DNA of 64,000 nt, taken from contig NZ_CP016474.1 in NCBI RefSeq assembly GCF_001693255.1, positions 372,001 through 436,000 on the forward strand, given 5' to 3'. The first letter of the stretch is position 1. Every line of letters starts with the position of its first letter. Of the stretch, positions 1 to 64,000 are shown one piece after another. The stretch comes from Picosynechococcus sp. PCC 7003 (lineage in GTDB: Bacteria; Cyanobacteriota; Cyanobacteriia; Cyanobacteriales; MRBY01). A program made the position numbers and the translations under genes. The notes below the pieces were generated by a model. It saw only the letters and a list, made by a program, of their open reading frames with translations, was not told where the DNA came from and did no database searches.

Positions 1-1211
1 ACTGGATCAGGGAAAACCATCGGTTCGAGGGTCGCCGGATTGTCTTTGTCACAGAGGGTATGGCCAGTTTGGACATTCTTCATCCCGACAATGGCAATGA
101 TGTCACCCGCTTGGGCTTCATCGATTTCCTCACGGGAGTTGGCGTGCATCTCTACCATCCGCCCGATCCGCTCAGTCTTGCCAGTAGCAGTATTGAGTAC
201 GGTATCTCCTTTCTTCAGGGTGCCAGAATAAATCCGGGTAAAGGTCAAGGCCCCAAAGCGGTCATCCATAATCTTGAACGCCAAAGCACGGAGGGGCTTT
301 TCGGGGTCAACAATGGCAAAACTGCCTGTTTCGTTCCCTTCAATGTCCGTTTCCGGCTGGGGATTTACTTCCATCGGGTTGGGGAGATAGTCCACAACTG
401 CATCGAGTACCAGTTGTACCCCTTTGTTCTTAAAGGAAGAACCACAGTAGGTGGGGAAGAAAGCTAGTTCGCGGGTGCCTTTGCGAATACAGGCTTTGAT
501 TTCATCAATGCTGACCTCTTCGCCTTCGAGGTATTTTTCCATGATCTCGTCGTCTTGTTCAACGGCGAGTTCTACGAGGGCTTCGCGGTATTCTGCCACT
601 TGCTCCTTCATGTCTTCGGGGACATCGGTGATCTCGTAGTTCATCGGATCGCCAGATTCATCCCAAATCCAAGCTTTTTCGGTGAGGAGATCCACAACAC
701 CCTTAAATTCGCTCTCTGTGCCGATCGGCAAGGTCATCACCAGGGGGGTTGCCGCCAAGATATTTTCAACCTGCTTCACCACGTTATAAAAGTTAGCGCC
801 GATCCGGTCTAATTTGTTGACGTAGATCAACCGCGCAACCTTAGAGTCGTTGGCATAGCGCCAGTTGGTTTCGGACTGGGGTTCTACACCACCGGAACCA
901 CAAAATACACCGACACCACCGTCGAGTACCTTGAGGGAACGATAAACTTCAATGGTGAAATCGACGTGACCGGGAGTATCGATAATATTGAGCTGGTGAT
1001 CTTTCCAGAAACAGCTTGTGGCGGCGGACTGAATGGTAATCCCGCGCTCCTGCTCCTGCTCCATGAAGTCGGTGGTGGCTGCACCGTCGTGCACTTCACC
1101 TAATTTGTGAATTTTTCCGGTTAACTTCAGGATACGTTCGGTGGTGGTGGTTTTACCCGCATCGACGTGAGCGAAGATACCGATATTACGATATTTGGTC
1201 AGGTCTTTCAT
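1..1211 (-). CDS. Elongation factor G paralogue (EF-G2-like), C-terminus outside window
   Basis: This is a translational GTPase of the EF-G family; about 403 N-terminal residues are visible and the gene runs off the left edge. The G1 motif AHVDAGKTT lies at residues 14-22, followed by DTPGHVDF (G3) and NKLD (G4). Domain II is also present. The sequence starts [20 protein letters not shown] and contains [17 protein letters not shown], whereas the housekeeping cyanobacterial FusA has NKMD and a different N-terminus. I therefore read it as the second EF-G of cyanobacteria (like Synechocystis sll1098), recalled from memory and not searched. EF-G catalyses ribosome translocation; the separate role of this paralogue is not clear from sequence. 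The start is an ATG with no strong Shine-Dalgarno sequence. No rpsL/rpsG/tuf string flank is seen, which supports the paralogue reading. Confidence 0.9.
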
Positions 1212-1666
1212 AGGTTTATGTTCGCTCGATAAAATTTAAGTACTACTATTTTTACTAGGGTGATCACTCGGTGCAATTAGACGTACAACTGAAAACGTCT
1301 CGGTCTTGTTTGAGCCAATCTAAAACCGATGTGGTTTATGGTGAGTCGTTAAGGGACTAATTTGTATTGTAAGTGTCACATGCTTAGTTCGTATAAGCTG
1401 CCGCTCCAGTCTTGGGAAAACTGAATATTTTGCTACAGCAAAGAATATTAAAATCCTTGCGGGGCACGATGGCAACATTACAGATTGTAAATTATCTTGC
1501 GGTCAACTTAAAAGGATCTTGGGGGGCGATCGCCGATGGATGAGGTAATAACCATGATCCAAATATTGAGCTGATGAGATTAGATCAGACTTGGCGATCG
1601 CCCGGGATTTTTTTCAGGTCACGTCCACGGCACAATGGAGAGTTGCACGGCGACGGAGAAAATAGC
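1212..1666. other. Divergent intergenic region between EF-G paralogue and methyltransferase
   Basis: A gap of about 450 bases between two divergently oriented genes, so it must carry both promoters. It is AT-rich near the EF-G start. A HIP1 octamer lies near 1530. An ATG at 1574 opens the same frame as the downstream methyltransferase but lacks a good ribosome binding site. I see no RNA gene or convincing small ORF. Confidence 0.5.
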
Positions 1667-2419
1667 TTGGCGAGTTTGACGCATATTCGGATTGTGGTTG
1701 TAGAACCTGCAGGGGCACTAAATCTTGGCTCCATTGCCCGGGTGATGAAAAATATGGGCCTGAGGCAATTGTTTTTAGTCAATCCCCATTGTAACCATTT
1801 GGGCCAGGATGCCTACCTGATGGCAGTCCATGGGCGGGAATTTCTCGAACAGGCGGTGGTTGTGCCTGATTTGGCAACGGCATTGACGGGTTGCAAAAAG
1901 GCGATCGCCACCACTGGACTCCAGCGCAGTTTGTCGATGCCTGTGGAAACGCCGAAAGAAGCTCTGCCCTGGTTTTTAGAAGATGATCAGCCCAGCGCGT
2001 TGATTTTCGGACGAGAAGACCACGGCCTGAGTAATAGCGAATTAAACCAAGCCCAAAAACTGGTTTGCATTCCCACGGGCGATGAATATACGTCCATGAA
2101 TTTGGCCCAGGCGGTCGCCGTTTGTAGTTACGAATTGCGCAGTTTAGCCACCGAGCAACAGGGTTTCCCTCCTAAGGAAAAAGCTCCACCAATGCCTGAT
2201 TTGGCGGAGCTCAATGAATTAGAGGGCTATTATCAGCACCTAGAGCGGGTGTTGTTGCAGGTAGGATTTCTCTATCCCCACACCAGCGCCTCACGGATGG
2301 AAACCTTTCGTAATTTGTACCACCGAGCCAGTCCCAGTAGTCGAGAAGTGGCAATGTTACGCGGAATTTTACGGCAGGTGGAATGGGCGATCGCCAATGC
2401 GGCTGCACCGGAACCATAA
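1667..2419 (+). CDS. trmJ: TrmJ-like tRNA/rRNA 2'-O-methyltransferase (SPOUT family)
   Basis: SAM-dependent 2'-O-ribose methyltransferase of the SpoU/TrmJ branch, which in E. coli methylates position 32 of tRNAs. SPOUT motifs visible are NLGSIARVMKNMG near the N-terminus (motif 1), LIFGREDHGLSNSEL (motif 2) and YTSMNLAQAVAVCSYEL (motif 3, which forms the trefoil knot). The C-terminal ~80 residues form a helical tail typical of TrmJ. I place the start at TTG 1667 because GGAG lies 8 bases upstream and the 250-residue product matches the usual TrmJ length of about 246. An in-frame ATG at 1574 would add 31 residues without similarity to the family. The gene converges on panC-cmk, with only 3 bases between the stops. 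Confidence 0.82.
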   Translation: MASLTHIRIVVVEPAGALNLGSIARVMKNMGLRQLFLVNPHCNHLGQDAYLMAVHGREFLEQAVVVPDLATALTGCKKAIATTGLQRSLSMPVETPKEALPWFLEDDQPSALIFGREDHGLSNSELNQAQKLVCIPTGDEYTSMNLAQAVAVCSYELRSLATEQQGFPPKEKAPPMPDLAELNELEGYYQHLERVLLQVGFLYPHTSASRMETFRNLYHRASPSSREVAMLRGILRQVEWAIANAAAPEP

Positions 2420-2422
2420 TAT

Positions 2423-3949
2423 TTAAATCTGGTTTATACCTTTATATAAATGAATAATTTTAGCGACCACCGCTTCAATGCTGAGGTCATCGGTAATTAA
2501 CTCCACCGCATCAGGAGCCTTGGTCAAAGGGGCAATGGCACGGGTACTATCGAGGCGATCGCGTTCGGTAATTTCTGCCTCTAGTTGTTTTAGGTCAATA
2601 TTGGTTTCTCCCTGGGCTTTGAGATCCTTGGCGCGGCGTCTGGCCCGTTCGGCGGGGGTAGCTGTCAAAAAAATCTTGAGTTCGGCATCGGGAAACACAT
2701 GGGTGCCGATGTCGCGCCCTTCTGCCACCAGACCCCCATTTTCGCCGAGGCGTTGCTGCTGCTTAACCAGAGCTTGGCGGACAGCGGCTTGGGCGGCGAT
2801 AACGGATACTTGTTTGGTTACGGCAGGCGTGCGGATCGCCTGGGTCACATCAAGATTGTTCGCCAATACCGTAATGGGTTCTGTGGGAGCCTTGGGGGGC
2901 ACCAAGGTGATGGTTGCGCTACTGACGAGTTCGGCGACGGCCACTTCATCCTGGGGATTAATATTGTTTTCTAAAACGAGGTAGGCGATCGCCCGGTACA
3001 TCGCCCCGGTATCTAAAAAGAGGAGATTAAGCTGCTCGGCCACCTGGCGGGTAACGGTGGATTTGCCGGCTCCGGCGGGGCCATCAATGGCAATAATCGG
3101 CTGACGGGTTTTTAGCATGGTGTTATCAATCAAACGGGTTTGACCGACATAGGCGGCGATCGCCAGTAAACCAGATTTTTGCACCTGTGGCAGGGGCGTC
3201 AGAGTTTCTGGATCGACTAATTCTATATATTGCAGTTGTACCCCCGGAAATTTGGCTAGGGTTTCCTTGGCCGCCGCAATTAATAAATCCGCATGCCGTT
3301 CCCCCGCTTGAAATCGCTTTTGGGCGGTTTGAAGGGCTTGGGAAAGGGCGATCGCCTCGGTTGTTTCTGCCGTAGATAAATATTGATTGCGGGAACTCAG
3401 GGCTAACCCCGATGACTCCCGGACGATGGGACAACCCCGGACGGTGACGGGTAGATGTAAATCTTGCACCAGCCGTTTAATAATTGCCAGTTGTTGGGCA
3501 TCCTTTTCGCCGAAATAGGCGATCGCCGGCCGCACCAATTGCAACAATTTCACCACCACCGTCGCCATCCCCGTAAAATGACCCGGTCGAAAGCGGCCAC
3601 AAAGCCCGGTGGTCATCGATGGGGGCGGCAAAATCTGCACCGGTTCTGGCCCCGGATACATTTCAGCCAGCGTGGGGGCAAAGATCAGGTTTACCCCTAA
3701 TTTTTCGCAAAAAAGGCGATCGCCTTCTAATTGGCGGGGATAGTGATCAAGATCTTCATTGGCCCCAAATTGCAGCGGGTTGACGAAGATACTCACCACC
3801 ACAAAGTCTGTTTCCACCCTTGCCCGTTGGATTAAGCTGCCATGGCCTTGGTGGAGTGCCCCCATGGTGGGGACAAAACCAATTTTTTGCCTGGGGGCAA
3901 CCTGGGCGATCGCCGCTTGTAATCCAGCAAGGGTGCGTACAACTTTCAT
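2423..3949 (-). CDS. panC/cmk: Bifunctional pantothenate synthetase / cytidylate kinase (PanC-Cmk fusion)
   Basis: A 508-residue fusion typical of cyanobacteria. The N-terminal ~280 residues are pantoate-beta-alanine ligase, the last step of pantothenate (coenzyme A precursor) synthesis, with the ATP-binding HIGH-type motif PTMGALHQGH near residues 27-36, the F-R-P-G-H-F-x-G-M loop, and the ESSGLALSSRNQYLS segment. The C-terminal ~220 residues are CMP kinase, with P-loop IDGPAGAGKST near residue 290, TGAMYRA (substrate site), AEGRDIGTHVFPDAELKIFLTA and an R-rich lid. The two domains join around LIDNTMLKTRQPIIAIDG. Both active sites look intact. The start ATG is well supported by the conserved N-terminus. 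The gene is followed by an RlpA-like gene in the same direction upstream, 19 bases away. Confidence 0.95.
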   Translation of the reverse strand: MKVVRTLAGLQAAIAQVAPRQKIGFVPTMGALHQGHGSLIQRARVETDFVVVSIFVNPLQFGANEDLDHYPRQLEGDRLFCEKLGVNLIFAPTLAEMYPGPEPVQILPPPSMTTGLCGRFRPGHFTGMATVVVKLLQLVRPAIAYFGEKDAQQLAIIKRLVQDLHLPVTVRGCPIVRESSGLALSSRNQYLSTAETTEAIALSQALQTAQKRFQAGERHADLLIAAAKETLAKFPGVQLQYIELVDPETLTPLPQVQKSGLLAIAAYVGQTRLIDNTMLKTRQPIIAIDGPAGAGKSTVTRQVAEQLNLLFLDTGAMYRAIAYLVLENNINPQDEVAVAELVSSATITLVPPKAPTEPITVLANNLDVTQAIRTPAVTKQVSVIAAQAAVRQALVKQQQRLGENGGLVAEGRDIGTHVFPDAELKIFLTATPAERARRRAKDLKAQGETNIDLKQLEAEITERDRLDSTRAIAPLTKAPDAVELITDDLSIEAVVAKIIHLYKGINQI

Positions 3950-3968
3950 CAGCTAAGGGATCGAGACG

Positions 3969-4835
3969 TTAGTTCAGAACCTCTAACTTTACCGTAGCCA
4001 CGCCGGAACTGACTAAACCAATCTGCTGGGCCGAACCCTTAGACAAATCGATAATGCGACCAGGGGTGAAGGGGCCACGATCATTGATGCGCACCACCAC
4101 AGAGCGACCATTACGCACATTTGTCACCCGAACTTTTGTCCCAAAGGGGAGGGTCTTGTGGGCGGCGGTCATCGCATATTGATTGAACCGTTCGCCGTTC
4201 GCCGTGCGGCGGCCATGGAACCCAGGCCCATACCAAGAGGCCCGGCCTTGCATCGTGCTTTGTACCTTCAGGCCAGCCCCAGCCACATTTTTTGCCTTGG
4301 GGGCATTGGCGATCGCCGCTACGGGTTCTGCACCACCGAGGATGCGTCGGAAGCGATTGACCGCAATTAGAGCATCCTGTTCATCATTGCCAGTGCGATC
4401 CGCGAGAAAAACCGAATCATCCAGGGTGATCAAGGGAGCATTGCCATAGAGCAAGTCATATTTGCCGGCGGCCTGCCAACTTACAGAAAACTTCGTGGCA
4501 TCAAAGTCCGCTTGGGCAACGAGGGTATTTAATTCTTGGGAAACTTTTTGGGCGATCGCCTGGGCCTCATCATTGGCGGCATCACCGGAATCGAGAAACG
4601 TGAGAACGGGAAGTTGATTGACGTAGAGGGTGGTAGCTGTCCGTTCTTCGTGGGGATAAGAAAACAACGTAGCGATTGGTTTTAAGCGTTCTGCCGCAGT
4701 GGTCACTTGAGTACGGGCCAGAATGCGAGTAGACGTATCCGTATTTGCTAGGGTTGGTGCTGCGGTCAGGCTCAAGGGAGCAAAGGTCGTAAAAACAGCA
4801 GACAAAGCGAGCAAATGTTTACGTTTTAAGGTCAT
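3969..4835 (-). CDS. RlpA-like double-psi beta-barrel cell-envelope protein
   Basis: 288 residues. An N-terminal signal peptide ([15 protein letters not shown], then a hydrophobic run, with cleavage near TLA) implies export. Residues ~200-285 are the double-psi beta-barrel of the RlpA family, with hallmark stretches [35 protein letters not shown] and [18 protein letters not shown]. RlpA proteins are septal-ring lytic transglycosylases acting on denuded peptidoglycan. The middle region (~30-190) resembles other cyanobacterial RlpA-like proteins but I cannot name a domain for it. No SPOR domain is seen. It lies directly upstream of panC-cmk on the same strand and may be cotranscribed with it. 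Confidence 0.85.
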
Positions 4836-5166
4836 GAAAAAAAATTGAATTCAACTACCGCCGAAAACCATGCCTCACCAAAAACAATTGAAAGTAGAGG
4901 GTTTCCTTTGGTCAAAGGGGCCGTTGCATCCAAAAATGCGCCCACCCATACCTAAGTCAGAACGTTGTGATCACGTTACATTTCTTAAGCCGACATACAG
5001 TAACACAGGCTTTTTCAGCTTCACATCCGTATACACAGAGTTAAAAATGGGGTTTCACGTCAAAATAAATGGCAACGAATAAAGTTAAAGCAAGGTAAAA
5101 TCTGCTTTTCGAGTTTTGTCAGACTCGACAATTTCCCTTGACCAATTCATAAAGAATTTTTATCGC
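4836..5166. other. Divergent promoter region between rlpA-like gene and purM
   Basis: About 330 bases separating divergent genes. A 70-codon reading frame at 4870-5082 has no recognisable similarity and is probably spurious. A TTG at 5116 is in frame with purM, but family length favours the ATG at 5167. No RNA element recognised. Confidence 0.4.
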
Positions 5167-6192
5167 ATGGACTACCAACAAGCAGGAGTAGATATCGAAG
5201 CAGGGCGTTCCTTCGTCAAAACCATCAAGGATAACGTCGAAAGCACATACCGACCGGGGGTACTGGGTGGCCTCGGTGGGTTTGGTGGCTGCTTTGAAAT
5301 TCCCGCTGGCTATCGTCAACCGGTGCTAATTTCCGGTACGGATGGGGTGGGCACAAAGCTCAAAATCGCCCACCAGACCGATCAACACCACACCGTCGGC
5401 ATTGATTTGGTGGCAATGTGTGTCAACGATATCCTCACCTCTGGGGCCGAACCGCTGTTTTTCCTCGATTATTTAGCGACGGGTAAGCTCGAACCAGAAC
5501 AACTGGCGCAAGTGGTCGCGGGCATTGTGACAGGGTGCAAGCAAAGTGGCTGTGCGCTCCTGGGGGGCGAAACGGCGGAAATGCCGGGATTTTATCAAGC
5601 AGGAGAATATGATCTTGCGGGCTTCTGTGTAGGAATCGTCGAAAAGAGCGAGATTTTAGATGGCTCCCAAGTGCAGGTCGGTGATGTGGCGATCGCCTTA
5701 CCCAGTAGCGGTGTCCATAGCAATGGTTTTTCGCTGGTGCGGAAAATTATCGAAATGAATCAGTTGTCCTGGGGCGACAAACCCGCAGCATTTCAAGGCA
5801 AAACCCTCGGTGAAGTCTTCCTCACCCCTACCCAAATCTATGTCCAGGCGATCCAAGGTGCCCTCAAGGCCAAGATGGAAATCCACGGCATGGCCCATAT
5901 CACCGGGGGCGGTCTCCCCGAAAATCTCCCCCGGTGTCTCCAAGCCAATCAGTCCATGGCCATTGATCCGAACACCTGGGAAATCCCCACCCTCTTCCAG
6001 TGGCTCCAAACCATGGGCGACGTGCCCCAAGCTGCCATGTGGGACACCTTCAATATGGGAGTGGGTTATGTGGTGATTGTGCCAGCCCCCAAAGCGGCGG
6101 AAAATGTGGCTTGGTTTCAGGCCCAGGGGATCGCGGCTTGGCAAGTGGGTACGGTGGTCGAAGGTCAAGGGGAAGTCCTCGGGCTACAATAG
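5167..6192 (+). CDS. purM: Phosphoribosylformylglycinamidine cyclo-ligase (AIR synthetase)
   Basis: Fifth step of de novo purine synthesis: ATP-dependent ring closure of FGAM to AIR. Conserved motifs run in order: [13 protein letters not shown] at the N-terminus, [30 protein letters not shown], the [16 protein letters not shown] loop, [16 protein letters not shown], and [15 protein letters not shown]. The ATG chosen gives 341 residues, the usual size. An in-frame TTG at 5116 would add 17 residues ([11 protein letters not shown]...) not typical of the family. Purine genes are not clustered here, which is common in cyanobacteria. Confidence 0.95.
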
Positions 6193-6244
6193 CAACGGTC
6201 ACCCTTGCCAATGACTAACAATTACTGATATTGGGTTTGAGTTC

Positions 6245-6691
6245 ATGTTTTCCTCCTTTGATAATCAAGGCCCGCAACCCAGGGAAAAATGGCGATCGCA
6301 TGTGGATTGGTTTGTCCAGGATTACCGATCCCAACTGACGGCCCTTGCCTGGGGTCTCCAGCAGGAATGGGACCATGACGGCACCATCCTTGGCATTGAT
6401 CTCAAACCCCAGCCTCATTTTGTCCCCTGTTCCCCAGAAACCCTCCAGACCCTCAATCGACGGGTAGGGGGTCGTCTCCAGGAAATTCTGGGGATCATTG
6501 CCGGGGCAGACTTTGAGCAGGAAGTGCTTATCCTCTGCATTGGTGACGGGCAGGTGAAACTGGTGTATTACCAAGCTGATCCCAGCCCCGAAACCTGTTG
6601 GCAAACCCATGGCCCTGACTTGGATCAGTTGATTGCTGATCTAGAAGCGGCCATGGCGGAATCTATTCAGCTTGAATCGGCCTCGAAGTAA
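6245..6691 (+). CDS. Conserved cyanobacterial hypothetical protein (148 aa)
   Basis: I do not recognise a named domain. The protein is soluble, acidic and 148 residues long, without a signal peptide or membrane segment. It has a tryptophan-rich N-terminal third (EKWRSHVDWFVQDY, LAWGLQQEW) and a C-terminal acidic helix. HIP1 sits at its 5' end and codon use matches its neighbours, so it looks like a resident gene. It follows purM by 52 bases on the same strand and precedes a CBS-domain gene by about 80 bases, so the three could form a loose transcription unit. Confidence 0.6.
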   Translation: MFSSFDNQGPQPREKWRSHVDWFVQDYRSQLTALAWGLQQEWDHDGTILGIDLKPQPHFVPCSPETLQTLNRRVGGRLQEILGIIAGADFEQEVLILCIGDGQVKLVYYQADPSPETCWQTHGPDLDQLIADLEAAMAESIQLESASK

Positions 6692-6775
6692 CGATCTACT
6701 ACGAGAACCCCACAATAAAGCGAGATTTTCCTAAAATAAAGACAGAAAATCCTAAAAATCCCCTAAGCTGGCATC

Positions 6776-7243
6776 ATGATTACCAAAACCGTGGCTGAAG
6801 TCATGACCCCCGATCCCGCCGTGGTCAAGGCAGATGATTCACTTCAAACGGCGATCGCCCTCCTGGTTGAGAAAAAAATTAGCGCCCTCCCCGTTGTGGA
6901 TGGTCAGGGTAAATTGGTGGGGATCATCTCTGACAGTGACCTCACCTGGCAAGAAACGGGAGTTGATACACCCCCCTACATCATGTTGTTGGATAGTGTG
7001 ATTTATCTCCAAAATCCCGCCAAACACGACGCCGAAATTCACAAGGCCCTCGGCCAAACGGTGGGAGAAGTGATGAGCAAAAAAGTTTACACAATTCACC
7101 CCGAAAAAATTGTCCGGGAAGCAGCCCATTTGATGCACGAAAAACACGTGGGTCGTTTACCAGTCATTGCCCAGGACAGCGAAAAAGTCATTGGGATCAT
7201 TACCCAAGGTGATATTATTCGAGCAATGGCCCAGGCCTCTTAA
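6776..7243 (+). CDS. CBS domain-pair protein
   Basis: A 155-residue stand-alone Bateman module. CBS1 covers about residues 1-60 (VAEVMTPDPAVV, LPVVDGQGKLVGIISDSDL) and CBS2 about 85-152 (VGEVMSKKVYTI, VGRLPVIAQDSEKVIGIITQGDIIRA). Such pairs bind adenine nucleotides and sense energy state; the partner is unknown. The 25-residue segment between the two domains (WQETGVDTPPYIMLLDS) is the usual linker in cyanobacterial members. It lies in a plus-strand run with the HEAT-repeat gene 31 bases downstream. Confidence 0.88.
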   Translation: MITKTVAEVMTPDPAVVKADDSLQTAIALLVEKKISALPVVDGQGKLVGIISDSDLTWQETGVDTPPYIMLLDSVIYLQNPAKHDAEIHKALGQTVGEVMSKKVYTIHPEKIVREAAHLMHEKHVGRLPVIAQDSEKVIGIITQGDIIRAMAQAS

Positions 7244-7274
7244 GTTCCATTGTTTCATTTGGTAAAACATCTTC

Positions 7275-7931
7275 ATGGCTTCCCTTGAATCCGTCCAACA
7301 ATTGCTTTCTTCCGATAGCTTTGGCGATCGCATTTCCGGCTTAAATCAGCTCCGGGCCTTTTCGCCCCAGGAAGCATTTCCTCTGATCCAGCCCCTTCTG
7401 AGCGATCCCGAGGCGCGGGTGCGTTATGCGGCGGTGAGTCAAATGGATGCGGTGGGCCAAGGCTTTGAAACAGAGGCTTTAGCATTGCTTCGTCATGCCC
7501 TATTTAATGATTCGGAATTGGACGTCAAGGCGGCAGCAGCCGATGCGATCGCCGGCTTAAAAATTGCTGAAGCCTACGACGATCTCGCCCAGGTGTACCA
7601 TTCCACTTCGGAGTGGTTATTGCAATTCAGCATTGTGGCGGCCCTCGGCGAATTGGGCAATCCCAACGCCTTTGATTTACTCAAAGAAGCCCTTAAATCA
7701 GAAACAGAATTGGTGCGCACCAGTGCCATTAGTGCCCTCGGTGATCTAGGCGATCGCCGTGCCATCGCGCTGTTGACGCCATTTATCGCCGATGAAGATT
7801 GGCAAGTGCGCTATCGTTTAGCCCAATCCCTGGGGCGACTTGGGGGTGAGGAAGTCAAACCTTTCTTAGAAACCCTGGCCCAGGATGAGCAAGCAGCAGT
7901 GGCCGATGAAGCAAAACATCACCTTAACTAG
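7275..7931 (+). CDS. HEAT-repeat protein, NblB / bilin-lyase-like
   Basis: 218 residues built almost entirely of HEAT-like (PBS lyase) repeats: for example DPEARVRYAAVSQMDAVG, DVKAAAADAIAGL, LVRTSAISALGDLGDRRAI and DWQVRYRLAQSLGRLGGEEV. Length and repeat pattern fit cyanobacterial NblB-like proteins, which bind phycobilin-bearing proteins and act in phycobilisome degradation or chlorophyll reuse under starvation. The family also contains CpcE/F-type lyase subunits, so the function is inferred from similarity of pattern only. No cpc or apc genes are nearby. A bidirectional terminator-like hairpin follows at 7991-8042. Confidence 0.7.
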   Translation: MASLESVQQLLSSDSFGDRISGLNQLRAFSPQEAFPLIQPLLSDPEARVRYAAVSQMDAVGQGFETEALALLRHALFNDSELDVKAAAADAIAGLKIAEAYDDLAQVYHSTSEWLLQFSIVAALGELGNPNAFDLLKEALKSETELVRTSAISALGDLGDRRAIALLTPFIADEDWQVRYRLAQSLGRLGGEEVKPFLETLAQDEQAAVADEAKHHLN

Positions 7932-7990
7932 GTTGTGTTCTAAGTTTTTTCTACTTAAGCGCAGCATTCGTTTTGAACGAAATAGACAAC

Positions 7991-8042
7991 AAAAAACTGC
8001 CTAGGATTTTTCATGTAAATGATCTCCCTGAAGCAGTTTTTT
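7991..8042. terminator. Bidirectional terminator-like inverted repeat
   Basis: AAAAAACTGC (7991-8000) is repeated in inverted form as GCAGTTTTTT (8033-8042). Read on either strand the stem ends in a U-run, so it can end the HEAT-protein transcript on plus and the PetL-like transcript on minus. The loop is long (32 bases), which lowers confidence. Confidence 0.5.
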
Positions 8043-8084
8043 AGAATGAATTTCTAACGAGACATCACGCTAAAAATAAATTCC

Positions 8085-8180
8085 CTAGATAATGTTTGCG
8101 CCCCGTAAACCGAAAAAGCCAACTAGGGCAAGGCCAGTGAAAACAATGATATAACCAGCAAAAGGAATAATGGCAGCCAT
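8085..8180 (-). CDS. petL: PetL-like single-span membrane protein (31 aa)
   Basis: A 31-codon ORF on the minus strand begins MAAIIPFAGYII and ends FFGLRGANII. It is one hydrophobic helix followed by a short G-L-R-x-x-x-I-I tail. Cytochrome b6f subunit PetL is 31-32 residues, a single helix, and commonly ends in GLRxxKLI, so this is my best match; it is a pattern judgement, not a search result. A TATAAT box at 8213-8218 with a CTGACG box 17 bases further upstream would start transcription about 25 bases before this ATG. An in-frame ATG at 8204 would give 39 residues but lies almost at the predicted transcript start. A terminator-like hairpin follows the gene. Confidence 0.45.
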   Translation of the reverse strand: MAAIIPFAGYIIVFTGLALVGFFGLRGANII

Positions 8181-8212
8181 CTGATGTAGTCCCAGTAAAA
8201 ACATTGCCACTC

Positions 8213-8241
8213 ATTATAAAGGAAAGGGCGATCGCCGTCAG
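8213..8241 (-). promoter_or_regulatory. Sigma-70-type promoter for the PetL-like ORF
   Basis: On the minus strand, TATAAT (8218-8213) is preceded after 17 bases by CTGACG (8241-8236), four of six matches to TTGACA. The spacer contains a HIP1 octamer. The -35 part lies inside the segment duplicated from the 3' end of the FdhF-like gene. Confidence 0.45.
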
Positions 8242-8443
8242 TAGTCCCCGGAACAGGGTTAGTTTTGCCAATGACTACCCATAAACAGCCACGGGAATCC
8301 GTTTAAAGGCAGGAATACCGCTTTTCGGATCAATGTTGGCACTAAACAAACAATTAGATTCGGGGTAAAACATAAAGGCGGCCCCTTCTCGAATTGCCCC
8401 CAGAATAATTGCAATATTTTCTAAGACTTGGTGATCGCCAAAG
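8227..8443. repeat. Partial duplicate of the 3' end of the FdhF-like gene (copy A)
   Basis: About 217 bases match 11609-11826 in the same orientation. They include the last ~40 codons of the molybdoenzyme gene and ~45 bases past its stop. I count roughly 17 differences, with a long identical central stretch around 8307-8390. The match ends near the phrase TTGGTGATCGCC (copy A) versus TTGGCGATCACC (copy B). Confidence 0.85.
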
Positions 8444-8577
8444 CTATTTCCCATTTGCCGAATCATCCCCAAGCACGACAGGCTATGTCCCCAAAAGCGC
8501 AGCAGTTGATCGACGGCAGAGGTAGCCAAAGGATAGTTGAGAAAATACAGGTTCTTTGTTTGAGGTAATAGACACAA
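8275..8577 (-). pseudogene. Chimeric remnant: C-terminal tail of an FdhF/YdeP-like gene
   Basis: An open frame of about 100 codons whose last ~40 residues (GAAFMFYPESNCLFSANIDP onward) are the same as the end of the FdhF-like protein at 11658-13892. The upstream half, including LLRFWGHSLSCLGMIRQMG, has no counterpart in that protein and I do not recognise it. The frame lacks every catalytic part of the enzyme, so I treat it as a scrap of a second gene copy or of a tail duplication, next to a decayed transposase. Confidence 0.65.
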
Positions 8578-8673
8578 GTCAAGGGGATGAGAAAAAGGTG
8601 CTCGCCAGCGATGAACCGACTTCTTTAAACACTTTCATTTCAAGGGCAGTGGAATCTGGAGACTCTGTTCGTC

Positions 8674-9310
8674 ATGGATGTAGTCTTCTACAGTCAGTCC
8701 AATGTACAGAAAGTCTCTTCATTGAAATGGTTATCACGGGTGCCCCAGACTATTGGTATGGCAAAGAAGCTAATTCAGGAGTCAACGGAGATTTGGACGA
8801 CAGTAGAGTATCATCTACCAGTCTATCAAATGTGGAAGACTAAACAAAATTATAGAAGAGAAGAACAGCAGTGATTATTGATTGAGAGTGACCAGCGTCA
8901 GGGGAACTCAGACCTGTGGGAAAAAGAACTCCAGAAATGTGAGCAGGGTCTGAAAAAAGAATGGAAACGGTAGCCCCAAAGAGGTAAGAGGATGTCTGAG
9001 AAAATATTCTAAGGATTACGCCAAGCGCCTCGGAAGGATGCGAATGGATGCTAGATATATCGGGAGTGTCAAGAATTTTGTGTAAGCAAGAAAATTTAGT
9101 CATCGCCCAGGAGACAGTGCTAGACCAACGCAAGAGACCGACATTCCATTGGACTTTACAAAAGTTTCAGGGCATTTATCTAATTTGATTCAATAAAGTA
9201 CAGCAAATTACTAATCTCAGTGATGAACGTCGATGCATTATCCAACTTCTGGGCCCTCCCACCTGCCACTATTACTTATTTCCTCCCCCTGAGCCTACCT
9301 GCAGAATGTA
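8674..9310 (+). pseudogene. Decayed IS1634-like (DUF4277-type) transposase
   Basis: Fragments of one transposase in shifting frames. Residues from 8674 onward (VFYSQSNVQ, then LKWLSRVPQTIGMAKKLIQ) correspond to the family stretch with a 'kW-x-t/s-RVP-x-T' motif. A stop occurs at 8874. Later pieces in another frame at about 9135-9300 (RPTFHWTLQKFQGIYLI, stop, then NKVQQITNLSDERR and LLGPPTCHYYL) match the family's C-terminal end. Internal stops and frame changes show it is dead. I could not find convincing terminal inverted repeats. It sits between the FdhF-tail copy and the CsbD cluster, a likely cause of local rearrangement. Confidence 0.6.
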
Positions 9311-9484
9311 AGTTAATTCTTTTGGAGGATATATTTTTCTTCAATCATTAAATCTTTCTATTGATCCCCAAAAATATCAGCTAAATTTTAATATAAAAGG
9401 CTATCGTAGTGATGTAAAGAGCTTGATTTGTCATTTATTTTGACGAGCAGTTCTAATTTTATTCCTAAAAAATGAGAGAGTATT

Positions 9485-9667
9485 ATGAGCTTAAAAGATA
9501 GAGCAAAAGCAACTGCAAAAAATATTGAAGGCAAGCTGCAAGAAGGGCTCGGCGATCTCACAGGTGACTCTAAATCTAAAACAGAAGGACAGGCCAAACA
9601 GGTGCAGGCAAAAGTGGGTCATGCCGTAGAAGATCTGAAAGACGCAACGAAAAAGGCAATTGATTAA
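9485..9667 (+). CDS. CsbD family stress protein (60 aa)
   Basis: Small, charged, soluble protein of the CsbD family: MSLKDRAKATAKNIEGKLQE, then GLGDLTGDSKSKTEGQAKQ and a C-terminal amphipathic helix. CsbD proteins are general-stress proteins (sigma-B regulated in Bacillus) of unknown molecular function. The start is preceded by GAGAGAG about 5-10 bases upstream. It heads a plus-strand series of stress-type genes reaching to 11484. The region upstream is strongly AT-rich (TTTTAATATAAAAGG near 9388), a plausible promoter. Confidence 0.85.
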   Translation: MSLKDRAKATAKNIEGKLQEGLGDLTGDSKSKTEGQAKQVQAKVGHAVEDLKDATKKAID

Positions 9668-9710
9668 CTGAAATTTTTAGCCGCGATTGCCATCTTTTCC
9701 CGAAAGTGAG

Positions 9711-9859
9711 TGGTCTCTGCATCAGGGGCTACGCATCTAATTTGCGAAAAGCAGGCTATACAAGCTTTTCAGAGATGGTCGTAATTTTCACTAAATTCTC
9801 AAACCTTTATCTGGTAAAGGTTTGAGAATTTAGATGCGTTTACCCTGGTCTCTGCATCA
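9711..9859. repeat. MITE-like palindromic element between direct repeats
   Basis: The 14-mer TGGTCTCTGCATCA occurs at 9711-9724 and again at 9846-9859. Between them lies an inverted pair ACGCATCTAA (9731-9740) / TTAGATGCGT (9830-9839), and within that a perfect 19-bp inverted repeat (9791-9809 with 9815-9833) around the loop TCTGG. No reading frame is present. The layout (direct repeats, terminal inverted repeats, ~110 bp, non-coding) resembles a miniature inverted-repeat transposable element, but the direct repeats are longer than usual target duplications. Confidence 0.5.
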
Positions 9860-9895
9860 CCAGTTTTTCTTTGAATTTAATGGAAGGGCAATAAT

Positions 9896-10045
9896 ATGTT
9901 TAATCTCATGTGGGGTGTTGTCGGTGTCCTCATTATTCTTTGGTTATTAGGATTTTCGATCAATGTTGGTGGAAGCTTAATTCACTTGCTTTTAGTCCTA
10001 GCATTGATTGGCATTGTTTATAACCTATTTATTGGAAACCGCTAA
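9896..10045 (+). CDS. lmo0937-type small membrane protein (49 aa)
   Basis: A 49-residue protein, MFNLMWGVVGVLIILWLLGF followed by a second hydrophobic segment LIHLLLVLALIGIVYNLF and a short basic tail GNR. Size, two-helix layout, the WLLGF motif and the H-L-L-L-V-x-A-L-I pattern match the lmo0937 family of small membrane proteins, which often neighbour CsbD genes. GGAAGGG about 14 bases before the ATG is a possible ribosome binding site. It lies between the two CsbD genes. Confidence 0.72.
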   Translation: MFNLMWGVVGVLIILWLLGFSINVGGSLIHLLLVLALIGIVYNLFIGNR

Positions 10046-10089
10046 AAGACATAAAAAATCATTGGTCACTTCATTCTGAGGCTTTATTT

Positions 10090-10581
10090 ATGAATATTCT
10101 TAAGCAACTCCGTAATTTTTTTCTAACCACCATAATAGCTTTTGTGATGACGCTTTCAATGTTTGGCTTTGGCTATACTCACAATTCAGCTTTGGCTAAT
10201 CCTGGAGGAACAAGTGATTTTTCTTCGGCCCAATCAATTTCAATGAATCGCGCTGAGATTATGGGAAAAGATCTCGAGGGTAAAACCCAAGAGACGATTG
10301 GCAATATCACTGGGGACACGAAAGATCAATTCATGGGAAAAGCCAAACAAGTGGAAAGTCAAGTCCGCAACACTATGGAGAATGTGAAAGATGATCTAGC
10401 TCCCAGCGGCCGCATGAAAGCAGTGCAAAAAAACATTGAAGGAAAAGCACAAGAAGAAATTGGCAACGTAACTGGCAATCGCCAAGATCAGTTTTCTGGG
10501 AAAGCTAAGCAACTAGAAAGCAACATACGTAATGCTGTAGAAGATGTTAAAAATACAGTTGATGATGTCTTCCAGCACTAA
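10090..10581 (+). CDS. Exported tandem CsbD-domain protein (163 aa)
   Basis: An N-terminal signal or anchor segment (FFLTTIIAFVMTLSMFGFGY, then SALANPGG, cleavage likely after ALA) is followed by two CsbD repeats: residues ~60-100 (KDLEGKTQETIGNITGDTKD...) and ~115-155 (KNIEGKAQEEIGNVTGNRQD...). Each repeat mirrors the 60-residue CsbD protein at 9485. The domain therefore seems to have been duplicated and sent to the periplasm or lumen, whereas the first CsbD protein is cytoplasmic. Its function is unknown beyond association with stress. Confidence 0.8.
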   Translation: MNILKQLRNFFLTTIIAFVMTLSMFGFGYTHNSALANPGGTSDFSSAQSISMNRAEIMGKDLEGKTQETIGNITGDTKDQFMGKAKQVESQVRNTMENVKDDLAPSGRMKAVQKNIEGKAQEEIGNVTGNRQDQFSGKAKQLESNIRNAVEDVKNTVDDVFQH

Positions 10582-10752
10582 ATTTAATTGCTTCGTAATT
10601 CAGTGTGCTTGAATTTCTTTGGCAAGCGTGAATCTTTGATAATTCAATGCATCATCCAATGTACAAAAATTGGTGATCGCCCCAAAATCTTGAGGCCATA
10701 GCCCGGTCTAGACCAATGACAGATTCCGAATATGTAAAGAAGATTAGAAATT

Positions 10753-11484
10753 ATGAACGCTAACAATACTCCGAGGGTTGGACGCATCGCCCATGCTGAA
10801 TATCAAGATGTCTTGGGTCAAACCCACACTGAATACAAAGATGCCAAAGGAAATATTTACACCGAATATATCGATGCCCAAGGCAAGGTTCACACCTATG
10901 ACAGTAGCTACGGCAATGGCCATTTTGCCGCTGCCGGACGAGAATCTCGAGCCGGTGCCAATGGCCTCCTCGTGGGTCTCCTCGTCTCCTGCATTGGGAT
11001 TGTCGCCCTGGGTACCTTTTATGTCGTGACCCGGCCTGAAAAAATAGAACCTTTGCCCCCGGTGGTGAATGTGGAAACCCCTGAAACAGAGCCGGCCCCA
11101 GTGGAAAGAGTGGTTGAAAAACCTTCCGTTACCATTGTGCCGATCACCCAACCCGCGGTTCAGCCCACACCGCAACCTGCTGCCAATCCTGTGGCTCCTC
11201 AACAGCCTACAGACGTCAATGTGACGGTGAAAAACTCCCAACCGAACCCTGCAGTTACAACTCCACAAACACCGACAATTACAGATAGCTCTCTGAAAAC
11301 GGCCATTACGAAGAAGTTCCAAGAGAGTCTGCCCAATAATCAGCTCAATGTCACGGTGGATAGTGGTGAAGTGAAGGTGACTGGTACGGTGGTGAGCCAA
11401 GAGCAATTGCAGCGAATTTCACCCTTATTGAATTCGATCACGGGCATCACCAAGGTCACAAATAATGCCACTGTCGCGCCGTGA
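10753..11484 (+). CDS. BON-domain protein with membrane anchor
   Basis: 243 residues. The N-terminal ~55 residues carry imperfect repeats (AEYQDVLGQTHTEYKDAKGN, IYTEYIDAQGKVHTY). A transmembrane helix follows at ~75-97 (LLVGLLVSCIGIVALGTFYVV), then a Pro/Thr/Val-rich linker and a C-terminal BON domain from ~175 (SLKTAITKKFQES... VTVDSGEVKVTGTVVSQEQL ... ITKVTNNATV). BON domains bind membranes and occur in osmotic-shock proteins such as OsmY, which fits the neighbouring CsbD genes. The protein is probably anchored in the cytoplasmic membrane with the BON domain outside. A terminator follows. Confidence 0.82.
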   Translation: MNANNTPRVGRIAHAEYQDVLGQTHTEYKDAKGNIYTEYIDAQGKVHTYDSSYGNGHFAAAGRESRAGANGLLVGLLVSCIGIVALGTFYVVTRPEKIEPLPPVVNVETPETEPAPVERVVEKPSVTIVPITQPAVQPTPQPAANPVAPQQPTDVNVTVKNSQPNPAVTTPQTPTITDSSLKTAITKKFQESLPNNQLNVTVDSGEVKVTGTVVSQEQLQRISPLLNSITGITKVTNNATVAP

Positions 11485-11553
11485 AAGCAATAAATTACTG
11501 CGTCGCTGTGATTAGAGTGCAACTCAGCATTTCCTAAACCAAGTAAAAACTTC

Positions 11554-11581
11554 AGGAGGCTAAATTTCAGGCCTCTTTTTT
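11554..11581 (+). terminator. Intrinsic terminator after the BON-domain gene
   Basis: GAGGC (11556-11560) pairs with GCCTC (11571-11575), followed directly by a run of six T. It lies about 70 bases after the BON gene and faces the convergent FdhF-like gene. Confidence 0.6.
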
Positions 11582-11608
11582 GTATCATTTCAGAAAATGA
11601 GAATCCGG

Positions 11609-11826
11609 GGCGATCGCCGTCAGTAGTCTCCGGTAACAGGGTTAGTTTTGGAAGTGACTACCCATAAACAGCGACAGGAATCCGCTTAAAGGCAGGAATA
11701 CCGCTTTTCGGATCAATGTTGGCACTAAACAAACAATTAGATTCGGGGTAAAACATAAAGGCGGCCCCTTTTCGAATTGCCCCAGGGATAATTTCGATAT
11801 TTTCTAAGGTTTGGCGATCACCTCTG
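11609..11826. repeat. FdhF-like gene 3' end, source (copy B) of the duplication at 8227-8443
   Basis: Same-orientation counterpart of 8227-8443. It spans the region after the stop codon and the last ~55 codons of the FdhF-like gene. Copies A and B differ at scattered positions only. Confidence 0.85.
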
Positions 11827-13892
11827 ACGGCTACTCTTTGGTGGGGGACAAAACCCGCCTTTTTAATATCATGCATATTCATTAAAATGCAATAGCGGTG
11901 GGGCATTTCCCGATATTTATCTCCCTCTTGGTACACGACAGTATTATGCTGACCGTAGCTTCTGCCCGACCCTAAAATTAGGGCGATCGCCTGGCTTTTT
12001 TGAGGTAAATTAAATTCGGCTAAACTGGGTTCTTTTAACTCAGGTAACGCAATCACTGCCATCTGCGCTCGACCAGATTTTGTCGCAAATTTTGGCTCTT
12101 TGAAAATACGATTTTCGATGAGAAATTCCGTGCTCGCTTGATTCGCTTTTTTGAGGGGTTGATAATCCGAGATCGTTTGGGCAATTAATTCCCGCACATA
12201 TTCTGTATCCTTTAACCGCCGCCAAGCAATGCGCCCTTCCCCGTGGATTCGCTGGGCAATTTCTGTAATTAAATCCACCTCTGCAATCAAATCCCCCTTG
12301 AGGTGGGTTTTCCCAACATCATTAATTCGGACAAAATTATTTCCCGATTCCGTTGTCGTTTTATGGGGATTTTCAAGGCGATTAAACACGGGCAAAATTA
12401 ACGTTTGTTTTCTGCCTAAACCATGAAAGTGTCCAAGATTTGCCTTGGTTGAAACGTAGAATATAGTTTCTATTTGTCCCAAAGCTCTTTTTGCTTGAAA
12501 ATGGTCTGGATTCGCACCATAAAAATTTCCTCCGAGGCAAAATAAGGTCTCTATTTCCCCTCGATCGGCAGCTTCCATTAAGCCCCGCGCATCATAGCCT
12601 TCATTTAAATTCAAAGGATGATCGAGTAATTTTTCGAGGGCCGTTTTTAACTCTTGACTGAGGCGAATAGTTACCCCCATAGACCCAAAACCCTGCACAT
12701 TAGAATGACCCCGCACAGGCATCAACCCCGCCCCTTCTCGTCCAGCATTGCCTGTCATTAAAGCGGTATTGGCGATCGCCTTTACATTATCCGTCCCATT
12801 TTTCTGTTGGGTAATGCCCATCGCCCAAGCAAAAACAACATTATTAGATGTGCCAATAGTATAGGCCACTTCTTCAATTTCTTCACGGGCTAAACCACAC
12901 AAATTCGTAAGGGTTTCCCAAGGCGCATTGCGGGCAAAATCAAGTACTTCCTGCCAACCCTCTGTATATTTTTCCAAATAGTCTAACTTGACTAAATTCT
13001 GCTCAATTAAAGATTTTTGAATGGCAATAAATAATGCCGCATCACTCCCCGGAATCGGTTGTAGATAGAGATTAGAAATTTCTGAACCTTTTTTCAGCAA
13101 AGATTTAATTGGAAAAGCAGGAGAGGCAAATTTAACTAAACCAATTTCAATCTGGGGATTGATAATAATGACCCGTCCACCCCGCGCCCGAATTTCAATC
13201 AGTTCATTCATTAACCGGGGATGATTTGCAGGGGCATTGGAACCCACTAAAACCACACAATCACTCTGTTTTAAGGACTCTAAACTCACCATCGATGTGC
13301 CCGTCCCAAAAACTTGTTTTAACGCCACACTCGATGGCACATGGCAGAGATCTGAACAGTCAGCTAAATTGTTACTCCCTAGCGATCGCAGTAACAATTG
13401 CAATAGGTAAGCTGCTTCATTAGAAGAGCGACCAGAACTATAGCTGGCAACGCGTTCAGGTGTTTTTTTAAAGGCAGTTTCCGCGATTTGAAAGACCTCT
13501 TCCCAAGAAATTCTTTCATAATGTTGGGAGTCTTCTCGAAGGATCAGTGGATATTGCAACCGACCCAATTGATCACATTCTTTAGAGCTTAATTGCTGTA
13601 GCTCAGTAATAGTTTTTTGCTGAAAAATACTTTCTTCAATGCCTGCTTGTAATTCTGCGGCGATCGCCTCAACACTTTTAGCACACCGTTGTAAATATTC
13701 CCCCGCTTCATTAACAAAGCCCCCTTTCTGGCCGCCAGTTCCCCAAGCACAGGATAAACAGGCACTTTTATGGTTTAAAGTTTGCCAAAGTTTTAATCCT
13801 TTCGGAGAAAGACTTTGCTTTGCCCAGTATTCAATGATTGGCAAACCGCCGCCAGACTCAGGCAAATTCGACTCGGAAGAAAATTGTGCCAT
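11658..13892 (-). CDS. FdhF/YdeP-family molybdopterin oxidoreductase
   Basis: 744 residues, close to the usual size of the FdhF/YdeP group (formate-dehydrogenase-like molybdo-bis-MGD enzymes). Near the N-terminus C45 and C48 (CLSC) and C70 resemble the partial cysteine motif of YdeP-type proteins and not the full four-cysteine cluster site of catalytic formate dehydrogenases. The presumed Mo-ligand loop is SDLCHVPSS. Molybdopterin domain signatures include VLVGSNAPANHPRLM, RGGRVIIINPQ, NTALMTGNAGREGAGLMPVRGHSNVQG and the C-terminal molydop-binding domain ending PAFKRIPVAVYG. E. coli YdeP is linked to acid resistance; the substrate here is unknown. No beta/gamma formate dehydrogenase subunits or FdhD are next to it. 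Its 3' end is partly duplicated at 8227-8443. Confidence 0.82.
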   Translation of the reverse strand: MAQFSSESNLPESGGGLPIIEYWAKQSLSPKGLKLWQTLNHKSACLSCAWGTGGQKGGFVNEAGEYLQRCAKSVEAIAAELQAGIEESIFQQKTITELQQLSSKECDQLGRLQYPLILREDSQHYERISWEEVFQIAETAFKKTPERVASYSSGRSSNEAAYLLQLLLRSLGSNNLADCSDLCHVPSSVALKQVFGTGTSMVSLESLKQSDCVVLVGSNAPANHPRLMNELIEIRARGGRVIIINPQIEIGLVKFASPAFPIKSLLKKGSEISNLYLQPIPGSDAALFIAIQKSLIEQNLVKLDYLEKYTEGWQEVLDFARNAPWETLTNLCGLAREEIEEVAYTIGTSNNVVFAWAMGITQQKNGTDNVKAIANTALMTGNAGREGAGLMPVRGHSNVQGFGSMGVTIRLSQELKTALEKLLDHPLNLNEGYDARGLMEAADRGEIETLFCLGGNFYGANPDHFQAKRALGQIETIFYVSTKANLGHFHGLGRKQTLILPVFNRLENPHKTTTESGNNFVRINDVGKTHLKGDLIAEVDLITEIAQRIHGEGRIAWRRLKDTEYVRELIAQTISDYQPLKKANQASTEFLIENRIFKEPKFATKSGRAQMAVIALPELKEPSLAEFNLPQKSQAIALILGSGRSYGQHNTVVYQEGDKYREMPHRYCILMNMHDIKKAGFVPHQRVAVRGDRQTLENIEIIPGAIRKGAAFMFYPESNCLFSANIDPKSGIPAFKRIPVAVYG

Positions 13893-14010
13893 GGATTGAT
13901 TGGGGTTAAAGGAACTTGCTTAAATTGTAGTGGCATTTTATTTAGGCTTGGGTTTGAAATTTAGATGATACCCATAAAAAAGAGTGGGCGATCGCCGTCA
14001 AAATTGCCAT

Positions 14011-14045
14011 AAAAAAAGAGGGAACAAGTCATTGACTGCTCCCTC
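14011..14045 (-). terminator. Intrinsic terminator of ftsH
   Basis: On the minus strand GAGGGAgCAgTCA pairs imperfectly with TGAcTTGtTCCCTC and is followed by seven T (14017-14011). It lies 30 bases after the ftsH stop. Confidence 0.8.
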
Positions 14046-14075
14046 TCATCCTTAGATTGATCTCAAATTATGGGT

Positions 14076-15962
14076 TTAGAGTTGTGGTACAAACTGCTCC
14101 TTTTCCGGAACCGTTGTGTATTCAGCCACAATCTGTCGGAACTCTTCCCCATCGATGGTTTCTCTTTCGATCAGTAGATCTACGAGACGATCGATTACTT
14201 CCCGGTTATCGCGCACCAATTGGCGGGCGAGACGGTGAGCTTCTTCGGCAATGATCCGAATTTGTTCATCAATGCGGGACGCAACCACTTCAGAATATTC
14301 TGAGCGATTCATAAAGCCACCACCAAGGAAGACTTCACCCTGTTGGCTTTCTAGGGACAACGGCCCCAAATCACTCATCCCGAAGCGAGTCACCATTTGG
14401 CGAGCCATACCGCTGACCTGTTGGAGATCGCCCCCAGCACCAGTGGTTACTTCGTCGTGACCAAAGATTTCTTCTTCTGCAGCCCGGCCACCGAGGGCAC
14501 CGGCAATGCGGGCCATTAATTGGGACTTCGTGGTTAAACCTTGTTCTTCGTTGGGGGTGAACCAGGTTAAACCTTGAGCTTGACCACGGGGAATGAGGGT
14601 AACCTTCTGTACCGGATCGTGATCCTTGAGCAGGGTGCCGACGATAGCGTGGCCCACTTCGTGATAGGCGATCAGACGCTTACTCTTACTGTCTACCAGG
14701 GGAGTACCTTCCATCCCGGCGATTACCCGATCCACTGCGTCATCAATTTCCGCCATGGTGATTGCTTCTTTGCGACGACGCGCCGTAAGAATTGCTGCTT
14801 CGTTCAAAAGGTTAGCGAGGTCGGCACCACTAAAACCGGGAGTGCGGCGGGCAATAACGTCGAGGGAAATTTCGTCGGCAAGTTTTTTGTTGCGGGCATG
14901 AACTTCGAGAATGCTCAAGCGGCCTTTGATGTCGGGGGTATCTACAGTCACCTGACGGTCAAAGCGGCCCGGACGCATTAAGGCAGAGTCCAGCACATCG
15001 GGACGGTTGGTGGCGGCGATAATGATGATGCCGGTGTTGCCTTCGAAACCATCCATTTCGGTGAGCAACTGGTTGAGGGTTTGTTCCCGCTCATCGTTAC
15101 CACCACCGATACCAGCACCCCGTTGACGACCTACAGCGTCAATTTCGTCGATAAAGATTAGACAAGGTGCATTTTCTTTGGCTTTTTTGAAGAGGTCACG
15201 TACCCGGGACGCACCAACCCCAACGAACATTTCCACAAACTCAGAACCAGAAATACTGAAGAAAGGTACCCCAGCTTCACCGGCGATCGCCTTCGCGAGG
15301 AGGGTTTTACCAGTTCCGGGAGGGCCAACGAGGAGAACCCCTTTGGGGATTCGGGCACCCACTGCTGTGAATTTTTCTGGCTGCTTCAGGAAGGTAACAA
15401 CTTCTTGGAGTTCTTCTTTTGCTTCTTCGATGCCAGCAACATCATCGAACATGATTCCCGTTTGCGCTTCCATCATGAACTTCGCCTTAGACTTGCCGAA
15501 GTTCATCGCCTGGCCAGGGCCACCGGGCATATTGCTAGAGCGACGGAAGAGGAAAAATAATGCCGAAATCAAGAGAATTGGGAAGATTAGATTTCCGAGA
15601 ATGCCCCACACAGCACCATTGTTGCTTACGGGGTGGGAATCGAAGTCTACCTTGGCGTCCCGGAGTTTGCTAATCAGTTCAGGAGAATTACCAGGCAAAT
15701 CAACGCGGATTTGTTGCACACGGTTGTCTAGTTCTGGGTCAACCGCTTCAATGATCGCTGTGCGGCCCCCTTCGTATAGATCAACGCTTGTTACCCGGCC
15801 AGCATCTAAATATTCAAGGAAGCGGCCATAACTCATGCGGATGTTGGCGCTATTACCAACGAGGTTGGAAGGATTTGCCGAAAAGGCTCCCTGCCAAACA
15901 AAAAAGCCGATCACGAGTAGGGGAAGTGCCCAGAGGACAGCGGTTTTCCAAGATGGTTTCAT
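14076..15962 (-). CDS. ftsH: ATP-dependent zinc metalloprotease FtsH
   Basis: 628 residues, membrane-bound AAA+ protease. Two transmembrane helices (about residues 8-25 and 118-138) flank a luminal/periplasmic domain. The AAA module has Walker A GPPGTGKT (~210), Walker [12 protein letters not shown] and the second-region-of-homology arginines ([21 protein letters not shown]). The zinc-binding HEVGH motif (~435) marks the peptidase domain. In cyanobacteria FtsH complexes degrade damaged D1 in photosystem II repair and other membrane or soluble substrates; four paralogues are usual and I cannot assign which one this is. The start is ATG at the conserved MKPSWK N-terminus. It is monocistronic, with its own terminator. 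Confidence 0.95.
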
Positions 15963-16334
15963 GGGTTAATCTTTGTTATGTTTGATTCAATAAGTGGATG
16001 CGAAGAGAAGCAGCGAAGGGCCACCGATCTTTGCAATCCCGAAGGGCGCACCACGAAGCAAAGGTTTTCGCGCTTACTAGCAGTATAAAAAGAAAGCGTT
16101 GCTTAGGGGCTTTGCCTATAAATTGGCATTTTTATGACGATGTCTTAACTAAATTTAACTTAATTCTCATTTTGATAGCAACTTTCTGGGATTTTCTGGG
16201 TGTGGATTGATGCTTTTCGTTGGGTGGGTGGTCTGCGTTTTCCAAGCAAAGGGAAGATCGATCACCGCCTGCGCTAGATTCAGTTAAGGTTAAATGTTTA
16301 ATTAAATTTTTTAGATTTTCAAAGTGATGGTGCT
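15963..16334. other. Divergent promoter region ftsH / DMT transporter
   Basis: 372 bases between divergent genes. The half nearest ftsH is purine-rich (GAAGAGAAGCAGCGAAGGG); the middle and right parts are AT-rich (TTTAACTTAATTCTCATTTTG, TTAATTAAATTTTTTAG). I see no small gene or RNA motif. Confidence 0.4.
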
Positions 16335-17366
16335 GTGATCTCTCCTTCCCCTAGCCCGAAACAAGCTGTTCCCTCTGATGCGGCGACTTCCCATAGATCG
16401 GTTTCTCTTGATCTGTCAACCCAGTCGCCCTTGCAGTGGACTTTATTTTTACTCATTTTGGCCTTGCTGGCGGTATCGTTTGCGGCGATTTTTATCCGTT
16501 GGTGCAGTACGGAGCTAGGGGCTGGGGCAACGGTTTTTAATCGGTTGTGGCTGGCGACGGTGGTTTTGGGCTTGTGGGAACTGCTGAAACCCAGAAAAAA
16601 TGATGATAACGTTATGGCGATCGCCCCCCGGATCACCGGCAAAGATTATGCTCTATTGCTGTTGGTGGGGGCTGTTTCCTCGAGTTCAGTGGTGTTGTGG
16701 GCGCTCTCCCTGGCGGAGACGAGTGTGGCGAATTCGACGGTGCTGCGAAATCTAACGCCGCTGTTCACGACCCTGGGGGCTTGGTTGTGGTTCCGCCAAA
16801 GCTTTGACCGACGTTTTCTCTGGGGTCTGGTGGTGGCCATCGGCGGGGCGATCGCCATTGGGGTAACGGATTTCCAGTTGGCTTGGCAGCATTTAACTGG
16901 GGATCTGCTGGCCCTGCTGTCTGCCCTTTGTTATGGGGTGAATTTACTCTTGGTGGAAAATCTGCGCGATCGCCTGGGGGCAAGCCAAATTCTGCTCTGG
17001 CGCTGTGGTTTTGGTTGCCTATTGCTGTTGCCTTTTGTGTGGCTCACCGAAGACCACTTATTTCCCCAGTCCTTACCAGTTTGGGGAGCCGCCATTGGTT
17101 TGGCCATTTTATGTCAATGCTTTGGCCAGGGATTAGTGGTCTATAGTCTCAAAACGTTTTCGTCTGGCTTTGTGGCGATTTTTCTTCTCTTAGAGCCAAT
17201 TATTACGGCGGTGTTTGCCTGGGGTCTCTTGGGTGAAACTTTAACGCCGACCAATGCGATCGCCTTCTGCGGGGTGCTTGGGGGGATCTACCTGGCAAAA
17301 TCAGCCCAGACCCAAAAGCCCCAAACCCAAGCTTCAACAAAATCTTATTCTTCGCCTGCCACCTGA
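16335..17366 (+). CDS. EamA/DMT-family inner-membrane transporter
   Basis: 343 residues with about ten hydrophobic helices arranged as two EamA halves (residues ~35-170 and ~190-325). Family signatures include [39 protein letters not shown] and [22 protein letters not shown] transporters export or import small metabolites; the substrate cannot be told from sequence. The start codon is GTG 16335 after a weak ribosome binding site. The cytoplasmic tail is Lys/Gln/Thr-rich. Its last 22 bases overlap the convergent gcvH gene. Confidence 0.85.
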
Positions 17367-17749
17367 AGCCGGTATTCTTCGGCGGTCATCGTTTCTGCGA
17401 GCATTTCATCGTCGAGATTATCGACCCGCACCTTGATAAACCACCCCTCTTCGTAGGGGTCTTCGGAAACCATTTCTGGCGATTGAATTAGCGTCTCATT
17501 GCGGTCAATGACGGTGCCGGAAATCGGTGCGTAAAGATCCTCTACAGCTTTGACGGATTCGATGCTGCCAAAGGTTTCGCCCACGACAATTGCATCCCCT
17601 TCCTCCGGTAGCTCTAGGAAAACAATATCCCCCAACTCATCGATGGCATGGGCACTCAAGCCAATGGTGGCAATTTCCCCATCGAGGCGAATGTATTCGT
17701 GGCTATCTAAATAGCGGAGGTCATCTGGATATTCGAGTTCCATAGTCAA
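17345..17749 (-). CDS. gcvH: Glycine cleavage system H protein
   Basis: 134 residues. The lipoyl carrier of the glycine decarboxylase complex, central in cyanobacterial photorespiration. The lipoylated lysine is K67 in [35 protein letters not shown] and NPEE-type C-terminal features are typical, here ending in [24 protein letters not shown] (second methionine) could be the true start, two codons in. The gene converges on and overlaps the DMT transporter by 22 bases. The P and T protein genes are not nearby. Confidence 0.95.
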
Positions 17750-17922
17750 TTTCTCTAGGCTGGAAGGTCGCAGGGCACAGACAAGGAGGCACCATGGATG
17801 TGTCGAGTCTGTACAACCCTTGGGCTACTTTATTCTGGAATTTTGGCAAGATCAAGGCTTCAACAGAAATTTGTTACGATTCCTGGCCCGGGGCAACAAT
17901 GACCGAAACTTGTCAGGGTTCA

Positions 17923-18045
17923 TTAGCGGCGATCGCCTTTTGTTTTCTGACCAATTTTGGTGCCCATTTCCGTTTTTGCCGACCAAAAAAGATAGAGGGT
18001 TAAGCCCAGAAAAAATAGCCCAAAACCGAGCCAATCACGCTGCAT
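17923..18045 (-). CDS. Possible small membrane protein downstream of pepP (40 aa)
   Basis: A 40-codon ORF starts 16 bases after the pepP stop on the same strand. GGAGG lies 10 bases before its ATG. It encodes MQRDWLGFGLFFLGLTLYLF, one clear hydrophobic helix, followed by a basic tail (KTKGDRR). I recognise no family. The good ribosome binding site and the position behind pepP are the only support; codon constraint cannot be judged from one copy. Confidence 0.35.
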   Translation of the reverse strand: MQRDWLGFGLFFLGLTLYLFWSAKTEMGTKIGQKTKGDRR

Positions 18046-18060
18046 CTCGAAAATGCCTCC

Positions 18061-19386
18061 CTACTGCTCTAGATCTTTAATTTCCTTCGGGACAGCCGCC
18101 GTCAAAACCTCATGGCCCGTTTCTGTGACCAACACATCATCTTCAATGCGAATGCCAATGCCCTTCCAGTGGTCGGGAATTTCCGGCTGACCTTCGGCTG
18201 GTTCAATGTAGGGGGAAATGTAAATACCCGGTTCCACGGTGACAATATTACCCGCCGCAAAATTCGTCCAAGCATCCTTTTCCGGGCCGATCTTGTAGAT
18301 CCCTGCGTCATGGACATCTAGCCCTAACCAGTGGCCCGTGCCATGCATAAAGAAAGGCTTATATTTTTCCCCTTCGATCAGTTCTTCGAGATCGCCCCGG
18401 AGTAACCCCAAATCCAGCAGTCCCTGGGTGATCACTCGCACGGCCGCCGCGTGGGAACCTTGGTAGGAATGCCCCGGCTGGACAGCTGCAATGGCTTGTT
18501 TCTGCGCTTCGAGGACAATTTCGTAGAGGGTTTTTTGTTCCGGGGTAAATCGGCCACCAATGGGGAAGGTACGGGTAATATCGCCGTTGTAGTAGTCATA
18601 GCAAGCCCCCGCATCGATCAGGAGTAATTCGTTGTCCTGGAGTTGGGCACTATTTTCAACGTAGTGCAGGATACAGGCATTGGCGCCCCCGGCAACAATG
18701 GAAGGGTAAGCAAAGCCAGCAGCTCCCTCGAGGCGGAAAAGGTGTTCGATCTCGGCTTGGACTTGGTATTCGTAGAGTCCGGGTCTGGCATATTCCAGCG
18801 CCCAGAGGTGGGCTTTAGCCGAAATGGCCGTGGCCCGACGCATGAGGTCTAGTTCCGCCGAGCTTTTGACCATGCGCATCGCGTGTAAAATCGACCCCGG
18901 ATCTTCAAGGGCAGTGGGGCCTGTACCACGCTTCGAGCGGGTTGCCAGGAGACGTTGGTAATGTTGCAGAATCGTTTGGTTAAATTTTTCGTCCCGGCCT
19001 AGGTGATAAAAAAGGCGATCGCCACCCTTGAGATATTCGGGCAGTTTTTCGTCTAATTCCTGGATTGAGTAGGTGATATCAGCACCGAATTTTTCCTTAG
19101 CTCCTTCTACCCCAGCCCGGTAGCCGACCCAAATTTCCTGGGCAAGATCCTTGGGTTGCACGAACAGAATAAATTGATGTTCCGGGTGGTGGGGGGCAAA
19201 CACAGCCACCGCATTGGGTTCATTGAAACCCGTCAGGTAATAAAAATCGCTATCTTGGCGGAAATTATATTCCACATCGTTATGCATCACCGCGTGGGGC
19301 GCACTGCGTAGGATGGCGGTTCCCTGGCCAATTTTAGCCATGAATGCTTGGCGACGCTGTTGGTATTCCTGCGGTGTAATGCCCAT
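18061..19386 (-). CDS. pepP: Xaa-Pro aminopeptidase (aminopeptidase P)
   Basis: 441 residues; removes N-terminal residues that precede proline. The N-terminal AMP_N domain (~1-150, FRQDSDFYYLTGFNEPNAV) is followed by a pita-bread metallopeptidase domain. Metal ligands are visible in LLIDAGACYDYYNGDITRTFP (two Asp), HGTGHWLGLDVHD (His), TVEPGIY (Glu) and GIRIEDDVLVT (Glu). Two Mn ions are expected. The start is ATG at MGITPQEYQQRR. A possible 40-residue membrane ORF follows on the same strand. Confidence 0.93.
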   Translation of the reverse strand: MGITPQEYQQRRQAFMAKIGQGTAILRSAPHAVMHNDVEYNFRQDSDFYYLTGFNEPNAVAVFAPHHPEHQFILFVQPKDLAQEIWVGYRAGVEGAKEKFGADITYSIQELDEKLPEYLKGGDRLFYHLGRDEKFNQTILQHYQRLLATRSKRGTGPTALEDPGSILHAMRMVKSSAELDLMRRATAISAKAHLWALEYARPGLYEYQVQAEIEHLFRLEGAAGFAYPSIVAGGANACILHYVENSAQLQDNELLLIDAGACYDYYNGDITRTFPIGGRFTPEQKTLYEIVLEAQKQAIAAVQPGHSYQGSHAAAVRVITQGLLDLGLLRGDLEELIEGEKYKPFFMHGTGHWLGLDVHDAGIYKIGPEKDAWTNFAAGNIVTVEPGIYISPYIEPAEGQPEIPDHWKGIGIRIEDDVLVTETGHEVLTAAVPKEIKDLEQ

Positions 19387-19475
19387 TGATTTCTATCGAT
19401 CTGCGCTTGTTTTGAGTGAATAAAATGGTAGCAAACTTTTTTGCCTCCAAATTTGCCCCCTAAATATTGACCCAT

Positions 19476-19516
19476 AAAAAAAGCTGGCGACTTCACCCAA
19501 AAGGCGATCGCCAACC
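19476..19516 (-). terminator. Terminator after pdhA
   Basis: On the minus strand TTGGCGA...TCGCCAG forms a 6-7 bp stem (one G-T pair) followed by a run of seven T. The stem uses a HIP1 octamer. It lies about 30 bases beyond the pdhA stop. Confidence 0.55.
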
Positions 19517-19547
19517 TTAATTTTGAGGGATCTTATAAAGATCCGTT

Positions 19548-20588
19548 TTAGCTTTCGGCAAAAATGTATTTGCGCAACTCTGCCGGATTCGGTTCGGGAC
19601 TACTTTCAGCGAAGGTCACAGACTCATTCACCACTTCTTGAATTTTCTTCTCAATCGCCTTCAGTTCCTCGGCGGTAGCCAAGCCCCGATTAGTGACAAA
19701 TTTTTCAAAGCGTTTCAGCGGATCCCGCTGGGCCCAGAACTCTTTTTCTTCGGCAGAGCGCAATTCATCGGGATCGGCGAGGGAGTGACCCCGGAAGCGG
19801 TAGGTGAGTGCTTCGATCAAAGTTGGCCCTTCCCCAGCTCTTGCTCTGGCGATCGCCTTTTGGGCCACATCCCGCATTGCTAGCACATCCATCCCGTCCA
19901 CTTCATAACCGGGCATCCCAAACACACTCGCTTTCTTATAAATTTCCGGCTGGGACGTTGCCCGTTCGTGAGCCATACCGATCGCCCACTTATTATTTTC
20001 CACCACAAATAAAATCGGCAATTTCCAGAGGGCCGCCATATTTAGGGTTTCAAAAAACTGGCCATTGTTCGTTGTCCCGTCCCCAAAGAAACAAGCCGTC
20101 ACATTATCAGCATTTTTATTGCCCATCACTTCCTGGCGGTATTTACTTTGGAGGGCCGCCCCTGCCGCCACCGGAATCCCTTCCCCGATAAACGCGTAGC
20201 CCCCCAGGAGACCATGCTCTTTTGAAAACATGTGCATCGAGCCACCTCGACCCTTGCTGCAGCCCGTTTCTTTACCAAACAGTTCCGCCATCACTTCCCG
20301 CGCGGGCACCCCAGCACTGAGGGCATGGACGTGGTCACGGTAGGTACTACAAACAAAATCTTCCCCCTGCCGCATGGAGCGAATCACCCCAGTGGAAACC
20401 GCTTCCTGACCGTTGTAGAGGTGAACAAAGCCAAACATCTTGCCTCGGTAGTACATCTCAGCACACTTATCCTCGAACAAGCGTCCTAAGGTCATATCTT
20501 CGTAGAGCATGAGGGCTTCTTCTTTGGTGATCTCTACCGAAGAACTATCAAATTCTGGGGCTGTCCGTTCTTTATGCATCATTAACAT
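19548..20588 (-). CDS. pdhA: Pyruvate dehydrogenase E1 component, alpha subunit
   Basis: 346 residues. With PdhB it forms the thiamine-diphosphate E1 of pyruvate dehydrogenase, feeding acetyl-CoA synthesis. The ThDP/Mg motif is [23 protein letters not shown]...VVENN (about residues 170-205). [17 protein letters not shown] and [15 protein letters not shown] (containing the phosphorylation-loop region of the eukaryotic homologue) are typical. The start could be MLMMHKERT or the third or fourth methionine. pdhB and pdhC are not adjacent, as is usual in cyanobacteria. Confidence 0.95.
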
Positions 20589-21302
20589 TCAGGATTTTTC
20601 GGTTAGTCTTATGAGTCGATCACGCGGCGCAAGGGCTGTGTGAAACTTGAAATAACAGTTTAGAATCAAATGGACTTCCATAGAAAGAAGAAGCAAAGCT
20701 TTATTGGTTAAGCAACTTCGCAATGCCATTATCTAAGTGGGTTAAGTGGGTATAGTCAATATGCTGACCGCCACCGCAACAGAGGGGCCGACAGCGCATT
20801 CGTTATGGGGAGTAAAACTCTTTGGTTAATTTGACACTCTCCGTTGGTCAACACAGAGATTCTTGATTCAGTGAGTCCACTTGCCCAGGATTCCTTGCGA
20901 AGCCCTAGACAGAGGTGGGTCTCTCCCCAAGCGTTACTTTCCCAGTGCCCCTGGGTAGTTGGATTTGTCCAATGTTTGTTTGACTTGAAACGGTTGTTTC
21001 AAATGCTGGTCGTCTAGTTCCTGCAAAGATTTTACCTATCCACAGGGGGAAACTAGAACGATTGGATAGAACCCGATATCTCTGATTGTCAAGGTTCAGC
21101 GTCGTGCCGTGAGGCGACTGGGTTTTTAGAGCGGTTGATTACCCTATCCGCTAAAATTCAGTGTAGCAGCTTAGCAGATCTTGAATTTGCTTCTTCCCGA
21201 CATCAGTCACTCGCTTTGGATCACCCCCTAGTACAGTGGGGTCTTACCGCGAATTTTTGATAACGTTAATTGACCCGACTTTTGCTGATAGGAAAGTAAA
21301 CT
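20589..21302. other. 714-bp gene-free gap with several consecutive hairpins
   Basis: No credible protein gene on either strand; a 22-codon frame at 20761 resembles nothing. The right part holds a row of local inverted repeats: CCCAG/CTGGG (20941-20955), TTGGA/TCCAA (20959-20972), TTGAAAC/GTTTCAA with loop GGTT (20985-21002), CTAGTT/AACTAG (from ~21013 to ~21056), AACCC/GGGTT (21070-21124) enclosing a bulged CAG-TCG/CGA-CTG hairpin, and AGCGG/CCGCT (from ~21129). This density suggests a structured RNA, but it fits neither RNase P RNA, tmRNA nor SRP RNA motifs that I know. A 6S-like RNA cannot be excluded. Confidence 0.35.
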
Positions 21303-23438
21303 GTGCGCATCCCGCTCGACTATTACCGCATCCTATGCGTCCCCGCCAAGGCAACCACTGCCCAAATTACCCAAGCCTATCGCGATCGCCTATCCCAGTT
21401 CCCCCGTCGCGAACATAATGCCTTGGCCATTGAAGCCCGCAACCGGATTATCGAGCAAGCCTTTGAGGTGTTATCCCAAACAGAAACCCGCGCCGTCTAC
21501 GACCATGAGCTGTCGGGGAATATGTTTCGCCCCCTTGTTCCCAGTCGGCCGAAACTGCCTTTCCCCGGTCGTAGCGCCAGTGACACGGAGTTAGAGGAAC
21601 TCACAGCTCATCAACCGACCATTGACATTGCGGAAAAAGATTTACTGGGGGGACTGCTGTTGCTCCTCGACCTGGGGGAGTATGAATTGGTGCTGAAGTG
21701 GGCTATCCCCTACCTCAAGGGCAAAGGCAAGCTGGTCAAAGAAGGAAAATTTGGGGCCGTAGAAATCGTTGAGCAAGAACTACGGCTTTGTCTGGCCCTA
21801 GCCCATTGGGAATTAAGCCGGGAACAGTGGCTCCAACAACATTACGAACAGGCCGCCATATCAGGTCAGAAGAGTCAAGAATTATTGGTAGATGCGGCGC
21901 AATTTGAAGACCTCCAGCAGGAAATCCAAGCAGATCTCCATCGACTCAGACCTTATCAAGTCTTAGAACTTCTAGCCCGACCAGAATCGGAAACCCAAGA
22001 GCGACAACGGGGTTTACAACTGCTCCAGGAAATGTTGAGCGCCCGCGCAGGGATTGATGGCCAAGGAGATGATCAGTCGGGTCTCAGCATTGATGATTTT
22101 TTACGGTTCATCCAGCAGTTGCGCAGTTATCTGACGGTTCAAGAACAGTTGGATTTGTTTGTTGCAGAATCAAAGCGACCTTCAGCGGCAGCAGCCTATC
22201 TCGCGGTATATGCCCTTTTAGCGGCAGGGTTTTCGCGACGGCAACCGGATTTAGTCGTCCAAGCCCAAACTTTATTAAAACGGCTTGGCAAACGTCAGGA
22301 TGTCTATTTAGAGCAATCGATCTGTGCGTTACTTTTGGGGCAGCCAACGGAAGCCAATCAACTGCTAGAACAAAGCCAGGAACAGGAGGCGATCGCCTAC
22401 ATTCGCGAGCAATCTGAGGGGGCACCGGATCTACTGCCAGGCCTGTGTCTCTATGGGGAACAGTGGCTGAAGACGGAGGTCTTTTCCCATTTTCGCGATC
22501 TCCGGCAACGGCGCGAGGATGGCTCTGTTTCTTTGACGGCTTATTTCGCTGACCCTGAGGTACAGCAGTATCTCGACGATCTCCTCACGGAGGCTGTCCC
22601 CACGCCCATGCCTTCCCCAGAAACAGAAAGTACAGCAGCCCCAGCAGAAAAACCACCAGAAGAACTCAAATCAGAGAACAACGTTGTTGCGCCCCACCCA
22701 AGTCGCCCAGCCAAAGTCAATTCCTTTGAGGATCTTGTCACGCAAACTCCCTCCACCGTCGCCCCAGCGCCGCCCTCTCCCGATTTAGCACCTGTTACTG
22801 CAGCGTTAGACCCAGGCCCAGAAGCGTCCCCAGCTCATCCGAAAAAGTCCATGGGGCCTTTAGGAGCGATCGCCGCCATCGTCGGGAGTATTTTGGTGGT
22901 TGTGGGTCTCGTGCGAATTTTGTCTGGCCTAACCACCCAGGAACCTCTACAGGTCACTCTCAATGGGGAACCGCCTCTGACGATCCCCAGCCTAGACACT
23001 GCCGAACCGAGCAATAATCCTGATAACGGGACAACGACGGAAACAACACCTGTGATCAATGAGGCGATCGCCGCCGAAGTAATTCAAACTTGGTTTGAAA
23101 GTAAAGCTAAAGCTTTTGGCCAAAACCATGATTTAGCTGCCCTAGAAAATATTCTGGTAGAACCCTCCTTGTCCCGCTGGCGTAGTAGTGCCCAAGCCGT
23201 CCGTAGCGCTGGCACCTACCGCACCTATGACCATAATTTGACCGTTGAGACAGTCAACTTTAACCCAGACCAACCCAATGTGGCGACCGTGGAGGCCCAG
23301 GTGCAGGAAAAGGCAGACTATTACCGGGCCAATGGGGAACGTGATGCCAGCCAGTCCTATGACTCCAGCTTGCGAGTGCGCTATGGTTTGGTGCGCCAAG
23401 GCGATCGCTGGTTGATCCAATCTTCCCAAACCTTGTAA
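21303..23438 (+). CDS. ftn2: Ftn2/ZipN/ARC6-like cell division protein
   Basis: 711 residues. The cyanobacterial divisome organiser that tethers FtsZ to the membrane, homologous to plastid ARC6. It has a J-domain-like N-terminus (RIPLDYYRILCVPAKATTAQ...AYRDRL, residues 1-70), a long helical cytoplasmic region, a Pro/Ala/Ser-rich linker (~440-510), one transmembrane helix (~520-540, LGAIAAIVGSILVVVGLVRIL) and a C-terminal IMS/DUF4101 domain outside the membrane (from ~585, AEVIQTWFESKAKAFGQ ... GDRWLIQSSQTL). The start is GTG; MRIPLDYYRIL is the conserved family N-terminus. The stop overlaps the next ATG by one base, suggesting coupling. Confidence 0.92.
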   Translation: MRIPLDYYRILCVPAKATTAQITQAYRDRLSQFPRREHNALAIEARNRIIEQAFEVLSQTETRAVYDHELSGNMFRPLVPSRPKLPFPGRSASDTELEELTAHQPTIDIAEKDLLGGLLLLLDLGEYELVLKWAIPYLKGKGKLVKEGKFGAVEIVEQELRLCLALAHWELSREQWLQQHYEQAAISGQKSQELLVDAAQFEDLQQEIQADLHRLRPYQVLELLARPESETQERQRGLQLLQEMLSARAGIDGQGDDQSGLSIDDFLRFIQQLRSYLTVQEQLDLFVAESKRPSAAAAYLAVYALLAAGFSRRQPDLVVQAQTLLKRLGKRQDVYLEQSICALLLGQPTEANQLLEQSQEQEAIAYIREQSEGAPDLLPGLCLYGEQWLKTEVFSHFRDLRQRREDGSVSLTAYFADPEVQQYLDDLLTEAVPTPMPSPETESTAAPAEKPPEELKSENNVVAPHPSRPAKVNSFEDLVTQTPSTVAPAPPSPDLAPVTAALDPGPEASPAHPKKSMGPLGAIAAIVGSILVVVGLVRILSGLTTQEPLQVTLNGEPPLTIPSLDTAEPSNNPDNGTTTETTPVINEAIAAEVIQTWFESKAKAFGQNHDLAALENILVEPSLSRWRSSAQAVRSAGTYRTYDHNLTVETVNFNPDQPNVATVEAQVQEKADYYRANGERDASQSYDSSLRVRYGLVRQGDRWLIQSSQTL

Positions 23439-24016
23439 TGCCTTCCGGACGCACCCACGATCAGATCACGTTCTGGGGGCTGCCCGTGGTGGTGGGCCTC
23501 GGTTTTCTTTTGCTACGGCGGTGGGAATTGGCCCTTATTTTGAGTTTGGCCTATCTGTTTAGCGGCTTGATGTTTGGCCCGGACTTGGATATTCATTCGG
23601 TGCAGTTTAAACGTTGGGGAATTTTTCGCTGGATTTGGCTCCCCTACCAAAAAAATCTCCGCCATCGTTCGGCCCTCTCCCACGGATTTTTGATCGGGAC
23701 AATTGTTCGCCTGCTCTATCTGGGGGCAATTCTGCTGTTTGTCGCAATTATCGGCGTGGCGATCGCCCAACTGATGCTTGATTTTTCTTGGAATTGGCGC
23801 ACGGCCTTTCTCAATATCCAGCGACAGTGGCAACAACACTACTGGGCAGAAAGTTTAGCGCTCTTTATAGGGCTGGAAATTGGAGCAATGAGCCATTCTG
23901 TAAGTGATTGGCTGGGCTCGGCGGTTAAACGATCTCAGAAACAAGGCTTATTTTCTTCCTTTCCTCGGAAAAAACGCAAAAAACGTCGTAAATCCCCCCG
24001 TTCCTCCCGAAGATGA
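23438..24016 (+). CDS. DUF2227 putative metal-binding membrane protein
   Basis: 192 residues; conserved in cyanobacteria and annotated as a metal-binding protein because of its conserved His/Asp pattern: SGRTHDQITFW at the N-terminus, GPDLDIHS, LRHRSALSHG and SHSVSDWLGS. Hydrophobic stretches at ~17-45, ~90-118 and ~150-165 suggest membrane association. The C-terminus is extremely basic (KKRKKRRKSPRSSRR). It overlaps ftn2 by one base and the phosphoribosyltransferase gene by four (ATGA), so the three are probably cotranscribed. Function unknown. Confidence 0.8.
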   Translation: MPSGRTHDQITFWGLPVVVGLGFLLLRRWELALILSLAYLFSGLMFGPDLDIHSVQFKRWGIFRWIWLPYQKNLRHRSALSHGFLIGTIVRLLYLGAILLFVAIIGVAIAQLMLDFSWNWRTAFLNIQRQWQQHYWAESLALFIGLEIGAMSHSVSDWLGSAVKRSQKQGLFSSFPRKKRKKRRKSPRSSRR

Positions 24017-24492
24017 CCATGGCAGACCTCAAGATCAGTTGGGCCGAATACCACGCTTTAATTGAACAATTGGCCACTACAATTCAAAAATCCCAGTGGG
24101 AATTCAACCAAATTCTCTGTTTGGCGAAAGGTGGCTTAAGGATTGGTGACATTTTGGCGCGCATTTTCGATCAACCCTTGGCAATTCTCAATGTGGCTAG
24201 CTACGGTGGCATCGGCAACCGAGAACGGGGAAAACTCTTGTTTGCGGAACATTTTACGAACTTTGGGCCTCTGGGCGATCGCCTTTTGCTGGTAGATGAT
24301 TTAGTCGATTCGGGCCTGAGTCTCCAGCAAATCCAGACCTGGCTCAAAACCCAAGCCCCTCAAATTACAGAAATTCGCACCGCTGTCCTCTGGTACAAAG
24401 GCCATTCCCAAGTGCAGCCGGATTATTATGTCCAGCATTTGCCCGATAATCCTTGGATTCAGCAGCCCTTTGAACATTACGAAAAAGGGTGA
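24013..24492 (+). CDS. Phosphoribosyltransferase (xanthine/hypoxanthine type)
   Basis: 159 residues with the type I PRTase fold. The PRPP-binding signature is LLLVDDLVDSGLSL near residues 93-106, and the flexible/PPi-loop area is CLAKGGLRIGDILA. Length and layout fit the small Gpt/Hpt-like purine salvage enzymes; the exact base is uncertain. It overlaps the DUF2227 gene by ATGA. MADLKISW (third codon Met) is an equally good start. Confidence 0.82.
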   Translation: MTMADLKISWAEYHALIEQLATTIQKSQWEFNQILCLAKGGLRIGDILARIFDQPLAILNVASYGGIGNRERGKLLFAEHFTNFGPLGDRLLLVDDLVDSGLSLQQIQTWLKTQAPQITEIRTAVLWYKGHSQVQPDYYVQHLPDNPWIQQPFEHYEKG

Positions 24493-24570
24493 GCCGCGCC
24501 CAGGGAGAGCGATGCAAAATCAAGCGAGATCCATTAAGGTATAAAAAATTCTTAAATTTTGCCCAAATCA

Positions 24571-25758
24571 ATGGTTGCCCCGTCGCAAATTACCGTTACT
24601 TGGCACAGTGAAATCGCTGCAATCCCCAAAGCTGCCTGGGATGCGATCGCCGCGCCATTGAAAACCCCTTTTCTAGAATGGGATTGGCTCCATAATATTG
24701 AATGCTCCGGTAGTGTCGGCCCCCGAACCGGCTGGCAACCCTGCCATCTATCGGTGCAGCGGGAGGGAGAATTTATTGCCATGGCCCCCCTCTACATCAA
24801 AGGCCATAGCTACGGCGAATTTGTTTTTGACCACCAATGGGCCGATTTGTCCTACCGCTTGGGCCACGAATACTACCCAAAACTCGTGGGGATGACACCC
24901 TTTACGCCGGCTGTGGGATACCGCTTTTTGATTGCCCCCGGTGAAGATGAACTGGCCCTTTCCCAGGTCATGGTTGCCGCCATTGATCAATTTTGCGATC
25001 GCCAGCAACTCTCTGGTTGTAATTTTCTGTTTGTCGATCCCACCTGGCAAAAAACCATGGAACAACTCGGTTTCCGGGCTTGGCTCCACCATGGCTATAT
25101 CTGGAGCAACCAGAATTTTGACAACTTCGACGACTATCTCGGTGCTTTTACCTCTAACCAACGCAAAAACATTAAACGCGAACGCAAAGCCGTTGATAAA
25201 GCAGGTTTATCCCTCAAAATGATGACGGGCGACGAAATTCCCGCCCATTACTTTCCCTTGATTTATCGTTTTTATAGCAGCACCTGTGACAAGTTTTTTT
25301 GGGGCAGTAAATATCTCCGTAAACCCTTTTTTGAAACCTTAGAATCAACCTACCGCCACCGAGTTGTCCTGGCCGCTGCCTACACGCCAGAAGACGATAA
25401 ACATCCCGTCGGTTTATCTTTTTGTATCCGCAAAGATGATTATCTTTATGGCCGCTATTGGGGCGCCTTTGATGAGTATGACTGCCTCCATTTCGAAGCC
25501 TGTTATTACAAACCGATCCAATGGGCCATTGAGCAAGGCATCACGATGTACGATCCGGGCGCTGGGGGTAAACATAAACGACGGCGTGGTTTTCCGGCAA
25601 CCCCAAACTACAGCCTCCACCGTTTTTATCAACCCCGCATGGGCCAAGTTTTAGACGCTTATATTGATGAAATTAATGCGATGGAGCAACAGGAAATCGA
25701 AGCAATTAATGCTGATATTCCTTTTAAACGGCAGGAAGTTCAATTGAAAATTTCCTAG
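24571..25758 (+). CDS. GNAT-like (DUF482/COG3146) acyltransferase family protein
   Basis: About 395 residues of the family sometimes labelled peptidoglycan biosynthesis/GNAT-like, widespread in cyanobacteria and proteobacteria. Typical stretches are TPFLEWDWLHNIECSGSVG, PLYIKGHSYGEFVFDHQWA, FTSNQRKNIKRERKAV, FWGSKYLRKPFF and AGGKHKRRRGFPATPNYSLH. Two GNAT folds related to FemABX are expected. The substrate is unknown. I start at ATG 24571 (MVAPSQITV); a TTG four codons upstream is possible. It is followed by a palindromic repeat and the restriction island. Confidence 0.82.
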   Translation: MVAPSQITVTWHSEIAAIPKAAWDAIAAPLKTPFLEWDWLHNIECSGSVGPRTGWQPCHLSVQREGEFIAMAPLYIKGHSYGEFVFDHQWADLSYRLGHEYYPKLVGMTPFTPAVGYRFLIAPGEDELALSQVMVAAIDQFCDRQQLSGCNFLFVDPTWQKTMEQLGFRAWLHHGYIWSNQNFDNFDDYLGAFTSNQRKNIKRERKAVDKAGLSLKMMTGDEIPAHYFPLIYRFYSSTCDKFFWGSKYLRKPFFETLESTYRHRVVLAAAYTPEDDKHPVGLSFCIRKDDYLYGRYWGAFDEYDCLHFEACYYKPIQWAIEQGITMYDPGAGGKHKRRRGFPATPNYSLHRFYQPRMGQVLDAYIDEINAMEQQEIEAINADIPFKRQEVQLKIS

Positions 25759-25802
25759 CTTCACTAGCCAAAAGCGCAATCGCCGCCCTATCTGTCTCCC
25801 TT

Positions 25803-25835
25803 AGATCCCCGACTTCTACGAGAAGTCGGGGATCT
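25803..25835. repeat. Perfect 15-bp palindrome (interspersed cyanobacterial repeat type)
   Basis: AGATCCCCGACTTCT (25803-25817), loop ACG, then the exact inverse complement (25821-25835). This GATCCCCGACTTC-type palindrome is widespread in cyanobacterial intergenic regions. It stands directly before the truncated type IIG gene, 20-odd bases from its start, and could act as a terminator of the upstream gene, though no T-run follows. Confidence 0.8.
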
Positions 25836-25856
25836 GAAGTTCTTGGTGTTTAAAGT

Positions 25857-26753
25857 ATGATCAAAGGGCGATCGCCACAGGATACGACTAAGCAGATGAC
25901 GGATTTTATTGAGAAGTGGAAAGGCTCGGAAGGGAATGAACGGGCAAATTACCAGAGCTTTTTAAATGATTTTTGTGAGTTTCTGGGGGTGGAGAAGTCG
26001 CCGCCGAAGGGTGAAGGGAATAACAGCTATTGTTTTGATCGGGATGTAAAAATCATTGCGCCGAGTGGGGCAGCAACAACGAATTTTATTGATTTTTATA
26101 AGGAAGGCTGCTTTGTTCTGGAGACGAAGCAGGGCAGCAACTCCAGCAATAAGGGGCACGGGAAACGGGGGACGGCTGCCTACCGGAAGGAGATGAAAAA
26201 GGCGTTTGGGCAGGCGCTCAAGTATGCGCGGTTTGTGGAGCCAAAGCCTCCTTTTTTGATTACTTGCGATATCGGCGATCATTTTCGGGTTTGGCAGGAT
26301 TTTAGTGAGTCTTGGCTCAGTGCGAATGGAAATTACGGAACCTATGACAGTGTGCCGAAGATTCCGTTTACGGATCTGAAAAAGCCAGAAGTTCAGGATT
26401 TTTTCTATAAGGTTTTCACGGATCCGCAGTCGTTAAACCCCGAAAAGATCGCAGCGCAGGTGACGCGGGAAGTGGCGGCGGATTTGGCGGAATTGTCAAA
26501 GACCCTAGAGGAAACGGCGAGTCCTCAAATGGTGGCGCATTTTTTGATGTGCTGTATTTTTACGATGTTTGCGGAGGATGTGGGGTTACTGAAGGAACAT
26601 CTGTTTACGGAGGCGCTGCGGGAACGGTGGATCCCCAAACCGCAGGATTTTAAGCCCCAAGTGGAAGCGTTATGGCAGGCAATGAATGATGGGACAAGTT
26701 TTGGGTTCCACGGGCAGTTGCTCCGGTTTAATGGGGGATTGTTAACAGATTAG
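25857..26753 (+). pseudogene. N-terminal fragment of a type IIG restriction-methylation gene (nuclease domain)
   Basis: 298 codons matching the front end of the large (~1,000+ residue) single-chain class I SAM-dependent methylase/nuclease proteins (MmeI/PglX-like type IIG). The PD-(D/E)XK nuclease residues appear in place: D in NFIDFYKEG and E-T-K in CFVLETKQG (about residues 78-92). The helical connector is present up to FHGQLLRFNGGLLTD, where normal members continue into the methylase domain; here a TAG stop follows at once. The missing methylase region is not found, but the C-terminal part resumes at ~28676. HIP1 and host-like composition mark the fragment as older than the insert. A residual expressed nuclease domain is possible but unproven. 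Confidence 0.75.
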
Positions 26754-26842
26754 CTATCGAGTATTCTTCTGCTTCTGTGAGAATACTTGACAACTTCCAC
26801 ACTAGTCTTGGATACTTATAGTCATCAAAAAGAGTTCGGGAT

Positions 26843-27721
26843 ATGATAGAAACTAATACTCAAGATCTCACGAAATATACTTGGGATTTTCAACATCTTT
26901 TCAATCAGCCAGTCCAACCAATCTTTCAAACAGACAAGGGTGCTTTATTTGAAGAAGACTGTTTGAATATCTTGCATTCGATGAATTCAAGTAGTGTGAA
27001 TCTGATTTTTGCAGATCCACCTTTCAATCTCGGAAAAAAATACGGTGCAAAAGTCAATGATCAGCGTTCAGAGAATGAATATCTTTTATGGATGAAATCT
27101 TGGATTACTGAATGCACAAGAATATTAAATGACGGAGGATCTATCTTTATATACAACTTGCCAAAATGGAATATTTTTGCTGGTAATTATCTTAATGATT
27201 TAGGTCTGAACTTTCGACATTGGATTACTGTCGATATTAAGATGAGCATGCCAATTAAGGGACGTTTGTATCCATCTCACTACAGCCTCCTTTACTATTG
27301 TAAGGGTGATTCTCCTACAATATTTAAAAGAATTCGCACGCCGATTCAACTTTGCAGACATTGTGGAGGAGAAATCAAGGACTATGGCGGACATAGAAAA
27401 TCTATGAACCCAAACGGTGTTACATTAAGCGATGTATGGTGTGATATCACTCCTGTTCGACATTGGAAATATAAAAGCAAAAAGAGAAAAACTAATCAGT
27501 TATCAACAAAATTACTCTCAAGGGTTATTGAGATGGCAACTAATCCTGGTGACATCGTTTTTGATCCTTTTGGTGGATCTGGAACTACGTTTTCTGTGTG
27601 TGAAGCGAAACATCGTCACTGGTTAGGATCAGAAATTGAAAGTTGTGATGTTATCATCGAACGTCTAACAGCGGGTGAAGTTTATCATCACCAGAATGAT
27701 GACTATATAGAAGAAGAGTAA
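26843..27721 (+). CDS. Site-specific DNA methyltransferase of the BamHI-like system
   Basis: 292 residues, beta-class amino-methyltransferase layout: catalytic motif IV DPPF at 58-61 (LIFADPPFNLGKKY), then the target-recognition region with a C-x2-C pair at 171/174 (CRHCGGE) suggestive of a zinc site, and SAM motif I DPFGGSGTT at 241-249. DPPF is typical of N6-adenine methyltransferases, whereas M.BamHI itself is an N4-cytosine enzyme, so which base of GGATCC is modified is open. The gene is convergent with the endonuclease gene (2 bases between stops), AT-rich and lacks HIP1 sites, unlike the surrounding chromosome. Its role is protection of host DNA against the adjacent endonuclease. Confidence 0.88.
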   Translation: MIETNTQDLTKYTWDFQHLFNQPVQPIFQTDKGALFEEDCLNILHSMNSSSVNLIFADPPFNLGKKYGAKVNDQRSENEYLLWMKSWITECTRILNDGGSIFIYNLPKWNIFAGNYLNDLGLNFRHWITVDIKMSMPIKGRLYPSHYSLLYYCKGDSPTIFKRIRTPIQLCRHCGGEIKDYGGHRKSMNPNGVTLSDVWCDITPVRHWKYKSKKRKTNQLSTKLLSRVIEMATNPGDIVFDPFGGSGTTFSVCEAKHRHWLGSEIESCDVIIERLTAGEVYHHQNDDYIEEE

Positions 27722-27723
27722 TA

Positions 27724-28323
27724 TTATCTTTTCGCCATTCCATCAAAACCCTTGGGAATAAAGTCAACTTCAGGGTCGAGTGCATCGTATTCAACGGATA
27801 CTATTCGGAGTAGAGCAGAGCCTATTTGTAATTTGTTCCAAAGGAAAAAATATTCGCGAAGTTCGTTTATGTTACCGATACGATCAGTAATGTAAGGACG
27901 CATGGATTCTGATGGAACGACTAACACCCCAGCAATCAATCCTTTTTTGAGAAGTGCTAAAAGCATTTTATTAATTGCTCTATGACTCGACGAAATATTC
28001 CCTGTTTCCCACTCAAAGCCAATATTCCCAAGCTTAGGATTTTCATATAAAGCATCTAGGTTTCCCATTTTTGCTCCAGCTAATTGTTTAGGGAGCTTTT
28101 CTACCCTCCACCCACGACTCTTTAACAAATTGATAGCAGGGATTTTAATAGGTTTTACTCCATTCTTATGTTTTTCGGTTGGATTTAGAGAAAAACTGCC
28201 TGAACCATGAGGCCAGTCAATGGCAGTTATGGAATCCTCAATATCATTCCAACGTGCTTCCCAGAATTCTGATTCAGATATATTTCTTGATTCAATGATG
28301 TCAATAATTTCTATGATTTTCAT
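27724..28323 (-). CDS. BamHI-like type II restriction endonuclease (predicted GGATCC)
   Basis: 199 residues, clearly homologous to BamHI (213 residues). Shared stretches: F-x-x-N-x-TEK-x-x-NGV-x-PIK (residues ~44-60), FEWETGNISSSHRAINK (103-119; BamHI FETGNISSAHRSMNK), Y-x-TDR-x-x-N (144-151) and the end IPKGFDGMAKR (BamHI IPKGSDGMSKR). Catalytic residues E77, D94, E111 and E113 of BamHI correspond to E75, D90, E104 and E106. Base-contacting N116, S118, R122, D154 and R155 correspond to N109, S111, R115, D147 and R148. All are retained, so G^GATCC cleavage is the natural prediction. The C-terminal helix after SKR of BamHI is shortened. The gene overlaps the controller gene by 4 nt. Confidence 0.93.
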   Translation of the reverse strand: MKIIEIIDIIESRNISESEFWEARWNDIEDSITAIDWPHGSGSFSLNPTEKHKNGVKPIKIPAINLLKSRGWRVEKLPKQLAGAKMGNLDALYENPKLGNIGFEWETGNISSSHRAINKMLLALLKKGLIAGVLVVPSESMRPYITDRIGNINELREYFFLWNKLQIGSALLRIVSVEYDALDPEVDFIPKGFDGMAKR

Positions 28324-28538
28324 ATATCATTTAGTAGTTCAGATAGTGAGATACCAAGACTAGATGAGATTGCATAAAGGTTTTGGAATGAGACATTTCT
28401 CTCGCCTCGCTCAATGCCCCCGATATAAGTCCGATCTAAATTACATTTACTAGCCAAGACTTCTTGTGATAAACCTTTTGCTTTTCTTATTTCTCTAATT
28501 CTGGAACCCAGTTGAATTAGCAAGTTATTTTTTTCCAT
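28320..28538 (-). CDS. Restriction-modification controller (C) protein, XRE-type HTH
   Basis: 72 residues, the size of C proteins (C.AhdI 74, C.PvuII 84). A single helix-turn-helix XRE domain covers the protein: GSRIREIRKAKGLSQEVLA, then the recognition helix area DRTYIGGIERGERNVS, which has the TYI-x-GIERG-x-RN hallmark of controllers. C proteins dimerise on C-boxes upstream of their own gene, activating C and R expression with a delay after entry into a new host and repressing at high dose. Here the stop overlaps the endonuclease ATG (ATGA), and a C-box lies 24-47 bases upstream. It is transcribed together with the endonuclease gene. Confidence 0.88.
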   Translation of the reverse strand: MEKNNLLIQLGSRIREIRKAKGLSQEVLASKCNLDRTYIGGIERGERNVSFQNLYAISSSLGISLSELLNDI

Positions 28539-28561
28539 AGGTATAACTATGCTAAGATGAC

Positions 28562-28585
28562 GACTATTGGTCTACGGACTATAAG
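28562..28585 (-). promoter_or_regulatory. C-box operator upstream of the controller gene
   Basis: On the minus strand ACTTATAGT is followed by CCGT, then AGACCA and ATAGTC. This fits the published C-box pattern of two imperfect (G)ACTnATAGTC-type half sites around a central GT-containing spacer. It ends 24 bases before the controller ATG, the expected place for an auto-activator that recruits RNA polymerase. Confidence 0.75.
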
Positions 28586-28675
28586 TATCATTTAAGGCTC
28601 TTTCCTCTTAAGTAATCTATTCTGCTTTCGGCTAGTTAACTTTCTGTACATATCTTTGGAGAGATTTACTCTCTC

Positions 28676-29440
28676 TCGCAACAAGTCCATGCCACCCATC
28701 CCATAGTCACCATCACCGCTATGTATAACTGCCTCGAAAAAATGCGGAGTGGCGAACCCTTCACCGACAAAGACAGAGAATTTAACAACAAAGCCCTCAT
28801 CACCACCCTCAAACAAATCCACGACGACCTCGATCAAGCCGTTTTCCGCGCCTACGGCTGGGACGACCTGATCCCCCTGTGGCAAAAAGTTTATCGAGAT
28901 CCCCCCCAGCCCCCCTTGAGTAAGGGGGGAGAAGAAAGCTCTCAAAAAGTCCCCCTTGCCTCCCTTTTTAAGGGAGGTGCCGAAGGCGGAGGGATCGGGG
29001 ATTTAGGGGGATCAAATCCCAAAGAAGAACTCGAACAAACCATCCTGCAAAGATTAGTCGATCTCAACGCAGAACGCGCCGAAGAAGAACGAAACGGCTT
29101 TGTCCGTTGGCTCCGACCCGAATACCAAGCCCCCGATGAAGTCGTCACCCAGAAAGTCATCGAAGGCGTTGGCGTAGAAGAGAAAAAAGAAGAGGTTGTC
29201 ATTGCCCCACCCGAACAACAAAAATTCCCGACAAAACTCAAAGATCAACTTGCTGCGATCCGAGATTTATTGCGTACCCAAGGCGGCGAATGGACAATTA
29301 CCCAAATTGCCGCCCAGTTCAAAGGCACAAGCGCAAAAAAATTAGAAACGATTCAAAACTGCCTAGAAATCCTCGAAGACCTCGGCGTCATTTTGAGTCA
29401 CACCGAAACCGAAACCAAGTGCTACTACGCTACCCTCTAG
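28676..29440 (+). pseudogene. C-terminal fragment of the type IIG restriction-methylation gene
   Basis: About 250 codons whose frame is already family-like before the first ATG (28721): HPIVTITAMYNCLEKMRSGE, LKQIHDDLDQAVFRAYGWDD, ILQRLVDLNAERAEEERNGF, VRWLRPEYQAP, then a C-terminal winged-helix-like region (WTITQIAAQFKGTSAKKLET). These are the closing segments of type IIG enzymes whose N-terminal part is the fragment at 25857-26753. The methylase core between them is gone, its place taken by the BamHI-like system. The fragment also contains an in-frame repeat insertion at 28898-29013. No start signal of its own is evident. Confidence 0.75.
28898..29013. repeat. GATCCCCC...GGGGGATC interspersed repeat inside coding sequence
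   Basis: A C-rich then G-rich element bounded by GATCCCCC and GGGGGATC with inner palindromic pieces (CCCCCTTGAGTAAGGGGG; CTCCCTTTTTAAGGGAG). It is translated in frame as DPPQPPLSKGGEE...SLFKGGAEGGG...DLGG, the familiar PPQPPLSKGG signature of a cyanobacterial repeat family inserted into proteins. It interrupts the type IIG C-terminal domain between KVYR and PKEELEQT without breaking the frame. Confidence 0.75.
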
Positions 29441-29481
29441 TGATCAGTTGGTGCTGCATTAGCTAAAAAGGTCAGGAGATA

Positions 29482-30003
29482 TTATTCGACATCTAACTGA
29501 CGACCATTGCGGTCATAAACAAGGATATCCCATTGGCCATTTTCAGCGGCCTCAAAGGCAATTTTAGACCCGTCAGCACTAATGGTTGGATTACGCACTT
29601 CCTGGTTTAAGTTATCGGTTAAATTCCGTTTTTGTTCAAACTCGCGATCATAAAGATAAATATCAGATTCGCCACGACGATTAACCGCAAACACGATATA
29701 ACGACCGTCTTCAGAAACGGCCGGATGGGAGGCAATTTCATTTAGGGCATTGAGGCCCGGTAACAGAATCGTTTGGCGGGTACTGGTATCAAATAGATAG
29801 ATATCCTGGGAGCCGTTGCGGTCTGAGGCAAAAACCAGGTAGGGTTCGGCGATCGCCGGATCAAATTCGAGGGCACGGCTGTTTAAACTGCGGCCACCGG
29901 GATCAACGGGAAAATTGACAATGCGCGGATAACCAACACAGCTCTGGAGCAGCAAACCGAGGCTACCGAGGAAAAAACTGCGTAGGAAAGAAACATAGCG
30001 CAT
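29482..30003 (-). CDS. TolB/PD40-like beta-propeller lipoprotein
   Basis: 173 residues. A signal peptide with a lipobox-like LLLQSC (Cys ~22) suggests lipid anchoring outside the cytoplasmic membrane. The rest holds PD40 (TolB-type WD) repeats: YLVFASDRNGSQDIYLFD, YIVFAVNRRGESDIYLYD and KIAFEAAENGQWDILVYD. Three or four blades only, shorter than TolB (about 400 residues) and without the TolB N-terminal domain. Short cyanobacterial TolB-like lipoproteins of this sort are common; function unknown. It is divergent from yifB. Confidence 0.78.
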   Translation of the reverse strand: MRYVSFLRSFFLGSLGLLLQSCVGYPRIVNFPVDPGGRSLNSRALEFDPAIAEPYLVFASDRNGSQDIYLFDTSTRQTILLPGLNALNEIASHPAVSEDGRYIVFAVNRRGESDIYLYDREFEQKRNLTDNLNQEVRNPTISADGSKIAFEAAENGQWDILVYDRNGRQLDVE

Positions 30004-30082
30004 AGGTCAAAGGAAAATCAAAGGTCGGGCGATCGCCAATTTTTCTATAATGTTGTCCTAACAGCACACTAAAAACAGAGCA

Positions 30083-31612
30083 ATGCTAGCAAAAATTTGG
30101 AGTGCCACCATCGTCGGGGTCGATGCCCTCAGGGTCGGGGTGGAAGTCGATATTTCCGGCGGCTTACCGAAAATGATGGTGGTCGGACTTCCGGATACGG
30201 CAGTACAAGAATCGCGGGAACGGGTCAAGGCCGCCCTCAAAAATTCTGGGTTTGGGTTCCCCGTGCGCAAAATTTTAGTCAATCTCACGCCGGCCGATCT
30301 CCGCAAAGAAGGCCCTAGTTTTGATCTTCCCATTAGTGTGGGCATTTTGGCGGCGACAGAACAAATTGAAACAACGCTCCTAGAGGATTTTTTATTCCTG
30401 GGGGAAGTATCCCTTGATGGCACGCTTCGACCCGTGGCGGGGGTTTTACCAATCGCCGCCGCTGCCCAAAAGTTAGGCTTTAAGGGGATGGTTGTCCCCA
30501 CTGCCAATGCCCAGGAAGCAGCAGTTGTGAATGGCCTAACGGTTTACGGCTGTGGAAATTTAAAGGAAGTGGCGGATCTGTTGGGAGCGCCCCATGAGCA
30601 TCAAGCTGTAGAAATTGATATCCGAGAGGCGATCGCCAAAGCCGCCCACCTGGTACCAGATCTCAAAGATGTCAAAGGCCAAACCCTAGCCCGTCGCGCC
30701 CTGGAAATTGCCGCTGCTGGCGGTCATAATCTCGTTTTTGTGGGGCCACCCGGGAGCGGCAAAACGATGCTCGCCCGAAGATTACCGGGTATTTTGCCGA
30801 AACTATCCTTCGATGAAGCTTTAGAAGTGTCGCAAATCCATTCCGTGGCCGGTTTGCTCAAAGACCGTGGCACGTTGGTCACAGCCCGTCCTTTCCGTAG
30901 TCCCCACCATTCCGCCTCTGGCCCTTCCCTGGTTGGCGGTGGTAGTTTTCCGCGACCTGGGGAAATTTCTTTGGCCCACCGGGGCGTGTTATTTCTCGAT
31001 GAATTAACGGAATTTAAACGTAATGTTCTCGAATTTTTGCGACAACCCCTTGAAGATGGCTTTGTGACCATTTCCCGCACCCGTCAGTCGGTGGAATTTC
31101 CGGCCCAATTTACCCTCGTTGCCAGCACCAATCCCTGTCCCTGTGGTTATTTTGGTGACCCAATCCAAGCTTGCACTTGCAGTCCACGCGCTCGTGAGCA
31201 ATATTGGGCGAAACTATCGGGGCCGTTGATGGATCGCATTGATCTCCAGGTGGCGGTGAATCGCTTGAAACCTGAAGAAATGATGCAACAGGGCGTCGGG
31301 GAAGATTCTCGCACGGTCGCAGAACGGGTTAACCAGGCGCGACAGATTGCCCAAGTACGGTTTCAGGATCACCCCCAAGTGCACTGTAACGCGGAGATGA
31401 CCACCAAGGATTTGCGGCAACATTGTGGCCTTGACCAAGGTAGTCGTAATTTGCTCGAGGGGGCGATCCGCAAGTTGGGGTTATCGGCCCGGGCCATGGA
31501 TCGGATTCTGAAAGTATCCCGTACAATTGCCGATTTAGCTGCTGCTCCCACCATCCAAACGACCCATATTGCCGAGGCGATTCAGTACCGCACCATCGAC
31601 CGAATGCAATAG
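30083..31612 (+). CDS. YifB/ComM family Mg-chelatase-like AAA ATPase
   Basis: 509 residues. The N-terminal ChlI domain (~20-140; VDISGGLPKMMVVGLPDTAVQESRERV) is followed by an AAA+ domain with Walker A GPPGSGKT near 222-229, Walker B GVLFLDELTEF and sensor residues, and a C-terminal Mg_chelatase_C domain (SARAMDRILKVSRTIADLA). A four-cysteine motif NPCPCGYFG...CTCSP sits inside the AAA domain. In naturally transformable bacteria ComM is a branch-migration helicase aiding integration of donor DNA; many unicellular cyanobacteria, including the PCC 7002 group, are transformable, so that role is plausible. Confidence 0.92.
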   Translation: MLAKIWSATIVGVDALRVGVEVDISGGLPKMMVVGLPDTAVQESRERVKAALKNSGFGFPVRKILVNLTPADLRKEGPSFDLPISVGILAATEQIETTLLEDFLFLGEVSLDGTLRPVAGVLPIAAAAQKLGFKGMVVPTANAQEAAVVNGLTVYGCGNLKEVADLLGAPHEHQAVEIDIREAIAKAAHLVPDLKDVKGQTLARRALEIAAAGGHNLVFVGPPGSGKTMLARRLPGILPKLSFDEALEVSQIHSVAGLLKDRGTLVTARPFRSPHHSASGPSLVGGGSFPRPGEISLAHRGVLFLDELTEFKRNVLEFLRQPLEDGFVTISRTRQSVEFPAQFTLVASTNPCPCGYFGDPIQACTCSPRAREQYWAKLSGPLMDRIDLQVAVNRLKPEEMMQQGVGEDSRTVAERVNQARQIAQVRFQDHPQVHCNAEMTTKDLRQHCGLDQGSRNLLEGAIRKLGLSARAMDRILKVSRTIADLAAAPTIQTTHIAEAIQYRTIDRMQ

Positions 31613-31618
31613 TGGGTT

Positions 31619-33343
31619 TTAGGAAAGTCCCTCAAGGACAAACCAGGGTGCTGCGTGGTTAATTCTGCCGATCGCCTGGATTTTTTGGGGAGTCTCCAGA
31701 TTTTCTAGCCACTGATGCATCTGGGGATCAAGGGTCACCACCTGAACCGGTTTTAACTGATCGGGTAGAGAGATAGCATATTGATGATCGCCTTGCGGAA
31801 AAATCTCACCGCTGTAGGGTTTGGCTTGGGGCGTAAATCCTGAAGCAAACGACCCGCAAGCACACAAACCAGTTTCAGGATATTTGTCAGGATGATCGAG
31901 GTAAAACCGTTGCCACTTTAGCCATTCAGGATGATCAAAGGGCAAATTATATAAGGGGATCACCGCTGCGGGCGCAAAGTTATCTGTCAGTAATTTTTCT
32001 TGGAGTTGTCGTACGTCGAGATCTTTAGGGGCACACTGATTCTGAATCGCCAGAGCCGCTGCCTGTCCTGCTGCCTGACCAATATTTAGCACTAGGGGTT
32101 GCAAGCGTGTTGCCCCATTAGCAATGTGGGAAACGGCAATATTTTTCTCGCAGGCGATTAAATTTTCCACCGTTGCTGAACACAGAGCCGTGTAGGGGAT
32201 CGTAAAGGGAGTGCCTGTCCAGCGGCCGCCCCAGGGGATTGATTTCGGAGTTAGGGGAAATTCAAAGCCTGGATAATGATGGTCGTTGGCGTAATTGCCA
32301 ATGGCGATCGCCTGGACTTCCCCGGCTGTATTTAAAGGCAAAGGCGCAACAGTACCCTGGGGTAAAATCTGCTGTTCCGTGAGAGTTGTCGTCCCGATTA
32401 ACCGCCGACTTTCTCGGAAATAGGGCATCAGCGCAAAACTGCCACCGTACAAATCATGGGGAAAAACGCCCGTCGCCAGGCCATACTTGCCGCTAGATTC
32501 CTGGTAAATGTGATCCGCAAACGCCAAACTGTGTTCCTGGGCTTCTCGGTAAAAATCAAGGCGTTGTTGGGGATCTAAAAGGCGATCGCCCCCCAAACCG
32601 AAATCATTGCCCGCGAGGGGCCAATTCATCATGTAGTGGCCATGGGGCAGCCCTCCATAATTCAGAAAGTGCTCCAGGCCATATTTTTCCCAAGCCCCTT
32701 GGAATAACGAAAAATCCCCATTACTGGCAGGAGGTCGTCGGCCATTCTCTTTGAGATAAAAAACCCAGGTGGGTGACTGTACTGGGTAGGTTTGCGTCAT
32801 TTCGTTGGGAGCAGCGGGGGCGCTGGGTTCCTGAAAATTTTCCGACCAATCCCAACCCCAACGGTGGGGCACATCCCCTAAGGCGAGTAGATCCCCTAAT
32901 TCTGTCCCGTCGAGAATAATGTCCGCCTCAATCCAATAATCTGGGAACCGCACCGCACAAAGGCGATCGCCTTGTCTTTTGACCTCCAGGGGAATCTGTC
33001 CTGCAATCCAAGTTAACTTCTGCTCTGCTTTAACCCAATCTGCAAAGATCTCAGCCCCAACTCGCGGATCAAAAGTGAACATACTGACCCAACTGTGATC
33101 CAAGCCTGTCTCCTGGTGCCGCCGTTGTAGCTCCCGCAGAAAAGCACCCCAGAGACCCGTCTGCCAGGCCCGCAATTCATTCCCATCCGGCGCGGCAACC
33201 CCTGCCCCGGTGAGCATCCCCCCCAACCAAGGAAACTCACTGATTAAAATTGTCTCAACCCCTTGTCGCGCACATTGGAGGGCCGCTGCTGTTCCTCCAG
33301 TACCGCCCCCGACCACCAAGACCTGCGTCCGTAAGTTTTCCAT
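31619..33343 (-). CDS. FAD-dependent oxidoreductase (PF12831 type)
   Basis: 574 residues. The N-terminal Rossmann dinucleotide motif VLVVGGGTGGTAAALQCARQG (residues ~8-28) is followed by GGMLTGAGVAAPDGNELRAW and the later FAD-binding segment NIAVSHIANGATRLQPLVLNIGQAAGQAAALA. This pattern belongs to the FAD-dependent oxidoreductase group with unassigned substrates. No signal peptide is seen. It converges on yifB with 6 bases between the stops and follows the LCP gene on the same strand by 28 bases. Confidence 0.82.
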   Translation of the reverse strand: MENLRTQVLVVGGGTGGTAAALQCARQGVETILISEFPWLGGMLTGAGVAAPDGNELRAWQTGLWGAFLRELQRRHQETGLDHSWVSMFTFDPRVGAEIFADWVKAEQKLTWIAGQIPLEVKRQGDRLCAVRFPDYWIEADIILDGTELGDLLALGDVPHRWGWDWSENFQEPSAPAAPNEMTQTYPVQSPTWVFYLKENGRRPPASNGDFSLFQGAWEKYGLEHFLNYGGLPHGHYMMNWPLAGNDFGLGGDRLLDPQQRLDFYREAQEHSLAFADHIYQESSGKYGLATGVFPHDLYGGSFALMPYFRESRRLIGTTTLTEQQILPQGTVAPLPLNTAGEVQAIAIGNYANDHHYPGFEFPLTPKSIPWGGRWTGTPFTIPYTALCSATVENLIACEKNIAVSHIANGATRLQPLVLNIGQAAGQAAALAIQNQCAPKDLDVRQLQEKLLTDNFAPAAVIPLYNLPFDHPEWLKWQRFYLDHPDKYPETGLCACGSFASGFTPQAKPYSGEIFPQGDHQYAISLPDQLKPVQVVTLDPQMHQWLENLETPQKIQAIGRINHAAPWFVLEGLS

Positions 33344-33371
33344 TAATTTGCTTAATTTCTGATTGATTCAA

Positions 33372-34811
33372 TTAATTGGACACAAACGATTCCTGGGATC
33401 GTTCCAGCCAATCTTGGCCCACGCGGATCGTAAAGTCCGATTCAATCTCGCCAATGGAAGACGCTTCAACTCTCCCTGTACCTAGGTTTGCTAGCAGTTG
33501 ATTTGCCCCAGTCACATTGCCCTGTTGGGCGATCACTTGAGTTTGTTCTAGACGATCTGGATAATCACTCGACAAATAAATATTCGTAAAGCCTTGGGCC
33601 TGCAAAAATTCCGACACCTGTCGCGCCATCCCTGGGGAACCAGAAGCATTTTGAATCGCAATGCGTACATTGTTCGTTAAAGCGACGTCATTTTCACCGG
33701 GGGCTGACCAGACTGGCGATTCCACCGCAAAAAATTCCGTCATCACCTGATTTTTGCCCTGGTCAGAAATAATCCAGTAGCTACGGTTATATTCACCAAC
33801 CTCACTAAAACGTCCTGGTAGCATCACCATTTGGAAATTTTCTTGCTTAAGCTGTCGAGAAAAATTCATTAATGCCAACATTTCCTCCCAGGTTAGATTA
33901 GTGTCAATATGTTCGCGCACCAAACCAATCAAAGCAGGAAGACGGGGAATAATTGCCGGGGATTGGATTTTTTCCCGGAGCGCTTTGAGGAGTATCTGTT
34001 GGCGCTGTACCCGGCCAATATCGCCATATTGATCCTGTCGGAAGCGGACAAACTGCTCTGCCTGTTCCCCATCTAAAACTTGCCAGCCTTTTTCGAGGTT
34101 GATCTCGAGACCCTGGGTCTGGTCTGTGTATTGCATACCTGCTGGGACAAATACATTGACGCCCCCCACGGCATCAACTAACTCTTTAAAGGTGTCGGTG
34201 GTCACACGCACATAGCGATCCACTGCCACACCATTTAAGGCTTCACTTACAACCTGGGCCGCTAGCCGGCCGCCACCATAGGCATTGGCTTCATTAATTT
34301 TTGTAATACCCACATCGGGAATTCTGACTTGGCTATCCCTAGGGATCGAAAGCATATTGACTTGTCCCTGTTCTGGCTCAAAGCGAACCAACAACATGGT
34401 ATCGCTGCGTCCATTAAATTCAGCTTTTGGATTCTCGGTGCCTTCGACTCGATCAATTCCCATCACAAGGACATTCACGGGGCGACCCAAACTGTAGGTT
34501 CCGAGTTGTCGTAAACCGTCGGTGGCAAAGCTTCCGAGGGGAGCTGGTAGAAAAGGCAATACCAGTTGGGCAATGGGAGTATAAACGGCGATCGCCGTTC
34601 CTAGGGAGGCCGAAAGGAGAATCGTGCCCATAAAACCAACCCCCCACGACAGTCCCTGCACAAAAGGCGAAAGAACTTTAGACTTCGGCTTATGGCGGCG
34701 AGAAAGATTACGGCGCGGTGATCGAAGAAGCTTCGTGGAGCCTTTGCGGGGTTGATCCCCATTCGTAACTTCTTGACCATGAACCATAAGACCTTTTCTC
34801 CTAGGGATCAA
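33372..34811 (-). CDS. LytR-CpsA-Psr (LCP) family cell-wall ligase
   Basis: 479 residues. A basic cytoplasmic N-terminus (KLLRSPRRNLSRRHKPKSK) and one transmembrane helix at ~52-75 precede the LCP catalytic domain (~105-300), with VLVMGIDRVEGTENPKAEFNGRSDTMLLV, SIPRDSQVRIP, KINEANAYGGG and RFRQDQYGDIGRVQRQQ, containing the Asp/Arg residues that bind polyprenyl pyrophosphate and Mg. A C-terminal LytR_C domain (~370-455; NVRIAIQNASGSPGMARQVSEFL) follows. LCP enzymes transfer lipid-linked glycans to peptidoglycan; in cyanobacteria the acceptor and glycan are not well defined. Confidence 0.92.
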   Translation of the reverse strand: MIPRRKGLMVHGQEVTNGDQPRKGSTKLLRSPRRNLSRRHKPKSKVLSPFVQGLSWGVGFMGTILLSASLGTAIAVYTPIAQLVLPFLPAPLGSFATDGLRQLGTYSLGRPVNVLVMGIDRVEGTENPKAEFNGRSDTMLLVRFEPEQGQVNMLSIPRDSQVRIPDVGITKINEANAYGGGRLAAQVVSEALNGVAVDRYVRVTTDTFKELVDAVGGVNVFVPAGMQYTDQTQGLEINLEKGWQVLDGEQAEQFVRFRQDQYGDIGRVQRQQILLKALREKIQSPAIIPRLPALIGLVREHIDTNLTWEEMLALMNFSRQLKQENFQMVMLPGRFSEVGEYNRSYWIISDQGKNQVMTEFFAVESPVWSAPGENDVALTNNVRIAIQNASGSPGMARQVSEFLQAQGFTNIYLSSDYPDRLEQTQVIAQQGNVTGANQLLANLGTGRVEASSIGEIESDFTIRVGQDWLERSQESFVSN

Positions 34812-35080
34812 TCAAACTATCCCGCTTAGTGAGTGCTAAAAGCGACTATACCTTGTCAATATGATTTGACGCAGTGTTGCACAATGCTTTCCTCAAAAAA
34901 TACCAATAAATCTATTAATCGTCCCCTATTTCTGAGCAAAATATTTTCTGCCCAAGGCACAATCCCTTAAGTTAACCTAGAATCTAACCCCACAACGCAG
35001 TAGACTAAGAGACTGCAATCGTGTTCTTGGTCGTGACCCCAGACCGCAGACTCTAAAACATTTCCTCAGAACACCCAAAA

Positions 35081-36256
35081 ATGTTAAATCCTAATTTAGA
35101 CACTATAGAACTAACAAAGGATGACTACGAACGCTATTCACGGCACCTAATCTTGCCGGAAGTGGGCGTAGATGGACAAAAGAAGCTTAAAGCCGCCAGT
35201 GTCCTTTGTATCGGTAGTGGTGGTCTCGGCTCGCCATTACTGCTCTACCTTGCCGCTGCGGGAATCGGTCGGATTGGTCTGGTCGATTTTGATGTTGTAG
35301 ATTTTTCTAACCTGCAACGCCAAATCATCCACGGCACTTCTTGGGTTGGCAAGCCCAAAATCCAATCGGCCAAAAACCGGATCCTGGAAATTAACCCCTT
35401 CTGCCAAGTCGATCTCTACGAGACCCAGATTAATTCTAGTAATGCCCTCGACATTATCAAAGATTACGACATCGTTGTTGATGGGACGGATAATTTCCCC
35501 ACCCGTTACCTCACGAATGATGCCTGTGTTCTTTTAAATAAGCCCAATGTCTACGGCTCGATTTTCCGGTTTGAAGGCCAAGCCACCGTTTTTAACTACG
35601 AAGGCGGCCCCAACTACCGCGATCTGTACCCCGAACCCCCGCCACCAGGCATGGTTCCCTCCTGTGCAGAGGGTGGCGTCCTCGGTGTATTGCCAGGAAT
35701 TATTGGCACGATCCAAGCCACAGAAACCATCAAGATCATCCTTGGGGCGAAGAATACCCTCAGTGGCAGACTTCTACTTTTCAACGCCCTGGATATGAAA
35801 TTCCGGGAATTGAAATTACGTCCCAACCCAGAACGTCCTGTAATCGAAAAATTAATTGATTACGAACAGTTTTGCGGCATTCCCCAAGCAAAGGCAGCGG
35901 AGGCAGAACAGCAGGCAGCTATGGAAGAAATGACAGTTACGGAGCTTAAGGCGTTGTTGGACAGCGGTGCCGATGATTATGTGTTGATCGATGTCCGCAA
36001 TCCCCATGAATATGACATTGCCCAAATTCCGGGGGCGACGCTGATCCCTCTACCCGATATTGAACAAGGCGATGGGGTTGATCAGGTCAAGGAATTACTA
36101 ACAGAAGGGAAAAAGTTAATTGCCCACTGTAAGATGGGCGGCCGTTCAGCGAAAGCCCTCGGCATTCTCCAGGAAGCAGGAATTACAGGCATCAACGTCA
36201 AAGGTGGCATCAAAGCCTGGAGCGAAGAAGTTGATTCGAACGTACCTCTGTACTAA
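35081..36256 (+). CDS. moeB: MoeB/ThiF-type adenylyltransferase with C-terminal rhodanese domain
   Basis: 391 residues. E1-like adenylation domain (~15-265) with the nucleotide motif CIGSGGLGSPLLLYLAAAG, DFDVVDFSNLQRQ, DGTDNFPTRYL and the cysteine-bearing PSCAEGGVLGVLPG. A rhodanese domain occupies ~285-391 (LIDVRNPHEYDIAQIPGA, active-site loop HCKMGGRSAKALG). Such fusions adenylate and sulfurate ubiquitin-like sulfur carriers (MoaD, ThiS) for molybdopterin, thiamine or tRNA thiolation. A Zn-binding CxxC pair typical of MoeB is not obvious. The start ATG is at 35081, preceded by AT-rich sequence. A molybdoenzyme gene is present at 11658, a possible downstream client. Confidence 0.88.
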   Translation: MLNPNLDTIELTKDDYERYSRHLILPEVGVDGQKKLKAASVLCIGSGGLGSPLLLYLAAAGIGRIGLVDFDVVDFSNLQRQIIHGTSWVGKPKIQSAKNRILEINPFCQVDLYETQINSSNALDIIKDYDIVVDGTDNFPTRYLTNDACVLLNKPNVYGSIFRFEGQATVFNYEGGPNYRDLYPEPPPPGMVPSCAEGGVLGVLPGIIGTIQATETIKIILGAKNTLSGRLLLFNALDMKFRELKLRPNPERPVIEKLIDYEQFCGIPQAKAAEAEQQAAMEEMTVTELKALLDSGADDYVLIDVRNPHEYDIAQIPGATLIPLPDIEQGDGVDQVKELLTEGKKLIAHCKMGGRSAKALGILQEAGITGINVKGGIKAWSEEVDSNVPLY

Positions 36257-36328
36257 AAAACGCTTCGGTATCAGATTGTCTGCTGCCGCGAGCACCTGAA
36301 AATAATTCGATAATTTTGATTAGCAAAG

Positions 36329-36350
36329 CCCGTCCGTAGCGGGTTTTTTT
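36329..36350 (+). terminator. Intrinsic terminator after moeB
   Basis: CCCG (36329-36332) pairs with CGGG (36340-36343), followed by seven T. The stem is short but the U-tract is clear. Confidence 0.55.
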
Positions 36351-36381
36351 GTGGGTAAAAAATAAAAAAATCCTCCCCAAG

Positions 36382-36410
36382 AAAAAACCTCTCTTAGGTA
36401 TAGGAGAGGG
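36382..36410 (-). terminator. Intrinsic terminator of the sigma factor gene
   Basis: On the minus strand CCTCTC pairs with GAGAGG across a 10-base loop (stem 36404-36409 with 36388-36393), followed by six T (36387-36382). It lies about 85 bases beyond the sigma gene. Confidence 0.7.
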
Positions 36411-36494
36411 GCTACAGGGGGCAAAAGCGAAAAGAGGAATGAATTATTTATTAGGTTGGCGATCGCCAAATCCAGTAAAGATCAATCCGGAAGA

Positions 36495-37592
36495 TTAATA
36501 GAGCCAGCTTTTGAGGCGACGGGCCACCTGGGGACGCCGTAGCTTACGCATGGCCTTACTTTGGATTTGTCGTACCCGCTCCCGAGACAGATTAAACATT
36601 CCACCCACTTCTTCGAGGGTATGGGGCTGCTCAGAGGAGAGGCCATAGCGGAGGGCAATGACTTCTTTTTCACGGTCAGTGAGCACATCACCGAGGACAT
36701 CCCAAAGTTCCTGGCGCATCATCGCTTCACTCATCCGCTCTTCAGGGAGTTGGAGGCCATCGTCCTCGAGGAGATCAACTAATTCCGTGTCTTCACCTTT
36801 ACCCACACGGTGATTCAGGGAGAGGGATTGACGCCGGAGTTGAAGGAGTTGGTGGAGCTGATCAGCGGTAATATCAAGCTCTTGGGCGAGTTCCGCTTCG
36901 GTTGGGTTCCGTTGCAGGCTTTGTTTGAGAGTCCGTTGGGCTTTTTTGAGTTTGTTGAGCTTCTCGACGATGTGGATCGGCAAGCGGATCGTCCGGGCGT
37001 CGTTGGCAATAGTGCGGGTAATCGCCTGGCGAATCCACCAATAGGCATAGGTCGAGAATTTATAGCCTTTGTTGGGATAAAATTTTTCGGCGGCACGGTT
37101 CAGGCCGATCGCTCCTTCCTGGATCAGATCAAGGAACGGTACACCCCGGTTGAGATAACGCTTCGCAATGGAGACCACGAGACGCAGGTTGGAGCGAATC
37201 ATCTTCCGCTTCGCCACCCGGCCTTTGTAAAGGGCAGAATTGAGCTGTTTAACTGTTTCCAGACCGAGGACAGCAGCCCATTCTTCGTTGGTGGGCGATC
37301 GCCCGAGTTGTTCCTGAAGTTCGAGGCGACGCTCTTCGGCATCATTGAGGAACTTAACACTGTGGGCCAGTTGAATTTCTTCGTCTGGCTTGAGGAGGGG
37401 GTAACGGGCCATCTCTTTAAAAAAAGCACCGACGGTATCCTCATTGCGACTACGGACTCCCCGCAAATTTGTGAGTTCTGTCTCTGAAAATTCCGCTTCA
37501 ACCATTGAATTGCTCGATTCTAATTCAGTGGCTTGATGGCTATCTTGAGCATACACAGGGTCAAGACTGTTGGTTGTGGTTGTGTCGAACAT
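36495..37592 (-). CDS. Group 2 RNA polymerase sigma-70 factor
   Basis: 365 residues. Region 1.2 ([25 protein letters not shown]), region 2 ([44 protein letters not shown] and [19 protein letters not shown]), region 3 ([21 protein letters not shown]) and region 4 ([15 protein letters not shown]...[27 protein letters not shown]) are all present. The long acidic region 1.1 and nonconserved insert of primary sigma are missing, and the length suits the dispensable group 2 sigmas (SigB-SigE) used in stress, nitrogen or circadian responses. I cannot say which one. The long 5' gap (37593-38250) and a downstream terminator indicate a monocistronic, regulated gene. Confidence 0.9.
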
Positions 37593-38250
37593 AATCCTAC
37601 GAAATAAAGAGTCAGGGGGTGTGTGGTGGGGAGCGAGGATTAGCTAAAGAAAAACAAAAATAATTAGATTCAATACCAAATAATCGTTTATCAGGATGCA
37701 GCTAAAACAATTTCAAGGAGCAGACAGTTCATTCCTTAGAACTGTTATACCTGTTTGAGCTCTGAGAGTGTAAATAAGCTTTTAATAAAAATCAACAATT
37801 GCAGCAATTAGTAAAGGTTTCTGGGAAAAATCCGAGACTTTTCCCAAAATCAATGTAGCAGACGGCTGAGTAGAATATGGTTTTGTTAAATACAAAATTA
37901 AGGTTTTGTTGAGTCGATCTTTTGTCCAGGGAAGTTGTGTAAACTTTTTTTAAATTGCTTGCCAAGCCTAGAAAGATCAGCTGTCCATCAAAATAGCTTG
38001 ACAGAGGAGACGGTCGGATCCTGTATTATCAGCAACACTTCTTTTAAGGATTATTTAATGTGATGTAATCCAGGGGAATTTAAGAAAATTTAGTTTTGAT
38101 TAGAAAATTAAATTCTCACAATTTACTTCTCACTTCACTCTGTCTAGGGTTGTATATAGAGAAAAATAATTGTGCTTATTTGAATTGATAAAAAATCATG
38201 GGGTATAGTGCTTTTGCAGTGAGTTTTGGGAATGCTAGGAGATTAGGGAT
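37593..38250. other. 658-bp AT-rich divergent intergenic region (sigma factor / priA)
   Basis: No credible protein gene or RNA. On plus, TTGACA at about 37999-38004 precedes TGTATTATC by about 18-20 bases, a possible promoter reading toward priA. A GGATCC site occurs at 38016-38021. The part near the sigma gene is rich in A/T tracts, as expected of a regulated promoter. PriA is preceded by GGAG at 38238-38241. Confidence 0.4.
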
Positions 38251-40662
38251 TTGGGTTGGCTTGAGGTCTTAGTTGATTGTGGTTATACACAGGGACTTTT
38301 TACCTATGGCGTTCCGCCAGAATTAACGGTGGTGCCAGGGGACATTGTGTTGGTGGGGTTTGGAGCGCAACAGGTGGGGGCGATCGCCATTCGTTTCAAC
38401 TCAGATCTCCCCCAGGGACTGGATCCCAAGCAAATCCGCCCGGTGCAGGGGATCGTTGCGCGGGGATTTTTTTCGCCTCATTATTGGCAGCTTTTGTTAC
38501 AGGTCGCCCAGGAATACCAAACGGATATGATGACGGTGGTACGGATGGCTCTGCCGCCGGGTTTATTACGGCGATCGCAACCCCGTGTTCGGCTCTTGAA
38601 AACCGATCTCGCCTCCATCGACATCGACTATTTACCGCCGACGGCACAGCAACTTTTACGTTTGCTCCAGCGGGGATCAACCCAGGACTATAGTGTAAAG
38701 TACCTCCAACGACAGATTAAATCGGTCTATCGTGGGATACAGGAGTTGGAAAAAGCGGGCCTCGCAGAGCGGTATTTGGCGGAACCCCAGATGATTCAAG
38801 GGCAGCGGCGCAAGTCGGTAAGTTATGTGGGCGAAAGGGAGGGGATCACGAAACGGCAACAGGAAATTTTGCTGGTGTTGCGCCATGAAGGGGGCGAAAT
38901 GTGGCTCTCGGAATTGGTGGGAGTGGCGAAAACAACGGCGGCCACGGTAGCGAAGATGGCAAAAATCGGTTGCGTGGCGATCGCCGAACGGGAGAAATTA
39001 CGCTTACACCGCGCTCCCGATCAAGATGCAGATCAAGCTAAATCTTTAACCGCCGCCCAACAGCAAGCCCTGAGAACAATTCAAAACATTCAAGGGTACG
39101 GGGAAGTTTTATTGCATGGGGTGACGGGATCTGGAAAAACCGAGGTTTATCTCCAGGCGATCGCCCCCCTGTTATCGCAACAAAAATCCGCCCTTGTGCT
39201 TGTGCCGGAAATTGGTTTAACGCCGCAATTGGTGGATCGCTTTCGGGCGCGGTTTGGCGATCGCGTTTTGACTTACCACAGCGGTTTATCGGCGGGGGAA
39301 CGCTACGACACATGGCGACAGATGTTACGCCCCGACAGTCAAATTATCATTGGCACCCGTTCCGCCATTTTTGCGCCCCTGCCCAATCTGGGGATGATCA
39401 TCCTCGACGAAGAACACGACAGCAGTTACAAACAGGATCAGCCTGCCCCCACCTACCACGCCCGCACCGTCGCTCGGTGGCGATCGCAGCAGGAAAATTG
39501 TCCACTCATTCTCGGTTCCGCGACCCCCGCCCTGGATACTTGGGTCAAATTTCAAACCGCCCAAAACCCAAATTACCATTACATTTCCCTGCCTGAGAGG
39601 GTACAGGCTCGTCCCCTGCCCCCCGTGGAAATTGTCGATATGCGCCACGAACTACGCGCGGGTAATTATTCCCTCTTTAGCCAGCCCCTCCGGCAAGCCC
39701 TCGAACGCATTGCCCAAACCCACGAACAGGGTATTTTATTTGTTGCCCGTCGCGGTCACAGCACCTTTGTGTCCTGTCGCAGTTGCGGCTACGTGATGGA
39801 ATGTCCCCACTGTGATGTGTCTCTTTCCTACCATTACGTTCAGGAAGGCAGTTTACCGCTATTGCGCTGTCACTATTGCGATTACAGCCAAGTGCAACCG
39901 AAACATTGCCCCGAATGCAATTCCCCCTTTTTTAAGTTTTTTGGTAACGGCACGCAAAAAGTCTTTCAGGCGATCGCCAAAGAATTTCCCCAATTGCGCT
40001 GTCTGCGGTTTGATAGTGACACCACCCGTCGCAAAGGGGCACACCGCGATTTACTGGGACAATTTGCGCGGGGTGAGGCGGATATTTTACTGGGAACCCA
40101 AATGCTCACGAAGGGTTTAGATGTGGCGCAGGTGACCCTTGTGGGGGTGATTGCCGCCGATGGTTTGTTGCACCAAAGCGATTATCGGGCGGCGGAAAGA
40201 ACGTTTCAGACCTTAACGCAGGTGGCGGGTCGGGCTGGTCGAGGCGATGAACCAGGACAAGTGATTATTCAAACCTATTCCCCAGAGCATCCGGTGATCC
40301 AAGCGGTGAAAACCCATGACTACCTGACCTTTGCCCAGCGGGAAATGAGTCAGCGTCAGGAATTAGATTATCCCCCCTTCGGCAAATTAGTTTTACTACG
40401 TTTTAGTGGGGAAAACCATGATCAAGTGCGCTACACCGCCGAGGCGATCGCCGAAAAATGCTTCCCGCTGCTCGAACCGGAAGACGAGCTATTGGGGCCA
40501 GTTCCAGCGAATATTCTGCGGGTGGCACGACGTTACCGTTGGCAGGTGGTTTTGAAATTTCCCCAGAGCAAAACCGAGGTTCCCGATCTAACTTTTTTGC
40601 GAGAATTTTGTCCCCGTACAGTGAGTCTTTCGATTAATGTTGACCCGCTATACATTGATTAG
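38251..40662 (+). CDS. priA: Primosomal protein N' (replication restart helicase PriA)
   Basis: 803 residues; a 3'-5' DNA helicase that restarts stalled forks. The DNA-binding N-terminal domain starts WLEVLVDCGYTQGLFTYGVP. The helicase core has Walker A GVTGSGKTEVYL, Walker B LDEEHDSSYKQ, GSATPALDTW, and motifs V/VI (GTQMLTKGLDVAQVTLVG, QVAGRAGRG). Eight zinc-ligand cysteines lie in C-R-S-C, C-P-H-C, C-H-Y-C and C-P-E-C pairs. The start is TTG: GGAG lies 9 bases upstream, an in-frame stop (TAG 38236) precedes it, and no ATG or GTG is nearby. This is a clear case of a TTG start decided by its ribosome binding site. Confidence 0.93.
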   Translation: MGWLEVLVDCGYTQGLFTYGVPPELTVVPGDIVLVGFGAQQVGAIAIRFNSDLPQGLDPKQIRPVQGIVARGFFSPHYWQLLLQVAQEYQTDMMTVVRMALPPGLLRRSQPRVRLLKTDLASIDIDYLPPTAQQLLRLLQRGSTQDYSVKYLQRQIKSVYRGIQELEKAGLAERYLAEPQMIQGQRRKSVSYVGEREGITKRQQEILLVLRHEGGEMWLSELVGVAKTTAATVAKMAKIGCVAIAEREKLRLHRAPDQDADQAKSLTAAQQQALRTIQNIQGYGEVLLHGVTGSGKTEVYLQAIAPLLSQQKSALVLVPEIGLTPQLVDRFRARFGDRVLTYHSGLSAGERYDTWRQMLRPDSQIIIGTRSAIFAPLPNLGMIILDEEHDSSYKQDQPAPTYHARTVARWRSQQENCPLILGSATPALDTWVKFQTAQNPNYHYISLPERVQARPLPPVEIVDMRHELRAGNYSLFSQPLRQALERIAQTHEQGILFVARRGHSTFVSCRSCGYVMECPHCDVSLSYHYVQEGSLPLLRCHYCDYSQVQPKHCPECNSPFFKFFGNGTQKVFQAIAKEFPQLRCLRFDSDTTRRKGAHRDLLGQFARGEADILLGTQMLTKGLDVAQVTLVGVIAADGLLHQSDYRAAERTFQTLTQVAGRAGRGDEPGQVIIQTYSPEHPVIQAVKTHDYLTFAQREMSQRQELDYPPFGKLVLLRFSGENHDQVRYTAEAIAEKCFPLLEPEDELLGPVPANILRVARRYRWQVVLKFPQSKTEVPDLTFLREFCPRTVSLSINVDPLYID

Positions 40663-40689
40663 TAGGGGTTTACCGTGGTAAACCCCTAC
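40662..40689. repeat. Perfect 13-bp palindrome touching the priA stop codon
   Basis: GTAGGGGTTTACC (40662-40674), loop GT, then the exact inverse complement (40677-40689). The last base of the priA stop is the first base of the palindrome. GTAGGGGTTTACC-type palindromes are interspersed in many cyanobacterial genomes. No T-run follows, but it may still affect the 3' end of the priA transcript. Confidence 0.8.
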
Positions 40690-40729
40690 CAAAATTATTC
40701 AGAATGACGATACAACTTAAAGCCCAACA

Positions 40730-41593
40730 TTAAGCCGTAATTTTCATGCTGATATCGAGCCACGGTGCACGGGTGATCGTCGCACTGGTGGAAATATAAT
40801 CGATCCCCGTCAATGCCACTTCCCGCAAGGTCTCAAGGGTGATATTGCCGGACGCTTCCAATTTCAGACGCGGGTTTTTTTCCCGTAACTGGGGGATTAA
40901 ATCTGCCATCATGTCCACGGACATATTATCCAACATCAAAATATCTGCCCCCGCCGTCACTGCCTCAAACGCTTGCTCAGGAGTTTCCGCTTCCACTTCA
41001 ATCGCCAAGGGATAGGGCATATTTTGCCGCACAAGGGCGATCGCCTGCGAAATTCCCCCTGCCGCCTGAATGTGGTTGTCCTTGATCATCACCGCATCAT
41101 CCAGCCCGAAACGATGGTTTTGTCCGCCGCCCACCTGCACCGCATATTTTTCCAGCAGACGTAAACCGGGGGTTGTTTTGCGCGTATCCACCAACTGTGT
41201 CGGCAAATCAGCAATTTTATCTACATACTGCGCCGTCATCGTCGCGATCCCACTCAAGCGCATCAAAATATTTAACGCGACCCGTTCTCCCATGAGCAAA
41301 ATATCGAGGGGAGCGGTCATCGTGGCAATTAAATCCTTAGGCTGTCCCGAGACACCTTCAGATAAAACCGTTTCAAACTGAAAATGCTGGGGATCAAGCA
41401 ACTGGAACACCCGCGTTACTAAGGGTAAACCCGCAACCCGACCATCCGCTTTCAAAATCAATTGCGCCTGACCGATGGGGGCTTGGGTATGTGCAAAAAG
41501 AGATTGAGTCGTGCGATCGCCGCGTCCGAGATCTTCCTGTAACCATTGTTGGAGAAGGGGATCAATAATGATCCAAGGGGGTAAGGTTGCCAT
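40730..41593 (-). CDS. nadC: Nicotinate-nucleotide pyrophosphorylase (quinolinate PRTase)
   Basis: 287 residues. Converts quinolinate and PRPP to nicotinate mononucleotide, CO2 and PPi in NAD synthesis. Conserved stretches: WLQEDLGRGDRTTQSLF, LNILMRLSGIATMT, VDTRKTTPGLRLLEKYAVQVGGGQNHRFGLDDAVMIKDNH, IEVEAETPEQAFEAV, DILMLDNMS and LEASGNITLETLREVALTGIDYISTSA. All substrate-binding Arg, His and Lys residues appear present. nadA and nadB are not nearby. It is followed upstream on the same strand by a small DUF2973 gene (5 bases away), suggesting cotranscription. Confidence 0.95.
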   Translation of the reverse strand: MATLPPWIIIDPLLQQWLQEDLGRGDRTTQSLFAHTQAPIGQAQLILKADGRVAGLPLVTRVFQLLDPQHFQFETVLSEGVSGQPKDLIATMTAPLDILLMGERVALNILMRLSGIATMTAQYVDKIADLPTQLVDTRKTTPGLRLLEKYAVQVGGGQNHRFGLDDAVMIKDNHIQAAGGISQAIALVRQNMPYPLAIEVEAETPEQAFEAVTAGADILMLDNMSVDMMADLIPQLREKNPRLKLEASGNITLETLREVALTGIDYISTSATITRAPWLDISMKITA

Positions 41594-41598
41594 CGGTT

Positions 41599-41910
41599 CT
41601 AGGCATCCTCTTCCTGGTTATTTTCACCACTCGGCGATGAGTTGTATAAATTGTCTAGCCGTTGCCTCGCGTCTTCCACATCCAGCGATCGCACCACCAA
41701 CAAAGGCTCATTAATCGGTTGACCCAAGTCATCAACCATTTCTGGGTGGGGGGTCGGCCGGGGCCGTTGGGATTGTGTTCCTTGGGCATTGCTCTGAAAA
41801 TTTGGATAAACCCTTGTTTCATTACTCAGCATCATAAAGCTGCGCACCAAGTTCACCGCTGCGATGGTGGCGATAATTCCAAATGCCAAAATAAACAAGA
41901 AATGAAACAT
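41599..41910 (-). CDS. DUF2973 family membrane-anchored protein
   Basis: 103 residues from ATG 41910. One N-terminal transmembrane helix (MFHFLFILAFGIIATIAAVNLVRSF) is followed by the conserved MMLSNE turn, then a Gln/Pro-rich region and a conserved HPEMVDDLGQPINEPLLVVRSLDVEDARQRLD block. This combination is the cyanobacterial DUF2973 family. Function unknown. An upstream in-frame ATG at 41952 would add 14 residues unlike the family. It precedes nadC by 5 bases. Confidence 0.75.
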   Translation of the reverse strand: MFHFLFILAFGIIATIAAVNLVRSFMMLSNETRVYPNFQSNAQGTQSQRPRPTPHPEMVDDLGQPINEPLLVVRSLDVEDARQRLDNLYNSSPSGENNQEEDA

Positions 41911-42069
41911 TATTAATCTGTGCCTCGCTTCAATAGCAGCAATTCGGTGCAAAATAAAGGGCTACGCTCTGCTTAGGTCTATTATCTCGAAAAAATTCCC
42001 GTCTGGCAAAGGGCGATCGCCTTTGGGGATCAAAGGCTAAGTATTTATCCTTAACGATTCCCCAGAATT

Positions 42070-43365
42070 TCAATGGGCGTCCTGGTGACGCACTGGTGGT
42101 AGCTCATAGCCCGAATCCACCGTTGTTAAGTGCAACAAATCACCGATCATCAGCGTTAATTTATGAGCTGCTCCCGCCTCACCGCGACAAGCCTGGAGGG
42201 ATGCTTGCATGGCCGTGAGCTTTTCAGGATGGTCTAAATAATCTAATACCAATGCCCCTAAGGTTTCTGGGTCTAGTTCCCCCAGCAGCTCCGGCACAAT
42301 GTCTTTTTTTGCCCAAATATTCGGCCAAGCATAACGTACCTGGTGTTTGCGAGCATGGGTAATAATGCGTCGATTAAGCCAGCGCACAAACAAAGTTCCT
42401 AACCAAGGAATTTTCGCAATGAGACCAGGAATACCATCCCAAGCGCGCATTGCATCCAATTGTTGGGTCGGCAAAAGTACCAGCATCGGCAGGCCCAAAG
42501 CCCCCAATTCGGCTGTATTGGCCCCCACGGTGGTAAGACAAAGCTGACATTGCCGTAGGGCGTGGTGGGCGGGAAAATCGGTGATTAGTTGAATCTGCGT
42601 ACCATCGGCAGCCTGTAAATAAGGTTGATCCCCAGCGTGGTAAAGCTCAAGGGCAGGAGCGGCGAAACGTTTTACCAAGGGATTTTGTTGGCGATCGCCA
42701 TAGTGCAGTAGCGTTTGCACCGTGATGGTCGGGGCCACAGGGAGCAGAAATTGCACCTCTGGGCGTTGGCGGCGGATCACACTGGCGGTGGCCACGAGTA
42801 AAGGGACTCCCTGGGCGAGTTTCATCCCCTTAGAACCCGGTAGTAGACCGATAATTGGTGTGGTGCTGGTTTGCTGTTCCTCCTGGGTGATATCCACCAT
42901 CAGATCCCCGACCACTTGAAATTTAGCCTGGTACTTGGGAGGGATTTTCGCTAAAACCTGGGCATTCATCACCCCAAAGCCATCGATCCAGCGCCACCAG
43001 CGGGCTTCCCACTCGGCGTAAATCAGGGTTTTAAAGCCGAGGCGCTTACCAATGACTAAGGGAAAAAATTGATCCCCACCGAGGAAAAGCACCACCCCCT
43101 GGGAAAACCAAGACCAAGGTTCGGCGGTTTTTCCCCAGAGCAGAAACGGAAAAAAATGCTTTGCGGCCTGGACACGGTCTACTTCGGGGTAGCTCCGGGC
43201 GATCGCCGCTTCTTGACCCGTGCTGTGGGAACAGGGTGCCAGGATTACAGAAATGCGCGGCAGACTTCCCCAATGGGCGCGCACGGCTTGCACGACAGGA
43301 CGGAGCCAAGTGGTCACTTCGCCAGGGCCATTGGTGAGGATAATCAGATCAAAGGGCTGGGCCAT
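42070..43365 (-). CDS. LpxB-like (lipid-A-disaccharide synthase-related) glycosyltransferase family protein
   Basis: 431 residues. Cyanobacterial conserved protein distantly related to LpxB and MurG-type GT-B enzymes: DLIILTNGPGEVTTWLRPVVQAV at the N-terminus, PCSHSTGQEAAIARSYPEVD, LFLGGDQFFPLVIGKRLGF, VVGDLMVDIT, IIGLLPGSKGMKLAQGVP and CLTTVGANTAELGALGLPMLVLLPTQQLDAMRAW. The C-terminal GT-B donor-side pattern (GSKG..., NTAELGALG) is intact. True LpxB is about 380 residues and normally sits with lpxA, lpxD and fabZ, so this is probably a paralogue with another, unknown substrate. Same strand as its neighbours 43382 and 44461. Confidence 0.75.
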   Translation of the reverse strand: MAQPFDLIILTNGPGEVTTWLRPVVQAVRAHWGSLPRISVILAPCSHSTGQEAAIARSYPEVDRVQAAKHFFPFLLWGKTAEPWSWFSQGVVLFLGGDQFFPLVIGKRLGFKTLIYAEWEARWWRWIDGFGVMNAQVLAKIPPKYQAKFQVVGDLMVDITQEEQQTSTTPIIGLLPGSKGMKLAQGVPLLVATASVIRRQRPEVQFLLPVAPTITVQTLLHYGDRQQNPLVKRFAAPALELYHAGDQPYLQAADGTQIQLITDFPAHHALRQCQLCLTTVGANTAELGALGLPMLVLLPTQQLDAMRAWDGIPGLIAKIPWLGTLFVRWLNRRIITHARKHQVRYAWPNIWAKKDIVPELLGELDPETLGALVLDYLDHPEKLTAMQASLQACRGEAGAAHKLTLMIGDLLHLTTVDSGYELPPVRHQDAH

Positions 43366-43381
43366 GGTTGCTCAAAAACCC

Positions 43382-44173
43382 CTAGACCTGCTCTTTAACC
43401 AAAGATTTACGGGCTTGCTGCTGCCTGGTTCGGTTGAGGGGCCGCCGAGATTTTTGTAGTTGCAAGGGTTTCGGAGAGGGGACTTGGGGCCTAGTGTAGA
43501 GGCGCAGTGTTCCTAAGAGAGCTTCCCGCAGGGGCTTTTCTTTTTCCTGCTGCCAGCTTAATTGCAAAAAGGTATGGAGGGTCTGCCGCTGTTCTCCCGT
43601 CAGTCGTTGTTGTTGTAACAACTGCCGCAATTGACGAATCGCGTATAGCCGACGGACACTGCTGCGATCGCCTAAATTTTCAAGGGCTTGTTCAAATTGA
43701 TTCTGGGGAGATTGATACTGCCAGTGGCGACTGAACAAGAGGGCAAACATCGCACTCATCATTAACCCTTGGATAAGCATCACACTGGTTAGCCAATGGT
43801 TAGACATGGATTGCCAAAAGGCGATCGCCCCATAACTCAGCAAAACCGTAAGACTGCCACCCATACCCGCCAGGAGTAACCGTCGGTGGCGACTATGCCA
43901 GAGCCGATAGCCTTCTTCTAGGTACTTCTGCCAGGGCCAGGTTTCAAAAAGATAGATCGCGGCCATTGCTCCAGATCCCAAGGCGATCGCCACTAGCAGT
44001 TGCCATTGCCAGAGCCAAAGACTGGTAATGCCGACGCCCAATCCCCCGATTTTGGCCACCCCAAGCCAGTCCACAGACCGACTGAGGGCGAACCACCGAC
44101 GTTGGCGCTGACTGAAACGACGCGCCTTCGCAATTAGAGTAGGAGAGGATCGTAAGCGAAAGGACTTAGACAC
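43382..44173 (-). CDS. Membrane protein with C-terminal helical (armadillo-like) domain
   Basis: 263 residues. Four hydrophobic helices are visible: ~40-60 (IGGLGVGITSLWLWQWQ), ~60-78, ~100-120 and ~125-150. They are followed by a helical, Gln/Arg-rich region (RRLYAIRQLRQLLQQQRLTGEQRQTL...) and a very basic C-terminus. Cyanobacterial homologues are described as armadillo-type fold proteins. Function unknown. It precedes the LpxB-like gene by 16 bases on the same strand, so the two are likely cotranscribed. Confidence 0.65.
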   Translation of the reverse strand: MSKSFRLRSSPTLIAKARRFSQRQRRWFALSRSVDWLGVAKIGGLGVGITSLWLWQWQLLVAIALGSGAMAAIYLFETWPWQKYLEEGYRLWHSRHRRLLLAGMGGSLTVLLSYGAIAFWQSMSNHWLTSVMLIQGLMMSAMFALLFSRHWQYQSPQNQFEQALENLGDRSSVRRLYAIRQLRQLLQQQRLTGEQRQTLHTFLQLSWQQEKEKPLREALLGTLRLYTRPQVPSPKPLQLQKSRRPLNRTRQQQARKSLVKEQV

Positions 44174-44270
44174 AAAAACAGTCTAGGGATGAGTAATATC
44201 GACAGAGGGCTTCCTAAATCAGGAAAAATTCTTTTTAAGCATACCGTACTTACCAGAGGAGAGAAATCCC

Positions 44271-44471
44271 CTAGCCGCGACGGATGCCACTAAACCAGTA
44301 ACCCAAGACAAAACCCAAGATTAAGGCCCACATTTGCCCACTATCGACGAAATTTTGAAAGCCATCACGGATTTGACCCAAAATATCAGGATCTTCGACG
44401 TAACCTACCTGGGCGATCACAATTTGCTCAGATGCTACGGATGATGGAGGCAGAAGGGACTTAGCAATCAT
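44271..44471 (-). CDS. Small membrane protein overlapping the RsbU-type phosphatase gene (66 aa)
   Basis: From ATG 44471 the product is 66 residues: an N-terminal half with a moderately hydrophobic start (MIAKSLLPPSSVASEQIVIAQVGYVEDPDILGQIRDGFQNF) and one C-terminal transmembrane helix (MWALILGFVLGYWFSGIRRG). Its first 11 bases overlap the end of the phosphatase gene, which suggests translational coupling. I do not recognise a family. An in-frame upstream ATG at 44522 would lie deep in the phosphatase gene. Confidence 0.6.
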   Translation of the reverse strand: MIAKSLLPPSSVASEQIVIAQVGYVEDPDILGQIRDGFQNFVDSGQMWALILGFVLGYWFSGIRRG

Positions 44472-45957
44472 GGTGTTGACACAGATGAGACTCGATTGCT
44501 TCTGATTGTACCTGCACAACAACCAAGGTCATATCATCACCGCCACGCACTTTGGGATAGGTGAATTTTTCCACTTGGGTAAAGAGCTCCTGCACAATAG
44601 CTTCCGGTGTTTGGCAATGTTGGCAGGCATTCTGAAAGACGCGCACGAGGTTTTCTTCGTCAAAGCGATCGCCATGGGAGTTGACGGCATCGGTAAACCC
44701 ATCGGTGTAGTAGAGGATAATATCTCCCACTTCAAGCACCACTTGGGCGTCTTCGTAGGACGAATCTAGATCAAGACCAATCAACATTCCCTGGGTGTCG
44801 AGGGGTTCAATGTTTTGGGTTTGGGCGCGCCACAACAGGGGGGGGTGATGGGCCGCATTGCTATAGGACAAGGTGCGGGTTTTCGGGTCGTATTCTGAAT
44901 AAAATAGGGTCACAAAGCGGTGGGAATTGTCTAGATCCGCGTACATAACCCGATTGAGATGCTCAAGGATTTTTGCGGGGCTGTGGCGGTTAAGCACTTC
45001 GGCCCGGAGCATCCCCCGGGTCATGGTCATAATTAAACCTGCTGGGACGCCTTTCCCCATGACATCGCCGATGACGATACTCCAGGGGACACATTGCACA
45101 AGCTTGGGATCATCTTGGCGACGGATACGGTCGTAGTTGCTGGGGATAAAGTCGTAGTAGTCGCCCCCGACTCGGTAGGCGTTGCGATAATCAGCGGCGA
45201 TCGCCAAACCTTTAATTTGGGGACATTCGCTGGGCAAAAGATGGTTTTGAATTTCCGAGGCGATTTCCAGTTCCCGGTCTTGTTTTTCTTTGCTGCGGAG
45301 TTTGCTGGTGAGGTCATTGTTGGCGATCGCCACCGCCGTTTGATCCGCCACCAGTTGCACCAATTTGCGCCGGGTAATGTCCCAGCCATATTGGGGATCA
45401 CGACTGAATACGTAGAGCTTGCCACGGGTCACATTTTTGACAAGGATAGGCGTACTACAAACACGGATTTTTTCCCCAAGCTGGGCCTGGAGTTTTTCGT
45501 CAAACTGCAACGCTTCCTGGGCCGTACAGGTTGCTGCTTCCTGGTTTGTTTTATGATTTCCCGTCTGAAGCTGCGTAAACGCCTGTTGAATAAATTGGCA
45601 ATCTCCCCCTTCACCACAATAAAATTTCTCTAACTGCACCTGGCCCTGGGCATCAAACAACACCAAAGCGCCACCGTCGGCATCTACCACCCGCGCGGAC
45701 ATTAAAGGCGTTAACTCAAGAAATTGGTTGAGATTATTAAAACTTCTAAGGGCAAACCCCAAGGAACTCAACAGATCTTGAACCTTCGTTTGTTCCCGAT
45801 TGAGCTTCGCAATTTGCGCCCGCAAAAATTCGACATCTTCGCCAATGGCCGTTTCTAAGCGGGGGTCTGGCTTACCGGAAACGACCTGTAACTCTGACTC
45901 CCGGGCGGCAGGGTCAAAATACTTGGGAGTGGCAAAATTAGAGGCAGAAGGAGTCAC
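44461..45957 (-). CDS. RsbU-type PP2C (SpoIIE) phosphatase with GAF-like sensor
   Basis: 498 residues. After a leader and coiled-coil (~40-65) comes a GAF-like domain (~65-225; FNNLNQFLELTPLMSARVVDADGGALVLFD ... LVQLVADQTAVAIANNDLTSKL), a short coiled coil (KEKQDRELEIASEIQNHLLP) and a PP2C/SpoIIE serine phosphatase domain (~250-495; ADYRNAYRVGGDYYDFI, IVIGDVMGKGVPAGLIMTM, NAAHHPPLLWR, LYYTDGFTDAVN, GGDDMTLVVVQV). The metal-binding Asp residues are in place. Such proteins dephosphorylate STAS anti-anti-sigma factors in partner-switching; a STAS protein is encoded at 55861, but on the other strand and 10 kb away. Confidence 0.9.
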   Translation of the reverse strand: MTPSASNFATPKYFDPAARESELQVVSGKPDPRLETAIGEDVEFLRAQIAKLNREQTKVQDLLSSLGFALRSFNNLNQFLELTPLMSARVVDADGGALVLFDAQGQVQLEKFYCGEGGDCQFIQQAFTQLQTGNHKTNQEAATCTAQEALQFDEKLQAQLGEKIRVCSTPILVKNVTRGKLYVFSRDPQYGWDITRRKLVQLVADQTAVAIANNDLTSKLRSKEKQDRELEIASEIQNHLLPSECPQIKGLAIAADYRNAYRVGGDYYDFIPSNYDRIRRQDDPKLVQCVPWSIVIGDVMGKGVPAGLIMTMTRGMLRAEVLNRHSPAKILEHLNRVMYADLDNSHRFVTLFYSEYDPKTRTLSYSNAAHHPPLLWRAQTQNIEPLDTQGMLIGLDLDSSYEDAQVVLEVGDIILYYTDGFTDAVNSHGDRFDEENLVRVFQNACQHCQTPEAIVQELFTQVEKFTYPKVRGGDDMTLVVVQVQSEAIESHLCQHHDC

Positions 45958-46171
45958 AATTGTTGTTTTCGTGGGATGTGTAGAGAAATAGACCTAGTGC
46001 AAGTGAGATTGTTAAAAAAATCAACCCTGGGGCAGATCCTATAACCAACAAAAAGTCAGCTTTTTTGAGGAAAAAATGCTCAATTTTCAAGAACTGGGGA
46101 AGGTTGATTTTTTACGGTTGCTAATTCATAGCTCAATCCCTATGATCTTGTCAAGATATTTTTTGCGCAAT

Positions 46172-47122
46172 TCAAGAGCGCCGCGCCAGTTGATCTTCCC
46201 GGTAGGCGGCATAGACCCCCTGCACGTTGTACCAATTGAGAAAAATCCGGGCAATTTCGAGGGCCAGTTGTGATTTACCCCGCTGGATCAGCCAACCTAA
46301 AAGGGGTTTTAGGCGCTTTTCATTGAGCCAGCCCCCCAAGGAGAGGATGCCCCAGAGCAGACGGTGGAGCCAGGTCATTTGGATCATCATGCGGACTTCC
46401 CAGGTGGGATGTTTTTTGTAGAAGATGACCCCCATTTTGCCCCGCTGAATTTCTTGGTCAATGAGCTTGGGGATTTGCGCCAAACTAAAGGGGGGATGCC
46501 AATGGTAACCGACGGCATCGGGACATTTAATCAGGGTGAGACCCAGTTTTTTAAGGCGGACACCCAGTTCTAAATCTTCCCAACCATAAAGCTGAAAACC
46601 CGTGTCGAATAAGCCGGCTTCGAGGAGCCATTTGCGGGCGATCGCCACATTTCCCGTTGCAAAATATGCCGCCGAAAAATCTGTCACCTTAAAGGGCTCG
46701 CTGGTGGGGTCTTCAAAATTGGCCGTGTTGATCACGCGTCCGTAGGTAAACAGGCGATCGCTTTTGAGTTTGCGCTTACCCCGGCGGAGTCCCTCCAGAT
46801 GGGCCACCAAGAAAGTTTCTGTAACGACCAGATCGCTATCAATAAAAATAATAATCTCCCCCTGGGCCTGCTCTACCCCAAGGTTCCGAGCAGCGGCAGC
46901 CCCCTTGTGGGCCTGCTCAAAGAGTCGCACATGGGGATATTGGTCGGCTTCGGTCTGGAGCCAAGCAACCGTGCCATCGGTGGAGCCATCGTCTACCACC
47001 ACCACCTCGTAGCCCCCATTGTCTAGCTCTGCCGGAACCTGTTGCTGTTCTAGGGCCTGGAGGCATTTCGTCAAAATGGGCTTGCGATTGTAGGTGGGAA
47101 TAACGACACTAATGTAGACCAA
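46172..47122 (-). CDS. Family 2 glycosyltransferase
   Basis: 316 residues. GT-A fold with the opening ISVVIPTYNRKPILTKCLQAL, nucleotide-sugar motif VVVDDGSTDGTVAWL, metal-binding IIFIDSDLVVTETFL, and the acceptor-side segment YGWEDLELGVRLKKLG. No transmembrane helices, so it acts at the cytoplasmic side. The substrate is unknown. Its start lies 51 bases from the end of the PBP gene, same strand, suggesting a link to cell-envelope synthesis. Confidence 0.9.
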   Translation of the reverse strand: MVYISVVIPTYNRKPILTKCLQALEQQQVPAELDNGGYEVVVVDDGSTDGTVAWLQTEADQYPHVRLFEQAHKGAAAARNLGVEQAQGEIIIFIDSDLVVTETFLVAHLEGLRRGKRKLKSDRLFTYGRVINTANFEDPTSEPFKVTDFSAAYFATGNVAIARKWLLEAGLFDTGFQLYGWEDLELGVRLKKLGLTLIKCPDAVGYHWHPPFSLAQIPKLIDQEIQRGKMGVIFYKKHPTWEVRMMIQMTWLHRLLWGILSLGGWLNEKRLKPLLGWLIQRGKSQLALEIARIFLNWYNVQGVYAAYREDQLARRS

Positions 47123-47173
47123 AGTTCTAACCCAAGGAAATGGAAAAAGACTGTCCTATTATGCCGGATACCC

Positions 47174-49114
47174 CTACGGTTTGGGACGGGGATATTTAGA
47201 CGCCGCCGGGAAGTATTGGGGTTTTTCTCCCTTAAGCGCTTCTTGCATAAACGCTCGCCAGATAGGAGCCGCATCACCGCCGCCAGTGGTGCCAGCCCCC
47301 ATGGGTCGATAGTCGTCGTTACCAATCCAAACCGCTGCCGCCAGTTGGGGCACATAGCCCACAAACCACACATCCCGTTCCGAGGAGGTGGTGCCGGTTT
47401 TCCCAGCGGCGGGGCGATCGCCTAGATTAGCAGATTTACCTGTCCCCCCATTTACAACCCCTTGGAGAACTGTTGTCAGGGAGGCCGTGGCCCAAGGATC
47501 CAGCACCAAACGCGGCTGGGGTGTATTGTCTAAAAGAACGTTGCCCTGGCTATCAGTGACCCGCAGGATCAAAGTTGTTTCACTTTGCCACCCATTACTC
47601 GCAAAGGTTGCATAGGCACTAGCCATTTCTAGAGGACTGACCCCCACTGCGCCGAGCGGCAAAGAAATGACTGGTTGCAGCGGACTTTCAATCCCTAAAA
47701 GACGACATAACTCAATCACCTTTTCGAGGCCCACTGCCTTCCCGAGCTTGACGGCGGGGACATTTTTAGAAGTGACCAGGGCGTTATACAAACTCACGGT
47801 TCCAGAAAAAGATCCGCCATAGTTTTGGGGCGAATAGGTACCACTGCCATCGGGGTAACTCACAGGGCTATCATCAATGGTCGAAAAAGGCGTATATTTG
47901 CCACTTGCAAAGGCCGTGTAATAGACAAAGGGTTTAAAGGCCGACCCAGGTTGACGTTGAGATTGGATTGCGCGGTTAAATTGGCTTTCTTCATAATCTC
48001 TGCCCCCCACCAATACTTTGACAAAATGGGTTCGTGGATCGACGGCAGCCACGGCAATTTGGTCAGCCCGTAACCCCCGGTTGCGGGCCTGTTGAAAGGC
48101 CTTTTGTACCGTTTCTTCGGCACGGCGTTGCATATTGAGATCCACGGTGGTCTGGACACGCATCCCGCCCTTGCGGACTAACTCTTCGCCGAAGCGTTGG
48201 GTGAGTTCTTCCACCACAGCTTGGGTGATATAGGGGGATGCACTGGCTTTCCAGGCAGTCGGTTGACCGACTAGAAGAGGTTCTTGGGCAGCGGCGGCCG
48301 CTTCTTCGGGACTAATCCAACCGAGATCCTCTAGACGGTTGAGGACAATTTTTTGCCGTTGCTTGGTGGCCTGGTAATCCCGAAAGGGGCTGTAGTCTTC
48401 GGGGGCTTGGATCATACCTGCCATCACTGCGGCTTCGGGGAGGGTCAGATCGGCGGCGGACTTATTGAAATAGGATTCGGCGGCTGTTTCGACACCATAG
48501 TTGTTGTGACCCCAATAGATATTGTTGAGGTACATTTCCAGGATTTCGTCCTTGGAAAAAATCTGTTCGATGCGGAGGGCGAGGACGGTTTCTGCGAGTT
48601 TACGGTTGTAGGTGCGCTCCTGGGCCAGAAACAGGTTTTTCACCAATTGCATGGTGAGCGTTGAGGCTCCTTCGGTGATGCCGCCCGCTTCTAAGTTGGA
48701 GATGATGGCTCGACCGATACTGGTGGGGTTAATGCCGTTGTGCTGGTAAAAATGACTGTCTTCAATGGCGAGGACGGCCATCTTTAGTTCGGGGGAAACA
48801 TCGCTGAGTTTGATATTGGTTCGGTTGGCTTCACCGTGGAGGCTCAGGAGGACTTTACCGTTGATGTCGTAGATATAGCTGGTTTCGGTGGGCACATAGG
48901 TTCTTAGGGTGCGCACATCGGGGAGGTTCCGGAAACTAATGGCGAGGCCCACCAAGCCCCCAGCGGCGATCGCACTGCCGAGCATGGTGCAGCCAATGAT
49001 TGTTCCCATGGCCTTTTGGGCAACCCCCTGTAAAAAACCCTGGGGCGATCGCCTTTCCTTGGACTGATGGGCAAGGGCTTTTTTCGTTTTGTGCCGAACG
49101 GTACTAGATGACAA
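47174..49114 (-). CDS. Class A penicillin-binding protein (PBP1A-type)
   Basis: 646 residues. A basic cytoplasmic tail and a signal-anchor helix (~36-60) precede a GT51 transglycosylase domain (~85-260; AVLAIEDSHFYQHNGINPTSIGRA, GGITEGASTLTMQLVKNLFLA, ILEMYLNNIYWGHNNYGVE) and a transpeptidase domain with SxxK at SAFK (QPGSAFKPF), SxN at SKN (VTSKNVPAVK) and KTG at AGKTGTTS. The bifunctional enzyme polymerises and cross-links peptidoglycan. The C-terminal tail is short, with no extra domains. Followed by a GT2 gene on the same strand. Confidence 0.95.
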   Translation of the reverse strand: MSSSTVRHKTKKALAHQSKERRSPQGFLQGVAQKAMGTIIGCTMLGSAIAAGGLVGLAISFRNLPDVRTLRTYVPTETSYIYDINGKVLLSLHGEANRTNIKLSDVSPELKMAVLAIEDSHFYQHNGINPTSIGRAIISNLEAGGITEGASTLTMQLVKNLFLAQERTYNRKLAETVLALRIEQIFSKDEILEMYLNNIYWGHNNYGVETAAESYFNKSAADLTLPEAAVMAGMIQAPEDYSPFRDYQATKQRQKIVLNRLEDLGWISPEEAAAAAQEPLLVGQPTAWKASASPYITQAVVEELTQRFGEELVRKGGMRVQTTVDLNMQRRAEETVQKAFQQARNRGLRADQIAVAAVDPRTHFVKVLVGGRDYEESQFNRAIQSQRQPGSAFKPFVYYTAFASGKYTPFSTIDDSPVSYPDGSGTYSPQNYGGSFSGTVSLYNALVTSKNVPAVKLGKAVGLEKVIELCRLLGIESPLQPVISLPLGAVGVSPLEMASAYATFASNGWQSETTLILRVTDSQGNVLLDNTPQPRLVLDPWATASLTTVLQGVVNGGTGKSANLGDRPAAGKTGTTSSERDVWFVGYVPQLAAAVWIGNDDYRPMGAGTTGGGDAAPIWRAFMQEALKGEKPQYFPAASKYPRPKP

Positions 49115-49341
49115 TGGCGCTAACCTCTAAAGACTTGAGAAGGGATGTTGAAACAGTCCAAACCATGGGCGAGGAGTAATGGCCCAAAGCAACCGTGCCT
49201 CCCACCAACGTTTCTGCCCAAGATTCTAACAAGGGAAATTCCCTTTTAAACCAGTGGTGCATTGTGTTGTAAAAAATAATCCCTGCTCCAAAAAAGCAAG
49301 GATTGGCGATCGCTACCAGGATAGAAGCCGTCGGTGGCTAA

Positions 49342-49458
49342 TTACTCCATGCCGAGGTCGTTACCACGCTTGTACTGGAGGTAAGCAGCGACAAACAAAC
49401 CCGCGAGGGTTACGGGGATCAGGCCCAACACAATGCCGAGTAAGAGGGGTTCAATCAC
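49342..49458 (-). CDS. petG: Cytochrome b6f complex subunit PetG
   Basis: 38 residues, starting with [23 protein letters not shown], then [17 protein letters not shown]. This is the classic PetG sequence, a single transmembrane helix needed for cytochrome b6f assembly or stability. GGAG lies 8 bases before the GTG. It is transcribed away from the cytochrome cM-like gene; both share the region 49459-49641. Confidence 0.95.
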
Positions 49459-49641
49459 AGGGGTTTCTCCTTATGGCGGTAGATTTAAAGCTAACTGTTA
49501 AAGATTTTTAATCATTCTATGGGATGGAGGAAGTCCGCGCAAAGGGATTTGATTCGACATTCTCTGGCGATCGCAGTAGGATAACCATTAAGAAAAATTG
49601 CGTAATGTCAACAAAGTTGTATTCCCTCTACAGCAAACCCC

Positions 49642-50016
49642 GTGGCTAATTCCTCCGAGCTTTCCGTCCCAAATTTTTCGAAGCTCCTCTTCGTAATCGT
49701 ACTAGTGCTGGCCATTGCTGCCCTAGGAATCTTCGGTGTGTATAGTACCCACGCCAGTGATCCCTACGTTCAACAGGTTTTGGCGCTCCAGGGGGATGAA
49801 CTGCGGGGAAATGCCATTTTTCAAATTAATTGTGCTGGCTGCCATGGCCCCCAGGCGGATGGCAATGTCGGGCCAAGTTTACGGGCTGTCGCCCAGCGAA
49901 AATCCGACGGGCGTTTAATTCAACAAGTCATCAGTGGGAAAACGCCTCCCATGCCGAAATTCCAGCCAGCTCCCCAGGAAATGGCGGATCTATTGAGCTA
50001 CCTCCGCACCCTGTAG
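49642..50016 (+). CDS. cytM: Cytochrome cM-like c-type cytochrome
   Basis: 124 residues. An uncleaved-looking N-terminal anchor helix (~15-35, LLFVIVLVLAIAALGIFGVY) is followed by a class I c-type domain with heme motif CAGCH (~64-68) and Met ligand in PPMPKF (~103). The membrane anchor, DPYVQQVLALQGDELRGNAIF before the heme motif, and overall size fit cytochrome cM, a low-abundance cyanobacterial cytochrome that affects respiration and photosynthesis under stress or mixotrophy; a soluble c6 would have a cleavable signal. The start is GTG 49642. The next gene starts 54 bases downstream. Confidence 0.78.
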   Translation: MANSSELSVPNFSKLLFVIVLVLAIAALGIFGVYSTHASDPYVQQVLALQGDELRGNAIFQINCAGCHGPQADGNVGPSLRAVAQRKSDGRLIQQVISGKTPPMPKFQPAPQEMADLLSYLRTL

Positions 50017-50070
50017 TTGTTTCAATTACCCGATTCACTGCTCTCCACTGTTCCTAAAAGTTTAATTGCT

Positions 50071-50766
50071 ATGGCCCGCTCAATTTTCCTTGGTTCCCTG
50101 TGGCTTGTCTTTGTGTTGTATGCCTTTCTAGGAGCACCTCCCAACCAGCCAGAAACCCTAGAACTGATTACTGCTTTATCCAGTGGACAGTGGGACGGGA
50201 TCAATCCGCTGGTCATTGCCCTGTTTAACATCATGGGCATTTTCCCAGTGATGTATGGCGCGCTTTTATTTCTCGATGGCCGTGGCCAAAGGTTGCCCGC
50301 TTGGGTCTTTGCGATGGGGAGTTTTTTCCTTGGTGCGTTTGCGTTGCTGCCCTATCTGGCGTTACGGCGTGATAATCCCACCTTTACGGGGCAAAAAAAC
50401 GGGTGGCTCCGGTGGCAGGATTCGCGGCTGTTGGGCTTATTTTGTTTGGTTGCGCTGGTGGGACTATTGGCCTACGGCCTCAGCGCGGGAGATTGGGGCG
50501 ATTTTGGCACAAGGTTCCGGGGCGATCGCTTTATCCATGTGATGAGTTTGGATTTTTGTCTGCTGGCAATCCTGTTCCCGACCCTAATTCAGGATGATTT
50601 GGCCCGCCGTGGCCTGGGGGATCAAAACTGGTTATTGTGGGCGATCTCCTTTACACCTCCCCTTGGCGCGGCCTTATACCTTGCCCTGCGTCCCCCTACC
50701 CTAGAGCATGAAAATCCCGTAACCTCCAGTCAGACCCCAAGTACTGCGGAGGTAAGCCGTTCATAA
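50071..50766 (+). CDS. Conserved cyanobacterial/plastid-type multispan membrane protein
   Basis: 231 residues from ATG 50071, about six transmembrane helices: MARSIFLGSLWLVFVLYAFLG, LVIALFNIMGIFPVMYGALLFL, VFAMGSFFLGAFALLPYLAL, LLGLFCLVALVGLLAYGL, VMSLDFCLLAILFPTLI and LLWAISFTPPLGAALYLAL. I know of similar unnamed membrane proteins in cyanobacteria and plants but no function. An upstream TTG at 50017 would add 18 residues. The stop overlaps the next ATG by one base (TAATG), so it is probably coupled to the SDR gene; both follow cytM. Confidence 0.7.
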   Translation: MARSIFLGSLWLVFVLYAFLGAPPNQPETLELITALSSGQWDGINPLVIALFNIMGIFPVMYGALLFLDGRGQRLPAWVFAMGSFFLGAFALLPYLALRRDNPTFTGQKNGWLRWQDSRLLGLFCLVALVGLLAYGLSAGDWGDFGTRFRGDRFIHVMSLDFCLLAILFPTLIQDDLARRGLGDQNWLLWAISFTPPLGAALYLALRPPTLEHENPVTSSQTPSTAEVSRS

Positions 50767-51503
50767 TGGAAGCCCTCGTCATTGGTGCCAGTCGCGGTAT
50801 TGGCCTAGAATTTGTTCGACAATACCTTGCCTCAGATATTTATCAGCGGGTCTATGGCACCTATCGCCAGCCCTCCGCCGATCTCCTAACGCTACAGACT
50901 CGCTACCCTGGGCGACTCCAATTAATCCATGTGGATGTGACCCAAGAAGCACAAATTACAGCGGCGATCGCCACCCTCAAAGCCCAAACATCTCGCCTTG
51001 ATGAAGTTATTTATTGCGTCGGCCTTCTTCATCACCAAACCCTCCAACCCGAAAAAAGTCTCCGCCATATTCAATCGGAAAATTTACTAACTTACTTCCA
51101 AGTCAATGCTGTTGGCGCTGTTCTCTGGGCAAAACACCTCTTACCCTTTCTTCGCCATCCAGAACCCGCAATTTTTGCAGCCATTTCCGCTAAAGTCGGC
51201 AGCATCGAAGACAATCACCTGGGGGGATGGTACGGCTACCGTGCCTCGAAGGCCGCTTTGAACATGTTTTTGAAAAATATCGCCATTGAATGGAGCCGCG
51301 TTGCCCCCAATATTATTGTGGCGGCTCTGCATCCAGGGACGACAGATACCGACCTCTCCGAGCCTTTCCAGAAAAATGTCCCCCCCGAAAAGCTATTTTC
51401 ACCCACGCGGACAGTGAGTCAACTGCGCCAAGTCATGGCTAATTTGCACCCCCAGGATACGGGCAAATTTTTTAACTGGGATGGTGAATCTTTGCCCTGG
51501 TAG
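50766..51503 (+). CDS. Short-chain dehydrogenase/reductase (C-factor-like)
   Basis: 245 residues, classical SDR: cofactor motif ALVIGASRGIGLEFV, catalytic Tyr/Lys in YGYRASKAALNM, and Ser in AISAKVGS just before. The closest description I know is CsgA/C-factor-like SDRs. The substrate is unknown; the glycine-rich motif lacks an acidic residue directly after strand 2, so NADP may be preferred. It overlaps the preceding membrane-protein gene by one base. Confidence 0.87.
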   Translation: MEALVIGASRGIGLEFVRQYLASDIYQRVYGTYRQPSADLLTLQTRYPGRLQLIHVDVTQEAQITAAIATLKAQTSRLDEVIYCVGLLHHQTLQPEKSLRHIQSENLLTYFQVNAVGAVLWAKHLLPFLRHPEPAIFAAISAKVGSIEDNHLGGWYGYRASKAALNMFLKNIAIEWSRVAPNIIVAALHPGTTDTDLSEPFQKNVPPEKLFSPTRTVSQLRQVMANLHPQDTGKFFNWDGESLPW

Positions 51504-51613
51504 GGATAGAAAGTGGAGTGATTTTGCCATGAAATGCTGAAATGATGGTGCGTTTTGCGGCAAAAGCTTCCACAATAGGGAACGTTCTTTAGCACCAGAT
51601 TAAGGTTGTTGTT

Positions 51614-51862
51614 GTGCCTGAGACTCCGGCCCATGTGCGAATTTTGCAACAGTCCTGGCAGCAGGGCAAAATCATTGGCGAAGTGCAAGCGGGTTCCTAT
51701 CAATGGGAATTTCAGTGGCATTTCCGCCAGGGAAAATTGCGGGTACATCCGACCCTCGGCCGCGCCTTAATCTACGAACCTCTAGGCCGATTTTTGGAGC
51801 AGAGTGATTATCGCCTCGAACCGGGTGGCGATTATCAGTTCACTCTACGATCGCGGCTATGA
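51614..51862 (+). CDS. DUF3146 family protein (82 aa)
   Basis: 82 residues, starting GTG 51614: PETPAHVRILQQSWQQGKI, GEVQAGSYQWEFQWHFRQG, then LGRALIYEPLGRFLEQSDY. This all-beta looking, soluble protein matches the cyanobacterial DUF3146 family as I recall it. Function unknown. It lies about 110 bases after the SDR gene and 160 before the cyclic-nucleotide-binding gene, alone on its transcript as far as can be seen. Confidence 0.72.
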   Translation: MPETPAHVRILQQSWQQGKIIGEVQAGSYQWEFQWHFRQGKLRVHPTLGRALIYEPLGRFLEQSDYRLEPGGDYQFTLRSRL

Positions 51863-52023
51863 GGCTTTTCTAAGTCTTTTTCGGAATGGATCGGGGGCCG
51901 GAATAATGTCACTGTAACGCAATCAAGAAGTCTTGTTACACATCGCCCTAGCGGTCTAGGTCCCTTGGAAATCCGGGGTAAAATAACCACAGACCGCACC
52001 ATTCGTGCTAAAGGATATCGGCA

Positions 52024-52587
52024 ATGCAGAAAGTATTATTTCTGTTCGGAGAATTAAATGATGATGATATTGACTGGCTCATCACTGCCGGTAAAATTGC
52101 CAAAATTCCGCCGCAAACAGTTTTAATCCAGGAAAACCAACCCCTGGAAAATTTTTATATTCTCCTCGATGGCTCGGTATCGGTTTCCATTGACCTGATG
52201 GGAGTAACAAAGGAGATTGCGGTGCTCCAGAGTGGGGAAGTTTTTGGGGAACTATCTTTCATTGATCATCAGTTACCCAGTGCCAGTGTTAAAACCTGCG
52301 GGGAATGCTTGTTACTGGCCGTGTCCCAAGAAGAAATTTCTAACCGCCTGAGTCAGGATGTTGGCTTTTCGGCGCGGTTTAATCGGGCGATCGCCACCTT
52401 TTTAGCCAGCCGCCTCCGAAATACGGTGCGTCACCTCGGCGAAGATAAAGATTTCGTGTTTAACCAAAGTCGGGCGAACGAAGCTGTCCCCAGTGTGATT
52501 CAGGAAAATTTCAGCGTGGCCACCACCCGCTTCGATTGGTTACTGCGCCGGGTGCAATCCCAAACGGCCCCGGAAAATCCTGTTTAG
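52024..52587 (+). CDS. Cyclic nucleotide-binding domain protein
   Basis: 187 residues. One cNMP-binding fold (residues ~15-125): FGELNDDDIDWLITAGK, NQPLENFYILLDGSVSVSID, VLQSGEVFGELSFIDHQLPSASVKTCGEC. The phosphate-binding cassette GELSFIDHQLPSASV departs from the canonical R-A-A/R-T-A pattern, so cAMP/cGMP binding is uncertain. The C-terminal ~60 residues lack a Crp-type helix-turn-helix, so it is not a normal transcription factor; it is more likely a regulatory subunit or pseudo-receptor. It is preceded by an AT-rich leader and AAGGA 8-12 bases before the ATG. Confidence 0.85.
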   Translation: MQKVLFLFGELNDDDIDWLITAGKIAKIPPQTVLIQENQPLENFYILLDGSVSVSIDLMGVTKEIAVLQSGEVFGELSFIDHQLPSASVKTCGECLLLAVSQEEISNRLSQDVGFSARFNRAIATFLASRLRNTVRHLGEDKDFVFNQSRANEAVPSVIQENFSVATTRFDWLLRRVQSQTAPENPV

Positions 52588-52641
52588 GGCTTTCCATCAG
52601 GTAAAAGAAATATGGTGTGATGAAAAACCTTCTAGGATCTT

Positions 52642-53454
52642 ATGGTCATGGGCTATTGGTACGCGGGGGCTTGGTACGAGGGGACAGAACTAACTCTGCC
52701 GGTTAGTGATCCGAGTTTTCTATTTGGGGCGACCCTCTTTACGACTCTCCGGGTTTACCAGAACTCCCTAACTGATCCCCGCAGTTTGTGGTCTCGCCAT
52801 GGCGATCGCCTCCGCCACAGCATCAAAACGTTGCAATGGCCAGAACCCGATTGGGAAAGGGTTAACCAGGGCGCCCAAAAAGTAGCCGCCGTTGCCCCTG
52901 TGGTGCGGGTGACAATCCTCCATGATGGCCGTGAACTGATCCTCGGTCGCTCACTGCCAGAACATTTAGCCCAACAACAGCAGCAGGGGATCCAGGGTTG
53001 GCTGGCCCAAGACCCTTATTTCCAGAGACCCCAGGCTGATTTTAAAACGGGGAATTACCTCAGCGCCTGGCAGGCCCGTCAACGGGCGATCGCCTTGGGT
53101 GCCGGAGAAGCAATTTTGCCAGATCCCAGCGGCCACTGGCTCGAAACCGCCACCGGAAATTTGTGGGGTTTCAGACAGGGCATTTGGTACACGCCGCCCC
53201 TGGGGGGAATTTTGCCTGGTGTAATGCGATCGCACCTCCTGGAGCAACTGCAAAATCAGCAAATCCCTGCTCGAGAAGTTCCCTGGGACGTTGATCTGAT
53301 CCAAACCTTTGAGGCGATCGCCTATAGCAACAGTGTCGTGGGACTGATTCCATTCCAAGCGATTCAGGGGGTTCCCTTCGCCCTCAACCCCCTCCAGATA
53401 GACCATTCAGCCCTGCGTCACCTGCAGCATTTGAGCGGTCAATTGGCCATGTAA
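52642..53454 (+). CDS. Class IV aminotransferase, aminodeoxychorismate lyase-like
   Basis: 270 residues, PLP fold type IV. Visible family features are FLFGATLFTTLRVYQNSL, RHGDRLRHSIKTL, the PLP lysine in DFKTGNYLSAWQARQRAIALGAGEAIL (K in FKTGNY), LETATGNLWGF and GGILPGVMRSHLLE. It most resembles PabC (4-amino-4-deoxychorismate lyase, folate synthesis); D-amino acid or branched-chain aminotransferase function cannot be excluded. MGYWYAG two codons in is an alternative start. It lies 54 bases after the cyclic-nucleotide-binding gene. Confidence 0.8.
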   Translation: MVMGYWYAGAWYEGTELTLPVSDPSFLFGATLFTTLRVYQNSLTDPRSLWSRHGDRLRHSIKTLQWPEPDWERVNQGAQKVAAVAPVVRVTILHDGRELILGRSLPEHLAQQQQQGIQGWLAQDPYFQRPQADFKTGNYLSAWQARQRAIALGAGEAILPDPSGHWLETATGNLWGFRQGIWYTPPLGGILPGVMRSHLLEQLQNQQIPAREVPWDVDLIQTFEAIAYSNSVVGLIPFQAIQGVPFALNPLQIDHSALRHLQHLSGQLAM

Positions 53455-53586
53455 TCCAGGTAAATCCTCGAAAAACATTGAGAAAAATCTTAAAATACTT
53501 AAAATAAAGTAACAAGCCGTAATAAAAACGCGATTAATTTTCATAATTAGCGGCCCCTGCTGGCTTCATTATTTTTAGAAATTTCT

Positions 53587-54399
53587 ATGAATCATTTCTT
53601 GCCTCGTCCCCTGCTCCGTAGTCTTTTCGCGGTCTGTTTGGCGGTGATGACCTGGGCGATCGCCCCCGCTGCCTTCGCCGTTAACAACCCTGAACTGCTC
53701 CCCGATTACGAAACGCCGGTCGTGGATTTGGCGAACTTCCTCCCCCAGCTCCAGGAAGAAAATCTCGTGACGGATCTGAACAATTTTGAAGCAGAAACGG
53801 GCTGGAAAATGCGCGTCTTGACCCAATTTGACCGCAGTCCCGGACGGGCCGTGAAAGAGTATTGGGGCCTTGATGATAAAAGTATCTTGCTCGTTGCCGA
53901 TGGTCGGGGGGGCAACCTATTGGCCTTTAGCATTGGTGACGATGTGTATGAACTGATGCCCCGCACCTTCTGGATCGAACTCCAGACCCGCTTCGGCAAT
54001 ATGTATTACGTCCGTGAGCATGGCGAAAATCAGGCGATCGCCGATGCCCTAGAAACTGTCAAAACCTGTGTTACCAAAGAAGGTGGTTGTATCGTTGTGC
54101 CTGGCTTACCCCGTGAACAGTGGCTACTCACCCTCATTAGTTCCGTGGTTGGGGGTGTTATCTGTGGTTTTGCCGCCATTCCCCGCAAAGAAGGTCAAGC
54201 CTTTGCTTGGCAGTGGGCCTTAATCATGTCTCCCCTCTGGGGCATCCTGTTCCTCGCCTTTGGTGTTGGCCCCGTTGTCACCCGCACCTCCGACTGGTTA
54301 CCCCTATTGCGCAATATTCTCGGCTTCATGATGGGGGCGATCGTGGCGTTCATTGCGCCGATGTTTAATCAACCAAATCCTTCTGAATCCGAATCTTAA
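53587..54399 (+). CDS. TPM-domain protein, Psb32-like
   Basis: 270 residues. Signal peptide (LLRSLFAVCLAVMTWAIAPAAFA) then a TPM domain (~45-175: VVDLANFLPQLQEENLVTDLNNFEAETGWKMRVLTQFDRSPGRAVKEYWGLDDKSILLVADGRGG) and three hydrophobic helices at ~183-255. This is the layout of cyanobacterial Psb32 (Synechocystis sll1390), a thylakoid protein that helps photosystem II recover from light damage. TPM proteins of other groups act in phosphatase-like or assembly roles. An AT-rich promoter region with TTAAAATACTTAAAATAAAG lies upstream. Confidence 0.8.
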   Translation: MNHFLPRPLLRSLFAVCLAVMTWAIAPAAFAVNNPELLPDYETPVVDLANFLPQLQEENLVTDLNNFEAETGWKMRVLTQFDRSPGRAVKEYWGLDDKSILLVADGRGGNLLAFSIGDDVYELMPRTFWIELQTRFGNMYYVREHGENQAIADALETVKTCVTKEGGCIVVPGLPREQWLLTLISSVVGGVICGFAAIPRKEGQAFAWQWALIMSPLWGILFLAFGVGPVVTRTSDWLPLLRNILGFMMGAIVAFIAPMFNQPNPSESES

Positions 54400-54668
54400 G
54401 CCACAGCATTATTTTCATAATTGAGAGAATAAGCTCAAAATTCTTGTGAATCAACGAGATTAGAGTCAGATATGGAATAACCCTTTTTTTCCTCAACCAT
54501 TTTCCTGTTTCGATATTTCTCTTGAATCGGGTTTTTTTTGAAAAAGCTTTCTTACTCAAAATTGGTTGTGGAAAGAAATATTCTGTGGGAAGATAAAGGG
54601 TTTTAATTAAACTTCTTTTTTTGACGAAACAACAAATTTTAAATAAAAAACGCAGAGTTCACATCCCC

Positions 54669-55727
54669 ATGCCACAAACACTACTTAACCAGATGCCTAT
54701 AAATCCCATCTTTAATCCAGATGGGAATGACGATATCGCTCACCGTTCCATTTGGTTCGGGGAAACCACCAACCTGATGCAGCTAAACGATGTCCGCTAC
54801 CCTTGGGCAGTGGGACTGTACCAACAAATGCGGGAAAATTTTTGGATTCCCCAAAAGCTCGACATTACCCAGGATGTCACCGATTACCACAACCTGACGG
54901 ACTCGGAACGCCGTGCCTTTGACGGGATCCTTAGCTACCTGACCTTCCTCGATTCTGTCCAAACCTGCAATCTTCCCCACATCAAAAGCTCAATTACGGC
55001 CCCAGAGATCAGCCTCTGTATTGCCGAGCAGATCTCCCAGGAGGGGATGCATAACCAGTCCTATCAATACATGATTGAGACGATTATCCCTAGCGACCGC
55101 CGCACTGCCGTCTATGATTTTTGGCGCACGGATAAAGTTTTACGCGATCGCTGTGAGTACATTGCCAGCAACTACCAACGCTACATCGACAATCCCACCC
55201 CAGAAAATTATTTCACGACCCTCGTCGCTGATTACCTCCTAGAGGGACTGTATTTTTACAATGGCTTTGTGTTCTTCTATAACCTCGCCTCACGGATGTT
55301 GATGCCTGGTTCTGCGGATATCTTTAAAATGATTAACCGGGATGAACTCAGCCACGTGCGCTTATTCCAAAAGCTGATCCCAGAAGCCATGGCCACCTTT
55401 GATCATTCCGTTGACCATATTTATGAAATGGTGGAACGGGCTGTACAGTACGAATGTCAGTGGACAAACCACATTGTCGGCAACGATATCCTCGGCATTA
55501 CAGAACAAAGCACCGAGATTTACACCAAATATTTAGCGAATATTCGTCTACAAGCCATTGGCCTTGAACCGTTATACAAAGGGGATCAATACAAGAAAAG
55601 TCCCTACCGTCACCTCGAACGGTTCTCGGATACGAAAAAAGAAGGCAATACCAAAGCTAACTTCTTTGAGGCCGGGGTTACCAGCTACGTGATGTCATCG
55701 GGGATTACGGGTTGGGATGAGTTTTAA
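54669..55727 (+). CDS. nrdB: Ribonucleotide reductase class Ia, beta subunit
   Basis: 352 residues from ATG 54669. Holds the diiron-tyrosyl radical cofactor that NrdA needs for deoxyribonucleotide synthesis. Iron ligands and the radical Tyr are visible: D in LDSVQT, E-x-x-H-x-x-x-Y in EGMHNQSY, E in LEGLYFYNGF, and E-x-x-H in NRDELSHVRLF. The C-terminus (SGITGWDEF) carries the acidic/aromatic tail that docks on NrdA. An in-frame TTG at 54621 would add 16 residues (basic, unlike the family). nrdA is not in the window. The preceding 270 bases are AT-rich and hold no gene. Confidence 0.93.
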   Translation: MPQTLLNQMPINPIFNPDGNDDIAHRSIWFGETTNLMQLNDVRYPWAVGLYQQMRENFWIPQKLDITQDVTDYHNLTDSERRAFDGILSYLTFLDSVQTCNLPHIKSSITAPEISLCIAEQISQEGMHNQSYQYMIETIIPSDRRTAVYDFWRTDKVLRDRCEYIASNYQRYIDNPTPENYFTTLVADYLLEGLYFYNGFVFFYNLASRMLMPGSADIFKMINRDELSHVRLFQKLIPEAMATFDHSVDHIYEMVERAVQYECQWTNHIVGNDILGITEQSTEIYTKYLANIRLQAIGLEPLYKGDQYKKSPYRHLERFSDTKKEGNTKANFFEAGVTSYVMSSGITGWDEF

Positions 55728-55860
55728 GCCGGCTTTGGGGCGATGATGCAGCAAAAAATCTGTAGTTTGTTGTACTGTTTTTCGTCCCTTATTCTGCCCG
55801 CAGTCGCAATGAGCTAAAATTAGCGTTGCATATTCCGTTCAGTTTGAGGAGGAGAGGACT

Positions 55861-56235
55861 ATTCCTGAACCGCTAAATCTGACTGTAAGTTTGAGAGGAA
55901 CTTACGAAGTCATTGACAACAAATATCAAATTTTCCGCTTAACTGGGTTATTGGATGCCTTTTCCGAACCTGTGTTTAGTACCGCCATCAAAAGCCGGAT
56001 TAATGAAGGCCCCCACGATATTATCCTCTCCCTAGCCCAAATTGATTTTGTGGATAGCTCTGGTATCGGTGCCCTGGTGCAGTTGGTCAAACACACCCAA
56101 AATGCTGGGGGAACGATGCAAGTGGTAACCAATCCACGGGTAACCCAAACGGTAAAGTTAGTTCGCCTAGAGAAGTTTTTGTCTCTGCGGAACTCCATTG
56201 ATGAGGCGATCGCCCACCTAGAAGAGAAAAAATAG
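55861..56235 (+). CDS. STAS-domain anti-sigma factor antagonist, probable AUU start
   Basis: A single STAS domain: LRGTYEVIDNKYQIFRLTGLLDAFSEPVF, then the conserved phosphorylation site in DFVDSSGIGALVQLVKHTQN and a C-terminal helix. It is an anti-anti-sigma (RsbV/SpoIIAA) type protein regulated by a kinase and an RsbU phosphatase. There is no ATG or GTG in the right place. A very strong ribosome binding site GAGGAGG (55846-55852) lies 8 bases before ATT 55861, giving 124 residues beginning PEPLNLTVSLRG. The alternative TTG 55891 has no ribosome binding site. A rare AUU start (as in infC) is therefore likely. It is followed by mrnC after 14 bases. Confidence 0.75.
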   Translation: MPEPLNLTVSLRGTYEVIDNKYQIFRLTGLLDAFSEPVFSTAIKSRINEGPHDIILSLAQIDFVDSSGIGALVQLVKHTQNAGGTMQVVTNPRVTQTVKLVRLEKFLSLRNSIDEAIAHLEEKK

Positions 56236-56249
56236 GGACGAGAAAACCA

Positions 56250-56645
56250 TTGTTTGTCCCTGACATTGCCGCTGATCAGCTCCGACAATTGTCCCCCGCG
56301 TCCTTAGCCTATGTGGGGGATGCTGTTTATGAACTCTATAACCGCTGTAATTTTTTGTTGCCCCCCTGTCGCATTGCGGATTACCACGGTAAGGTGGTGG
56401 CGGAGGTGCGGGCAGAAACCCAAGCCCAATATCTCACCCTCCTTGAACCCTATTTAAGTGAGCCAGAACAGGACATTGTCCGCCGGGGACGCAATTCAGC
56501 AACGGGAAAACCGAGGCGTCTCAGCTTAGCCGTTTATCGGCAGGCCACTGGTTTTGAAGCCCTGGTCGGGTATCTCTATCTCACGAACCCGCAGCGTTTG
56601 GCAGAATTATTTACCTATTTACCCCAAGAACGGTCTGGGGTCTGA
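56250..56645 (+). CDS. mrnC: Mini-ribonuclease 3
   Basis: 131 residues. RNase III catalytic domain without a dsRNA-binding domain. SPASLAYVGDAVYELYNR carries the conserved acidic site (GDAVYE), HGKVVAEVRAETQA and the second acidic cluster near VRRGRNSATGKPR follow. MrnC matures 23S rRNA in many Firmicutes and cyanobacteria. The start is TTG 56250, 14 bases after the STAS stop; GGGACGAG just upstream is a fair ribosome binding site. Confidence 0.9.
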   Translation: MFVPDIAADQLRQLSPASLAYVGDAVYELYNRCNFLLPPCRIADYHGKVVAEVRAETQAQYLTLLEPYLSEPEQDIVRRGRNSATGKPRRLSLAVYRQATGFEALVGYLYLTNPQRLAELFTYLPQERSGV

Positions 56646-56882
56646 TATGATCAACTCTCTTTTGTGTTTCATTGGGGCTTTTTCTTTAAGGAGCGCCCCC
56701 GCCTGAGGTAAGACCAAGATATGTTTGTGTTGATTTTTTGATTTTTTAATGGGCCACGGCTGGAAAAGGTAACTTTGCTGATTCTAAATAACCTAAGTCA
56801 TATTTAGGCGATCGCCCCAGCCTCTGTAACTGATTTTCCTTGACAAGTTAATACATCTGAACGACTAAAGACTGAATTTTTT

Positions 56883-58049
56883 ATGAACAAGCCACATCGA
56901 TCCGATTCGGGTAAAAAATACGGTAGAGCCGCCGGGGGAAGAGACCGCAAACCAAGTAAAAAGTACGGAAAAGCCACTTCCTTTGATCGGGATCGACGTT
57001 CTGATCGCCGCGAAGATGGCGGTAAGTTTGAACGAGGCGATCGCCCATCTCCCCGGCGTAAGGGTCAATTTTCCCGGCGCGAAGAAGGGGGAGAGCGCTC
57101 CTTTAAACGTTTTGATAAACGTGGTAGCCAAGGTGCTGGCCCCACCAAAAGACGTCCCATCGAAGACCGCCCCAAACCCCAGCGGAGTCAATCGTCAGAG
57201 TTCCCTTCCCAAGAGGCTCTTGAACTCACTCCCCAAACCGCCCCAGGGGAAGTCCCAGAAGAGGTCACCACAGAAGAAGATAATGACCTCATCTACGGCA
57301 AGCATGCGGTGTTATCGGTGCTTGAGAGCGAACGTCCCCTCAACCGAATTTGGGTGACCTCTCGCCTGCGCCACGCCAATCGTTTCCATACCCTCCTCCA
57401 GGCCGCCAAAAACCAAGGCACAGTCATCGACGAAGTGAGTATGTCTCGCCTAGACTACTTGACCAATCGGGGTGTCCACCAAGGGATCGCTGTGCAGACT
57501 GCTCCCTATGAATATATGGATTTGCCGGACCTCATTGAACAGGCCAAGGCCAAAACAGAATCCCCCGTAGTTGTGATCGCCGACGGCATCACCGATCCCC
57601 ATAATTTAGGGGCAATTATTCGTACAGCTGAAGCCATTGGCGCCCAAGGAATGATTATTCCCCAACGGCGGGCGGTGGGGGTGACCTCGACGGTGATGAA
57701 AGTAGCCGCCGGTGCCCTAGAACATTTCCCCGTCGCACAGGTGGTCAATCTTAGTCGGGCCATGGAAGAACTCAAGGAAGCCGGTTTCTGGATTTATGGC
57801 ACCGCCGCAGGAACCAGTAAAGCCTTACACAATATTAAATTTGAAGGTGCGATAGGATTAGTTATCGGTTCGGAAGGACAAGGTCTTAGTTTGTTGACGC
57901 AAAAGCATTGTGATGAACTGGTTGCAATTCCGATGACGGGGAAAACCCCTAGCCTAAACGCTTCCGTCGCTGCGGCGATCGCCTTATATGAAGTGTACCG
58001 ACAAAAGCTTGTACGCCAGGTGCAAATTACCCTCCCGGATACCCCCTAA
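56883..58049 (+). CDS. RlmB/TrmH-like 23S rRNA or tRNA 2'-O-methyltransferase
   Basis: 388 residues. An unusual ~130-residue N-terminal region is extremely rich in Lys, Arg, Gly, Ser and Asp ([53 protein letters not shown]) and probably binds RNA. It is followed by an SPOUT substrate-binding domain ([24 protein letters not shown]) and methylase domain with motif 1 ([14 protein letters not shown]), motif 2 ([10 protein letters not shown]) and motif 3 ([22 protein letters not shown]). Homologues methylate G2251 of 23S rRNA (RlmB). The long basic tail is a cyanobacterial trait. Confidence 0.9.
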
Positions 58050-58179
58050 GGCAGTATGCAAAATGAGCGTTTTAGGGATAAAACAAGAGTTGTTGGGTTG
58101 TACCCAGGCAAGCTATCTTCAACAACAAGTATTTTTCCAGTAGACCCATACCTCAAACTTCACCACCACAGGGACAGAT

Positions 58180-58458
58180 ATGAAAGAACTTTTGCTCAAG
58201 CTCTTCGAGACCATTGGCCGCGCCTATTGGCTTGAAATTACCACTGAGCAACCGGAGTGTACCTACTACTTTGGTCCTTACCTCAGTCGCAAAGAGGCGA
58301 TCGCCGCCCAAGCAGGCTTCCTCGAAGACCTCACCAATGAAGGAGCCCAAAACATCGAAGTGAACCTACAACGGTGTCGTACCCCCAAAGAGCTCACCAT
58401 TTTCGATGACTCCGAGTCAAAAAAAACTCTGATGCCCATCTTTAGCTTTAGCCATTAG
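58180..58458 (+). CDS. DUF1816 domain protein (92 aa)
   Basis: 92 residues: MKELLLKLFETIGRAYWLEI, TTEQPECTYYFGPYLSRKEA, then AQAGFLEDLTNEGAQNIEV. Cyanobacterial DUF1816 proteins are small, soluble and of unknown function; they share some features with CpcD-like linker domains (ECTYYFGPY...A), though that link is only suggestive. The transcript ends at a hairpin at 58482-58532. Confidence 0.8.
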   Translation: MKELLLKLFETIGRAYWLEITTEQPECTYYFGPYLSRKEAIAAQAGFLEDLTNEGAQNIEVNLQRCRTPKELTIFDDSESKKTLMPIFSFSH

Positions 58459-58481
58459 CGGCTTAACCCTTCCCCCTGGTG

Positions 58482-58532
58482 ATCCCCATTTTTTTGTTTG
58501 TGCCCTAGCGTCATTCACAATGGGGATTTTTT
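58482..58532 (+). terminator. Terminator after the DUF1816 gene
   Basis: ATCCCCATT (58482-58490) pairs perfectly with AATGGGGAT (58519-58527), followed by five more T. The loop is about 28 bases long. Confidence 0.6.
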
Positions 58533-58658
58533 GATGTCGTTCCTGAGCCGCTTCCCTGAAACCAGGACATCACAGGGGTAGAAGTCTTGTGATATCTTCA
58601 TTAGGGAACAAAATCTATATTCTGTCCATTTCCTAGCAAGTGTTCGAGGCAAAATAGC

Positions 58659-59540
58659 GTGTCGTTAAATTTTCAAGAAATCATCGCCACCCTCAATCAA
58701 TTTTGGCGGGATCGTGGTTGTCTAATTGCCCAGCCCTACGACACCGAAAAAGGGGCCGGCACCATGAACCACCATACTTTTTTGCGGGCGATTGGCCCTG
58801 AGCCTTGGTCCGTTGCCTATGTCGAACCTTGCCGTCGTCCCACCGATGGCCGCTACGGTGAAAATCCCAACCGGGTGCAGCACTACTTCCAGTACCAGGT
58901 GATCATTAAACCGTCACCGGACAATATCCAAGAGATCTATTTAGACTCCCTCAAAGCCTTGGGGATTCAACCAGAAGACCACGATATCCGCTTTGTGGAA
59001 GATAACTGGGAATCACCAACCCTCGGTGCCTGGGGTGTGGGCTGGGAAGTGTGGCTTGATGGCATGGAAATCACCCAATTCACTTACTTCCAGCAATGTG
59101 GTGGCCTCGATTGTCGTCCGGTTTGTATTGAAATTACCTATGGCCTAGAACGCTTGGCGATGTACCTCCAGGAAGTGGATGCGATCACCAAGATTCGCTG
59201 GAATGAGACCACCAGCTATGGGGATATTTTCCTGCAAAGTGAAATTGAACAATGTACCTACAATTTCGAAGCGTCTAATCCGGAAATGTTGTTCCAGCTA
59301 TTTTCGCTCTACGAAGCAGAAGCCCAACAACTGATCGAAAAAGGGCTGGTGATGCCGAGCCTCGATTATGTGCTGAAATGTTCCCACACGTTTAATTTGC
59401 TCGATGCGCGCGGGGTCATTGCCGTGGCCGAACGCACCCGCTACATTGGGCGAATTCGTCACATGGCCCGTCAGGTCGCCCACCTCTACCTTGCCCAACG
59501 GGAAGAATTGGGCTTTCCGTTACAAAAGGCGATCGCCTAA
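58659..59540 (+). CDS. glyQ: Glycyl-tRNA synthetase alpha subunit
   Basis: 293 residues; the class II alpha chain of the bacterial alpha2-beta2 Gly[71 protein letters not shown] (motif 2 area), FTYFQQCGG and [13 protein letters not shown] (motif 3) are visible. The start is GTG 58659. The beta subunit gene glyS is not adjacent, as in most cyanobacteria. Confidence 0.96.
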
Positions 59541-59578
59541 GCTAAAGACAGACTCCGCCGACGAATTGAGGTATTGCG

Positions 59579-60448
59579 ATGCGTACTTCCCTAGGGGCCA
59601 TTGCCGAGCACATTGCGGCAACCACTGGCCAACCGTTTACCCTCGAACAGCAGCGTTCTGTGGGGGGCGGCTGCATTAACCAGGGCTACTGTCTAGCCGG
59701 CTCTGGCCAGCGGTACTTTGTAAAGCTAAATCGCCCGAATCAAACGGCCATGTTCGCCGCAGAAGCCTTGGCTCTCCAGCAAATGGACGCCACCCAAACC
59801 ATCCGTGTTCCCCGGCCGATCTGTTGGGGGGAAACCGAGAGTAATAGTTATATCGTCCTGGAATGGATCGACCTCGGTGGTGGCAGTGGTGATGCTTGGC
59901 AAGCAATGGGCCGTCACCTCGCAGCACTCCATCGTCAGGGCACGGCAGAAAAATTTGGCTGGGATCGCCCCAACACCATTGGCTCTACCCCCCAAATGAA
60001 CGACTGGCAAAGCGATTGGGCGGAGTTTTGGGCGGAACAGCGCCTTGGTTATCAACTGCGTTTGGCTAGACGAAAGGGGGGAGATTTTCCGGAGCCACAG
60101 CGGATCATCGACGGGGTGCACAGAATTTTGCGGGATCATCGACCCCAGCCTTCCCTCGTCCACGGGGATCTTTGGTCAGGGAATGCCGCAGTGACCGCCC
60201 AGGGGGAACCGATTATTTTTGATCCGGCGGCCTACTATGGCGATCGCGAAGTGGATATTGCGATGACAGAGCTATTTGGTGGTTTTCCGGGACGCTTTTA
60301 CCAGGGCTATAACGAGGCTTGGCCCCTGGATTCTGGCTATGGCGATCGCCGCGATTTGTACAACCTCTACCATGTGCTCAATCACTTTAATTTATTTGGT
60401 GGGGGCTACGGCAACCAGGCTAAGCGAATTATTCAGCAGCTTTTTTAA
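59579..60448 (+). CDS. Fructosamine kinase-family protein
   Basis: 289 residues. APH-like kinase fold with SVGGGCINQGYCLAGSGQRYFVKLN (ATP site), IVLEWIDLGGG, QRLGYQLRLARRKG, catalytic LVHGDLWSGN and metal-binding IFDPAAYYGDREVDIAM. Bacterial members phosphorylate protein-bound ribulosamines or erythrulosamines and so promote deglycation. The gene follows glyQ by 38 bases on the same strand and overlaps the convergent transferase gene by about 20 bases. Confidence 0.9.
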   Translation: MRTSLGAIAEHIAATTGQPFTLEQQRSVGGGCINQGYCLAGSGQRYFVKLNRPNQTAMFAAEALALQQMDATQTIRVPRPICWGETESNSYIVLEWIDLGGGSGDAWQAMGRHLAALHRQGTAEKFGWDRPNTIGSTPQMNDWQSDWAEFWAEQRLGYQLRLARRKGGDFPEPQRIIDGVHRILRDHRPQPSLVHGDLWSGNAAVTAQGEPIIFDPAAYYGDREVDIAMTELFGGFPGRFYQGYNEAWPLDSGYGDRRDLYNLYHVLNHFNLFGGGYGNQAKRIIQQLF

Positions 60449-61061
60449 GGTTATTTTTGAAGTTGTCCCAAACCCTGAGATCCGCTGGCTCGTCAATGTC
60501 CTGGAGTATCGGCAGTAACGCGAGGCGCAAATTTAACTGCTGACAGCGGGTCTGGGTTTCAGAGAAAACTTGAGCCGTCCCCCAGGGCATGTCGGTAAAC
60601 AGCCCAGAGACATTCTGGCGCAGACCAATCAGATAATAACCACCGTCCACCGCTGGGCCAAGGACGACTTCAGCAGAATTTAGTTTGTCAAAGGCCGCTG
60701 CGAGAATTTCACCCGTAATCCCTGGGCAATCGATGCCAATCACCACGGTTTTGGCGTAACCCTGTTGTTCACTGGTTTGAAAAGCGTGAATCAGGCGATC
60801 GCCTAAATCTTGGCCCTGTTGCGCTTGGTAATGCCACTGCTCCCCCAGCCAGGCGTTCATCTGGGTCGTTGTGCCACCGGAAAAATAAATAGAAATAGCG
60901 GCATTTTCCAAGACTTCTACGGTTTTTAGGGTATGTTCCGTGAGGTGGCGTTGTAACGTTGCGGCCCCCGCCGCCCCCAAAGCAGGGATTAACCGGGTCT
61001 TGGTCTGGCCCGGCACCGGATAGCGGGTGAAAATAATCAAATGAGCGGCCTGGTTACCCAT
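60429..61061 (-). CDS. TIGR04282/DUF2064 family nucleotidyl/glycosyltransferase-like protein
   Basis: 210 residues from ATG 61061 (MGNQAAHLIIFTRYPVPGQTKTRL). The family signature FTRYPVPGQTKTRLIPALG is followed by IGIDCPGITGEILAAAF and VLGPAVDGGYYLIGL. The fold is GT-A like (related to CofC-type guanylyltransferases); the reaction is unassigned. A longer frame to 61133 lies inside tsaB. The ATG overlaps the tsaB stop (TGATG), indicating coupling. It converges on the fructosamine kinase gene. Confidence 0.85.
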   Translation of the reverse strand: MGNQAAHLIIFTRYPVPGQTKTRLIPALGAAGAATLQRHLTEHTLKTVEVLENAAISIYFSGGTTTQMNAWLGEQWHYQAQQGQDLGDRLIHAFQTSEQQGYAKTVVIGIDCPGITGEILAAAFDKLNSAEVVLGPAVDGGYYLIGLRQNVSGLFTDMPWGTAQVFSETQTRCQQLNLRLALLPILQDIDEPADLRVWDNFKNNLKKAAE

Positions 61062-61696
61062 CACTGATAAACGGGGTGCTGCCCATAGAACGGCACCACC
61101 GCGCCCCAAGGCCCCTGGGGTTCCCCTTGCCATTGGGATTGGGCGAGGCTCAAAACTTCGGTGACAGTCTCGCCAATTGCTTCTGGGGGATCAAGCACCT
61201 GTAAATCAGGAAAATTGCTCTGACAATCCGCCCAGGCCGTGGGGGTAAATAACTGATCCGGCACCAGGGCGATCGCCCCTGTCGCCGTGATTTGATAAAT
61301 GGCCCCAAATACCGCCCCCCGTCGCGCGGGCAAAGCAACGGCGACCGTTTGATCCAGACGATTTTCCCGGCCCTGAAAGGCGATCGCCGCTAAAGTCGAA
61401 ATGCCATAGAGGGGAATGTTTAACTGTTGGGCGAGGGTGCGGGCTGTGACAACCCCCAAGCGGGTACCTGTAAAGCCCCCAGGCCCCTTCGCCACTCCTA
61501 AAAATGCGATGTCTTGCCAAGCATGGGGCTGGATAAATTCCTGGAGATAGCAGTGGAGTTGCGCCGATAAATCCCGACCCAGATCCCACAGGGCGGTACG
61601 TTGTTCCCCCGTGGTCAGATGCCGCAAACTCAGCCCTAACTGGGGGGTCGTGGTGTGGAGTGCTAAACCCAAGGAGGGCTCCGGTGCGATCGCCAT
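61061..61696 (-). CDS. tsaB: tRNA threonylcarbamoyladenosine synthesis protein TsaB
   Basis: 211 residues from ATG 61696 (MAIAPEPSLGLALHTTTPQLG). ASKHA-fold protein that assembles with TsaD and TsaE to make t6A37 in ANN-decoding tRNAs. Diagnostic parts are LALHTTTPQLGLSLRH, DIAFLGVAKGPGGFTGTRLGVVTARTLAQQ and VAVALPARRGAVFGAIYQI. In-frame ATGs at 61735 and 61756 would lengthen the N-terminus by 13 or 20 residues; TsaB normally begins right before the first beta strand, so I prefer 61696. The stop overlaps the next ATG. Confidence 0.88.
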   Translation of the reverse strand: MAIAPEPSLGLALHTTTPQLGLSLRHLTTGEQRTALWDLGRDLSAQLHCYLQEFIQPHAWQDIAFLGVAKGPGGFTGTRLGVVTARTLAQQLNIPLYGISTLAAIAFQGRENRLDQTVAVALPARRGAVFGAIYQITATGAIALVPDQLFTPTAWADCQSNFPDLQVLDPPEAIGETVTEVLSLAQSQWQGEPQGPWGAVVPFYGQHPVYQ

Positions 61697-61862
61697 AACT
61701 GCCTGTAGATTGCCACAAATAACAAGACTTTTCATTCTAGGCGATCGCCTGCCCATTCCCCAACGGCAGCCCAGCAGATTTCCCCCTGAGGATTAGGAAT
61801 TTGGGCCATTTGAGCTATGATAGAAAATGCTGTCTTTATATAGAATTTTTAGACTAAATTTC

Positions 61863-62165
61863 ATGGCCAAGAAATCAATGATTGAGCGCGACAGAAAACG
61901 TGCTCGCATGGTGGCAAAATACGCCGCAAAAAGAGCTGCCCTTAAGGAAGCTTTCAACAACGCGGCTGATCCCCTCGAAAAGCTCGAAATCCACCGCAAA
62001 ATTCAAAATCTCCCCCGCAACAGCTCGCCGACTCGGATGCGTAACCGTTGCCAAATTACCGGCAGACCCCGCAGCTACTACCGTGACTTCGGTCTGTGCC
62101 GTAACGTCCTCCGGGATTGGGCTCACCAAGGTTTACTCCCCGGTGTGGTTAAATCCAGCTGGTAG
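61863..62165 (+). CDS. rpsN: 30S ribosomal protein S14
   Basis: 100 residues, the long (zinc-free) form typical of cyanobacteria and plastids: [20 protein letters not shown] at the start, [21 protein letters not shown] in the middle, and [20 protein letters not shown] near the end. It stands alone outside the main ribosomal protein operons, as in other cyanobacteria. The ATG is at 61863; an upstream in-frame ATG at 61827 would add 12 hydrophobic residues and is not real. A terminator follows at 62227. Confidence 0.97.
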
Positions 62166-62226
62166 TCACTGGCCTCTGCACCAGTGGTTAAGGCAATTTA
62201 GCCATTATTTTTGTAATATCTTTCCT

Positions 62227-62254
62227 AAGGTAGAGCCTCGCTTTACCTTTTTTT
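62227..62254 (+). terminator. Intrinsic terminator of rpsN
   Basis: AAGGTA (62227-62232) pairs with TACCTT (62244-62249), then T-run to 62254. About 60 bases after the rpsN stop. Confidence 0.65.
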
Positions 62255-62395
62255 GTGGCTACAGGGAAAAGGTGTCAGTTTTCAAAAAAGCATCTGGCAA
62301 CACCTCCCCTGCAGAAATTCTTTCGTTACACTAGAGTCGTCTTTTGGTGTCTTGTATTGATTAAAACCCCATTGGAGTTACCCTAGGCGATCGCC

Positions 62396-62644
62396 ATGTC
62401 TGAATCCGAAAAAGAAAAATTTTTATTTCCCATTGAAAGCTATCGAGGCGACTTCAAAATGGAGAAAGTCCTCTTTAATGCCAACCTCCAGGAGTTTGCC
62501 CAGCGGGTCAATTTTATCTGCAACCTAGAAACAAACGGCAAAATTTCATCACAGCAAGCCTATCAAGAGATAAAAAACCTTTGGAAAACTCTCAAAAGTA
62601 CCCGTAAAAGCCTTGAACTCCCCGATGAGGAGAACAAAGCCTAA
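62396..62644 (+). CDS. Conserved cyanobacterial small protein (DUF7219-like, 82 aa)
   Basis: 82 residues, acidic and soluble: KFLFPIESYRGDFKMEKVLF, NANLQEFAQRVNFICNLETN, GKISSQQAYQEIKNLWKTLK. The pattern matches the cyanobacterial DUF7219 family as I recall it; function unknown. It probably forms two or three helices. The ATG follows a HIP1 octamer directly. It converges on the solute-binding protein gene. Confidence 0.7.
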   Translation: MSESEKEKFLFPIESYRGDFKMEKVLFNANLQEFAQRVNFICNLETNGKISSQQAYQEIKNLWKTLKSTRKSLELPDEENKA

Positions 62645-62678
62645 TCTTTTTTGAAAAATTATACGGGCGATCTTTGCG

Positions 62679-64000
62679 CTACTTTTCCACAAGCCAGAGG
62701 GGTAAACTTTGGCTTGGATTTACAGCTAAACCTTGAATATTGGCCTGGGCAAAAACATATTCTTTCCCTTGCCAAATGGGAATATAAGGCACATCCGCCA
62801 CCATCTGTTCTTGGATTTGCGTGAAAATTTCGAGGCGTTTTGTCGGGTCAGTTTCCGTCCGTTGGGCATCAATTAATTGGTTCATCGCTTCATTCCAATA
62901 AAAAGACCCTTGGTTCTGTGCGCCTCCCGATTCACAGCCCGTTTCTGGGGAACCCACCTCACAATTTAGAAGGGGATGAATGTAATTATCCGCATCTAAA
63001 AAGTCTGGGTACCAGTTCCCCAGGGCTGCCGGATAAATCCCCTGGGCAATATTTTGGAAAAAGGTCGCTCCTTCGACGCTGCTGGGCTCAAATTGTAATA
63101 ATCCCCCCAGTTCGCGGTTCGCATATTCCCTGAGGGTCGTGGCGATAATGCCGCGGGTGGTGGAACCAGAGGGATACCAGAGGGGAATCACCGCTGGATT
63201 TTCGGGGGTAAACCCGGCTTCGGTGAGGAGGGTTTTGGCTTGTTCGATGTTGGCATCACCATAGGTGCTTTGGAACAGCGGTTGGGACGCCGGAAAAGAA
63301 GTGGGAATCAAGCTATAGAGGGGATCCGCTTGGCCATTGAGCACCCGTTCGTTGATCAGGTTGCGGTCTAGGAGAGCGGCGATCGCCTGACGAACTTCTA
63401 GCTGATCAAGGGGGGCTTGGTTGCGGTTCAGCACCATAAAATTCACCGCTGTCCCCTCTGCTTCTAGGGCTTGGATCTGGCCGCTTTCTGCCTCCCGGAG
63501 CAAATTACTCACCTGTTCTGGCTCTAGGGATTGGTACGCAATATCCACGGCCCCCGTCTGGAGCGCATTAAATAAATTGGCGGCATTACTATTGAAAATC
63601 TGAATATCCACCCCAGCATTTTTCGGCGCTTCGCCCCAGTAGTCGTCATTGCGGTCGAGGGTAATCGTGTCACTACCGAAGTTCGTCAACCGATAAGGGC
63701 CAGTACCCACCAGTTGACTGGGGTTAAAGGCACCTTCCCCAATTTCATAGGCCGCAGGGGAAACAGCGCTGGCACCGGCAAAGGCCAATAATGCCGGGAA
63801 AGCAGCAAAGGGTTGCTTGAGGGTAATGGTTAGCTCATATTCCCCTGTCGCTTCGATATTTTCGATAATGTCTCCCAACAGAAAAGAAGGTTTGCCCTTA
63901 TTTTCCATAAAGCGATCTAAAGAGAATTTCATTGCCGCTGCGTTAAAGGGTTCACCATCGTGGAAAGTGACCCCTTCTCGTAGGGGAATGGTGTAGGTAA
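62679..64000 (-). CDS. ABC transporter family 5 solute-binding protein, N-terminus outside window
   Basis: 440 C-terminal codons of an oligopeptide/dipeptide-type (SBP_bac_5) binding protein; the frame is open through the right edge, where TYTIPLREGVTFHDGEPFNA is the typical N-terminal-third motif. Further family parts are VGTGPYRLTNF, LEVRQAIAALLDRNLI, ARTLLTEAGF-like AKTLLTEAGFTPE, and IPLWYPSGSTTRG, ending VPYIPIWQGKEYVF...LPLWLVEK. It binds peptides or other solutes outside the membrane for an ABC importer. An internal ATG at 63932 is not the start. The signal peptide lies beyond the window. Confidence 0.9.
   Translation of the reverse strand, partial: TYTIPLREGVTFHDGEPFNAAAMKFSLDRFMENKGKPSFLLGDIIENIEATGEYELTITLKQPFAAFPALLAFAGASAVSPAAYEIGEGAFNPSQLVGTGPYRLTNFGSDTITLDRNDDYWGEAPKNAGVDIQIFNSNAANLFNALQTGAVDIAYQSLEPEQVSNLLREAESGQIQALEAEGTAVNFMVLNRNQAPLDQLEVRQAIAALLDRNLINERVLNGQADPLYSLIPTSFPASQPLFQSTYGDANIEQAKTLLTEAGFTPENPAVIPLWYPSGSTTRGIIATTLREYANRELGGLLQFEPSSVEGATFFQNIAQGIYPAALGNWYPDFLDADNYIHPLLNCEVGSPETGCESGGAQNQGSFYWNEAMNQLIDAQRTETDPTKRLEIFTQIQEQMVADVPYIPIWQGKEYVFAQANIQGLAVNPSQSLPLWLVEK

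Follow-up and report, generated by a model that had tools for sequence, protein, structure and literature searches.

In Picosynechococcus sp. PCC 7003, a complete type IIP restriction system of the BamHI family, with its own controller, has very probably taken the place of the methyltransferase and target-recognition module of a native MmeI-like type IIG gene. The evidence below demonstrates the replacement, locates its edges, and documents a comparable replacement in another genus. The cassette would have recombined into an IIG gene that the host already had and could do without, leaving two IIG remnants that would be dead ends. Features located in the window, i.e., the whole analysed stretch of 64,000 nucleotides, are listed in Table 1.

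Table 1. Coordinates in the window of the cassette, its genes and predicted regulatory sites, and the flanking IIG remnants
Feature	Position	Strand	Basis
IIG 5' remnant, 298 aa, ends FNGGLLTD-stop	25857..26753	+	MmeI_N + MmeI_hel, G002 alignment
Inserted cassette	26744..28679	.	Junction alignments with G002, GC
Possible M promoter TTGACA-18-GATACT	26787..26816	+	Consensus match only
Probable OM-like controller operator GATACTTATAGTCATC, over -10 of M	26811..26826	+	Sequence match, predicted
M, amino-methyltransferase, 292 aa	26843..27721	+	ORF, family match
R, BamHI-family endonuclease, 199 aa	27724..28323	-	ORF, family match
C, controller protein, 72 aa	28320..28538	-	ORF, PADLOC + known C-protein matches
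Probable paired OL+OR-like operator ACTTATAGTC-CGTA-GACCAATAGTC, upstream of C	28562..28586	-	Sequence match, predicted
IIG 3' remnant, past target-recognition domain	28679..29440 (ORF 28721-29440, frame open from 28679)	+	PADLOC, G002 alignment

The interrupted IIG gene

The initial annotation placed a methyltransferase gene (M), an endonuclease gene (R), and a controller gene (C) between two fragments of one IIG gene, and all three open reading frames are found there on the strands it gave, with strong family matches. Both remnants match the same PADLOC IIG model (3-302 and 958-1135 of 1136). The 5' remnant retains the Pfam domains MmeI_N (4e-24) and MmeI_hel (1.9e-15) and is 92% identical to the intact IIG gene of G002, a genome of the same genus; native sequence extends up to position 26743, and the reading frame then ends after 3 foreign codons. 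The intact gene of G002, which encodes 1162 aa, lies at the syntenic site with conserved neighbours and is of the kind that the annotation proposed to look for in related strains (about 1,000 residues or more). Its domain order is MmeI_N, MmeI_hel, MmeI_Mtase, and MmeI_TRD (MmeI match 5.2e-37), the four-domain order of MmeI-like type IIG enzymes (PDB 5hr4), whereas the interrupted gene keeps MmeI_N and MmeI_hel only. Of the 6 Picosynechococcus genomes examined, 4 have an empty site, with neither IIG gene nor cassette.

Since an intact IIG gene occupies the syntenic site in G002, the flanking pieces represent one interrupted gene that has lost its methyltransferase and recognition core; together with the junction alignments, this bears out the proposal that a BamHI-like cassette entered an IIG gene and removed the methylase core. 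That the pieces are instead independent full-length genes, with nothing interrupted, is a negligible prospect. Both are indeed open reading frames, and the 5' part comprises a complete pair of nuclease and helical domains; however, the pieces match two ends of one model, the 5' part of a second such locus, in a Coleofasciculaceae genome, contains a stop, and the idea is already refuted by G002, in which both pieces belong to a single gene at the same site.

According to the alignment with G002, the left break falls after 26743, at aa 283, where MmeI_hel has its final residue. The right break falls before 28680, just past MmeI_TRD. Local alignment with the strain's own IIG paralogue extends about 20 bp further into the insert at the right edge, and the right break is thus uncertain by about 20 bp. 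As the lost allele cannot be seen, the length of replaced DNA, about 1983 bp (aa about 284-943), is a measure relative to G002. In terms of domains, this stretch corresponds to the methyltransferase together with the target-recognition module.

No clear IIG remnant was found in the insert edges in comparison with 30 IIG genes, among which a findable anchor was present in 27 for the right edge and 17 for the left. The best right score does not reach the 95% shuffle level; the score of the right insert edge against the own paralogue is reached by 8.8% of shuffles. The best left score (L026) lies just above the 95% level, and 1 in 17 may arise by chance. Instead of a target-site duplication, there is only a 4-bp AACA at both insert ends, with about 2 kb deleted, and none of the repeats listed flanks the insert.

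The 5' remnant has a dN to the paralogue of 0.0777, versus 0.0761 for G002, and the 3' remnant 0.1288 versus 0.1041, which is somewhat faster. Because the 5' remnant changes at the protein level no faster than its G002 counterpart, decay is not demonstrated for this part. Its dN/dS versus G002 (0.059) and the lack of acceleration relative to the paralogue would agree with a remnant that is still functional, e.g., a truncated nuclease under selection, but most of the divergence may predate the event, no recognition domain of any kind is left, and the same part carries a stop in the only other composite. Retained function of the 5' remnant is therefore very unlikely.

The strain also retains an intact 1201-aa IIG paralogue with all four domains. 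Compared with the G002 gene, its identity per 50 aa is 82-98% before aa 551 and drops to 16-66% over aa 551-900, which marks its recognition region as different. The earlier suggestion that the strain had exchanged one specificity for another is not supported as a clean exchange, as this intact paralogue with a different recognition region is still present.

Composition, genes, and predicted regulation of the cassette

The insert spans 1936 bp and, according to open reading frames and profile matches, contains a complete M-R-C restriction system. M and R are convergent with a 2-bp gap between them, and C and R overlap by 4 bp. The insert had been described as AT-rich; its GC content of 36.7% is in fact lower than in any of the 1165 same-size segments not overlapping it (lowest 39.1%, mean 49.9%). 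It was also said to lack GCGATCGC (HIP1), which is true of the insert. However, 29 of the 1165 segments (2.5%) are likewise devoid of HIP1, and the gap without it runs from 25868 to 29849, thus covering the native IIG arms as well. HIP1 absence was consequently rejected as a strong sign of foreign origin and is considered modest evidence.

R matches Pfam BamHI with an E-value of 9.8e-42 (142.8 bits, cut-off 22.8) and is closest to OkrAI (4.6e-46). In the alignment it is identical to BamHI (chain numbering) at D94, E111, and E113, which we take to be catalytic, and at N116, S118, R122, D154, and R155, presumably the recognition residues. Family membership and these catalytic and base-contacting residues are what R has in common with BamHI and OkrAI (PDB 1bam, 3odh). 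M matches N6_N4_Mtase (7.7e-43) and shows the motif order DPPF, then DPFGGSGTT. The DPPF form is more usual for m6A. A single D12-type methyltransferase is above the cut-off in the genome and is assumed to be Dam-like; BamHI is insensitive to Dam methylation. From these similarities, R would be expected to cut GGATCC and M to protect it. Being 292 aa long and convergent with R, M differs from the methyltransferases adjoining BamHI-like enzymes on Desulfocapsa and Geobacillus plasmids, which have about 415 aa and are divergent from C-R.

Genome-wide avoidance of GGATCC is no stronger in the strain (567 occurrences vs 604 for the control word) than in G002, which has no cassette (513 vs 643). 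In the window, 10 sites are observed versus a Markov expectation of 18.2, and GAATTC, GGTACC, and GGCGCC are under expectation there too.

C matches the PADLOC control protein (5.2e-25) and is homologous to C.AhdI (9.5e-17) and C.Esp1396I (2.7e-11). According to the available text of PMC4041747, residues T36, Y37, R46, and S52 of C.Esp1396I all affect binding; if its numbering is taken as three behind the PDB chain, the first three are kept in C and S52 is not. Promoter-like consensus matches of the type seen before M are no more frequent in the region than by chance (6 found vs 7.1 expected), and both hexamers are kept in the Coleofasciculaceae copy. As for the operators, ACTTATAGTC occurs 2 times in the window, both at cassette promoters, and 0 times in 100 shuffles. 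Operator-like sites upstream of M and paired sites upstream of C are similar in loci L015 and L093. The predicted operators are probably arranged as in Esp1396I, with two before C/R and one over the M promoter. In that system, as far as the available part of PMC4041747 describes it, the C-R operon is likewise convergent with M, with a paired operator before C and a single one at the M promoter; in the cassette, the endonuclease belongs to the BamHI family and operator function is predicted.

If so, the M promoter would fire first in a new host, while C and R would begin weakly. Acting on the two operator sites before its own gene, C would first switch the C-R operon on and later damp it, and at the site over the M promoter it would limit M. 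The proposed circuit would be the one described for Esp1396I.

A second composite and wider distribution

A cassette replacing the same module of its host's own native IIG gene is also present in the Coleofasciculaceae genome G519, an observation that is new. This cassette is related to the one described above (R 69%, M 76%) and has the same orientation. Its IIG flanks share 86% and 84% identity with the intact IIG gene of G462, a genome of the same genus, but only 48% and 67% with G002, and the stop in its 5' part is in frame. G519 and locus L015 are counted as one.

R was detected in 8 of 386 genomes of the phylum sample and 45 of 388 genomes of the order sample. Among the 32 of these 45 loci that were inspected (30 of them with a flank of at most 1.5 kb on each side), M is on the opposite strand in all 32, C is detectable in 7, and IIG pieces lie alongside in 2. 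Among relatives, R is found in 1 of 14 genomes of the G519 family and 1 of 6 of the strain's own, in both cases the carrier itself. Phages and viral contigs yielded no cassette (one part of this search reaches close relatives only), and plasmids carry three distant relatives (37-44%). Fragmentary IIG matches comprise 15 stretches, of which 8 reach a contig end and 2 (L061 and L068) contain the 3' part only.

Two explanations were weighed for the shared position. According to the first, a single ancestral composite, i.e., the cassette within an IIG gene, spread across genera by homologous recombination through the IIG arms, which would always leave native arms around a cassette core. This is a serious but somewhat improbable possibility. 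It would account for the same gene family, module, and orientation in two genera, as well as for the near-equal edge spacing, which was noticed post hoc: the conserved core of the cassette lies 91 versus 92 bp from aa 266, and the C-box end 89 versus 89 bp from codon 944. Furthermore, three cassettes in the order sample (own, G519, and G446) have an R with 55% identity or more, and two of these closest cassettes are nested in IIG genes. However, donor arm remnants would be expected in the 41-bp and 89-bp edges of the insert, and these do not clearly resemble either IIG genes or the other composite. The breaks of the two composites lie 13-17 and 21-25 codons apart. In addition, recombination between arms that are 48-67% identical should be poor and would call for intermediate donors of closer sequence, of which the carriers' relatives yielded none.

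The second explanation, two independent illegitimate replacements in a loss-tolerant gene, comes close to an even chance. The shared place would then reflect domain boundaries and a tendency of this IIG family to lose its middle. Four other IIG copies of the order sample have indeed lost the middle with both ends kept: G355 (broken at aa 319 and 954, TnpB between), G386 (aa 395 and 850), G082 (aa 675 and 818), and G540 (XisH/XisI inside). Moreover, no edge sequence is common to the two composites or to the stand-alone G446 cassette (compared at the right edge only). The same cassette subfamily and orientation and the near-equal spacing would, however, have to be chance. Tentatively, and with rather low probability, the IIG family may represent a recurrent docking site, where a BamHI-type cassette between IIG arms passes from genus to genus via homologous recombination, each time deleting a rival methyltransferase and recognition module.

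Implications

Mobility and competition are known features of restriction systems. Among the titles listed by literature searches, none concerned this locus. Replacement of chromosomal DNA by a restriction unit in one of two related genomes is described, in the available parts of the sources, for the PabI family (PMC4615327; review PMC3874152). In contrast to such mobile units, the cassette has displaced the core of a different restriction enzyme, and replacement of this one module is seen in two genera. A like swap in a second, distant cyanobacterium suggests that restriction systems may displace one another repeatedly at one spot. As related cassettes removed the same module in two genera and intact alleles are present in sister genomes, the replacement route can be studied directly. 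The cassette also predicts a GGATCC barrier, together with its regulation, in a strain of Picosynechococcus, a genus used in photosynthetic biotechnology. If the docking-site reading is true, one restriction system would spread by replacing another.

Interrupted type IIG gene and its break points

Both flanks of the cassette match the two ends of one MmeI-like type IIG model, and a genome of the same genus (G002) carries an intact 1162-aa gene with the same neighbours on both sides. The initial annotation, which had proposed that a BamHI-like cassette broke a type IIG gene and removed its methylase core, and had suggested looking for an intact copy in a relative, is borne out on these points; all five reading frames that it named are also present. 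According to the alignment with G002, the helical domain's final residue marks the left break. The right break lies directly behind the recognition domain, or possibly ~20 bp further out when aligned with the strain's own second type IIG gene. Measured against the G002 gene, ~1983 bp were exchanged for 1936 bp.

Coordinates of the interrupted gene, its domains and the loci compared with it
Feature	Position	Basis
MmeI_N	aa 3-206 of G002 type IIG	domain match
MmeI_hel	aa 212-283 of G002 type IIG	domain match
MmeI_Mtase	aa 384-679 of G002 type IIG	domain match
MmeI_TRD	aa 763-923 of G002 type IIG	domain match
Left break	after window 26743 (aa 283)	alignment with G002
Right break	before window 28680 (~aa 944)	alignment with G002
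Inverted repeat	window 25803-25835	
Repeat-like stretch	window 28895-29015	
Own intact paralogue	L006 3418-7023, reverse	
TnpB gene (G355)	L054 4189-5454	
XisH and XisI genes (G540)	L058 3035-3771	

Per 150 bp, identity to G002 is 73-97% in the left flank (from 24015 on) and 78-100% in the right flank, by which both look native. Since the neighbours are adjacent, with no type IIG gene at the site, in 4 of the 6 genomes of the genus, the order is empty site, type IIG gene, and then cassette in that gene. A 15-bp inverted repeat without mismatches, its loop 3 bases long, stands directly upstream of the type IIG start. Within the C-terminal remnant there is a repeat-like stretch in frame (PPLSKGG ... 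SLFKGGAEGGG); G002 lacks it, and the own paralogue has a shorter form.

That paralogue (1201 aa, at ~2.2 Mb) is intact, and most of its differences from the G002 gene fall in the recognition region. Identity per 50 aa is 82-98% as far as aa 550, drops to 16-66% over aa 551-900, and is 67-94% beyond. Given the low identity in the middle stretch, its specificity is probably different. At the window locus one specificity may have been exchanged for another, as the initial annotation also proposed.

Cassette genes and predicted regulation

The endonuclease (R) belongs to the BamHI family by Pfam profile; among solved structures OkrAI is closest, followed by BamHI, and the catalytic and recognition residues of BamHI are kept in the alignment. 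The methyltransferase (M) is of the N6/N4 amino type, and C matches controller proteins. The genome measures 3.35 Mb; its two smaller contigs match, along part of the length tested, no plasmids but those of Picosynechococcus strains, at 77-90%, by which the host is presumed to belong to that genus. GC content of the insert is below that of every one of 1165 same-size windows outside it.

The motif ACTTATAGTC occurs twice in the 64-kb window, once before C and once before M (0 in 100 shuffles). At C a second, less similar box follows; at M the site overlaps the -10 hexamer of a TTGACA-18-GATACT match, a promoter type frequent by chance. Both hexamers of this putative promoter are kept in a Coleofasciculaceae copy of the cassette (L015), and sequences resembling the sites stand at both promoters there and in another locus (L093). 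According to PMC4041747 on Esp1396I, the controller there activates C-R, later damping it, and acts as a repressor of M. The predicted site layout here is the one described for that system, and 3 of the 4 DNA-contacting residues studied in that paper appear conserved, with S52 changed. By analogy, C would bind the predicted sites, switching C-R on and later damping it while repressing M, and a mechanism as in Esp1396I is inferred for the cassette.

A second composite and the origin of the replacement

Two relatives of R were found in the scan of named genomes, the closer being that of L015, a MAG (69%; M 75.5%, C 80% over 55 aa). M, R, and C there have the same order and orientation, between type IIG aa 1-266 and aa 923 onward. 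Its flanks share 86% and 84% identity with the intact gene of a genome of its own genus, and only 48% and 67% with that of G002, so the cassette resides in the local type IIG gene in both genera. Next closest within the order sample is the R of G446 (55-56%), which belongs to a stand-alone C-R-M unit, and 2 of 32 inspected R loci are nested in type IIG genes. Gene order varies in the BamHI-like family: in at least L076, L090, and L022, M and C lie on the same side of R, and M is not convergent with it.

Other broken type IIG copies among the 388 genomes of the order sample have likewise retained their two ends but not the middle part. G355 has a TnpB gene between aa 319 and 954, a stretch almost coinciding with the module replaced in the window; G540 has XisH and XisI genes amid remnants, between aa 174 and 671; G386 and G082 have lost the middle with no inserted gene. 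These copies favour convergence, in which a gene tolerant of loss was replaced separately in both genera, a reading with roughly an even chance. One travelling composite, with the cassette already inside a type IIG gene, would account for both genera at a probability near one half, and is favoured by the cassette subfamily, orientation, and spacing common to both. The breaks of the two composites are 13-17 and 21-25 codons apart (ranges from reading by eye versus tblastn ends), and the distances from type IIG landmarks to the cassette core are 91 versus 92 bp and 89 versus 89 bp; this near-equality, spotted post hoc, is suggestive only. The edge sequences of the two composites, when compared, are unrelated.

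Age and significance of the replacement

Stronger GGATCC avoidance than in G002 was not seen in the own genome by counts against the reversed control word (567 versus 604; G002, 513 versus 643). Within the window GGATCC occurs 10 times versus 18.2 expected, a deficit also seen for three of the other palindromes that were tested. Protein change is no faster than in G002 for the N-terminal remnant and slightly faster for the C-terminal one. The counts and the little remnant change are compatible with a recent arrival, but are no proof of its age or of activity.

One D12-type methyltransferase in the genome (L109) scores above the cut-off and is presumably Dam-like. BamHI is not known to be blocked by m6A in GGATCC; if such methylation blocked R, the host would have been protected in advance.

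Each component of the locus is of a known kind. The core of one restriction enzyme has been replaced by another restriction system; this replacement is real and well bounded, and a like one is present in a second genus.
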